DNA from: a virus
DNA: 32,862 nucleotides
Reading direction: 5' to 3' (one strand)
Virus record (IMG/VR): IMGVR_UViG_3300027759_000028
Coordinates: 1 to 32,862 of that record
Position numbers and translations under genes: made by a program. Below the pieces are notes generated by a model. It searched no databases, was not told the DNA's origin, and saw nothing but the letters and a program-made list of their open reading frames with translations. This document shows, in pieces, positions 1-32,862 of the stretch. Positions within the stretch are counted from its first letter, which is position 1, and every line of letters starts with the position of its first letter.

Positions 1-235
1 TGCCAAGCAAATGAAAGGCGCTGGCAGTGCATGGTCATCAGACGATTGGAAAAGGCTTTTAATTGACCAATGGGCGCATGAGACAGGGCGTAAGGTGGGC
101 AAGGTCGCCCCAAGCCTAGACGGGGAACGGGTTGTTCAATTAGGACTGCAAAGCCACAAGTTCACCAAAGAAGAAGGCTCAGAGTTCATTGAATGGCTCT
201 TGGCATGGATGGCAGAAAAAGGAATAGAAACATGA
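1..235 (+). CDS. ninB: NinB-like recombination protein, C-terminal part (5' end at the other window end)
   Basis: This is the C-terminal 77 residues of a NinB-like protein. The open frame has no start here, because the gene begins at 32569 and crosses the circular join; base 1 is the last base of a Val codon. Joined, the protein is 133 residues, close to lambda NinB (about 146). NinB (Orf) belongs to the lambda nin region, binds single-stranded DNA and stands in for host RecFOR functions in phage recombination. The stop overlaps the next start (TGA at 233-235, ATG at 232), so translation is probably coupled to the zinc-ribbon gene. RusA lies just upstream, which matches the lambdoid nin region. 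The family call rests on overall sequence resemblance and context; no catalytic motif is expected. Confidence 0.85.
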   Translation, partial: AKQMKGAGSAWSSDDWKRLLIDQWAHETGRKVGKVAPSLDGERVVQLGLQSHKFTKEEGSEFIEWLLAWMAEKGIET

Positions 236-462
236 TGTGTCCCCGCTGTGGGTCTGAAACCCTCAAAGTCTTAGATACCCGATCTAACCCTGAATTTGTC
301 AGCCGTAAACGCCAATGCGAGAACAACCATAAGTTTTACACCAAAGAATATGCAATATCCGAAACACAAGTATGTCAGAAGCCAGAAACTCCTAAAACTA
401 GTGGCGAGTCTCTCCTGTCAAAGCTGTGGCATGGACAATGGCGTTCAGGCGGCTCACAGTAA
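232..462 (+). CDS. NrdR-like zinc-ribbon protein
   Basis: This 76-residue protein starts with a short zinc ribbon resembling the N-terminus of the transcriptional repressor NrdR: CPRCG at residues 3-7, a V-x-D-T-R segment at 13-17, then an Arg/Lys-rich RKRQC at 25-29 and a F-x-T-x-E ending at 35-39. In NrdR the last ligand pair is C-x2-C; here C29 is followed by H33, so the fourth ligand may be His. The ATP-cone domain of true NrdR is missing. The start at 232 overlaps the ninB stop; a second ATG follows at 235. Residues after about 43 are low in features and lie in DNA that also encodes the next gene in another frame. A DNA-binding or regulatory role is inferred only from the ribbon. Confidence 0.6.
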   Translation: MMCPRCGSETLKVLDTRSNPEFVSRKRQCENNHKFYTKEYAISETQVCQKPETPKTSGESLLSKLWHGQWRSGGSQ

Positions 463-682
463 TTGGGGCGGTGGCAAGGGTCGGGGCATCAAGGCTGATG
501 ACAATTTGGTCGCTGCTTTGTGCTTGGCTTGCCACTATGAAATCGATCAGGGCAAAGACCTAACTAAGGAAGAACGCCAAAGAAAGTGGGCAGAGGCTCA
601 CATTGGCACAGTTTTATTGCTTTGCAAACAAGGGAGATGGCCTGTTGAAGTTCCACTGCCTTTTGTGGCAGAATTTGAATAG
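350..682 (+). CDS. YbcO/DUF1364-like putative HNH-type nuclease
   Basis: This 110-residue protein carries C23-x2-C26, H36, then C58-x2-C61-H62, with the segments QAAHSNWGGGKGRGIKADD and ALCLACHYEIDQG that are typical of the lambdoid nin-region family containing YbcO (DUF1364). Members are thought to be metal-dependent nucleases related to the recombination enhancer Ref and to HNH enzymes; H36 and the second Cys/His cluster would form the zinc-beta-alpha core. An earlier in-frame ATG exists at 296, but it lies deeper inside the zinc-ribbon gene, and the family usually starts close to the first Cys pair, so 350 is preferred. The ribosome site is weak (AAAGAA). The gene overlaps the preceding gene by about 113 bases in another frame and is the last gene before a terminator. 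Confidence 0.7.
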   Translation: MQYPKHKYVRSQKLLKLVASLSCQSCGMDNGVQAAHSNWGGGKGRGIKADDNLVAALCLACHYEIDQGKDLTKEERQRKWAEAHIGTVLLLCKQGRWPVEVPLPFVAEFE

Positions 683-701
683 GCTATGCAGTTGCCTTTT
701 T

Positions 702-726
702 GGGGGTTGATTCCCCCGCTTTTTTT
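702..726 (+). terminator. intrinsic terminator after the nin-type operon
   Basis: A GGGGG/CCCCC stem (702-706 with 713-717) with a six-base loop is followed by GC and an unbroken run of T (720-726). It sits 20 bases after the YbcO-like stop and before the Dps-like gene, so it would separate the replication/recombination transcript from the late block. The loop bases also serve as the -35 of a predicted promoter. Confidence 0.7.
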
Positions 727-734
727 GGTATAGT
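707..734 (+). promoter_or_regulatory. predicted sigma70-like promoter giving a leaderless mRNA
   Basis: TTGATT (707-712) and TATAGT (729-734) are separated by 16 bases. The expected start of transcription, seven bases after the -10 box, is position 741, the A of the ATG of the Dps-like gene. No ribosome binding site precedes that ATG, which agrees with leaderless translation. The -35 box lies in the loop of the upstream terminator hairpin. Prediction from hexamers only. Confidence 0.45.
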
Positions 735-740
735 GCAAAT

Positions 741-1109
741 ATGGAAAAAAATGCCGAAGTTGCCGAGTTCGTAGCTACTCTGTTTCACAGTGGCACGATT
801 ACCCATTTTCAGCATTTGCAGACAAGGGAATTCTCAACACACAAGGCGTTGGGCAAGTTCTATCCCAAGATTGTTGATCTAACAGACACATTGGCTGAGA
901 GCTATCAAGGTCGCTACAACACCCGCATGAAAAAGTTTCCTGATGAGTTGCACCAACCACAGGAAACTCCGACCGAATACCTGACACAACTCAAAGCATT
1001 TGTTCAAGAAGCCCGTCAAGAAATCCCCCAAGATACAGAACTGCAAAACATCGTTGATGAAATTGCCGATCTGATCAATTCAACCTTGTATTTACTTACC
1101 CTTAAATAA
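741..1109 (+). CDS. Dps-like / ferritin-fold protein
   Basis: This 122-residue, mostly helical protein reproduces the spacing of the Dps di-iron ferroxidase ligands. H22, H34, D49 and E53 stand 12, 15 and 4 residues apart, the same as H51, H63, D78 and E82 of E. coli Dps, and the DTLAE segment at 49-53 matches DTMAE there. The extra Dps ligand (D67) corresponds to G38 and is missing. The C-terminal helix (D-T-E-L-Q-N-I... to L-L-T-L-K) also lines up with the last Dps helix. Dps proteins oxidise Fe(II) using peroxide and protect DNA; phage relatives are usually filed as unknown-function families. The protein lacks the Lys-rich N-terminal tail of E. coli Dps. It heads the block before the packaging genes. 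A role in iron or oxidative stress, or simply as a structural protein, is inferred. Confidence 0.7.
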   Translation: MEKNAEVAEFVATLFHSGTITHFQHLQTREFSTHKALGKFYPKIVDLTDTLAESYQGRYNTRMKKFPDELHQPQETPTEYLTQLKAFVQEARQEIPQDTELQNIVDEIADLINSTLYLLTLK

Positions 1110-1118
1110 GGAATCACC

Positions 1119-1319
1119 ATGAAAAAATTGACCAAAGACATGATGGGCTACGGCAATGATGTAAAAATGCCTGGCAATCCAGTCCCTGACATGAAGTCAA
1201 ATGGCAGCGTCAAGAACAACATTCCCAATGCCATGACCAACAAGGGCAAAGAGGAAAAGTTTGAGGGCGGCAAGCGTGAAGGCTCTTGCTATACTCACGA
1301 CCGCAAGTCTTATCAGTAA
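1119..1319 (+). CDS. small basic protein of unknown function
   Basis: This 66-residue protein starts after a good ribosome site (AAGGAATCACC then ATG). It is rich in Lys, Asn, Gly and Met, has no predicted membrane segment and has a single Cys near the end. I do not recognise a domain. Proteins of this type, small and basic, are common between the early and packaging genes of such phages and may bind nucleic acid or be virion components. It lies nine bases after the Dps-like gene and is probably co-transcribed with it. Confidence 0.6.
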   Translation: MKKLTKDMMGYGNDVKMPGNPVPDMKSNGSVKNNIPNAMTNKGKEEKFEGGKREGSCYTHDRKSYQ

Positions 1320-1322
1320 AGC

Positions 1323-1358
1323 GAAACGCCCCGCAGACGGAGAATCTGGGGGCGCTTC
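1323..1358 (+). repeat. intergenic hairpin
   Basis: GAAACGCCCC (1323-1332) and GGGGCGCTTC (1349-1358) form a ten-position stem with one A/C mismatch around a 16-base loop. There is no T run after it, so it is not a standard terminator. It lies in the 65-base gap before the Cys-rich gene and could serve in mRNA processing or stability. Confidence 0.5.
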
Positions 1359-1384
1359 TAACCAAGCAATAAAAGAGGTATTGA

Positions 1385-1621
1385 ATGGCTGAATCACATT
1401 CTAATTGTGGAAACTGCCGATTCTTCAAGAATCAGCAAATCATGGGCATCTGCCGCCAAAGCCCCCAACAGCAGAACAAGCACCAAAGCGATTGGTGCGG
1501 TCAGCACGAACCCATGCAAGTTGAGGTCGTGAAACTTCCCGTGTATGACATCATGACTGATGAGATGAAAGAGGTCTCAGTGCCTGTCAAAAAGAAGCCT
1601 GGGAGACCCAAGAAATGCTGA
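1385..1621 (+). CDS. small Cys-rich protein with a C-terminal AT-hook-like tail
   Basis: This 78-residue protein has four cysteines (C8, C11, C23 and C38) arranged C-x2-C-x11-C-x14-C, which could bind one metal ion, and ends in KKKPGRPKK (residues 69-77). PGRPKK contains the GRP core of AT-hook DNA-binding motifs. A ribosome site AGAGG precedes the ATG. The last seven bases overlap the GroES-like gene, so the two are likely translated together. A DNA-binding role is suggested by the tail only; no enzyme motif is visible. Confidence 0.6.
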   Translation: MAESHSNCGNCRFFKNQQIMGICRQSPQQQNKHQSDWCGQHEPMQVEVVKLPVYDIMTDEMKEVSVPVKKKPGRPKKC

Positions 1622-1872
1622 CCCCATTGCGTGATCGTGTTGTTGTAAAACCACAGGTGCGAAATCTCTCCGACATTATTTTTGTCAACAACAAAGAACC
1701 TTTTAACGAGGGAACTATTGTCGCCATCGGCCCAAAGGTTTACGATGTAAAAGTGGGAGACTTTATCAAGTACGGGAACGGGGATTACCTTAATTGGCCC
1801 ACCCAAAAGATTGATGGTCAAGATTACCAAATCATTCAAGAAGCCGACATTTGTGCGGTTGTGGAGGAATAA
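1615..1872 (+). CDS. GroES-like co-chaperonin (Cpn10 family)
   Basis: This 85-residue protein begins with PLRDRVVVKP, the GroES first-strand signature. A mobile-loop region containing the hydrophobic tripeptide IIF follows, which would contact GroEL, then a GTIVAIGP turn, V-K-V-G-D-F-I-K-Y-G and the closing I-Q-E-A-D-I-C-A-V-V. Compared with E. coli GroES (97 residues) the segment that forms the roof beta-hairpin (between the AVGNG and VKVGD regions) is missing. T4 gp31, the phage co-chaperonin needed for capsid folding, is also described as lacking that hairpin. Its position shortly before the head genes suggests help in folding the coat protein by host GroEL; this is inferred. No GroEL gene is present. 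Confidence 0.9.
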   Translation: MLTPLRDRVVVKPQVRNLSDIIFVNNKEPFNEGTIVAIGPKVYDVKVGDFIKYGNGDYLNWPTQKIDGQDYQIIQEADICAVVEE

Positions 1873-2040
1873 ATGGCTACTTCAAAAGGGCTTTATGCCA
1901 ACATTCATGCCAAGCAAGAGCGCATCAAGACTGAGAAAGCCACAGGGAAGCCTGTAGAGCGCATGAGAGCAGTAGGCGCAAAGGGCGCACCCACAGCCGA
2001 GGCTTTCAAACAATCTGCCAAGACTGCAAAGAAAAAATAA
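1873..2040 (+). CDS. small basic conserved phage protein
   Basis: This 55-residue protein begins MATSKGLYANIHAKQERIK and ends in a Lys-rich tail (AKTAKKK). The KGL(Y/W)xNIHAKxxRI opening and the GAPTAEAFKQSA segment recur in small proteins of many tailed phages. No function is known to me. The ATG directly follows the GroES-like stop, with GGAGG inside the end of that gene acting as ribosome site. Its high charge suggests nucleic-acid contact or packaging with the virion. Confidence 0.7.
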   Translation: MATSKGLYANIHAKQERIKTEKATGKPVERMRAVGAKGAPTAEAFKQSAKTAKKK

Positions 2041-2042
2041 TC

Positions 2043-2315
2043 ATGGCAAAGCACGATAAGCCCATTCCCCACAAGACCACAGGCAAGGGAAAAACATACA
2101 ACCCGACTGAAAAAGGTGCGGGAATGACCGCTAAAGGTCGTGCTGAATACAATGCCAAGAACGGCAGTAATTTAAAACCACCCGCCCCAAATCCTAAGAC
2201 AAAAGCCGATGCTGGCAGAAAAGCATCATTTTGCGCTAGGATGGAGGGGGTAGTAAAAAACGCCAAAGGCCCTGCTGAACGAGCCAAGGCATCCCTCAAA
2301 AACTGGAACTGTTAA
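2043..2315 (+). CDS. conserved basic phage protein (DUF6321-like)
   Basis: This 90-residue, Lys/Ala/Asn-rich protein has the recurrent phage segments GMTAKGRAEYNAKNGSNLK and GRKASFCARMEGV, followed by a basic helical end. This pattern occurs widely in phages, including cyanophages, in proteins of unknown function that I associate with DUF6321; the family name is from memory and not checked. It begins three bases after the preceding stop. The relation to packaging genes is by location only. Confidence 0.65.
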   Translation: MAKHDKPIPHKTTGKGKTYNPTEKGAGMTAKGRAEYNAKNGSNLKPPAPNPKTKADAGRKASFCARMEGVVKNAKGPAERAKASLKNWNC

Positions 2316-2324
2316 AGGAACATT

Positions 2325-2732
2325 ATGTCTAATTCAATCGCCACTGGTGTAGCTTATCAAGACCCCGAATTCTCAACTGTTTACGCAACCGCAGAGATTG
2401 GCTATTCAGCCGCTGCTCAAGGCGCTGTGACCCAACTAACTGACAAGTCAACAGCCGTGACTTTAAACAAGTCCGCTGGTCGCATCACAATGAACAACGC
2501 TTCATTGGCTACAGCCACCAACGCCACATTCACCCTGAACAACAACTTGATCAGCGCAAACGACTGCGTGATTTTGACCATTTCAGGCGGTCAGACAACA
2601 CCAGGCTCATACAATGTGTTTGCCAATTCCTTGAGCGCTGGCTCTGTCAGCATCACCTTGCGTAACATCTCAGGCGGCACATTGTCAGAAGCCGTGATCA
2701 TTAACTTTGCCATCATTCATAGTCAGTCATGA
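2325..2732 (+). CDS. putative virion beta-sandwich protein
   Basis: This 135-residue Ser/Thr/Asn/Ala-rich protein has alternating polar and hydrophobic strands (for example AVTLNKSAGRITMNNASL and SVSITLRNISGGTLSEAV) and no Cys-His sites apart from one Cys. Such composition is typical of phage head-decoration or fibre modules. A good ribosome site (AAAGGAACATT) precedes the ATG. The stop overlaps the start of the next small gene. I cannot assign it to a named family; a structural role is likely. Confidence 0.6.
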   Translation: MSNSIATGVAYQDPEFSTVYATAEIGYSAAAQGAVTQLTDKSTAVTLNKSAGRITMNNASLATATNATFTLNNNLISANDCVILTISGGQTTPGSYNVFANSLSAGSVSITLRNISGGTLSEAVIINFAIIHSQS

Positions 2733-2905
2733 ATTTTGAAGTAGTTAGTAAGCGTTTGGAAGAACTCCAAGCGCAAGCAAAACAACAAGAGGCGGTCTTG
2801 ATGCAGCTTTCAGGGGCTATTCAAGACTGCCATTACTGGTTGGGTGAGTTAAGCAAGGAGAAGGCAAATGCCGCTGATAGCATCAATGACCCCCAAGGCG
2901 CTTAA
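2729..2905 (+). CDS. small coiled-coil protein
   Basis: A 58-residue protein read from ATG at 2729, which overlaps the previous stop (ATGA). It is almost wholly helical, with heptad-like spacing in VVSKRLEELQAQAKQQEAVL followed by a Q-D-C-H-Y-W-L-G motif. Short coiled-coil proteins ending in such a W-L segment are frequent just upstream of terminase genes in related phages. Its last 38 bases overlap the next gene in another frame. Function unknown. Confidence 0.6.
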   Translation: MNFEVVSKRLEELQAQAKQQEAVLMQLSGAIQDCHYWLGELSKEKANAADSINDPQGA

Positions 2906-3032
2906 AGCCAATATCAAAAAAGAGATAGAAGCTGGCAAGCCCATCAAACAGGCTGTCGCCATCGGATACGCAGTAAAGCGTGAAGCTGAGAAAAAGGCAC
3001 ATAAAAAACCAACGCCTAAGACTAAAAAGTAA
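2868..3032 (+). CDS. small basic conserved phage protein
   Basis: This 54-residue protein begins MPLIASMTPKALKANIKKEI and continues EAGKPIKQAVAIGYAVKREA with a Lys-rich tail. The arrangement (a K-x-N-I-x-x-E-x-x-A-G-K-P-x-K-Q-A-x-A-I-x-Y-x-V-K-R core) recurs in many phage and bacterial small proteins of unknown role. The site GGAG precedes the ATG by nine bases. It overlaps the coiled-coil gene in a different frame, so both are probably translated from the same message. Confidence 0.65.
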   Translation: MPLIASMTPKALKANIKKEIEAGKPIKQAVAIGYAVKREAEKKAHKKPTPKTKK

Positions 3033-3063
3033 TTTAGGCTCAAAGACTTAGGATTTATTTTAA

Positions 3064-3336
3064 ATGGCTGAAAGAGGCGCACCAGTTGGCAACCAGAACG
3101 CTGCTAAGAGCAGACTGTTCTATGACAAACTGCGCCTTGTCTTGGTGCAAGAGCCGCATCGCCTCAGAAGCATTGCCGAGCAATTAGTGAAGCAAGCCGA
3201 AGAAGGCGAACCTTGGGCTATTCGGGAAATTATCGACCGAGTGGATGGCAAAGCGGTTCAGGCTACAACGATTGAGAACGCAGATGGAACACCCCTCTTG
3301 GGTGGGATTCAAGTCACATTCATTAAGCCCGAATGA
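3064..3336 (+). CDS. putative terminase small subunit / DNA-packaging protein
   Basis: This 90-residue protein opens with AERGAPVGNQNAAKSR, a signature of small phage proteins found directly upstream of the large terminase gene. It goes on with a helical RSIAEQLVKQAEEGEPWAIREIIDRVDGK segment and a C-terminal strand. Small terminase subunits bind the packaging start site and regulate the motor. The stop and the TerL start overlap (ATGA), which supports coupled translation. The protein is short for a classical small terminase (about 150 residues), so it may be a packaging accessory protein. Confidence 0.65.
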   Translation: MAERGAPVGNQNAAKSRLFYDKLRLVLVQEPHRLRSIAEQLVKQAEEGEPWAIREIIDRVDGKAVQATTIENADGTPLLGGIQVTFIKPE

Positions 3337-4607
3337 GCGATGTAACCGATGCCATTGCCAAGGCAGAGTTTCCCGTCAAGTTGGAAGGTCTGTTCAAAAA
3401 GAGCCGTTACAAGGTTCTTTATGGCGGAAGGGGTGGGGCTAAGAGTTGGGGAATTGCAAGGGCGTTACTGATCAAAGGCGCAAAAGACCCAATCCGCATC
3501 CTCTGCGCCCGTGAGTTTCAGACATCCATCAAGGATTCGGTTCATAAGTTACTGTGCGACCAGATCGAGAGCCTTGGCCTCTTGTCGTTCTACGAGATCA
3601 CCCAAACAAGCATCAGGGGCAGAAACGGCACAGAGTTTAGCTTTGTTGGCCTGAAGAACAATGTTTCAAATATCAAGTCTTATGAAGGTGTTGACATTTG
3701 TTGGGTTGAGGAAGCGCAGACCACCAGCCGCCTATCGTGGAACATCTTAATTCCGACCATCCGAAAGGAAGGGTCTGAGATATGGATCAGCTTCAATCCT
3801 GAGTTGGAGACAGACGAGACTTACCAAAGGTTTGTGGCAAATCCACCCGCAGACAGTATCACCATGAAGGTGAATTGGTACGACAACCCTTGGTTTCCTG
3901 ACACCCTTAAACTTGAAAAAGATGCTCTCAAACAAAGGGATGAGGAAGCCTACAACCAAGTTTGGGAAGGTCTATGCCGACAAACTGTGGATGGGGCTAT
4001 CTTTGCCAAAGAGATGCAACAAGCCGAGAAGGATGGGCGAATCTGCCGTGTTCCTTATGACGCTACAAAGCCAGTCCATGCGGTCTTTGACTTGGGATGG
4101 TCAGACAGCACAGCCATTTGGTTCTTGCAGTTTGTGGGCATGGAAACCAGGCTAATCCGCTACATTGAGGACAGCCAAAAGACCATTTCGTATTACCTGG
4201 CAACGATGCAAACTTATGGTTATGTGTACGACACCATCTGGCTTCCCCATGACGCAGAGAACAAGACCTTGGCGGCAGCGGGTCGGTCAATTGATGACAT
4301 TGTGAGAGCCGCAGGGTACAAGACTCAGATCATGCCAAGAGTGCCGATCCTAGACTCAATCAATGCGGCAAGGACAATCTTTCCGAATTGCTACTTTGAC
4401 AGGGAACACACGGCAGATGGTTTGGCTTGTCTCAGGCACTATCGATATGAGGTTGACCCCGATACAGGGCAGTTCAGCCGCAATCCCTTGCATGATCACT
4501 ACTCACACGGGGCTGACGCTTTCCGATATATTGCACTTATGATTAAAGAGCCGCCTAAACGCAAAAAGTCAGCGCAGATTGCAATGGCAAGCGGATGGAT
4601 GGGATAA
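3333..4607 (+). CDS. terL: terminase large subunit (PBSX/Terminase_3 type)
   Basis: This 424-residue protein has the ATPase Walker A motif GGRGGAKS at residues 31-38 and a Walker B region at 120-127 (VDICWVEE) with the catalytic Glu. The RNase-H-like nuclease domain follows, with acidic residues D253 (VFDLGW), D307 (LPHDAEN) and D395 (SHGADAFRY). It uses ATP to pump DNA into the prohead and cuts the concatemer. Length and motif order match the PBSX-type large terminases. It follows the small packaging gene with a four-base overlap and precedes the portal. P22-like virions normally package by headful, which fits the circular map seen here. Confidence 0.95.
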   Translation: MSDVTDAIAKAEFPVKLEGLFKKSRYKVLYGGRGGAKSWGIARALLIKGAKDPIRILCAREFQTSIKDSVHKLLCDQIESLGLLSFYEITQTSIRGRNGTEFSFVGLKNNVSNIKSYEGVDICWVEEAQTTSRLSWNILIPTIRKEGSEIWISFNPELETDETYQRFVANPPADSITMKVNWYDNPWFPDTLKLEKDALKQRDEEAYNQVWEGLCRQTVDGAIFAKEMQQAEKDGRICRVPYDATKPVHAVFDLGWSDSTAIWFLQFVGMETRLIRYIEDSQKTISYYLATMQTYGYVYDTIWLPHDAENKTLAAAGRSIDDIVRAAGYKTQIMPRVPILDSINAARTIFPNCYFDREHTADGLACLRHYRYEVDPDTGQFSRNPLHDHYSHGADAFRYIALMIKEPPKRKKSAQIAMASGWMG

Positions 4608-4632
4608 TGGCGCACGAAATAAAGGGCTGAAT

Positions 4633-6768
4633 ATGGCTTACCAAGACGAAACAGGGAATAAAGACAAGATCAACGAGGCGATCAAGTTTTGGCGCTTGGT
4701 CAACGATTCTGACTCTACCAATCGGGCAGAAGCCTTAAACGACATTAAGTTTGCCGCTGGCGACCAATGGCCTGTTGAGATTCAGAACTCACGCAACCTT
4801 GAATCCCGCCCATGCCTGACTATCAACAAGATTGATGCTTACATCCGTCAGGTCACAAACCAACAGCGTCAACAGCGCCCCCGCATCAAAGTTCACCCTG
4901 TGAACAACTTGGCAGACTACAAGATTGCTCAAGTCATCGAGGGCATCACCCGCCACATTGAGGTGAACTCCAACGCTGATACAGCCTATGACACAGCGTT
5001 TGATTACGCAGTTCGGATGGGATGGGGTTACTGGCGTGTGAATTATCGTTATGTGCGTGAGGATTCTTTTGATCAGGAAATCTTCATTGACACCATTGAT
5101 AACCCATTCACAGTCTATTTCGACCCCAACTCAATCCTCCCTGATGGCTCAGATGCAGAGCGTTGCCTGATCACCACAGTGATGGATAAGAAGGTGTTTA
5201 AAGAGTATTACCCAGACGCTGATGATGGGGCAAACTTTCAACAGCGTTCCACAGGCGATGACACAGCCGCTTGGATCACCAAAGAGGACATTCGGGTTGC
5301 TGAATTCTTCTACATTGAGCGTGAACGAGCCAAACTCTATTTGTTGAGCGATGGCACTTCAGCCTTTGCCGATTCTGACAGTTTCTTTGCCCGTGTAGAG
5401 GCTGCTGGTCTCACAGTCATTGATGAGCGTGATAGCTTCCGCAAGGCCGTGAAGTGGATAAAATGCACCGCATTAGAAGTCTTAGAAGAAAAGACTATGG
5501 CGGGTAAATACATTCCCGTTGTGCCTTGCTATGGCGCACAAGTTATTGTGGATGACAAGCGTAAAAAATACGGCTTGGTCAGATTTGCCAAAGACCCACA
5601 GCGGATGTACAACTTCTGGCGCACATCCATGACCGAGAGCGTTGCCCTTGCACCCAAAGCCAAGTGGTTGCTTGCCGAGGGTCAAGACGAGGGACATGAG
5701 AACGAATGGGCAATGGCTAACATCAAGTCAACCCCTGTTTTGCGCTACAAACAGAAGGACATTGAGGGCGTTCCCGCCCCCGCACCAACCCGACTTCAGC
5801 CTGAACCACCTCCAACAGGCATCATGGAGGCGGCTGGCGCTATTTCCGCAGATTTGCAGATGGTTTTGGGCATCCTAGACCCTAATCAATTGCCAAGCGG
5901 GAATATCTCAGGCAAGGCATTGATGGGTCAGCAGAACCAAGTTGATCTGTCAAACTTCCACTTCTACGACAACATGACCCGTTCGATTCGTCACACGGGC
6001 AAAATCATCTTGGATTTGATCCCCAAAATCTACGACACACAGCGTGTAATGCGGATTATTGGGTCGGATGGTCAGCCTGACATGACCACCATTAATGAAA
6101 AAGATGCGGTCGGTGAGGTGTTGAACGATGTGACTGTGGGTGAATATGATGTGGTGATGGACACAGGGCCAGGCTTCCAGAGCCGCAGACAACAAGCCGT
6201 TGAAAGCATGATGCCCTTGCTCACAGGCAATGCAGAACTGTTCAACATTGCGGGTGATTTGGTGTTCAGGAACATGGACTTCCCAGGCGCTGATGTGATT
6301 GCAGACCGCCTTGCCGCCATGAACCCAATGGCTCAACTTGATGAGAAATCAGACATCCCGCCACAGGCTCAGATGGAATTGGCGCAGTCTAAGCAAATGA
6401 TTCAACAGCTTCAACAGCAATTGCAAGCCGCTGGTCTTGAAATCAACAATCGGGCGCAAGTGGCGCAGATCAAAGAGGAAGGCGCTAACAAGCGCAAACT
6501 CATGGAAGTCACTGCCAAAGCGCACAACACCGAGACAATGGCTGAAGTCAAGGTCAATGATCAAAACACTAGATCGATCACTTCTCAGAACAAGACTGAG
6601 ATTGATGCCTTGGTCAAAATCTTGTTGGCAAGAATGTCGCCTAACGAGTTGTTGGGTGAGATTGACCGCCTAAATGCTGAACAACAGCAATATGCACAGT
6701 TTGCCGCCCAAGACATTAGCCAAGGTGCAAACCCGCTTATCCAATCTGGTGGACAAATGGCACAGTAA
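4633..6768 (+). CDS. portal protein (P22 gp1-like)
   Basis: This 711-residue protein has the P22-type portal pattern: an early KFAAGDQWP and R-P-C-L-T-I-N-K-I-D-A-Y segment, NQQRQQRPRIKVHPV, a long central body and a C-terminal Gln-rich coiled coil (about residues 570-640). P22 gp1 is 725 residues. The portal is the dodecameric ring at one head vertex that the terminase docks on and through which DNA enters and leaves. An in-frame ATG at 4579 lies inside terL; the start at 4633, after AAAGGG, gives the usual N-terminus and is preferred. The following 79-base gap holds a promoter and hairpin. Confidence 0.92.
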   Translation: MAYQDETGNKDKINEAIKFWRLVNDSDSTNRAEALNDIKFAAGDQWPVEIQNSRNLESRPCLTINKIDAYIRQVTNQQRQQRPRIKVHPVNNLADYKIAQVIEGITRHIEVNSNADTAYDTAFDYAVRMGWGYWRVNYRYVREDSFDQEIFIDTIDNPFTVYFDPNSILPDGSDAERCLITTVMDKKVFKEYYPDADDGANFQQRSTGDDTAAWITKEDIRVAEFFYIERERAKLYLLSDGTSAFADSDSFFARVEAAGLTVIDERDSFRKAVKWIKCTALEVLEEKTMAGKYIPVVPCYGAQVIVDDKRKKYGLVRFAKDPQRMYNFWRTSMTESVALAPKAKWLLAEGQDEGHENEWAMANIKSTPVLRYKQKDIEGVPAPAPTRLQPEPPPTGIMEAAGAISADLQMVLGILDPNQLPSGNISGKALMGQQNQVDLSNFHFYDNMTRSIRHTGKIILDLIPKIYDTQRVMRIIGSDGQPDMTTINEKDAVGEVLNDVTVGEYDVVMDTGPGFQSRRQQAVESMMPLLTGNAELFNIAGDLVFRNMDFPGADVIADRLAAMNPMAQLDEKSDIPPQAQMELAQSKQMIQQLQQQLQAAGLEINNRAQVAQIKEEGANKRKLMEVTAKAHNTETMAEVKVNDQNTRSITSQNKTEIDALVKILLARMSPNELLGEIDRLNAEQQQYAQFAAQDISQGANPLIQSGGQMAQ

Positions 6769-6797
6769 TTGACAGATAACAAATTAGGGTAAATAAT
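6769..6797 (+). promoter_or_regulatory. strong sigma70-like promoter for scaffold and coat genes
   Basis: A consensus -35 box TTGACA (6769-6774) is followed 17 bases later by AATAAT (6792-6797), five of six matches to the consensus -10. It starts right after the portal stop codon, and the predicted RNA start is near 6804. It would boost expression of the scaffold, coat and decoration genes, which are needed in large amounts. Confidence 0.65.
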
Positions 6798-6810
6798 TAC
6801 TCAAACCTTA

Positions 6811-6827
6811 CCTGTGAGGCTCACAGG
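6811..6827 (+). promoter_or_regulatory. 5' stem-loop in the scaffold/coat leader
   Basis: CCTGTGA (6811-6817) and TCACAGG (6821-6827) are a perfect seven-base-pair stem with a three-base loop. It would lie about eight bases from the predicted 5' end of the RNA and 20 bases before the scaffold start. No T run follows, so it is not a terminator. A hairpin at the 5' end that protects a highly expressed mRNA is the simplest reading. Confidence 0.55.
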
Positions 6828-6847
6828 GAAAATTCTTAGGGAAACCT

Positions 6848-7768
6848 ATGTCAGAAGTTCAGGAAGCACCACAAGTGCAACCAAAGGTAGCCGCTAATGT
6901 GGTTACAAGTGAAAATTTAGCTGAATTTAACGCTAAGAGAATGGGTTTAGCTGATTCAACGCCTAGCGAGGCTGCACCGAGTGCAGAGCCGCCAGAGGTC
7001 GATAATGGGCAGAGTGAACCAGTTGAAGCGTCAGAGGAAGCGACAGCAACAGAGGATCGAAAACGAAATCCTAAGTTGGAAATTCGGTTTGAGAAGATAA
7101 CCAAGCAGCGTGAAGAAGCGAGAGAAGAAGCTCGCAAAGAGCGTGAAGCAAGGGAATCTTTAGAAGCCAAGGTCAGGGAACTTGAAGGCAGAAATCAGCC
7201 CCAAAAGGTTGAAGCGTCTGAAGAACCCCGACCAGAGCAGTTCACTGATATGTATGAATATGCGAAAGCATTGACAGACTATAAAGTGGATCAGCGGTTA
7301 GCGGAAGAAAAGCAAAAGGAAGCACAGGCTAAAGTAGAGGCTCAAAGGCAACAAGTGATAAACACTTGGGCAAAGCGAGTTGAATCTGCCAAAGCTGAGA
7401 TGCCTGATTTTGAGGCAATGGTTGGGTCTGCCGATGTTGTTGTGAGCAACGAAGTGCGTGATGCAATCTTTGAATCAGAAGTTGGCCCTCAAGTGCTATA
7501 TCACTTGGCTGAGAATCCCGAATTGGCTGAAAAACTGCAAGGCATGACAGTCACATCGGCATTGAGAACTATTGGGAAATTGGAGGCTCAGTTTGAAAAA
7601 GCAGAGCCTCAGACAAAGACTGTTGTTGGGAAAAGTAAAGCGCCAGCACCGATTAATCCGATAAGGTCTGCGGCTAATGGGCGTGATGTGAATCTAACTT
7701 CCGATGGGAAGTTTCATGGTTCTTATCAGGCTTGGAAAGCGGCTAGACTTTCAGGGCGAATCCGCTGA
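6848..7768 (+). CDS. scaffold protein
   Basis: This 306-residue protein is highly charged and helical: an acidic, Pro/Ala/Glu-rich N-terminal third, a coiled coil at about 90-120 (REEAREEARKEREARESLEA), a second charged helix around 155-185 and a basic C-terminal end (AWKAARLSGRIR). P22 scaffold gp8 is 303 residues and binds coat through a basic C-terminal helix-turn-helix. The gene sits between portal and coat, the fixed position for scaffolds. The call rests on composition, size and place; there are no catalytic residues to check. Confidence 0.8.
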   Translation: MSEVQEAPQVQPKVAANVVTSENLAEFNAKRMGLADSTPSEAAPSAEPPEVDNGQSEPVEASEEATATEDRKRNPKLEIRFEKITKQREEAREEARKEREARESLEAKVRELEGRNQPQKVEASEEPRPEQFTDMYEYAKALTDYKVDQRLAEEKQKEAQAKVEAQRQQVINTWAKRVESAKAEMPDFEAMVGSADVVVSNEVRDAIFESEVGPQVLYHLAENPELAEKLQGMTVTSALRTIGKLEAQFEKAEPQTKTVVGKSKAPAPINPIRSAANGRDVNLTSDGKFHGSYQAWKAARLSGRIR

Positions 7769-7798
7769 CATAAACCCATTCTTTGAAAGTAATACAAA

Positions 7799-9046
7799 AT
7801 GAGTAATAATCTTTTGACGATTTCAATGATCACCAATGAAGCATTGATGGTCTTAGAAAATGAATTGACCTTTTCGTCAGAGGTCGACCGCAACTATGAT
7901 GATCAATTCGCTGTTTCAGGCGCAAAGATTGGTAACACACTCAATGTTCGTAGACCAGGCCGTTTCATCGGCACTACTGGCCCTGCACTGAATGTTGAGG
8001 ACTTTAACGAGACTTCTGTTCCCGTTACCTTGTCAACTCAGTTCCATGTGGACACACAATTCACCACATCCGATTTAACATTATCTTTGGATATGTTCTC
8101 TGATCGTGTATTGAAGCCCGCTGTCGCTGCTGTCGCCAACAAAATTGACTTTGATGGTTTGACAATGGCTAAGAACGCAACTGCCAACATCGTTGGTACT
8201 GCTGGTACACCTCCCACATCCTTGCTCACCTACTTGACCGCTGGTGCTTACTTGGATGCTGAAGGCGCACCCCGTGATGGTCGTCGTTCATGTATCGTTG
8301 AGCCTTTCACTGGCGCAACCATTGTGGACAGCTTGAAGGGTTTGTTTGTTCCATCCGATGTGATTGGCAAGCAATACCAAAAGGGCATGATGGGCCGTGA
8401 CTCTGCTGGCATGAACTGGAAAATGGATCAGAACATTGTGAACCAAACTTTTGGTTCATACTCAACTGCTACATTGTCTTGCGCTACCACAACCGCCACT
8501 GGCTTCTTGACAACTGGTTGGGCACAAACATCTACCATTGCATTGACTGCTGCAACCGCAACCGCTGGTTTGAAGCAAGGCGATGTGATTCAGATCGCTG
8601 GCCTGTACGCTGTTAACCCCCAGAATCGTTCTGCATACGGCTCTGGCAAACTGCGTAACTTTGTTGTGACTGCTGATGTGACTGTTGCCACTTCTGGCAC
8701 TACTGCCGTGACTGTCAGCCCCGCTGTCATCACTGGTGGTCAGTTCCAAAACACAACTGTGACTTCTACAAGCGCAACCGCTGTTGTGACTCCTTTCAAC
8801 AACACTGGCACTGTGTCTCCCCAAAACATCGTTATGCACAAAAATGCATTTACGCTGGCTACGGCTGACCTGGAATTGCCAGACGGAGTGGTCTTTGCTG
8901 GTCGTGCAAGCGACAAGGAATTGGGCCTTTCTCTCCGTGTGATTAGGCAATATACAATCAACAATGACAGTATTCCAACTCGTGTGGATGTCTTGTATGG
9001 TTGGGCCCCTCTGTACCCCGAACTCGCTTGCCGAGTTGCGGCTTAA
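7799..9046 (+). CDS. major capsid (coat) protein, P22 gp5-like
   Basis: This 415-residue protein (P22 gp5 has 430) has the P22-type coat opening: NNLLTISMITNEALMVLENE, NYDDQFAVSGAKIGNTLNVRRPGRF and VTLSTQFHVDTQFTTSDLTL. The middle region (about 225-330) is Thr/Ala-rich with beta-strand character and probably corresponds to the extra inserted domain found in P22 coat. The end LSLRVIRQYTINNDSIPTR... returns to the conserved core. It forms the HK97-fold icosahedral shell. The start follows GAAAG nine bases upstream. Confidence 0.92.
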   Translation: MSNNLLTISMITNEALMVLENELTFSSEVDRNYDDQFAVSGAKIGNTLNVRRPGRFIGTTGPALNVEDFNETSVPVTLSTQFHVDTQFTTSDLTLSLDMFSDRVLKPAVAAVANKIDFDGLTMAKNATANIVGTAGTPPTSLLTYLTAGAYLDAEGAPRDGRRSCIVEPFTGATIVDSLKGLFVPSDVIGKQYQKGMMGRDSAGMNWKMDQNIVNQTFGSYSTATLSCATTTATGFLTTGWAQTSTIALTAATATAGLKQGDVIQIAGLYAVNPQNRSAYGSGKLRNFVVTADVTVATSGTTAVTVSPAVITGGQFQNTTVTSTSATAVVTPFNNTGTVSPQNIVMHKNAFTLATADLELPDGVVFAGRASDKELGLSLRVIRQYTINNDSIPTRVDVLYGWAPLYPELACRVAA

Positions 9047-9069
9047 TTAACTAAGGAAGGAAACGCATC

Positions 9070-9492
9070 ATGGCTAATCCAGGCGCAGCAACCACAGTAA
9101 GTAACCACCCGATTCAGTTGTCTAGCAACCAAGCAATTCGCTTGATCGGCTCTGCTCAGTCAGTCAACCTTAACGCTGTAGGCGACACAACCGCACCAAT
9201 CTTGGTGTCTGGTCGTGTTAGCGTGGCTTATGTTTTGGTTACTAACGCAAGCGTCAGCTTGACTACCGCACAAGTGGCTGTTTACACAGCACCTAGCGCT
9301 GGTGGTACAGCCGTGTTGTCAGCAACAGCCTTAACTGGTGCTACAACTGCCGCTAAAGTGGTAAACACAGCCGCATCTTCAACAGATGCAATCACAGGCG
9401 CAAATCTGTATATTCGTAACACCACTGCACAGGGCGCAGCCGCCACAGCAGATGTGTTCATTTACGGCTATGACCTGACATTCTTGCCATAA
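9070..9492 (+). CDS. putative head decoration or head-fibre protein
   Basis: This 140-residue protein is Ala/Thr/Val-rich with repeated beta strands and almost no charged residues, like phage surface modules. It follows the coat gene by 23 bases with a strong ribosome site (AAGGAAGG) and is the last gene before an intrinsic terminator, so it would be made at high level together with the coat protein. That supports a capsid-bound role. I do not recognise the family, and a tail component remains possible. Confidence 0.65.
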   Translation: MANPGAATTVSNHPIQLSSNQAIRLIGSAQSVNLNAVGDTTAPILVSGRVSVAYVLVTNASVSLTTAQVAVYTAPSAGGTAVLSATALTGATTAAKVVNTAASSTDAITGANLYIRNTTAQGAAATADVFIYGYDLTFLP

Positions 9493-9512
9493 AAATGGCT
9501 TGAAATAATTGA

Positions 9513-9549
9513 AAAGGCTGCCCTCAAAAGGGGTGGCTTTTTCTTTTTT
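9513..9549 (+). terminator. intrinsic terminator after the coat operon
   Basis: The left arm AAAG-(G)-CTGCCC (9513-9523, one bulged G) pairs with GGGTGGCTTT (9531-9540), a ten-pair stem with two G/T wobbles and a seven-base loop. It is followed by the run TTTTTCTTTTTT ending at 9549. The position, 20 bases after the decoration gene, is typical for the end of a coat operon. Confidence 0.8.
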
Positions 9550-9555
9550 AGAACA

Positions 9556-9561
9556 TATAAT
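9556..9561 (+). promoter_or_regulatory. perfect -10 box before the fibre genes
   Basis: TATAAT occurs right after the terminator, 24 bases before the next ATG. No convincing -35 box is seen at the right distance, because that DNA is the terminator stem. It may be a weak or extended promoter that restarts transcription for the fibre and tail genes. Confidence 0.35.
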
Positions 9562-9584
9562 TTAATGAACTGAAAGGCATTGGT

Positions 9585-9848
9585 ATGTCAAATTACTCAC
9601 AGATTTCCGCTACCACTTTGGTAAAGAATCAGCCTGGCAAACTTAAAGGCATTTTTTGCACAAGCGCCACTAGCTCACCCACAGTCACTGTGTACGATGC
9701 CCAAACCCCTGACACAACTGTCAAAATCATTGACACTTACACAATGTCAGCGGCACAAAACATCAACTTCTTTGATGGCATAAATTGTGAAAACGGCTTG
9801 TATGTCGTGATTAGCGGCACTGCAAGCGTAACTGTTTACTTTGAATAA
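9585..9848 (+). CDS. small beta-rich structural protein
   Basis: This 87-residue protein (YSQISATTLVKNQPGKLKGI... ending ASVTVYFE) has alternating strands and a central DAQTPDTTVKIIDT segment. It resembles small virion proteins that sit between head and fibre genes. The ATG follows GAAAGG by eight bases. The stop overlaps the start of the 686-residue fibre (TAATG). No family name can be given; a fibre attachment or decoration role is inferred from location. Confidence 0.6.
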   Translation: MSNYSQISATTLVKNQPGKLKGIFCTSATSSPTVTVYDAQTPDTTVKIIDTYTMSAAQNINFFDGINCENGLYVVISGTASVTVYFE

Positions 9849-11908
9849 TGTCTAACAGCGCGGCTGTCACTCAGACAACCAACATTGTCCCTGTTCAGGG
9901 CGTTTTTGCCCCTGAGCCTACCTTTGCCCTCCAATACTTTGTTGGGCCAGCGGGAACGCCTTTCTATGGCCCTGCAAACGCCACCTTTACAAGCATTACG
10001 ACTGTAACTGGCACGATCACCACAACCCCATCTGCTGATACTGACATTGCCAACAAGGGATATGTGGATTCGGTTGCCCAAGGTCTTGATGTCAAAGCAT
10101 CGTGCGTTTATTCGACAACGGCAAACATTACCTTGTCGGGTCTTGGCACTCAAGGCGGTGGTGATTGGGCATCAAGTCTAAGTGAGGGTGATCGGGTTTT
10201 GGTCAAGAATCAGTCAAGCAGCCAATTCAACGGCATCTATGTGGCCTCTGCGACTGCTTGGTCACGATCAGCCGACATGAATGTTTGGGCTGAAGTCCCA
10301 TCAGCGTTTACATTTATTGAATCAGGGACAACCCTAGCTGATACGGGATGGGTTTGCACTGCCAATCAGGGCGGCACAATTGATGTGACTCCGATCACTT
10401 GGTCACAGTTTTCGGGTGCGGGTTCTTATTTAGCGGGAACAGGGTTAACCCTTACAGGCAACACTTTCAGCATCACCAACACAGGCGTTACAGCCGCTGC
10501 TTATGGTTCTGCTTCTCAAGTTGGGACTTTTACTGTCAATGCACAAGGCCAATTAACTTTGGCGGGTAGCACAAACATTGCAATTGCCGCCACTCAAATC
10601 ACTAGCGGCACGATTGACACTGCCCGTATATCAGGATCATATACAGGCATCACAGGCGTTGGGACACTCACCAATCTGAGTGTGACCAACACGATCACAG
10701 GATCAATTTCAGGTAATGCGGCAACTGCAACATCTGCAACAAATCTTGCAAATGGAACTGTTGGTGCAATTCCTTATCAAACTGGCTCTAGCGCAACCGC
10801 ATTTTTGAGTGCTGGCACAAACGGACAAGTGTTGACCTTGGCATCGGGTATTCCCTCATGGGCAACTCCGACCACAGGAACTGTGACTTCTGTTGCCCAA
10901 ACCTTTACGGGTGGCATCATTTCTGTTGGCGGCTCACCCATCACAACTTCAGGCACATTGGCTCTGACTGTGGCGGGAACTAGCGGTGGTATTCCTTACT
11001 TCACAAGCGCATCGGCATGGGCATCTTCTGCGGCTTTGGCGGCAAATGCTTTGATGGTTGGTGGCGGTGCGGGATTAGCCCCTAGCACGATTACAACAGG
11101 CACAGGGGTAGTGACAGCCTTGGGCGTGAATACAGGCTCTAGCGGGGCTTTTGTGGTCAATGGTGGGGCTTTGGGTACACCATCAAGCGGAACAGTTACC
11201 AATCTGACAGGAACTGCCTCAATCAACATCAACGGCACTGTTGGCGCAACCACTCCGACAACAGGAAAGTTCACCACAATTGATTTCAGCAGCACTTTGG
11301 CGGTATCAGGTGCAACGGGTTCTGCGGGTCAAGTTCTAACTTCTAATGGCTCAAGCGCACCGACTTGGACAACCCCGACCGCCTATGCGACTGTGACCGA
11401 TGACACCACCACAAATGCGGTGCGTTATCCACTGTTTGCAAATCAGACCACAGGCAACCTGACAACCGAATATGTGAGTTCTACCAAGCTGAACTACAAC
11501 CCAAGTTCAGGATTGCTCACAGCAACGGGCTTTAGCGGCTCTGGTGCGAGTTTGACAAGCCTCCCTGCGGGTCAACTATCAGGAACGATTCCAAGCGGTG
11601 TATTGGGCAATTCAAACCTTTATGTTGGCACGACTTCCATTGCTTTGAATCGGTCAAGTAGCGCACAGTCTTTAACAGGCGTGAACATTGATGGGTCAGC
11701 GGGTTCTGCAACGACTGCGGGAACGGCAACAAATGCCACAAATGTGGCAATTACTGATGATACGACCACAGCCTCAGATATGTATATTTCTTGGGTTACT
11801 GCTAGTACAGGAAATTTGCCTAACAAGGTATCATCGACTAAACTCAAATTTAATCCATCCACAGGCGTTTTGACCGCAACTGGTGGCGTTCTTGGAGGCA
11901 CATTCTGA
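9848..11908 (+). CDS. tail fibre protein with repeated shaft
   Basis: This 686-residue protein has an N-terminal part containing ADTDIANKGYVDSVAQGLDVK and a GDRVLVKNQSSSQFNGIY module, both common in fibres. A long Gly/Ser/Thr-rich shaft follows with many GTVTSV-, GGIPYFTS- and ATTPTTGKFT-type elements. The last quarter has two copies of a roughly 47-residue unit. No enzyme domain is visible. It probably forms trimers that bind the host surface. The C-terminus Gly-Gly-Thr-Phe is encoded by the GGAGG ribosome site of the next gene. Starts inside the previous stop codon. Confidence 0.85.
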   Translation: MSNSAAVTQTTNIVPVQGVFAPEPTFALQYFVGPAGTPFYGPANATFTSITTVTGTITTTPSADTDIANKGYVDSVAQGLDVKASCVYSTTANITLSGLGTQGGGDWASSLSEGDRVLVKNQSSSQFNGIYVASATAWSRSADMNVWAEVPSAFTFIESGTTLADTGWVCTANQGGTIDVTPITWSQFSGAGSYLAGTGLTLTGNTFSITNTGVTAAAYGSASQVGTFTVNAQGQLTLAGSTNIAIAATQITSGTIDTARISGSYTGITGVGTLTNLSVTNTITGSISGNAATATSATNLANGTVGAIPYQTGSSATAFLSAGTNGQVLTLASGIPSWATPTTGTVTSVAQTFTGGIISVGGSPITTSGTLALTVAGTSGGIPYFTSASAWASSAALAANALMVGGGAGLAPSTITTGTGVVTALGVNTGSSGAFVVNGGALGTPSSGTVTNLTGTASININGTVGATTPTTGKFTTIDFSSTLAVSGATGSAGQVLTSNGSSAPTWTTPTAYATVTDDTTTNAVRYPLFANQTTGNLTTEYVSSTKLNYNPSSGLLTATGFSGSGASLTSLPAGQLSGTIPSGVLGNSNLYVGTTSIALNRSSSAQSLTGVNIDGSAGSATTAGTATNATNVAITDDTTTASDMYISWVTASTGNLPNKVSSTKLKFNPSTGVLTATGGVLGGTF
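11390..11884 (+). repeat. two diverged shaft repeats in the tail fibre
   Basis: Residues 515-562 (11390-11533) and 634-679 (11747-11884) of the fibre share the pattern T-D-D-T-T-T, then T-x-G-N-L, then VSSTKL-x-(Y/F)-NPS-(S/T)-G-(L/V)-LTATG. Between them lies a 71-residue spacer. The copies are clear at protein level and diverged in DNA, so the duplication is not recent. Confidence 0.75.
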
Positions 11909-12183
11909 TGTGGAAAATACTAGAAATTCAAGCCAATGGCGATCTGATCACAGGCGCTAGGTATTTCTGCGCTAAAAACGGGGTTGACACAGAAGGTTGG
12001 TGGCAGTTTGCCGAGCCTGTCTTGAACACTCCATTTGCCGATGTGACCGAGGAAATGGTTATTGGTTGGGTTACAAAAGACATTGGCGCACAAGTTGAGG
12101 CAAGGCTTGATGAGCAAGCGGCAGTCACTCAAAAAACTGTGGTTGCCCCTTGGTTGCCCCAAGTCTTTACACCGAGCATCTAA
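11908..12183 (+). CDS. small conserved tail-region protein (DUF7936-like)
   Basis: This 91-residue protein starts MWKILEIQANGDLITGARYF, has the central segment ADVTEEMVIGWV and ends with VVAPWLPQVFTPSI. These segments recur in a phage family placed among fibre genes; I associate it with DUF7936 from memory. It overlaps the fibre stop (TGATG), with GGAGG nine bases before the ATG. It may be a fibre chaperone or an adaptor, by location only. Confidence 0.65.
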   Translation: MWKILEIQANGDLITGARYFCAKNGVDTEGWWQFAEPVLNTPFADVTEEMVIGWVTKDIGAQVEARLDEQAAVTQKTVVAPWLPQVFTPSI

Positions 12184-12666
12184 ATGGCACAAGCTGGCTT
12201 TACCCCCATCCAACTGTACTTTAGCAGTACAACCACCAATGTTCCTTTGGCGGCTAATCTTACCAATGGTGAGTTGGCAATCAACACGGCTGATGGCGTT
12301 CTGTTTTACAAAGATTCGGGCGGCACAGTACGCACCTTGGCAAAGGTTAATTCTGCCCCTGTAACGGCAACGGCAGACTACACAGTCACGGCAACCGATG
12401 TTTGGGTGATCAACAATAAAACAGGATCAAGTCTGACTGTGACTTTGCCAACGCCAAGCACAAACACGGGGCGAGTTTTGACCATTCAGAACTATCAAGC
12501 GCAGACTGTTATTTCAGCGTCTAGCAATGTTGTTTCTCAAGGTGGCGGTGCGGCTGGTACTGCAATTCTTGCCGCTAGTGTTGGTGATTCAGCGGTCTTG
12601 GTATCAAATGGAACAAATTGGGTAATGATGCAATATGCTTCTTACAACAATCTGTTGTTAGAGTAA
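12184..12666 (+). CDS. fibre-like virion protein
   Basis: This 160-residue protein begins MAQAGFTPIQLYFSSTTTN and contains AANLTNGELAINTADGVLFYKD, the common phage fibre element that marks the start of a shaft, then a beta-rich part with VTLPTPSTNTGRVLTIQNY. It ends in V-S-N-G-T-N-W-V-M-M. It starts directly after the preceding stop. The pattern fits a short fibre or fibre tip exposed on the virion; no enzyme motif is seen. Confidence 0.7.
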   Translation: MAQAGFTPIQLYFSSTTTNVPLAANLTNGELAINTADGVLFYKDSGGTVRTLAKVNSAPVTATADYTVTATDVWVINNKTGSSLTVTLPTPSTNTGRVLTIQNYQAQTVISASSNVVSQGGGAAGTAILAASVGDSAVLVSNGTNWVMMQYASYNNLLLE

Positions 12667-12675
12667 GGAAAAAAA

Positions 12676-14355
12676 ATGGCTGTTAATTTATCCCCTGTTG
12701 GTGGCGTAGCTTCACAATTCTTTGACAACGATGGAAATGTTCTGTCGGGTGGCAAGATTTACACCTACACCGCTGGCACTTCCACACCCGCCACAACTTA
12801 CACAACTTCTGCGGGTTCTATTGCTCATTCCAATCCAATTATTTTGGATTCTGCGGGGCGTGTGCCAGGCGGTGAGATTTGGTTAACTGCAAATATAAAC
12901 TTCAAGTTTGTTTTAAAAACTAGCGGTGATGTTTTAATTGGCACTTACGACAATGTTGCATCTTCGCCATATACAGATGCGTCTTTGGTAACTTATACAC
13001 CCGCTGGCGCTAACGCTGTAACAACCACAGTACAAGCTAAATTGCGTGAATCTGTCAGTGTTATGGATTTTGGCGCAAGTCCATCAAATACTTCTGCACA
13101 AAATACTACGGCATTTCAAAATGCGCTAAATGCACATGACACCATCTATGTTCCTGATGGAACATATTTGTGCGGTGCGTTAACTTTTAACGCTGGAAAT
13201 GTTTTGTCGGGTGAATCAAGACAAAACACTATTCTTACTTACACAGGATCAACTAGCTTTATTACGGGCGGTGCTGATCTGAATCGAGTAGGACTAGAAA
13301 ACATAAGTATCACAGCATCAGGCTCTCCTACTGGGTATGGTGTATTTTTTGACCTAAGTACAGTACGCCAACCAAGATTCGTTAACATTGCTGTTACTGG
13401 TTTTAAATCTGCTATTAGGATTGATGATGCACTGAATGGCTGGGTTGAACAGGTCTATCTTGGTGGTCAAGGCCCAAGTGTTGCTAATGGCGTTGGTTTG
13501 CAATTTGGTGAAAGCCCATCACAATCAGGCACTACATGGCAAGTAAACAATGTTTATATTGTTAATTTTCAAATTGGCGTTAAAACATGGGCTACTGCGT
13601 CCATGTTCAATACTTTAATTATTGAACTTTGCAGTATTGGCTTCTATTCAAGCACTTCATCCACTGTTATTTCACCTTGGTTTGATTCAGTAACAACTGA
13701 ATTTTCGCTGTTTTTAAACGGCATTTGTATCATTGGCCCAAGATGGTATAACAACACACCGCAAATAAGTGTTGATAGCACAACAACATTATCAAGAACA
13801 ACTATTATTCCCGCATCAGGCGATGTAAACCCTAGTTTAGCGCCCTCATGGAGACTTGGATATTTTAATATTTGGCGAGATGGCGCATTGCAGCATGACT
13901 ATCTTATGACGGGTGCATCTGCAAATTACAATTTTTCAATTCGACCAACCACAGATTACACACACGCAATTGAGCGTAAAACTACAGCTTCAAATGGGTA
14001 TAACTTTACGCTTCAAGCTGGTGGTGTAAAGTCTGGCGAAACAAATACAAATGGCGGAACTTTGTTGTTGTCAGGCGGCATTGCTACTGGTTCTGGCAAT
14101 TCGTCTGTTGAAATTTACACCGCAACGCCTGGCGCATCAGGCGCAACAGATTTAATTCCAACTCGAAAATGGTTATTTGGTGGTGAAGGTAAGTTTTACC
14201 CAAATGCTGATGGAACTTATGATATTGGTAATACAACCAATAGAGTTCAAAGAGTTTATGCAAAACAAGGTTTTGTGGTGACTACTCCAGACGGAACAAA
14301 AAACTATTTGATCGCTGTTGACAATTCTGGCGGTTTAACAACAACTCTTATTTAA
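12676..14355 (+). CDS. tailspike with pectate-lyase-type beta-helix
   Basis: This 559-residue protein has a virion-binding N-terminal domain (about 1-110: SQFFDNDGNVLSGGKIYTYTAGTSTPATTY ... L-D-S-A-G-R-V-P-G-G-E-I-W-L), which resembles the head-binding part of podoviral tailspikes. Next is the SVMDFGASPSNTSAQNTTAFQNAL signature of the Pectate_lyase_3 superfamily at about 115-145, then a right-handed beta-helix. The last part has Asn/Thr-rich strands. Such spikes bind and often cut surface polysaccharide; substrate and catalytic acids cannot be read from the sequence. Codon use is more AT-rich than in the neighbours, which suggests separate acquisition. Confidence 0.85.
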   Translation: MAVNLSPVGGVASQFFDNDGNVLSGGKIYTYTAGTSTPATTYTTSAGSIAHSNPIILDSAGRVPGGEIWLTANINFKFVLKTSGDVLIGTYDNVASSPYTDASLVTYTPAGANAVTTTVQAKLRESVSVMDFGASPSNTSAQNTTAFQNALNAHDTIYVPDGTYLCGALTFNAGNVLSGESRQNTILTYTGSTSFITGGADLNRVGLENISITASGSPTGYGVFFDLSTVRQPRFVNIAVTGFKSAIRIDDALNGWVEQVYLGGQGPSVANGVGLQFGESPSQSGTTWQVNNVYIVNFQIGVKTWATASMFNTLIIELCSIGFYSSTSSTVISPWFDSVTTEFSLFLNGICIIGPRWYNNTPQISVDSTTTLSRTTIIPASGDVNPSLAPSWRLGYFNIWRDGALQHDYLMTGASANYNFSIRPTTDYTHAIERKTTASNGYNFTLQAGGVKSGETNTNGGTLLLSGGIATGSGNSSVEIYTATPGASGATDLIPTRKWLFGGEGKFYPNADGTYDIGNTTNRVQRVYAKQGFVVTTPDGTKNYLIAVDNSGGLTTTLI

Positions 14356-14360
14356 TAAAA

Positions 14361-15191
14361 ATGGCTAATACAAAAATATCTGCATTAACTGGTGCTACCA
14401 CCCCGTTAGCTGGTACTGAGGTATTGCCTATCGTGCAGAGCAGTACAACAAAAAATGTATCTGTTACTAACTTGACCGCTGGTCGATCTGTGTCTGCAAC
14501 AAACTTCATTCCATCTGGCTCTACTGTGCCTACAAATGGTTTGTATTTGCCAGCCGCTAACGCAGTTGGTATAGCTACAAATAGCACAAATGCCGTTTAC
14601 ATTAACTCATCACAAGCAGTAATAGTGGGGGCTACAACACCAGATTTGTATAGCCAAAATACAGTCAATGGTTTTTCCATTGTGCCAGGCACTTCAACTG
14701 CTATACAAATTGCAAATGATCCCGCTGGTTCAACTGGCAATGCTTGTGTGCTGTTAAATTTTAGAAATACGCCTGTTAGTGGCGCTAAGTTTATTAGATT
14801 TTTTTATAACGGCTCATCTGAAGTTGGCTCAATTTCTTTGAACGGCACAACTGGTGTTCTTTACAACATAACATCTGACTACCGCCTTAAAAATAACGCA
14901 GTACCAGTTACGGGTGCTAAAGACTTTGTGATGAGTTTACAGCCTAAAACTTGGGATTGGCATGATGGATCAGGCAAAGGCGTTGGCTTTATTGCCCATG
15001 AGTTTATGCAAGTTGCTAAATATTCTGGAAATGGCGAAAAGGATGCTGTTGATACTGATGGCAGCCCTGTATATCAAAATATTCAACCATCTTCATCTGA
15101 AGTAATGGCAAATTTAGTAGCGTTCATACAAGAACAAGCCGAAACAATCAACGCACTGACCGCCAGAATTGTGGCGTTAGAGGCAAAATAA
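14361..15191 (+). CDS. tail fibre with C-terminal S74 intramolecular chaperone
   Basis: This 276-residue protein has a fibre-like first part (ISALTGATTPLAGTEVLPIV) and ends with a peptidase S74 type self-cleaving chaperone from about residue 170. The S-D-Y-R-L-K motif supplies the Ser172/Lys177 dyad, followed by MSLQPKTWDWHDGSGKGVGF, the IAHE segment and a C-terminal coiled coil (VAFIQEQAETINALTARIVALE). In the known families the chaperone trimerises the fibre, cleaves before the catalytic Ser and is released. This fibre would then end at residue 171. It follows the tailspike by five bases and has similar AT-rich codon use. Confidence 0.88.
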   Translation: MANTKISALTGATTPLAGTEVLPIVQSSTTKNVSVTNLTAGRSVSATNFIPSGSTVPTNGLYLPAANAVGIATNSTNAVYINSSQAVIVGATTPDLYSQNTVNGFSIVPGTSTAIQIANDPAGSTGNACVLLNFRNTPVSGAKFIRFFYNGSSEVGSISLNGTTGVLYNITSDYRLKNNAVPVTGAKDFVMSLQPKTWDWHDGSGKGVGFIAHEFMQVAKYSGNGEKDAVDTDGSPVYQNIQPSSSEVMANLVAFIQEQAETINALTARIVALEAK

Positions 15192-15224
15192 TCTTTATTT
15201 TTAAAGCACAACTAAGGAACAATC

Positions 15225-15518
15225 ATGGCACTTCGTAAAATTATTGAAGCTGAAGGCACTGCCACAGTTCAGACTCCTATGGGGCTAATTGAAAATGGCG
15301 TTCAACGTGTGTCTTTTTCCGCTTATGTAAAAGTACTTAGCATTAACGGAAATAAGACAGACATCATTGCAACTGTTAACTTCAAAGGCGATGTCCAACA
15401 ACTTACTAAGCAGTACTTTGTGCCTGTTTCTGTTGCTTCTGGCTCACCAAACTTCATTGCCCAAGTCTATGAGCATTTAAAAACGCTAGAAGAATTCGCT
15501 GGCGCTGAAGATTGCTAA
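15225..15518 (+). CDS. unknown 97-residue protein
   Basis: This protein (MALRKIIEAEGTATVQTPMG ... HLKTLEEFAGAEDC) has alternating strands followed by one helix, typical of small tail or baseplate components. A good ribosome site (AAGGAACAATC) precedes the ATG, and the gene lies between the last fibre and the gp4-like gene. I do not recognise a family. The location suggests a virion or assembly role. Confidence 0.6.
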   Translation: MALRKIIEAEGTATVQTPMGLIENGVQRVSFSAYVKVLSINGNKTDIIATVNFKGDVQQLTKQYFVPVSVASGSPNFIAQVYEHLKTLEEFAGAEDC

Positions 15519-15532
15519 CTAAAGGATAAGAA

Positions 15533-16507
15533 ATGACGCAGCCAATTGACATTATCACCAGAGCCATGAAAGACATTGGCGCAATTGCCGCTGGTGAAGT
15601 GCCAACGGCTGATGAGGCGCAAGATGGTCTGGATATGCTCAACGACATGATCGCCCAATGGTCGAATGAAAACATGATGGTTTTCTACCGATCAGAGATC
15701 ATTTTCCAAACCACCCAAAACCAAGTTCAGTACACCATTGGCCCAAGCGGTCAAATGGGCGCTACCTTTACAGGCTCAATTGCGGGTAATGTTTTGACAG
15801 TCCCCGCTAATGGCGTGACTGCGGGTGGCATCAACATTGGTATGACTTTGAGTGGCACAGGCATTACTGCGGGAACTCGCATTGTGGCGTTCCAAACGGG
15901 CGCTGGTGGCAATGTGAATGAGGGTGGCACATACACTGTATCCCCAAGTCAAACAACGGCAAGCACAACGATTACAGCCTACTATGAGCGCCCTCTGACG
16001 ATTGAATCGGGCTTTGTTCGTGTGGCAACCATGCAAGGTGGCTCAAACATTGCGGGTGGTTACTTAGACTATCCCCTGACAGTGTTTAGCCTTGAAGAAT
16101 ACGAATCCATCGGCATCAAGCAATTGAACGGCCCTTGGGCTAAGGGTATTTACTATCAGCCCTCAGAACTGTTGGGTACGATCTATGTTTACCCCAACCC
16201 ATCTCAGGGTGAATTGCACTTGTTTACTCAGACAATCTTCAGGGAATTCCAAAACCTGAACGACACCATTCAACTGCCACAGGGCTACAACATGGCTTTG
16301 CGGTGGTGCTTGGCTGAAAGACTTATGCCTATGTTTGGCAAAGTTAATCAAGTTCAGATCGGAATGATCAATGCTTATGCTGCACAAGGCAAAGCAACGA
16401 TCAAACGCACCAATATGCGCCCTGTACAGATTGCACGATACCCTGACAGTCTGATGGTGGGTCGTGCCAAAGATGCGGGCTTCATCATGGATGGAGGCTT
16501 CAGATAA
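15533..16507 (+). CDS. P22 gp4-like tail accessory factor with an inserted domain
   Basis: Residues 1-75 ([39 protein letters not shown]) and about 160-324 resemble P22 gp4, the first head-completion protein that binds the portal ring. P22 gp4 has only 166 residues. The additional length comes from an inserted Gly/Thr-rich module at about 80-155 ([50 protein letters not shown]) of a kind found in many phage structural proteins. P22 gp4 is reported to have muramidase activity; no such motif is clear here. It overlaps the gp10-like gene by one base. Confidence 0.8.
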
Positions 16508-17985
16508 TGGCAGACTTTGGCTTTGTCGGCACATCCTACACCGCCCCATCGATCTACCAAGACGATCAGGAGTGCATCAATTTCTTTGCTGAGATTGATC
16601 CTACTAAGCAGCCTGGTGAAAGAGGCATTGTTGCGCTGTACCCAACGCCAGGTCTATTGCTTCAAACCCAATTAGCCCAAGCTGAAGTTCGTGGGCTTCA
16701 CACGATGTCGGGAGAAGAAATCCTAATTGCTGTGGCGGGTAACATTGTTTACCAAGTTAACACTTCAATGGTGGCGACTCAGATTGGAACTTTGACAACT
16801 TCAACAGGGCAAGTATCCATTTCTGACAACATCACCAATACCGATGGTTTAATTGCTTACATTGTAGATGGCCCAAATCGTTACACATGGGTTGTGGCGA
16901 CCAATACTTTTACAACGCTTCCTAGCACTGATGGCCCTTGGAAAGGCGCTGATGTGGTGGATGTAATTGATAACTACAACATCTACAATGAGCCAAACAC
17001 GCAAAATTGGGGTTGTACTGATCTAGGCTCAAGACTATCTACTCAGGCGCTTTACGGCACTTCTGATGGCTCATCAGACTTATTGGTGACGCTGATAGCT
17101 GATCGCAGACAAGTTTATTTGTTGGGCGAGACCACCACCGAGGTTTGGACTGATGTGGGCAATGTGATCGCTGGCATCACCACTTTTCCTTTCCAACGAG
17201 TGCCTGGCACTTTCAGCCAATCAGGTATTGGCGCACGATTCTCACTCGCTAGATTTGGTGATTCTTTTGTCTGCGTGGCAAAGGACACCCGTGGCGACTC
17301 CACCATTGAGATGATGCAAGGCTATGCTTGGGTCAAGATTTCCACTCATGCTGTTGAGCAGTCTTTGTTAAATGAAGTCACAAGTGATGCCTTTGCCTAC
17401 ACTTATCAGATTGAAGGTCATGAAATGTATGTCTGCACTTTCCCGTCTGTGGGTGAGCATGGACTGACATGGGTTTATGATGGATCAACAAAGTCATGGC
17501 ACAAGTGGCTTTATTGGGACTCAAATAATGCTGTTTACAAGCGCCATCGTTCCAACTGCGGTGCTTACTTCAACAATATGTACATCGTAGGCGATTACGA
17601 AAACGGCAAGTTATACAGCGTTGAGAATGAGGTTTACACCGACAATGGTGCAACCATCAGGCGTTTGCGTAGAGCAAAGCATCTGACTACTGACTTACAA
17701 AGACAGTATTTTGAAGAATTCCAAATCCAATTTCAGCCTGGCGTTGGTCTGAATACTGGTCAAGGTCAAGACCCTCAAGCCATGTTGAGATGGTCAAACG
17801 ATGGTGGTTCAACTTGGTCAAACGAGCATTGGGTGACTATTGGCAAGATTGGTAATTATCTGAACCGAGCCATTTGGAGACGTTTGGGATGGGCAAGGGA
17901 CAGAATCTTTGAAGTGGTGTTGACTGACCCCATCAAAGCAGTCATTGTGTCTGCAAATCTGAAATCAAGCGCAGGGGATAACTAA
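16507..17985 (+). CDS. P22 gp10-like packaged-DNA stabilisation protein
   Basis: This 492-residue protein (P22 gp10 has 472) carries the family pattern: GTSYTAPSIYQDDQECINFF, ERGIVALYPTPGL, QALYGTSDGSSD, FSQSGIGARFSLARFGDSFV and the C-terminal NEHWVTIGKIGNYLNRAIWRRLG. In P22 gp10 hexamers bind under gp4 and close the portal so that DNA does not leak. The order gp4 then gp10 is conserved, supporting both calls. No membrane segment or enzyme motif is seen. Confidence 0.88.
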   Translation: MADFGFVGTSYTAPSIYQDDQECINFFAEIDPTKQPGERGIVALYPTPGLLLQTQLAQAEVRGLHTMSGEEILIAVAGNIVYQVNTSMVATQIGTLTTSTGQVSISDNITNTDGLIAYIVDGPNRYTWVVATNTFTTLPSTDGPWKGADVVDVIDNYNIYNEPNTQNWGCTDLGSRLSTQALYGTSDGSSDLLVTLIADRRQVYLLGETTTEVWTDVGNVIAGITTFPFQRVPGTFSQSGIGARFSLARFGDSFVCVAKDTRGDSTIEMMQGYAWVKISTHAVEQSLLNEVTSDAFAYTYQIEGHEMYVCTFPSVGEHGLTWVYDGSTKSWHKWLYWDSNNAVYKRHRSNCGAYFNNMYIVGDYENGKLYSVENEVYTDNGATIRRLRRAKHLTTDLQRQYFEEFQIQFQPGVGLNTGQGQDPQAMLRWSNDGGSTWSNEHWVTIGKIGNYLNRAIWRRLGWARDRIFEVVLTDPIKAVIVSANLKSSAGDN

Positions 17986-18248
17986 TGGCTACGGCAATCC
18001 CAAATGCCAACATTAACATCCCCTATTCAGCGTTTTTGGATGAAACCACGGGTCGCCCATCTCAGGCTTGGTTGCAATGGTTGATGAATCCAAATGTGAT
18101 TAGTGTTACAACATCAAACACAAACATCAATGGTGGCACGATCAATAATGTGATTATTAACAGTTCCACCATTGGATTGACTACCCCCGCAGCGGGTAAA
18201 TTCACAGATTTCACTGCCCTCAACGGGGTCAAGGGAGGCACATTTTGA
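17985..18248 (+). CDS. small tail protein in the gp26 (tail needle) position
   Basis: This 87-residue protein has an N-terminal NINIPYSAFLDETTGRPSQAWLQWLMNP segment followed by a fibre-like repeat (INGGTINNVIINSSTIGLTTPAAGKFTDFTAL). It lies where P22 has the tail-needle gene 26 (233 residues), but is much shorter and shows no long coiled coil. It may be the attachment domain of a fibre or a reduced plug. The last residues, Gly-Gly-Thr-Phe, are encoded by the ribosome site of the next gene. Confidence 0.6.
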   Translation: MATAIPNANINIPYSAFLDETTGRPSQAWLQWLMNPNVISVTTSNTNINGGTINNVIINSSTIGLTTPAAGKFTDFTALNGVKGGTF

Positions 18249-18595
18249 ACTTAGCCGATTTGCACAATCAATTAGAAGGCCAATTTCAATGTGATTTAGG
18301 CACTGTCCATCACTTTTCTGATGGTCTTTATGCCAAGGAAATGCACATCCCTCAAGGATTTATTGCTGGCACTCATGCCCACTCATTTAGCCACCTAAGT
18401 ATGTTGGCAAAAGGGCGTGTCAAAGTGACTACAGATGATTACAATTGTGAATATACAGCCCCCGCTTGCATAGAGATCAAGGCGGGTATTCATCACATGA
18501 TCGAGGCTCTTGAAGATGCTGTGTGGTTTTGTATCCATGCAACTGAAGAAAAAGACCCCGAACAAGTTGATCGAGTTTTGATCGAAAGGAAATAA
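18245..18595 (+). CDS. cupin-fold protein in the gp14 position, TTG start
   Basis: This 116-residue protein matches the first cupin motif: G38-x5-H44-x-H46-x3-H50-x6-G57, with His in place of the usual Glu. The second motif has G81-x2-H84, so four His could bind a metal. The start is TTG at 18245, six bases after GGGAGG; no ATG occurs at a sensible place. It overlaps the previous stop. Its place between gp10-like and gp7-like genes corresponds to P22 gene 14, needed for head assembly and ejection. An enzyme activity or a virion role are both possible. Confidence 0.75.
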   Translation: MNLADLHNQLEGQFQCDLGTVHHFSDGLYAKEMHIPQGFIAGTHAHSFSHLSMLAKGRVKVTTDDYNCEYTAPACIEIKAGIHHMIEALEDAVWFCIHATEEKDPEQVDRVLIERK

Positions 18596-18596
18596 T

Positions 18597-19292
18597 ATGC
18601 CATTAGCATGGGCAATTGGAGGTAGCGCCCTCTTAGGATACATGGGGGCTAGTAAGCAAGCTAGTGCCGCAGAGCGTGGCGCACAAATGCAAGCTGATGC
18701 GGCTAATCGTGCTGCTGCACTTCAAGAAAAACAATATGCGGATTTAGCACCTTATCGTGAATCAGGTCAATTGGGTTTGAGTAAAATCCAAGAGATGCTT
18801 CCTTACTTCACAAGAGAAGTAACGGCAGAGGATTTGCGAAGGATGCCAGGCTTTGAGTTTGGTCTTAATCAAGGAACAGGGGCGGCTGGTCAAGCAATGA
18901 ATGTTGGTGGCGGTGGTTCTAATGTTGATTTGGCAAGACGCAAGTTTGCAATTGATTACGCTACTAATGTGGGTATGCCTCAATATATTTCTCAAAGAAC
19001 TGGCATCTACAACACCTTGGCAAACATTGCGGGTATTGGTCAAAAGGCTCAAGAGCAAGGTACAAACATTGCTTCTAACATTGGTCAACTTGGTGTTGGC
19101 GGTGCTACGGCTTTGGGTGCGGGACAGATCGGTGCGTCTAATGCAATGTCAAGTGCTTATGGCAATATTGGTAATAATTTAATGTTGTCTCAATTACTTA
19201 CCCCACAAGGTGGTGGTGGCATAACGCCAGGCGGTGCAACAACAATGAGTCCTGAATTGGCAAATGCTTATTTTGGAACAATTAAAACCTAA
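18597..19292 (+). CDS. P22 gp7-like DNA ejection protein
   Basis: This 231-residue protein (P22 gp7 has 229) has a hydrophobic Gly/Ala-rich start (AWAIGGSALLGYMGASKQAS), a helical Ala/Gln-rich part, the segment PGFEFGLNQGTGAAGQAMN and a C-terminal Gly-rich tail. Proteins of this type are packaged in the virion and ejected before the DNA to build a channel across the envelope. The assignment rests on size, composition and place as first of three genes that match gp7, gp20 and gp16 of P22. Confidence 0.78.
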   Translation: MPLAWAIGGSALLGYMGASKQASAAERGAQMQADAANRAAALQEKQYADLAPYRESGQLGLSKIQEMLPYFTREVTAEDLRRMPGFEFGLNQGTGAAGQAMNVGGGGSNVDLARRKFAIDYATNVGMPQYISQRTGIYNTLANIAGIGQKAQEQGTNIASNIGQLGVGGATALGAGQIGASNAMSSAYGNIGNNLMLSQLLTPQGGGGITPGGATTMSPELANAYFGTIKT

Positions 19293-19303
19293 TTGGATAA
19301 GAA

Positions 19304-20851
19304 ATGGCAGATTTCAACATTAAACCAATTGGCACAGAAGTTCGCCCTGTGCAAGGTGCATCCCTTGCGGACATGGTGAATGTTGCCCGTGGCGCACAGC
19401 AGTATCAACAGGCTCAACAATTAAATCCTTTGGAACTTCAGCAAAAGCAACAAGCCGTTCGCACAGGCGAAATTGCTTTGGGTGTTGAGGAACAAAAAGA
19501 TAAAGAGCGCAAAAATTTTCAGACTTTTATGTCAGACCCTACTAATTACATGACTGACAACAAGTTTGATGATCTTAAGTTCAATACTGCCATTCCTCAA
19601 ATTATGCCTTTGACGGGTATTCCCGCTATCAAAGATTTGACCAGTTTGGCTAAATCTCAAACTGAAGCGTTTACTGCCAAACGCAACATGGATCAGAACA
19701 CTAGACAGATCATTGCGTCAAGACTTGGATTGTATGGTCGTGCGGGTGTTAAAGACTATAACCTTGTTGAAAGTGAATTAAACAATTTAATTGCTGAAAG
19801 TAATAATGATCCTGAAGTTAAAAAATTGGTAAACGAAGCCTATTTACCAATTTTTAAAAAAGTTCCACCTGAAGGTTTGCCTGACGCATTGATTAAATCA
19901 GGTCAAAGTTTGTGGTCGCCTAAAGAGCAACAATCTACACTTGCCCCCACCATTCAAACAACAGAGGGTGGCAGAACTGTCACAACTCAACCCTCTATTG
20001 GCGCAGCGCCTCCATCTGCCACTGTTGGGCTTGCGGGCCAAACCGATCCTTATGAATACAAAGATACTGGCGCTAAAGACCCAATATCTAATCAACCAAT
20101 TTATGAAGTTCGAGACAAACTATCTGGTCGTGTAGTTGGTCAGCTTATTAAAGCGCCAGAGCCACAAAAACAACCCGCAGGATTTGCAACAGCGCCCACC
20201 ATTCCCGCTGGTGAATCTGAAGAAACTGGTAAAACATATCAAGCGCAAATTAATGTTGCCCGTGAAGGTGTTGTGCCATCTAAGACTGCTGTTAACAACA
20301 TTGATACCATTCTTAAGTTCTTGCCTTTGGCAACTACTGGTAAAGCATCAGAAGCATTTGCTGGTTTGCAATCTATTGTTGGTAATGTGGCGGGAAGTAA
20401 GCCAGAAGAATTGGCTGCTGCCGCCCGTGATGTTATTGAGAAAAACATTGCTGACTTGGCGGCTCAGAAAAATGCCGCTTTGGGTGGTAAGTTTGCGGCA
20501 AGTCTTGAATCGGCTCAATCATCTTTGGCAAGTGCGGGTAAAAACCCAACAGCCATTATTAAATCAATGGAACAGTTGCGCCCTTTGATGCAACACACTT
20601 ACAACTATTCAGTTGGTTTAGATCGTGCTGTTCAGAAAAGTCCTGAAAAGCAATTTGTTAAGCCAAAATTTGATGCCGCCATGAATGATGCTTTTGATTT
20701 AAAAGCCCTCATGTTGAAAAACGCTTACGATATTGGCGGTCAAAAAGGCTTGGATAAATTCAAAAAAGACAATAACATTAACCTTGTTGAGCAACAGAAG
20801 TTGCTTGATAAGTTAGAGCGTTATGGTGCTTTGGTTAATGGGGAACTCTGA
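19304..20851 (+). CDS. P22 gp20-like DNA ejection protein
   Basis: This 515-residue protein (P22 gp20 has 471) is rich in Gln, Lys and Ala and mostly helical, with an early LADMVNVARGAQQYQQAQQL segment and LELQQKQQAVRTGEIALG. A Pro/Thr/Gln linker occurs around 205-245, and helical regions follow. No catalytic motif is seen. Being second of three in the conserved ejection cluster, it probably contributes to the channel through the periplasm. The start follows GGATAAGAA. Confidence 0.72.
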   Translation: MADFNIKPIGTEVRPVQGASLADMVNVARGAQQYQQAQQLNPLELQQKQQAVRTGEIALGVEEQKDKERKNFQTFMSDPTNYMTDNKFDDLKFNTAIPQIMPLTGIPAIKDLTSLAKSQTEAFTAKRNMDQNTRQIIASRLGLYGRAGVKDYNLVESELNNLIAESNNDPEVKKLVNEAYLPIFKKVPPEGLPDALIKSGQSLWSPKEQQSTLAPTIQTTEGGRTVTTQPSIGAAPPSATVGLAGQTDPYEYKDTGAKDPISNQPIYEVRDKLSGRVVGQLIKAPEPQKQPAGFATAPTIPAGESEETGKTYQAQINVAREGVVPSKTAVNNIDTILKFLPLATTGKASEAFAGLQSIVGNVAGSKPEELAAAARDVIEKNIADLAAQKNAALGGKFAASLESAQSSLASAGKNPTAIIKSMEQLRPLMQHTYNYSVGLDRAVQKSPEKQFVKPKFDAAMNDAFDLKALMLKNAYDIGGQKGLDKFKKDNNINLVEQQKLLDKLERYGALVNGEL

Positions 20852-23286
20852 TGGCTGATGAATTTGACCTTGGTGGTTTAAGAAGCGCCCTTGGATTGCC
20901 AAAGGCAAAAACATCGGACAACCAACCTTTTAAAGTAGAAATCCGTGGCACTAGCGTTAGCAAAGACGATGAAGCCCGTAGAAAAGCTGAATCTCTTAAA
21001 ATTCTGCAAGATGAATTAGAAAAAGAACAAAAGTTAGCCGCTAAAGGTAATACAGTTTCCGCTAGAAATGTAGAAGCATTAAATCGTGAAATTGCCCGTA
21101 ATACTGGTCAACCAGTTGCACAGCCATCTGCACAGCCAACAGAAGCGTCAGCAGACTCATTTGATATATCTGGGTTAAAGACCGCTTTAACGGGCGTTGC
21201 TACACCTGATCAACAACCATCTGCGACACCTACAGCGCCACCCGCAAAAAGGATGTTTCAACCAAAGACGGAATTTGAAAAGCGTTTGATGGAAGGTGTT
21301 GAGAACTTGCCAGGCTCAAAAGAACTTGGTGCATTTGGCAATGTGGCTGCGGGTACGATTTCCCAATCTGTTGGCGCTGTTCAACAATTGGTTGGCAAAT
21401 ATTTCCCTTTCTTGTCTGATGAACAACGAAACGCCATCGTTCAAAACGCCACTCAAAATGTAAAACAAACTCAAGAAGCCATTAAGCCTTTACAAGAAGA
21501 ATTCCCTAAAACGGCTTTGGCGGGTGAGGTAACTGGTTTCATTGCTAATCCAGTTAATAAGCTAGTGCCTGGCTTTGGTGGCCCTGCACAAACTCTAACT
21601 GGCGCAGTTCTAAAAGGTGCGGGTCAAGGCGCTATTGCGAATGTTTTGACTACTCCTGTAACAAGTGAAGATCAACCATTCTTTAGCCAAAAACTAAACC
21701 AAGCCTTAACTGGTGGGGCTTTTGGCGGTGGATTTAGTGCTGGCGTTCATTTGTTTGGTAACGCATTAGGTAAGAGTTATGATGCTGTTAAAAAGCAATT
21801 TGGTGGTTCTGTTCCTGCAAATGAGTTGGACAATGCCGCAACCAAAATCATTGCCGAATCAGGAATTGATGTTACAAAAGTTCCACAGTCATTCTTTACG
21901 TCATTAAAAGACCAAGCCAAAACTGCTTTGCAAACTGGTGATGTAAAAGCCTTTAAGCAATTTGCACAAAATTATTCAGAAGCAAATAGTTTAAAAGTGC
22001 CTGTCCCTATGTTGAGAGGACAATTGACCCGTGATCCAATGCAATATGCCGTTGAGCAAAATTTGCGCGGGATGCAAAATGTTGGTGAACCAATCCAAGC
22101 AGTTTTGCAAAAACAAAACCAAGCCTTAATTCAAAACTTGGATGAATTTGGGGCTAAATTAGGTCAAGATGTGACAAACAGTGGATTTACACTTAGAAAT
22201 GCTTTGCAAGCCACAGATAAGGTTGAGGCACAAAAAGTCCGTGATGCGTACACCGCATTTAAAAACTCTACTGGCAAAGACATTACTGTGCCTTTACAAG
22301 GCTTGTCTCAAGATTACGCAAGAATTGTCAAAGATTTTGGTCGTTCTACTATTCCTGAAGGCGTAAGAAACAATCTTGAATCTTTGGGATTGATGAAAGG
22401 CAAGCAACTTAAATTGACAACAATTGAAGATGCTGAAGCCTTAATTAAAAACATCAACCAAAATTACGATAAAACAAAGCCAGTTCAAGTTAACGCTTTG
22501 GATGAATTGCGTAGGTCTGTCGAAAACTCTATTCGTGAGGCTGGCGCTAATTTGCCAGGCCAAGCGGGTGCTGTTGCCCGTGAAGCTAGAAAAGCCGCCT
22601 CAGATCGATTTGCAACCATTGAAAAAATCCCTGCGTTAAAGGATGCAATTAACGGCAAAGAGCCTGACAAGTTTGTTCAGAATCACATTTTGCAAGGCAA
22701 TGTATCTGAAATTGACAAAATGACAAAGTATTTGCAAGCCAACAACCCAGAGGCTTTGGCGCAAATTCAAAACGATGTGATGCGATTTATTAAAAATCGT
22801 GTGACAAACAATGTAAGTGATGAAAATGCCAAGTTTAGTCAGGCTCAGTTAAAAAAGTTTTTAAGTGATGAAACTGGTCAAAAGTTAAGCAAATTCTTAT
22901 CGGCAGAGCAAATGAATGGTATGCGTCAACTTAATCGAGTGGCTGAAAACGCTTTGATTGAGCCTGTATCGTCTGCGGTAAACAAATCAAACACTGCCTC
23001 TGCTGCGGCTAACTTGGTGCAAGGCACAGTCAAATCGGGTGCTGTCAATGAATTGTTGACAAACATTGCATCGATTAAGTTCCCAGGCGTGGCTTGGGGT
23101 GCAAATTATTTGCGTGATGTAAACCAACAAGCTAGATCAGCAGAGTTAATTCAACAAGCTGTTAACCCTGCCGCCCCTAAACCAACACAGATTAAGACCA
23201 TGATCAAGCCTGGTGTTGCGGGTGCTGGCGCTGGTCAAGGTTTGATTGAACAAAGAAACATTGAGTTTGAGAAAGAGCGTCAATAA
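20851..23286 (+). CDS. P22 gp16-like large ejection protein
   Basis: This 811-residue protein (P22 gp16 has 609) has two copies of an F-D-(L/I)-x-G-L-(R/K)-x-A-L motif (residues 5-14 and about 104-113) separated by a charged, Pro/Gln-rich region. Gly-rich weakly hydrophobic segments at about 165-310 could enter a membrane, and a long helical C-terminal half ends in a Gly/Ala segment. No lytic transglycosylase motif is visible. In P22, gp16 is ejected and is needed for DNA entry. It overlaps gene ends on both sides by one base. The family assignment is by place and size. Confidence 0.7.
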   Translation: MADEFDLGGLRSALGLPKAKTSDNQPFKVEIRGTSVSKDDEARRKAESLKILQDELEKEQKLAAKGNTVSARNVEALNREIARNTGQPVAQPSAQPTEASADSFDISGLKTALTGVATPDQQPSATPTAPPAKRMFQPKTEFEKRLMEGVENLPGSKELGAFGNVAAGTISQSVGAVQQLVGKYFPFLSDEQRNAIVQNATQNVKQTQEAIKPLQEEFPKTALAGEVTGFIANPVNKLVPGFGGPAQTLTGAVLKGAGQGAIANVLTTPVTSEDQPFFSQKLNQALTGGAFGGGFSAGVHLFGNALGKSYDAVKKQFGGSVPANELDNAATKIIAESGIDVTKVPQSFFTSLKDQAKTALQTGDVKAFKQFAQNYSEANSLKVPVPMLRGQLTRDPMQYAVEQNLRGMQNVGEPIQAVLQKQNQALIQNLDEFGAKLGQDVTNSGFTLRNALQATDKVEAQKVRDAYTAFKNSTGKDITVPLQGLSQDYARIVKDFGRSTIPEGVRNNLESLGLMKGKQLKLTTIEDAEALIKNINQNYDKTKPVQVNALDELRRSVENSIREAGANLPGQAGAVAREARKAASDRFATIEKIPALKDAINGKEPDKFVQNHILQGNVSEIDKMTKYLQANNPEALAQIQNDVMRFIKNRVTNNVSDENAKFSQAQLKKFLSDETGQKLSKFLSAEQMNGMRQLNRVAENALIEPVSSAVNKSNTASAAANLVQGTVKSGAVNELLTNIASIKFPGVAWGANYLRDVNQQARSAELIQQAVNPAAPKPTQIKTMIKPGVAGAGAGQGLIEQRNIEFEKERQ

Positions 23287-23489
23287 TGTCTGATATTGAT
23301 TTGGTCAAATATGGCGTTTTGTGGCAAAAGGTTGAATCTATGGAAGCCAAGATCGACAAGATGGAAAGCCAATTAGAAACCCTAATTGATTTAGCCAACA
23401 AAGGTCGTGGTGGCTTTTGGATGGGCATGGCTATTGTGTCTGGCGTTTCCTCAGTCTTTGGATATATCAGTCATTATTGGTCAAAATGA
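23286..23489 (+). CDS. coiled-coil protein with C-terminal membrane segment (XhlA/holin-like)
   Basis: This 67-residue protein has an N-terminal coiled coil (VESMEAKIDKMESQLETLIDL) and one membrane segment near the end (GFWMGMAIVSGVSSVFGYIS). This layout is that of XhlA-type lysis accessory proteins. It starts the lysis cluster, and its stop overlaps the next ATG. Lysis function is inferred from layout and neighbours. Confidence 0.6.
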   Translation: MSDIDLVKYGVLWQKVESMEAKIDKMESQLETLIDLANKGRGGFWMGMAIVSGVSSVFGYISHYWSK

Positions 23490-23770
23490 AATGGCTTTTT
23501 GTTGGGTTGCTGACAGCGTGTTTGTTAGCGGCATCCCAACAAAGATGTGTAGTTGCAGACTTTTATGGCCTCAGTTGGCTTGGCAATCCAACAGAGAGAC
23601 ACCAAAGGCTTTCTGAGTGGCTGACCACCAATGGCAGTTCATGTTCCACAGATCAATTGCTGGCGATCTGGAACAACCTTGCTATGTGGGCGGGGACTGC
23701 TGACAGCAGTGAATTGAGAAGCAAAGTTCTTTACTACTATGCAAGGGCGGTGGAGAGGGAAAAGAAATGA
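23486..23770 (+). CDS. small exported protein of the lysis region
   Basis: Read from ATG at 23486, which overlaps the previous stop (an earlier in-frame ATG at 23417 lies inside the previous gene), this 94-residue protein has a signal peptide: MK, then WLFVGLLTACLLAAS. L9-T10-A11-C12 could be a lipobox, but the hydrophobic stretch before it is short, so cleavage after AAS is an alternative. The mature part is helical, with two further Cys. It could be a spanin-like or superinfection-related periplasmic protein; neither is proven. Confidence 0.6.
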   Translation: MKWLFVGLLTACLLAASQQRCVVADFYGLSWLGNPTERHQRLSEWLTTNGSSCSTDQLLAIWNNLAMWAGTADSSELRSKVLYYYARAVEREKK

Positions 23771-24003
23771 TTGAAACCATCAGACTATTTCCGACAGTGC
23801 AAGCGTCAGGTTATCCAGACAAGCACGACCTTGCCCAAGCCAAACTAGAAAAACAACACGAAGTCAATAAAACTGTTGAAGTTGCCAAACAAAAGCAATC
23901 AGAATTGCAAGACGTAGGGTTTGAGATTTACTGCAAAAAGGTAGTTCAAGAGCGCCTCCGCATGGAGATATTTCAGAATCGTAAACTGGATATTTATGTA
24001 TGA
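23767..24003 (+). CDS. small helical protein of unknown function
   Basis: This 78-residue protein starts with IETIRLFPTVQASGYPDKHD and continues as a charged helix (AKLEKQHEVNKTVEVAKQKQ), ending FQNRKLDIYV. There is no signal or membrane segment. It is embedded in the lysis cluster with four-base overlaps on both sides (ATGA type). I do not recognise a family. Confidence 0.6.
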   Translation: MIETIRLFPTVQASGYPDKHDLAQAKLEKQHEVNKTVEVAKQKQSELQDVGFEIYCKKVVQERLRMEIFQNRKLDIYV

Positions 24004-24248
24004 CCGACAACCCTACATCCAACACCAAAGAGAAGCTGACGCTGTATGTGACCTTGATGGTCAGCACAACCTTGTGCATCTCTGTTTTGGCTATGGTGAC
24101 AGCCTTTCTCCTTGGTTTGTGGGCCAAGGAAGTGGACAACGCAGAAATATTCAAAATGATTTCACCCGCTTTTTCTACTCTTATCGGAGGCATGATTGGC
24201 TTCCTGAGTGGTATCAAACTAATGCAGAATGAGGATGACAAAAAATGA
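24000..24248 (+). CDS. two-TM membrane protein, possible holin
   Basis: This 82-residue protein has a polar N-terminus (TDNPTSNTKEK), a first membrane segment (LYVTLMVSTTLCISVLAMVT and following), a short loop and a second, weaker hydrophobic Gly-rich segment (AFSTLIGGMIGFLSGIKL), then a charged tail. Two membrane segments and a charged end fit a class II holin or an antiholin partner of the three-TM holin encoded next. It overlaps both neighbours by four bases. Confidence 0.6.
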   Translation: MTDNPTSNTKEKLTLYVTLMVSTTLCISVLAMVTAFLLGLWAKEVDNAEIFKMISPAFSTLIGGMIGFLSGIKLMQNEDDKK

Positions 24249-24652
24249 TGGGACTAGACGCACTTTTAAATGTCGGTGGTAAGCTGATTGACAAGCTGAT
24301 CCCCGACCCTGAAGCCAAGGCCAAGGCTCAGTTTGAGTTGGCAAAGATGGCTCAAGATGGTGAATTAGCAAAAATGGCTAACGAAACCAAGCTGTTTGAG
24401 GTTGAGCAAGAGAACGTCACCAGACGGGCTGAAGCGGATATGGCTAGTGACTCTTGGCTGTCCAAAAATATACGCCCTATGACCCTTGTATTCCTTTTGG
24501 TGGCCTATTCGGGTTTTGCTATTGCATCAATCTTTGATCTTGAAACCCGTGGGGCTTATGTTGAGTTGCTAGGCCAGTGGGGGATGCTGGTGATGTCGTT
24601 CTACTTTGGTGGCAGAACAATGGAAAAAATTGCTGATCGGATTAAAAAATGA
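24245..24652 (+). CDS. holin of the three-TM (GTA holin) type
   Basis: This 135-residue protein has an amphipathic N-terminal part with LLNVGGKLIDKLIPDPEAKA and a charged coiled region, then SWLSKNIRPMTLVFLLVAYS, the hallmark of the Holin_3TMs family, followed by two further hydrophobic stretches and GGRTMEKIADRIKK at the end. Members release gene-transfer agents or phages by forming membrane holes that let the endolysin out. The endolysin gene follows with a four-base overlap. Confidence 0.85.
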   Translation: MMGLDALLNVGGKLIDKLIPDPEAKAKAQFELAKMAQDGELAKMANETKLFEVEQENVTRRAEADMASDSWLSKNIRPMTLVFLLVAYSGFAIASIFDLETRGAYVELLGQWGMLVMSFYFGGRTMEKIADRIKK

Positions 24653-25095
24653 ATCTTTCACCACATTTCACTTTAGATGAACTAACGCACACAGACCATC
24701 GTGAATTAAACAACAGCCCCACACAAGATGAAATTAGCAATTTACAAAGATTGGCAAACTTCCTTGAGGAAGTTAAAACAGTATTGGGCGGCAAACCCAT
24801 CATGGTCAATTCTGCTTTTCGTTCAAAACAAGTCAATGACGCTGTGGGCAGTAAAGACACTTCTCAGCATCGGATCGGCTGTGCTGCTGATATTCGTGTA
24901 CCCACTATGACCCCCGACCAAGTGGTCAGAGCCATTATTGCTTCAGGCATTGGCTACGACCAGATCATCAGGGAGTTTTCAGACCCCGTTAAGGGTGGTG
25001 GTTGGACACACATTAGCGTTCCAAACATTGATGGCGCTGAACCCCGCAAACAAGCCTTGATCATTGACAAACAAGGCACTAGGGTTTTTACTTAA
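24649..25095 (+). CDS. endolysin, peptidase M15 type
   Basis: This 148-residue enzyme has the M15 zinc-peptidase signature SQHRIGCAADIR with ligands H74 and D81, the third ligand H121 in GWTHIS and R58 in NSAFRS. The opening FTLDELTHTDH is shared with Peptidase_M15_3 proteins. It would cut peptide cross-links of the cell wall. No signal peptide is present, so export depends on the holin encoded just upstream. Its last eight bases overlap the end of a gene on the other strand. Confidence 0.92.
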   Translation: MNLSPHFTLDELTHTDHRELNNSPTQDEISNLQRLANFLEEVKTVLGGKPIMVNSAFRSKQVNDAVGSKDTSQHRIGCAADIRVPTMTPDQVVRAIIASGIGYDQIIREFSDPVKGGGWTHISVPNIDGAEPRKQALIIDKQGTRVFT

Positions 25096-25270
25096 TTTGA
25101 TATTGGCGTAAGTATTGGCCTGTTGTTCTCATAATCCAACAAGTCTGACAAATCCACTTATGCCCCATATCAACTCCGCCCTCTGGTGGTTTGGTTTCAT
25201 CACATTTATTACAAGTTCGTAATCTGTGAACTGGCTGATTGCCATTCAAACCGAGTATGTACATTGCCAT
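25088..25270 (-). CDS. small zinc-finger protein
   Basis: This 60-residue protein has CNKC and CQTC pairs (about residues 20-23 and 41-44) that could hold one zinc ion, with HKWI between them. It is the last gene of the leftward operon, overlapping the preceding HTH gene by 25 bases, and meets the endolysin gene tail to tail. A second ATG lies two codons further in. DNA or RNA binding is likely; nothing more specific can be said. Confidence 0.6.
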   Translation of the reverse strand: MAMYILGLNGNQPVHRLRTCNKCDETKPPEGGVDMGHKWICQTCWIMRTTGQYLRQYQIK

Positions 25271-25572
25271 TCTCTTTCGCTTCTGCCTGAGTTTGATTTG
25301 ACTGTGTTGCCTGTCAATTCAATCAAGCCAATTATTTTCATTTCGTTGAGCCGCCTAGCAACTTGATTTCCATCAAGCCCTGTGTGTGTGGCAATCCCAT
25401 CTTTTCCAAGTGGGCCAAAAAACTGTAAACACTCCAAAATAACTTGGTGATGTTGTGGGGCAACTTCCTTGATGGAATCTGCTGCCTGAAACGATGTTAG
25501 GGGATCATTTGCCCTGACTCTTGGGAATTCGGGCATGGCGAAAATCTTTTTAAATGCGTCTTTATAGTCCAT
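25246..25572 (-). CDS. winged-helix-like DNA-binding protein
   Basis: This 108-residue protein has an RANDPLTSFQAADSIK segment followed by a winged-helix-like core: EVAPQHHQVILECLQFFG, GKDGIATHTGLDGNQVARRL (a helix-turn-helix) and NEMKIIGLIELTGNTVKSNSGR (wing). Such proteins occur in phage early operons, where they may regulate transcription or assist replication. The site AGGA precedes the ATG by six bases. It starts inside the end of a tiny upstream frame, in a folded leader. Confidence 0.7.
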   Translation of the reverse strand: MDYKDAFKKIFAMPEFPRVRANDPLTSFQAADSIKEVAPQHHQVILECLQFFGPLGKDGIATHTGLDGNQVARRLNEMKIIGLIELTGNTVKSNSGRSEREWQCTYSV

Positions 25573-25639
25573 GATATTTCCTAAATAGGTGGGGGTACTC
25601 GCTGCACTGTGTCGTCCGCAAGCTAAATTGCCACAGCAT
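25562..25639 (-). CDS. possible 25-residue leader peptide
   Basis: An ATG at 25639 opens a 25-codon frame (MLWQFSLRTTQCSEYPHLFR and five more residues) that ends with TAA eight bases beyond the A of the ATG of the winged-helix gene. A G-rich run lies nine bases before it. Overlap with the next start would allow translational coupling. It lies inside a DNA segment that can also fold, so it could be a real leader peptide or a chance frame. Confidence 0.3.
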   Translation of the reverse strand: MLWQFSLRTTQCSEYPHLFRKYHGL

Positions 25640-25652
25640 CCGCTTTCCCCCC
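25591..25652 (-). ncRNA. foldable leader RNA before the winged-helix gene
   Basis: On the minus strand this gap can form nested stems: GGGGG (25652-25648) with CCCCC (25595-25591), CTGTG (25636-25632) with CACAG (25611-25607), and GCAA (25631-25628) with TTGC (25621-25618). GCTG (25637-25634) could alternatively pair with CAGC (25604-25601), which excludes the CTGTG stem. It might be a leader controlling the downstream gene. No match to a known RNA family is recognised. Confidence 0.35.
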
Positions 25653-25657
25653 GTTAA

Positions 25658-25894
25658 TTAAAAATCAATGTCATCGTCCTTTGGCAAGCCTTTGTAATCT
25701 TCTTTAGGCTTGAGAGTGTTCAGATATGCCCAGCCGTTCCAACCGCCCTCTGGCAGTGGAATGCTGTCCAACTTTAGCATCGGGCCGTTCTTGGTCTCAA
25801 TGACTGAGCCGATGTTTTGATAGCGTGATTTTTCCACACCATCCTTATTTTTGTATTTACCTGAAACAATGGTAATTTCGTAGAGTTTAGACAT
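25658..25894 (-). CDS. SSB-like protein with acidic SSB-type C-terminus
   Basis: This 78-residue protein is beta-rich (LYEITIVSGKYKNKDGVEKSRYQNIG..., SIPLPEGGWNGWAYLN) and ends PKDDDIDF, close to the DDDIPF tip through which SSB proteins recruit repair and replication partners. The body is shorter than a normal SSB (about 110-180) but may be a reduced OB fold. It lies next to the exonuclease and the annealing protein, so a single-strand-binding role in recombination is likely but inferred. Confidence 0.6.
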   Translation of the reverse strand: MSKLYEITIVSGKYKNKDGVEKSRYQNIGSVIETKNGPMLKLDSIPLPEGGWNGWAYLNTLKPKEDYKGLPKDDDIDF

Positions 25895-26513
25895 TCTTAA
25901 CTTTCATTAGTTTATTAATTTTGTCATCCAGTTCAGCAAGGAATTGGATAATTTCAGCTTCTATTAGTCTGATAAACACAGTGTCCCGTGGAACACGTTT
26001 CACAAACAATTGAAGTTCCTCTGGCAGACGATTGTCAAAGCTGACAAAATCACACCACTGTCGCCCTGTGCAAGCCATTTGAAACTGCATCTGGGTGTTG
26101 TACTTGCCTGGCACTGATTGGGACAGCAAAGTCTCAATGTGCGTGGCTGTGTTGGGGCATTTGATTTCAATCAAACCATCCTCACCCACCATGCCATCAG
26201 GAGAAGCGCCAGCCATCTCGATTGTGGGATGGGGTACAAACCCCACTTCATCAACCAAAACATCCTTGAGCGCCTCATAAGCGGCTCTGGCATACGCCTC
26301 AGTATCAATTCCATGCTGAATGGCAGCGTTTGTGAAACTCTCACCCTTTTGACCCGTCAGGCGTTCGCACACCAACTGAGCCATGTAATTGTCACGGCTG
26401 GCGCTATAACCTGTCTTGGTCTTGGCGATCACATCTGCCACACGGGAAGCGGTGACTTTGCCAATACGAATGGTGAACCATTCCTCTGTGCCTTGATCCA
26501 TCATTTCTATCAT
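25887..26513 (-). CDS. YqaJ/lambda-exo-type recombination exonuclease
   Basis: This 208-residue protein has the motifs of the lambda exonuclease/YqaJ branch of the PD-(D/E)XK nucleases: an early KVTASRVADVIAKTKTG with S23-R24, then D106 (ASPDGM) and E116-x-K118 (LIEIKCPNT), which hold the metal, and a later QMQFQMACTGRQWCDFVSF. It degrades one strand of duplex ends to give 3' single strands for the annealing protein. AAGGAG nine bases before the ATG supports the start. It overlaps the genes on both sides. Confidence 0.9.
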   Translation of the reverse strand: MIEMMDQGTEEWFTIRIGKVTASRVADVIAKTKTGYSASRDNYMAQLVCERLTGQKGESFTNAAIQHGIDTEAYARAAYEALKDVLVDEVGFVPHPTIEMAGASPDGMVGEDGLIEIKCPNTATHIETLLSQSVPGKYNTQMQFQMACTGRQWCDFVSFDNRLPEELQLFVKRVPRDTVFIRLIEAEIIQFLAELDDKINKLMKVKNV

Positions 26514-26713
26514 TTCTTCATACTCCTTACAAAAGCGGAAAAACTAGCGGCTGTGTCGCCAAAGGGCATCTTGTCAAACTCTTTGGCTACTTCTTCTAAG
26601 ACCTGATTGCGCTGTGAGACAGACACAAACACATCGTAGTGGTAGGGCTGACCCGTACGCATCAGGGCTTCATGCTCAATGCGGTCAAATTCGTCATCCT
26701 CATCTGTTTTCAT
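26510..26713 (-). CDS. small acidic protein between annealing protein and exonuclease
   Basis: This 67-residue protein is read from ATG at 26713, which overlaps the stop of the annealing-protein gene (ATGA); an upstream in-frame ATG at 26761 lies inside that gene. It begins MKTDEDDEFDRIEHEALMRT and has a helical C-terminal part. No domain is recognised. Tight coupling suggests a partner in the recombination module. Confidence 0.6.
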   Translation of the reverse strand: MKTDEDDEFDRIEHEALMRTGQPYHYDVFVSVSQRNQVLEEVAKEFDKMPFGDTAASFSAFVRSMKK

Positions 26714-27264
26714 AATTTGGCCTTTGCTTTGTCTTTGGCTGCAATAACTTTTATCTGCCAACCCTTGTCGCCATCACAAGCAGAATATGCGATCTTGTAA
26801 GCCAACTTCAATTCGTCTTGAGTGGTGGCTTGCTCAATTGCTTTGAATAAGTCTGTCATGGTGTCAGGCTCAATTGTGGATTCAGGCTCTATGAAAGACG
26901 GAAGATCATCCCCGTTGTAGATGTATAAACCGAGGCCATGCAAGCTAAGTGCCTTGGTCATGCAACGCATGATGGCGGTGTTCACTTGAAAAGCATCAGG
27001 GTTCACGATGGCTTTGTTGCGGTGATCCATCACGGGAAGCTGGCAAGTCATTGGCTTGTCAAACATGGTGACTGTGACCCACACCATTGCTGTGCCGTTA
27101 ATGTCCATGAAGCACTTGTCACCAAACATCTCAACCTTGAACGAGGCTTTGGGATCTGCCTTGAGTGCTTCAGCCCATGCCCAAGCCCATGACAGATAAG
27201 TCAGATTGGCTTTCTTCTCAGTGTGTTCGTTGACATTTAAAGTCAGTAAATTAGCGATTGACAT
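26710..27264 (-). CDS. single-strand annealing protein (DUF1071/Sak3 type)
   Basis: This 184-residue protein has the family features NLTYLSWAWAWAEALKADP, a strand segment with A-M-V-W-V-T-V-T-M, L-P-V-M-D-H-R-N-K-A-I and the helix VNTAIMRCMTKALSLHGLGL, ending Y-I-Y-N-G-D-D-L-P. DUF1071 proteins belong to the Rad52-related annealing recombinases of phages. The partner exonuclease follows two genes downstream, so this is a complete two-component recombination system. The C-terminal 60 residues (after about 125) are a charged tail. The family name is from memory. Confidence 0.82.
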   Translation of the reverse strand: MSIANLLTLNVNEHTEKKANLTYLSWAWAWAEALKADPKASFKVEMFGDKCFMDINGTAMVWVTVTMFDKPMTCQLPVMDHRNKAIVNPDAFQVNTAIMRCMTKALSLHGLGLYIYNGDDLPSFIEPESTIEPDTMTDLFKAIEQATTQDELKLAYKIAYSACDGDKGWQIKVIAAKDKAKAKL

Positions 27265-27273
27265 GATGAATCC

Positions 27274-27546
27274 TTAAAATTGATATTTAGGGCCACAAGT
27301 AACTTCCACAATTGTTTCAACTGTGTATCCACCGATCTTGCGTTTTGCGTACAAGGGAATAGCACGAAGCCCTGATGATTCGCACTGGCGTACAGCATCG
27401 ATCACTTCATTGCGACCCATTGGCTGAACTTGCTTGTCAACGATTAGGTCTTGGTTGGGAGGCGTTGGCACAGAGCCTGGCATCATTGAGCATCCAGTTG
27501 TGATGATGCCGAGTGTGCATAAAAGGGTGAATGTAAACATTTTCAT
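27274..27546 (-). CDS. small lipoprotein
   Basis: This 90-residue protein has a signal peptide (MKMFTFTLLCTLGIITTGC) with C19 as likely lipidated residue; the box T-T-G-C is less typical than L-A-G-C. The mature part starts with a Ser/Pro-rich linker (SMMPGSVPTPPNQD) and has two Cys that may pair. A lipoprotein in an early phage operon could alter the envelope, for example to exclude other phages; this is speculation. It is also a possible outer-membrane spanin subunit, though it lies far from the lysis genes. Confidence 0.65.
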   Translation of the reverse strand: MKMFTFTLLCTLGIITTGCSMMPGSVPTPPNQDLIVDKQVQPMGRNEVIDAVRQCESSGLRAIPLYAKRKIGGYTVETIVEVTCGPKYQF

Positions 27547-27728
27547 GATTCGTCTTTCAAATAAGTTGTGAGGCGTTTGATTCGGTCGGAGTGATAGTCA
27601 GCCATGCGTTTTGCGTATTCTTGGGAAGTAAGGGCATCCAAGAGTTTGCGTTGTGCTTCTGCAAGTTCCTTGGCAGCCAGTTCTTTGGGTGATGGCAAAC
27701 GGAAATAATCTTTGAGTTGGTCAATCAT
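27543..27728 (-). CDS. small helical protein
   Basis: Read from ATG at 27728, eight bases after GGAGGGG, this 61-residue protein begins MIDQLKDYFRLPSPKELAAK and continues as a charged helix (ELAEAQRKLLDALTSQEYAK) to the end. An earlier ATG at 27791 lacks such a site and lies in the previous gene. It overlaps the lipoprotein start by four bases. The type is common in early phage operons; function unknown. Confidence 0.65.
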   Translation of the reverse strand: MIDQLKDYFRLPSPKELAAKELAEAQRKLLDALTSQEYAKRMADYHSDRIKRLTTYLKDES

Positions 27729-27730
27729 GA

Positions 27731-27823
27731 TTAGCCCCTCCATGCGAGCATTACGCCCCAACCACCAAAAATGATGATCGCCAATGTCCATTCGACAATT
27801 GTTTGAATAATCTTAGATTTCAT
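27731..27823 (-). CDS. 30-residue single-TM protein
   Basis: This small frame begins ATG at 27823 and encodes MKSKIIQTIVEWTLAIIIFG and ten more residues (GWGVMLAWRG). One membrane segment spans most of it, with a basic N-terminus. It overlaps the end of the preceding gene by 11 bases, and its end lies two bases before the next start, whose ribosome site is inside it. Tight fit between genes supports it as real. Function unknown. Confidence 0.55.
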   Translation of the reverse strand: MKSKIIQTIVEWTLAIIIFGGWGVMLAWRG

Positions 27824-28085
27824 TTTGTTCTTTCAGCATACGAGCGTGGTGAATCTTGACTTCAGACATGATGTGGTCTGATTCGGATTTGGGCAGATCG
27901 TAAGTAATGTCATCACCCTTTTGGTCATAGACAAATACATCGTAAATTTCTGCACAGTCTGGTTCGTGGGGGTAATTGTTTTCAGGTGGGTAGTAGTCAT
28001 ACCCAACTGTGACTTTCTCAAGCGCTTCGCCATCGTCATAAGTGACGAATTCTTCAAAGTGGTATCGGAGTTTGTAGTCAATCAT
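27813..28085 (-). CDS. acidic 90-residue protein of unknown function
   Basis: This protein is rich in Asp, Glu and Tyr (for example EEFVTYDDGEALEKVTVGYD and NNYPHEPDCAEIYDVFVYDQ) with a helical C-terminal end. Beta-strands are likely in the first two thirds. Strong negative charge could point to a DNA-mimic or inhibitor protein, but this is only a possibility. It is the second gene after the leftward promoter. Confidence 0.6.
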   Translation of the reverse strand: MIDYKLRYHFEEFVTYDDGEALEKVTVGYDYYPPENNYPHEPDCAEIYDVFVYDQKGDDITYDLPKSESDHIMSEVKIHHARMLKEQNEI

Positions 28086-28097
28086 GGTCAGTCCTCA

Positions 28098-28244
28098 TTA
28101 ACCTTTGAACATTTGACAATGGCATCCTTGTTTCACCATGAGCGAAACAAAGCCAAGGGCTTTTGTAATGGAAGTGAATTCCATGCGTGACCAGTTGTTT
28201 TGAGTGTGAGTTCGATTAAATTCAACAATGTAGATTTGTTTCAT
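28098..28244 (-). CDS. 48-residue first gene of the leftward operon
   Basis: Starting from ATG at 28244, eight bases after GGAG, the protein reads MKQIYIVEFNRTHTQNNWSR and ends KQGCHCQMFKG with two Cys and His close together. An earlier in-frame ATG at 28298 lies upstream of the predicted RNA start and is rejected. Beta-strand then helix are likely. No family is recognised. Confidence 0.6.
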   Translation of the reverse strand: MKQIYIVEFNRTHTQNNWSRMEFTSITKALGFVSLMVKQGCHCQMFKG

Positions 28245-28290
28245 ACTTTCTCCTAAATAGACCCTTGGCGAAGTGCTTGGGCTTAAATGA

Positions 28291-28318
28291 ATTATCATCG
28301 ATAAACAGTCAAAGTCAA
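28291..28318 (-). promoter_or_regulatory. leftward early promoter
   Basis: On the minus strand TTGACT (28318-28313) and GATAAT (28296-28291) are 16 bases apart. A second TTGACT copy (28312-28307) follows the first directly. The predicted RNA start is near 28284, about 40 bases before the first gene of the leftward operon. Confidence 0.6.
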
Positions 28319-28354
28319 CAACTTGTTTAAAATAAATTCACAAAATGTTGACTT
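28312..28354 (+). promoter_or_regulatory. inverted repeat between divergent promoters (candidate operator)
   Basis: AAGTCAACA (28312-28320) and TGTTGACTT (28346-28354) are perfect nine-base inverted copies separated by 25 AT-rich bases. Each arm contains the -35 box of one promoter, so a protein bound there would block both directions. The Cro-like HTH protein encoded next is the obvious candidate. Confidence 0.5.
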
Positions 28355-28375
28355 GTAGCCATTTGTTGCTAAGAT
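28348..28375 (+). promoter_or_regulatory. rightward early promoter giving a leaderless mRNA
   Basis: TTGACT (28348-28353) and TAAGAT (28370-28375) are 16 bases apart. Seven bases after the -10 box lies 28382, the A of the ATG of the HTH gene, and no ribosome site is present. Lambda cI is made from a leaderless mRNA in the same way. Confidence 0.5.
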
Positions 28376-28381
28376 GCAACT

Positions 28382-28570
28382 ATGACTACAAACCAACAAC
28401 TTCAATCTGACAAAGATTTAATTGCCAAACATGGTGGCCCATCTGCGCTTGCAAAAAAACTAGGTTTTGCCTCTAAGCAGAGGGTTCACAACTGGATGAC
28501 AAGAGGCATCCCGCCAGCAATCAAATTGGCTTACCCTAAACTGTTTTTAAGAAATGTTGTAAAAAAATGA
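28382..28570 (+). CDS. Cro-like helix-turn-helix regulator
   Basis: This 62-residue protein has a compact HTH: GGPSALAKKLGFASKQRVHN (helix, turn and recognition helix, about residues 18-37) followed by WMTRGIPPAIKLAYPKLF, as in YdaS/Cro-type phage regulators that recognise short palindromes. It begins the rightward early operon and lies beside the divergent promoters, so it probably represses one or both. No CI partner is encoded. The mRNA is predicted to be leaderless. Confidence 0.75.
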   Translation: MTTNQQLQSDKDLIAKHGGPSALAKKLGFASKQRVHNWMTRGIPPAIKLAYPKLFLRNVVKK

Positions 28571-28899
28571 CACCAACTTGCCGTTTATGCAATAAAGAAA
28601 TAATTGGTCGGTATCACAGCGCAAAGCATTGCTGGGTATGTACAGATTCACATGGGATTGTTAATGGTGCTAGAAAAGCAATTTCAGAAGTAGCAAAAGC
28701 AGTAAGAAAAGGAATTCTTCCATCAGTAAAAACTTTGACTTGCGTTGATTGTGGAAGACCTGGTGAGTGCTATGACCATAGAGATTACAACAAGCCTTTG
28801 GATGTTGTTCCTGTATGCCGTAAATGCAACTTTCGCAGGGGTTCAGCTATTCCTGTAAAAAAAGATGTTGCTTCAGAAATGAATGTTGGGTTAAGATAA
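28567..28899 (+). CDS. zinc-binding HNH-like protein
   Basis: This 110-residue protein has three Cys pairs: CRLC and CWVC near the start, and CVDC (59-62) with CRKC (83-86), the latter two flanking DHRDYNKPLDVVPV. This last part resembles an HNH/zinc-finger core with the DHRDYNKPL motif seen in many small phage proteins. It overlaps the HTH stop (ATGA). The task may be DNA binding or nicking; a catalytic His/Asn pair cannot be assigned with certainty. Confidence 0.65.
   Translation: MTPTCRLCNKEIIGRYHSAKHCWVCTDSHGIVNGARKAISEVAKAVRKGILPSVKTLTCVDCGRPGECYDHRDYNKPLDVVPVCRKCNFRRGSAIPVKKDVASEMNVGLR
28868..28897 (+). promoter_or_regulatory. weak candidate promoter for the folded RNA
   Basis: TTGCTT (28868-28873) and TAAGAT (28892-28897) are 18 bases apart at the end of the zinc-protein gene; the -10 hexamer is identical to that of the HTH promoter. 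RNA would start near 28904, just before the folded element. The match is modest. Confidence 0.25.
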
Positions 28900-28922
28900 A
28901 TGGAACACTTGGCGGTGTTAAT

Positions 28923-29011
28923 GTAGTAGGGTTACACATGAAGTCTGCTGGTTACTACGCCAGTCCGCCAACATCCGCAAGGGTGAGACTTCAGGTGTAG
29001 CCCTTTTTTTT
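28923..29011 (+). ncRNA. three-way-junction RNA ending in a U run, upstream of replication genes
   Basis: The basal helix P1 pairs 28929-28946 with 28986-29003 (18 positions: 16 Watson-Crick pairs, one G/T, one A/G mismatch). Inside, P2 is GCTGG (28947-28951) with CCAGT (28960-28964), and P3 is CATCC (28972-28976) with GGGTG (28981-28985), closed by a GCAA tetraloop. The P2 loop has TACTAC (28953-28958), which can pair with GTAGTA (28923-28928) just before P1. Eight T follow P1 directly. It may be a small RNA or a regulatory leader. No known family is recognised. Confidence 0.6.
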
Positions 29012-29020
29012 GGGCTTTTT
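28999..29020 (+). terminator. alternative terminator hairpin before the O-like gene
   Basis: AGCCC (28999-29003) can pair with GGGCT (29012-29016) across a loop of eight T, followed by TTTT to 29020. The left arm is also the outer end of the P1 helix, so the two structures exclude each other. The replication gene starts at 29021 without a ribosome site. Confidence 0.45.
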
Positions 29021-29680
29021 ATGAGAATTAAAAACTGGACAAAGTTTCAGCATTTCAAGGACAGGCGGCCTCCTTGGGTAAAGCTGTATCGTGACATTCT
29101 TGATGACCTTGAATGGCATGAATTAGACCCGTTGGCTGCCAAAGTGTTGGTCATGCTCTGGTTGATTGCCAGTGAGAATGATGGGTGCATCCCTGACAAC
29201 AAAACACTTGCTTTTCGTCTTAGATTGACGGAAATTAAAACTAAAGAAATCGTTTCCAAGCTGTCTCACTGGTTGGAACAAGATGATATTAATGTGATAT
29301 CAAGTGGATATCAACTTGATAGTACAGAGACAGAGACAGAGACAGAGGTAGAGAAAGAGAAAGAGAAAGAGACAAAGGCAAAAGCGCCTGAAGGCGTTTC
29401 ACCAGAAGTCTGGGATTCTTTTGTTAAACAAAGAAAAGCAAGCAGGGCAGTCATTACGACCACTGTTATCAAATCAATTCAAAAAGAAGCTGACAAAGCG
29501 GGTTGGACACTTGAACAAGCATTGGCTGAATGTGCCGCCCGTGGGTGGCGTGGATTTAAAGCCGATTGGGTTGCAGACAAAAACTTAACCAAAACTGGTC
29601 AACGAAATGCTGCTGTTTTGTCGGGGCTAACCCGTGGCTTACTTGGAGGACAGAGCAATGTCAAATTACTTGGAAACTGA
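29021..29680 (+). CDS. O-like replication initiation protein
   Basis: This 219-residue protein has an N-terminal winged-helix-like region (FQHFKDRRPPWVKLYRDILD, AAKVLVMLWLIASENDGCIP and the helices around residues 67-85), a highly charged linker of Thr/Glu then Lys/Glu pairs (about 101-118), and a C-terminal domain (SPEVWDSFVKQRKASRAVIT ... CAARGWRGFKADWV). This plan and its place before a P-like gene match replisome organisers such as lambda O. The linker DNA is a hexamer array that may be the origin. There is no ribosome site; a U-rich terminator-like hairpin abuts the ATG. The end overlaps the next gene by 23 bases. Confidence 0.75.
   Translation: MRIKNWTKFQHFKDRRPPWVKLYRDILDDLEWHELDPLAAKVLVMLWLIASENDGCIPDNKTLAFRLRLTEIKTKEIVSKLSHWLEQDDINVISSGYQLDSTETETETEVEKEKEKETKAKAPEGVSPEVWDSFVKQRKASRAVITTTVIKSIQKEADKAGWTLEQALAECAARGWRGFKADWVADKNLTKTGQRNAAVLSGLTRGLLGGQSNVKLLGN
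29298..29377 (+). repeat. hexamer array and inverted repeat: candidate replication origin
   Basis: A perfect inverted repeat, TATCAAGT (29298-29305) and ACTTGATA (29314-29321), is followed by nine hexamers from 29324 to 29377: four ACAGAG, GTAGAG, three AAAGAG and ACAAAG. The strand is almost purely purine. It lies in the linker of the O-like gene, the place where lambda has its origin iterons and purine/pyrimidine-skewed element. Confidence 0.45.
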
Positions 29681-30053
29681 TTTTTGTGAAACAGAACAAG
29701 GTTTGGATTACATATTTGGGCGCATGAGTGCAATTTATGGTGCGGCTTTTCTTAGGCATTGGGAAGGTGTTGATCACAACCTAGTTCGTCAGGAATGGGC
29801 AAATCAACTTGGACGATTCTTGACATACCGCCCAAGCATGGACTTTGCCATTTCAAAGCTAAATGAGGAGTTTGTGCCGAGTGCAATTAAATTTAGAAAT
29901 CTTTGCAATCAAGGCCCTGACATTCCTGTTAAGCCAGTTCAAATGATTGAACGAAAAATGACCATCCATGAGCAAATTGAAAGCGACAGGATTAGAACTG
30001 AGGCTTTGGCTAAGTTAGCTGAAATGAAAAAACAATATGGGGGCAAAGCATGA
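29658..30053 (+). CDS. P-like helicase loader
   Basis: Read from ATG at 29658, eight bases after GGAGG (an earlier ATG at 29634 lies in the O-like gene), this 131-residue protein has FGRMSAIYGAAFLRHWEGVD, RQEWANQLGRFLTYRPSMDF and NEEFVPSAIKFRNLCNQGPD. These resemble the lambda P family, which ends with a segment P-P-x-L-x-E-F-R-x-L-C. Lambda P brings the host DnaB helicase to O at the origin. The protein is shorter than lambda P (233 residues), so some regions are missing. Confidence 0.65.
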   Translation: MSNYLETDFCETEQGLDYIFGRMSAIYGAAFLRHWEGVDHNLVRQEWANQLGRFLTYRPSMDFAISKLNEEFVPSAIKFRNLCNQGPDIPVKPVQMIERKMTIHEQIESDRIRTEALAKLAEMKKQYGGKA

Positions 30054-30685
30054 AAGATTTTAAATTTTCAGGTGAAATGATTGGCAATAATTTTAATTCT
30101 CATGTAAGAGAACAATTGCCTTTTTACGAAATGTTAACCAATGCTGTGACCATGATTGTCAGAAACTATTTGCCTGAAAATGGCTTGGTTTATGACATAG
30201 GCGCATCAACTGGCAATATCACCGCAAATATTAAAGATTTTGCAATTTCAAGAAATGCAAAAGTTGAATCAATTGAACGCAGTGAAGAAATGTCAAAAAC
30301 ATGGAATGGCTATGGTGTTATCCACACTGCTAATGCAAAAGATTTTGATTACCAAAAATTTGATGTTTGCATTTGTTTTTTGGTTTTAATGTTTTTATCA
30401 ATAGAAGAAAGAAAAGAACTTTTAATTAAATTGAAAAGCCAATTAAAACAAGGTGGAATCATCATTATTGTTGACAAATTGCTTGTTGATGGTGGTTACT
30501 TTGGCACTGTCATGCGTAGATTGACATTGGATTGGAAACTTAAAAATGGCGCTACTCCTGAACAAATCATTACTAAAGAATTGAGTTTGAGTGGCGTTCA
30601 AAGACCTATGACAGAACAAGAACTAACTGGAGGGCGTGAGTTCTTTAAGTTTGGTGAGTTTGTTGGTTGGGTAATTGAAGGATGA
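30050..30685 (+). CDS. class I SAM-dependent methyltransferase, CmoA-like
   Basis: This 211-residue enzyme has FNSHVREQLPFYEM, motif I VYDIGASTGNIT (about 68-79), an acidic VESIERSEEM after beta-2 and CFLVLMFLSIEERKELLIKL, then GGIIIIVDKLLVD. The order and the opening resemble CmoA, the carboxy-SAM synthase that acts on tRNA wobble uridine modification. I cannot confirm that the carboxy-SAM binding Arg is kept, so it may be an ordinary methyltransferase on tRNA, protein or a nucleotide. It overlaps both neighbours by four bases and is translated with the C5 methyltransferase. Confidence 0.72.
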   Translation: MKDFKFSGEMIGNNFNSHVREQLPFYEMLTNAVTMIVRNYLPENGLVYDIGASTGNITANIKDFAISRNAKVESIERSEEMSKTWNGYGVIHTANAKDFDYQKFDVCICFLVLMFLSIEERKELLIKLKSQLKQGGIIIIVDKLLVDGGYFGTVMRRLTLDWKLKNGATPEQIITKELSLSGVQRPMTEQELTGGREFFKFGEFVGWVIEG

Positions 30686-31890
30686 GATATTTAAGCCTTT
30701 TTAGTGGGATTGAGGCTGTTTCTGTTGCATGGGAAAAGCAAGGCTTTGAATGTGCGGCTGTTGCAGAAATATTGCCTTATCAATCTTCAGTTTTAAAACA
30801 CCATTTTCCAAACACTAAAAATCTTGGTGATGTAACAAAAATCACCGCTGAAGATTTAATTGCATTGGGAAAAATTGACATTGTTGTTTTTGGTTCGCCA
30901 TGTCAAGACATGAGCATTGCTGGCAAACGACAAGGATTAAATGCAGTCAAGGAAGATGAAAACCATTCTTCACGGCTGTTTTTTGAAGGCGTAAGAATTT
31001 TTAGACTTGCCCAAAAACATTGTGGTGCAAGATTCATGCTTTGGGAAAATGTGGTTGGTGCTCTATCCAGCCAAGAAGGGAGAGATTTTGGAACAGTTCT
31101 TGAAACATTGGTTGGGGTCAAATTCGGTGACAGTGGACTTGTTTGGGGAAACGAGGGTTTTGTTTGTGGACGAGATAGCGTGTGCGAATGGTCAGTGTTG
31201 GACTCGCAATGGTTCGGAGTCCCGCAACGGAGGCGAAGAATCTTTGCTCTCCTCGATACTGGAGAATGGCGAAATAGAAAACCGATACTTCTTGAAGCCG
31301 AGCACTTGCGAAAAGTTACTAAAACGAATGGAAGTCAAAAACAAAGAAATTCCTTTGAAATTGAAGATAGCACTTCAGGCGGTAGCATCTACGACATCCA
31401 CATGATGGATTTTCGGATACAAGAAACCAAAGTTGCCCCCACTGTTGCTGGTCGATGGGGTACTGGTGGAAATAATGTTCCTTTAACAATTCAAACATTT
31501 GATCGCCAAGGAATAAACCAATGGGGTGAAAACTCTGTAGCTTCCACCATCAGCGCAAGAGATTGGAAATCTGCAACAGATTTAGTGACTTATTCAATTG
31601 CTGAGAATGTGATTGATCGTGAGCATGGAAATGGCGCAAGAGGAATAGGCGTTAAAGAAGAACAATCATTTACCTTAAACGCCACAGGAATTCATGCCGT
31701 TTCTTATGGACATAAGGTTAGGCGCTTGACCCCTGTTGAATGTGAAAGGCTACAAGGATTTCCAGATAATTGGACAAATGTGGGAAATCCATCTGTTGCC
31801 AAACGCTACAACGCATTAGGTCGATCAATGGCTGTTCCAGTAATGGCATGGATTGGAAAAAAAATTAAAGAATCTTATGACACACCATGA
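30682..31890 (+). CDS. dcm: DNA cytosine-5 methyltransferase
   Basis: This 402-residue protein has the C5-methyltransferase motifs: motif I YLSLFSGIEAVSVAW (3-17), the catalytic GSPCQD (C74), ENV (122-124), QRRRRIF (182-188) and the closing NALGRSMAVPVMAWI. The target-recognition part between about 215 and 345 has three related segments (VAPTVAGRWGTGGNNVPL, SVASTISARDWKSATDL and SFTLNATGIHAV). Such enzymes methylate C in a defined DNA site. No restriction enzyme is next to it, so it probably protects phage DNA from host nucleases. The target site cannot be read from the sequence. Confidence 0.92.
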   Translation: MRYLSLFSGIEAVSVAWEKQGFECAAVAEILPYQSSVLKHHFPNTKNLGDVTKITAEDLIALGKIDIVVFGSPCQDMSIAGKRQGLNAVKEDENHSSRLFFEGVRIFRLAQKHCGARFMLWENVVGALSSQEGRDFGTVLETLVGVKFGDSGLVWGNEGFVCGRDSVCEWSVLDSQWFGVPQRRRRIFALLDTGEWRNRKPILLEAEHLRKVTKTNGSQKQRNSFEIEDSTSGGSIYDIHMMDFRIQETKVAPTVAGRWGTGGNNVPLTIQTFDRQGINQWGENSVASTISARDWKSATDLVTYSIAENVIDREHGNGARGIGVKEEQSFTLNATGIHAVSYGHKVRRLTPVECERLQGFPDNWTNVGNPSVAKRYNALGRSMAVPVMAWIGKKIKESYDTP

Positions 31891-32113
31891 AGCAACAGCC
31901 ATCCTTAATCGGGTCAGAGAAGGACAACAATTTAGCGAATTTGTCATCACAAGGGCGCTTGAACTTACAGGAGACTATGAGACACACCGAAGCAACCGAG
32001 TGGATCAGACGCTATCGCAAAAAGATGATGGAGGAGGGCAAGGGCGAGGCTCAATATTGGTGGCAACAAACCCTAGCGGACATTGCCAAGAAGCGAGGCC
32101 AAGCGGCTGCTGA
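31877..32113 (+). CDS. small protein of unknown function, long overlap with next gene
   Basis: Read from ATG at 31877, this 78-residue protein begins MTHHEATAILNRVREGQQFS and continues EFVITRALELTGDYETHRSN, a pattern found in small phage proteins. The rest (from about residue 34) lies in DNA that also encodes the next gene in another frame and is low in structure. The ribosome site is weak (AAAGAA). It overlaps the methyltransferase end by 14 bases. The conserved first half supports it as a real gene. Confidence 0.6.
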   Translation: MTHHEATAILNRVREGQQFSEFVITRALELTGDYETHRSNRVDQTLSQKDDGGGQGRGSILVATNPSGHCQEARPSGC

Positions 32114-32156
32114 CGATTTGAAACAACGCATGAACACACAGAAAGACAAGAAATGA
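31977..32156 (+). CDS. small helical protein before RusA
   Basis: Read from ATG at 31977, just after GGAG (spacing only three bases), this 59-residue protein begins MRHTEATEWIRRYRKKMMEE, followed by YWWQQTLADIAKKRG and a basic tail. The longer in-frame start at 31887 would add residues without family support. It overlaps the previous gene by 137 bases and RusA by four. Helical, basic and probably nucleic-acid related; no family known to me. Confidence 0.6.
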   Translation: MRHTEATEWIRRYRKKMMEEGKGEAQYWWQQTLADIAKKRGQAAADDLKQRMNTQKDKK

Positions 32157-32572
32157 TGCAAATCACATTTGCGGTGTATGGCGAACCTGTACCAAAGGGC
32201 AGACCGAGGTTTTCCAGAAGGGGAAAATTTCCCGTTGCCTACACCCCTGAAAAGACAAAGAACTACGAATCCGAGGTGGCGATGATGGCAAAGGCGGCAA
32301 TGGGCGCAACAGAGCCGCTAGAAGGGGCATTGGAGGCGTTTATTTATGTCACCTTTCCTGTTCCCGCCTCATACTCAAAAAAACGCACTGAGGCTTGTTT
32401 AAGCGATTCTGAGAAACACACAAAACGCCCCGATTTGGATAACGTAATCAAGTCTGTGATTGATGGCATGGACAAAATCGTGTTTTTAAACGACTCGCAG
32501 ATCACATCCATCCACAGCACCAAGGTTTATGGTGAGGTTGGCAAGGTTGAAGTTTTAGTGAGGGAAGCATGA
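32153..32572 (+). CDS. rusA: RusA-like Holliday junction resolvase
   Basis: This 139-residue protein has the RusA pattern: an early AVYGEPVPKGRPRF, then KRPDLDNVIKSVIDGMDKIVF with the acidic pair D94 and D96 and K100, and NDSQI with D114. In E. coli RusA three Asp (70, 72 and 91) bind the metal that cuts four-way junctions. It resolves recombination intermediates and branched replication DNA before packaging. Overlaps with both neighbours (ATGA type) place it in the nin-type operon. Confidence 0.92.
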   Translation: MMQITFAVYGEPVPKGRPRFSRRGKFPVAYTPEKTKNYESEVAMMAKAAMGATEPLEGALEAFIYVTFPVPASYSKKRTEACLSDSEKHTKRPDLDNVIKSVIDGMDKIVFLNDSQITSIHSTKVYGEVGKVEVLVREA

Positions 32573-32862
32573 TCATCACACTACACAACAGCCAACAGGC
32601 GCACACAGTCCTGAAAGACCTATGGCCGAAGATTAAACAAACCTTACAAGCGGGTAAGCAGTTGCGTTTGGAAGTCAAGAAATGCACCCGAAGCACAGAC
32701 CAGAACGCCATGTTTCACAGCCTGATTGACATCGTTGCCAAGCAAATGAAAGGCGCTGGCAGTGCATGGTCATCAGACGATTGGAAAAGGCTTTTAATTG
32801 ACCAATGGGCGCATGAGACAGGGCGTAAGGTGGGCAAGGTCGCCCCAAGCCTAGACGGGGAA
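32569..32862 (+). CDS. ninB: NinB-like recombination protein, N-terminal part (continues at window start)
   Basis: The gene starts at ATG 32569, which overlaps the RusA stop, and runs off the window end. The first residues are IITLHNSQQAHTVLKDLW, and the family segment TRSTDQNAMFHSLIDIVAKQ follows. The last 127 bases repeat window bases 1-127, so the complete 133-residue reading is 32569-32735 joined to 1-235. The TDQNxxFH segment is typical of lambda NinB. Confidence 0.88.
   Translation, partial: MIITLHNSQQAHTVLKDLWPKIKQTLQAGKQLRLEVKKCTRSTDQNAMFHSLIDIVAKQMKGAGSAWSSDDWKRLLIDQWAHETGRKVGKVAPSLDGE
32736..32862 (+). repeat. 127-bp exact copy of the window start
   Basis: Bases 32736-32862 are identical to 1-127. 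The copy lies within the coding part of ninB and keeps its frame. It marks a circular map of 32,735 bp. The length suits an assembly overlap of 127 bases better than a physical terminal repeat. Confidence 0.95.

Follow-up and report, generated by a model that had tools for sequence, protein, structure and literature searches.

Genetic organization of the locus

The window, by which we mean the whole 32,862-nucleotide stretch of viral DNA analyzed here (IMG/VR record IMGVR_UViG_3300027759_000028), contains an RNA element of ~108 bases at about 28904 to 29011 on the plus strand, in an intergenic region of this freshwater phage. The upstream gene encodes a small HNH-like zinc protein, and its end overlaps the putative promoter of the RNA; the downstream gene encodes an O-like replication initiator (Table 1). 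A preliminary description, made from the letters of the window, had the element begin at 28923 and overlooked both the P0 hairpin, with which it actually starts at 28904, and the putative promoter. The positions that it gave are all correct, and P1, P2, P3, the pseudoknot PK2, the junction strand, and the eight U's were found in the sequence accordingly.

Table 1. Features of the RNA element and its flanks (positions in the window)
Feature	Position	Strand	Basis or remark
Upstream gene, small HNH-like zinc protein	28567-28899	+	phrog_2340 endonuclease, 8.7e-06
−35-like TTGCTT, 18-nt spacer	28868-28873	+	TTGCNN/TATRAT-type pairs, 15- to 19-nt spacing
−10-like TAAGAT	28892-28897	+	Predicted transcription start ~28903-28905, first P0 base
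P0 hairpin AACAC-TTGGCG-GTGTT, 5 bp	28904-28919	+	Sequence; counted pairs 100% formed, 2/3 compensated
PK1 5' strand (P0 loop TTGGCG)	28909-28914	+	6 pairs 100% formed, 3/6 compensated; four complementary allele pairs
PK2 5' strand GTAGTA (J0/1)	28923-28928	+	5/5 counted pairs covary, 98.6% formed
P1 5' strand, mismatched A28938 mid-strand	28929-28946	+	Alignment
P2 hairpin GCTGG-TTACTACG-CCAGT	28947-28964	+	Helix 28947-28951 with 28960-28964; alignment
PK2 3' strand (P2 loop TACTAC)	28953-28958	+	Alignment
J2/3 CCGCCAA	28965-28971	+	28966-28971 (CGCCAA) is the PK1 3' strand; alignment
P3 hairpin, GCAA loop	28972-28985	+	Helix 28972-28976 with 28981-28985; alignment
P1 3' strand	28986-29003	+	Alignment
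U8 tract, intrinsic terminator and predicted RNA 3' end	29004-29011	+	Sequence
Alternative hairpin AGCCC-U8-GGGCT	28999-29016	+	Exclusive with the P1 base; covers the likely Shine-Dalgarno sequence of the next gene
Downstream gene, O-like replication initiator	29021-29680	+	phrog_678 replication initiation O-like, 4.4e-20

The minimum free energy of the element is −41.2 kcal/mol, compared to −26.6 ± 3.1 kcal/mol in dinucleotide shuffles (z = −4.8; 0/200 as stable), and the corresponding fold is a three-way junction, in agreement with the preliminary description. When the whole window was scanned with the covariance model (CM) and the filters were disabled, one copy was returned, at 102 bits, and the rest was noise. 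The basal helix P1, described as spanning 18 positions, consists of 17 pairs and one A28938·G28994 mismatch; in the family, it has 17 to 18 positions and a central mismatch, which is A·G or A·C in many members. Eight U's directly after this helix had also been noticed correctly, and a GC-rich stem directly before a U-run, the arrangement by which intrinsic terminators are recognized, was found in the window and in family members alike. Judged by sequence, P1 and U8 are an intrinsic terminator. CCGCCAA is indeed a long junction strand, as had been described, but rather than being free it forms a second pseudoknot, PK1, with the P0 loop.

Two other observations were made in the window. Halfway through the O-like gene (29328 to 29372), purine-rich short repeats (ACAGAG/AAAGAG) are reminiscent of lambda-type origin iterons. 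Moreover, the first open reading frame (ORF) of the window (1 to 235) repeats the protein sequence of 32569 to 32862 (KQMKGAGSAWSSDDWKRLLIDQWAHETGRKVGKVAPSLDGE); thus, the contig is probably circular or terminally redundant.

Distribution of the RNA in phages

By blastn, an 86.6% homolog was found in two Manatee Spring phage records, and among named phages only MW202462 and MW202544 match. The O-like N-terminal domain was used as a protein query, a sampling that does not depend on the presence of the RNA, and yielded 80 IMG/VR loci; the RNA was present at 51 of 80 IMG/VR plus four named-phage O-like loci (CM bits of 61.7 to 112.6), and a 52nd match in the same locus set, with 14.4 bits, is due to chance. 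The RNA is not obligatory for O-like genes, since some of these occur without it. An exact-core DNA pattern retrieved 69 stretches from IMG/VR, a handful of which are chance coding matches, a looser core retrieved at least 120, and further pattern scans led to divergent classes. In total, the family has more than 100 distinct members.

Among ~980 bacterial genomes, good matches were obtained in G001 (Polynucleobacter, locus L323), G002 (a Betaproteobacteria metagenome-assembled genome [MAG]), and G060, and most pattern matches in the genome collection were chance coding matches. In L323, the genes read from the sequence beside the RNA encode a repressor-like protein, an O-like initiator, and a DnaC-like loader, and this locus therefore looks like a prophage. 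A host gene was rejected on the grounds that the few matches in these genomes are apparently prophages. A plasmid search gave no matches. Thus, as far as sequence searches go, the RNA is essentially phage specific. One record with two copies was found (G968, locus L388), and it was the only one; the copies lie at 1502 to 1608 (−) and 4346 to 4452 (+), with PK1 alleles TGGGGAG and TTGGTCG, respectively, and both apparently precede an HNH-type gene, the second gene being judged by similarity to sister loci.

No description of the RNA was found in the literature. Likewise, Rfam 15 contained no family, except tRNA, that reached its gathering score in the window or in eight loci of several classes, and around the element nothing was found at E ≤ 10 apart from a few weak listings with E > 1, far below gathering scores. 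The preliminary description, which could match no known family, was right in this respect, and the comparisons indicate that the RNA is a new structured-RNA family, real and conserved.

Covariation supports every helix and both pseudoknots

Pair counts were taken from an alignment of 57 distinct and diverse members, in which 97.4% of cells are paired, compared to 36 to 44% in slid controls, and 31 of 40 pairs have changes on both sides. The covariation score was 0.645, versus 0.185 ± 0.008 in shuffles and 0.06 to 0.10 in slid registers. P1 is 94.6% formed (15/18 pairs compensated), P2 100% (4/5), and P3 99.4% (2/3). PK2, the pairing of the P2 loop with the flank before P1 that had been proposed from the window, covaries at every counted pair (Table 1). 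The region was conserved in these 57 relatives, and changes that break the helices without compensation did not occur. The residues UCUG and AGA and the basal G·U pair of P2 (57/57) are invariant in the alignment; part of the core was fixed, or a T-run required, in the patterns behind several of the collections, so the invariance of the canonical core is partly due to selection. As for the U-run, core patterns without the T-run requirement also yielded members that have it.

The P0 loop is complementary to J2/3 in 128 of 130 structurally detected copies. Four allele pairs were observed, TTGGCGG/CCGCCAA, TGGGGAG/CTCCCCA, TTGGAGG/CCTCCAA, and TTGGTCG/CGACCAA, and the canonical PK1 sequence is common to most of the family. 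The covariation of PK1 is free of selection, since the alternative alleles were found without fixing it: L051 was obtained via the protein, classes C and D via patterns that left P0 and J2/3 free, and L329 via the CM. Altogether, every helix, including PK1 and PK2, is supported by the family alignment. Furthermore, G·U cells far outnumber A·C cells (87 versus 5), which indicates that the conserved object is an RNA on the plus strand rather than a DNA hairpin. A DNA-level hairpin or origin was ruled out by these counts together with the strand-specific promoter and U-run.

Promoter, spacing, and neighboring genes

A TTGCNN/TATRAT-type (σ70-type) promoter sequence lies upstream of most of the 126 distinct copies; the most common −10 hexamers were TATGAT (28), TATAGT, TAAAAT, and TATAAT (16 each), and TAAGAT (11). 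In 97 of the 126, the first base of the P0 loop is 11 to 15 nt past the −10, which places the first base of P0 ~6 to 10 nt past it and the predicted start of transcription at or next to P0. Because the promoter was taken as the best match per sequence, some individual −35 assignments are wrong. The pattern is strong and argues that the RNA has its own promoter just before P0, a promoter that we regard as putative.

On the other side of the element, the next ORF could be called for 122 copies, and in 117 of them it starts 8 to 15 nt past the last T, whatever the gene family; an exception is the prophage copy L323, whose initiator starts 77 nt downstream. No promoter fits into such a gap, and the downstream gene would thus have to be transcribed through the terminator. 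The first genes encode 86 distinct proteins, of which 23 match Pfam HNH_3 and 11 match DUF1376; ParB-like, GIY-YIG, and small proteins are also present, and by PHROGs many first genes match primosomal or replication-initiation families. In 84 of 107 loci, the distance to a downstream gene for a replication-type protein is at most 925 nt, and at several of the remaining loci the next genes, as read from the sequences, are helicase- or primase-like or are HNH genes located elsewhere, including in the recombination operon. A family of ~60- to 70-amino-acid proteins (..I.ITQ....V.LT..QF..I..) recurs in many phages, encoded directly behind the RNA (L211, L214, L216, L224, L234, L243, L192, L209, and others). 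The preliminary description had placed the RNA at the gate of the replication operon; this holds insofar as the RNA precedes the O-like initiator, but several copies precede HNH genes, some of them in a recombination operon.

The number of HNH_3 proteins among the first genes raises the question of whether the RNA belongs to a mobile homing-endonuclease cassette, in which HNH genes would carry or target it and its place before initiators would be incidental. Class C and D copies precede HNH genes, also outside the replication operon, and the upstream gene in the window is itself HNH-like. Such a cassette is nonetheless improbable, as many copies are not directly followed by an HNH gene, and promoter, terminator, and spacing also stay together where the next gene is not of the HNH type.

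Hairpins at the ribosome-binding site and geometry of PK2

The likely Shine-Dalgarno sequence is covered by a hairpin, which the sequence past the U-run forms together with the U-run and the 3' end of P1. This ribosome-binding site (RBS) hairpin is GCCC-U8-GGGC in class A and GCUUUU..AAAAGC in class B; in classes C and D, it is a separate hairpin whose loop copies the P0 loop. Mean hairpin energies in classes A, B, and C were −5.9, −5.1, and −5.7 kcal/mol, compared to −2.0, −2.7, and −3.9 kcal/mol in shuffled-tail controls, 0/200 of which reached the observed value in each class. In within-class permutations, the class B pairing was sequence specific (0/300); the pairing of class A, which 52 of 300 permutations reached, and that of class C were not, and the hairpin signal of these two classes may therefore reflect shared ancestry.

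Of 23 distinct class C and D copies (two main alleles), 15 have the complete 7-nt P0 loop again at the RBS next to them, compared to 0 of 102 canonical copies of the same set; L120 is the one exception seen among class A and B RBSs. The repeated loop is often carried on a different stem, as in L337 (ATCGCTTGGAGGCGAT in P0 and GGCTTGGAGGCC at the RBS). In class C contigs, every TGGGGAG before a gene start is at the gene adjoining the RNA. By complementarity, J2/3 in classes C and D could pair with either the P0 loop or the RBS loop; a J2/3-RBS pairing is limited to these classes because class A and B RBSs do not copy the P0 loop. The RBS hairpins probably add a translational layer.

In a rigid A-form model, a single nucleotide is left to link PK2 to P1, and the two fit together as long as P1 has no more than ~15 to 16 bp; with 17 to 18 bp, the 1-nt linker must span 18 to 22 Å versus ~13 Å available. 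We hypothesize from this model, a crude rigid-body estimate in which bending at the P1 mismatch could relieve the strain, that PK2 excludes the last one to three pairs of P1. These pairs adjoin the U-run and are the most important for termination, and PK2 may consequently weaken the terminator.

Possible functions of the RNA

The preliminary description proposed a riboswitch, sRNA, or antitoxin-type RNA, which is too vague, as these are three different things. The best explanation, in which we have about even confidence, is a cis-acting phage attenuator or leader that also releases a stable sRNA. Transcription would start at P0 and usually stop at U8, freeing a stable RNA of ~108 nt, and the O-like initiator would be made only from transcripts reading through the terminator, which would carry the hairpins over the RBS. 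The main argument for this attenuator is that there is no room for a promoter between the U-run and the start codon. The RNA may in this way set a low, adjustable dose of DNA-cutting or replication-starting proteins, as a built-in brake, with the PK1/PK2 core as the likely regulated part; the free sRNA itself, a phage antiterminator, or a host protein could shift the balance.

The complete transcription unit, from putative promoter to terminator, would also suit a free-standing, trans-acting sRNA gene that lies beside the initiator owing to genome compactness and targets host or phage RNAs or proteins elsewhere. The strong conservation of the core, with its invariant UCUG, AGA, and G·U at P2, is in keeping with such a gene, and the near-absence of the RNA from the ~980 bacterial genomes would give it a phage-specific function. 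Nevertheless, a gene of this sort would not be expected to keep a near-constant 8 to 15 nt to the next ORF across unrelated genes or to leave essential genes past its terminator with no promoter room between. In addition, nearly all conserved loops are already paired in cis, and the P0-loop 7-mer is absent from other gene starts in class C contigs, with the matches in canonical contigs resembling coding background. We therefore consider a trans-acting gene unlikely. Candidate targets bearing the P0-loop 7-mer at other gene starts were rejected, none being convincing. In the window, TTGGCGG occurs 14 times versus 4.0 expected, mostly on the plus strand of late genes (for example, at 10559, 10926, 11036, 11297, and 12247); since two other heptamers with an identical composition occur more often, this excess reflects composition, probably codon usage.

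A ligand-sensing riboswitch, whose junction and PK1 core would bind a metabolite, is very improbable. Its supporters could point to the compact pseudoknotted junction with invariant residues, the leader position, and the 3' terminator. However, a terminator stem of 17 to 18 bp is unlike a ligand-gated P1 and should form without ligand, and the riboswitch architecture seen in the preliminary description is not supported; no antiterminator strand is conserved except PK2, the downstream genes have no common metabolic theme, and the RNA occurs almost exclusively in phages.

Returning to the attenuator, it is conceivable, if quite unlikely, that the terminated RNA is also a trans regulator. A free copy and the nascent leader would then exchange PK1/PK2 strands and thereby gate transcription of the initiator or homing endonuclease, and copies within one phage would be allele specific (orthogonal). 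If true, freshwater phages would possess, in such a strand-exchange attenuator, a device for replication control or immunity that is made of RNA only.

Comparison with known systems

Type III toxin-antitoxin RNAs (ToxI) are made up of tandem repeats that lie upstream of a gene for a ToxN-type toxin. The order of promoter, pseudoknotted RNA, terminator, and ORF is similar in the new RNA, which differs from ToxI in having no tandem repeats, a single copy per site, and no single toxin family downstream. A type III antitoxin RNA was rejected on the basis of this single copy and of the downstream genes, which encode initiators, HNH proteins, ParB-like proteins, and others; with no toxin-like partner gene, the antitoxin-type reading of the element was abandoned.

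The CI RNA of phage P4, with seqA upstream and seqC downstream, controls replication genes, and the single promoter of IsrK in Gifsy-1 yields two products, an sRNA that ends at a terminator and an mRNA that reads through into the neighboring phage gene (PMC4825925). Like P4 CI and the C4 RNA of P1 and P7, the new RNA is encoded on the same strand just upstream of the genes that it would control. The complementarity of an internal segment to both flanks is matched in part: J2/3 is complementary to the upstream P0 loop in nearly all copies, but a complete downstream counterpart at the RBS occurs in 15 of the 23 class C and D copies and in none of the 102 canonical ones. Unlike these RNAs, it has its own intrinsic terminator and two covarying pseudoknots; the C4 antisense RNA model gave no match at gathering level in the window or the eight loci. 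With IsrK, it would share the layout of terminated sRNA plus read-through mRNA and the placing of translation under RNA control, but the genes controlled are unrelated and the Rfam scan gave no sequence match.

By analogy with P4 CI and IsrK (PMC4825925), the freed RNA might act in trans on its own nascent leader through PK1/PK2 exchange, providing superinfection immunity or copy-number control. In addition to the common layout, the P0 loop would be seqA-like, J2/3 seqB-like, and the class C and D RBS loop seqC-like, and the two copies in G968 have different PK1 alleles, TGGGGAG and TTGGTCG. This autoregulation is rather unlikely: PK1 is canonical in most members and could not alone separate immunity groups, the two-copy record is the only one found, and C4 is not matched at the Rfam gathering level.

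The closest parallel in position is int-alpA (RF02996), typed by Rfam as an sRNA gene, which occupies the same preinitiator slot in related O-like/DUF1376 phages (L042, 36.0 bits; gathering score, 35.8), with below-gathering matches in the same slot of L046, L336, L347, and L368 (E values of 0.003 to 0.06). An int-alpA-like match was found in 13 of 34 phage records tested (two over the cutoff), and in several records it coexists with the new RNA; the window region gave no int-alpA match even at E ≤ 10. The int-alpA-like elements lie at 2900 to 2975 in L042, 2905 to 2979 in L046, and 1001 to 1072 in L336, and also in L347, L368, and similar O-like/DUF1376 loci. By eye, the loop of an inner hairpin in these elements is complementary to sequence just past the U-rich run (CCACCCC with GGGGTGG in L046, CACCTT with AAGGTG in L043, and CCACTT with AAGTGG in L335), and int-alpA-like elements may contain a covarying pseudoknot towards the RBS, one that may be absent from the Rfam model. 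Many O-like loci without the new RNA carry another structured element before the start codon, identified as int-alpA by Rfam in the loci named above. Immediately before the O-like start of L049 (position 3001) lies yet another kind of RNA-like element, which combines two strong hairpins with a U-run (GACGGTTTAGGTGTC..., CCCCTGAAGG...CTTTCAGGGG-T6); it had no Rfam match at gathering score.

In both int-alpA and the new RNA, an outer stem encloses two inner hairpins, a U-rich run at the 3' end precedes the next gene, and a TATAAT-like sequence lies upstream. Their conserved sequences differ (CUAG, CGAAAAGCG, and CGCCUG in int-alpA; CUUGGCGG, UCUG, CCGCCAAC, and GAGA in the new RNA), and the new RNA has, in addition, PK2 and the P0 hairpin that forms PK1. 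Hence, by these sequence features, the shared layout is resemblance and not membership. The new family, with its two pseudoknots and four PK1 alleles, adds to the few structured phage RNAs before replication genes, and the presence of two unrelated RNAs, this one and int-alpA, in the same slot points to a shared need for RNA gating of initiator expression.
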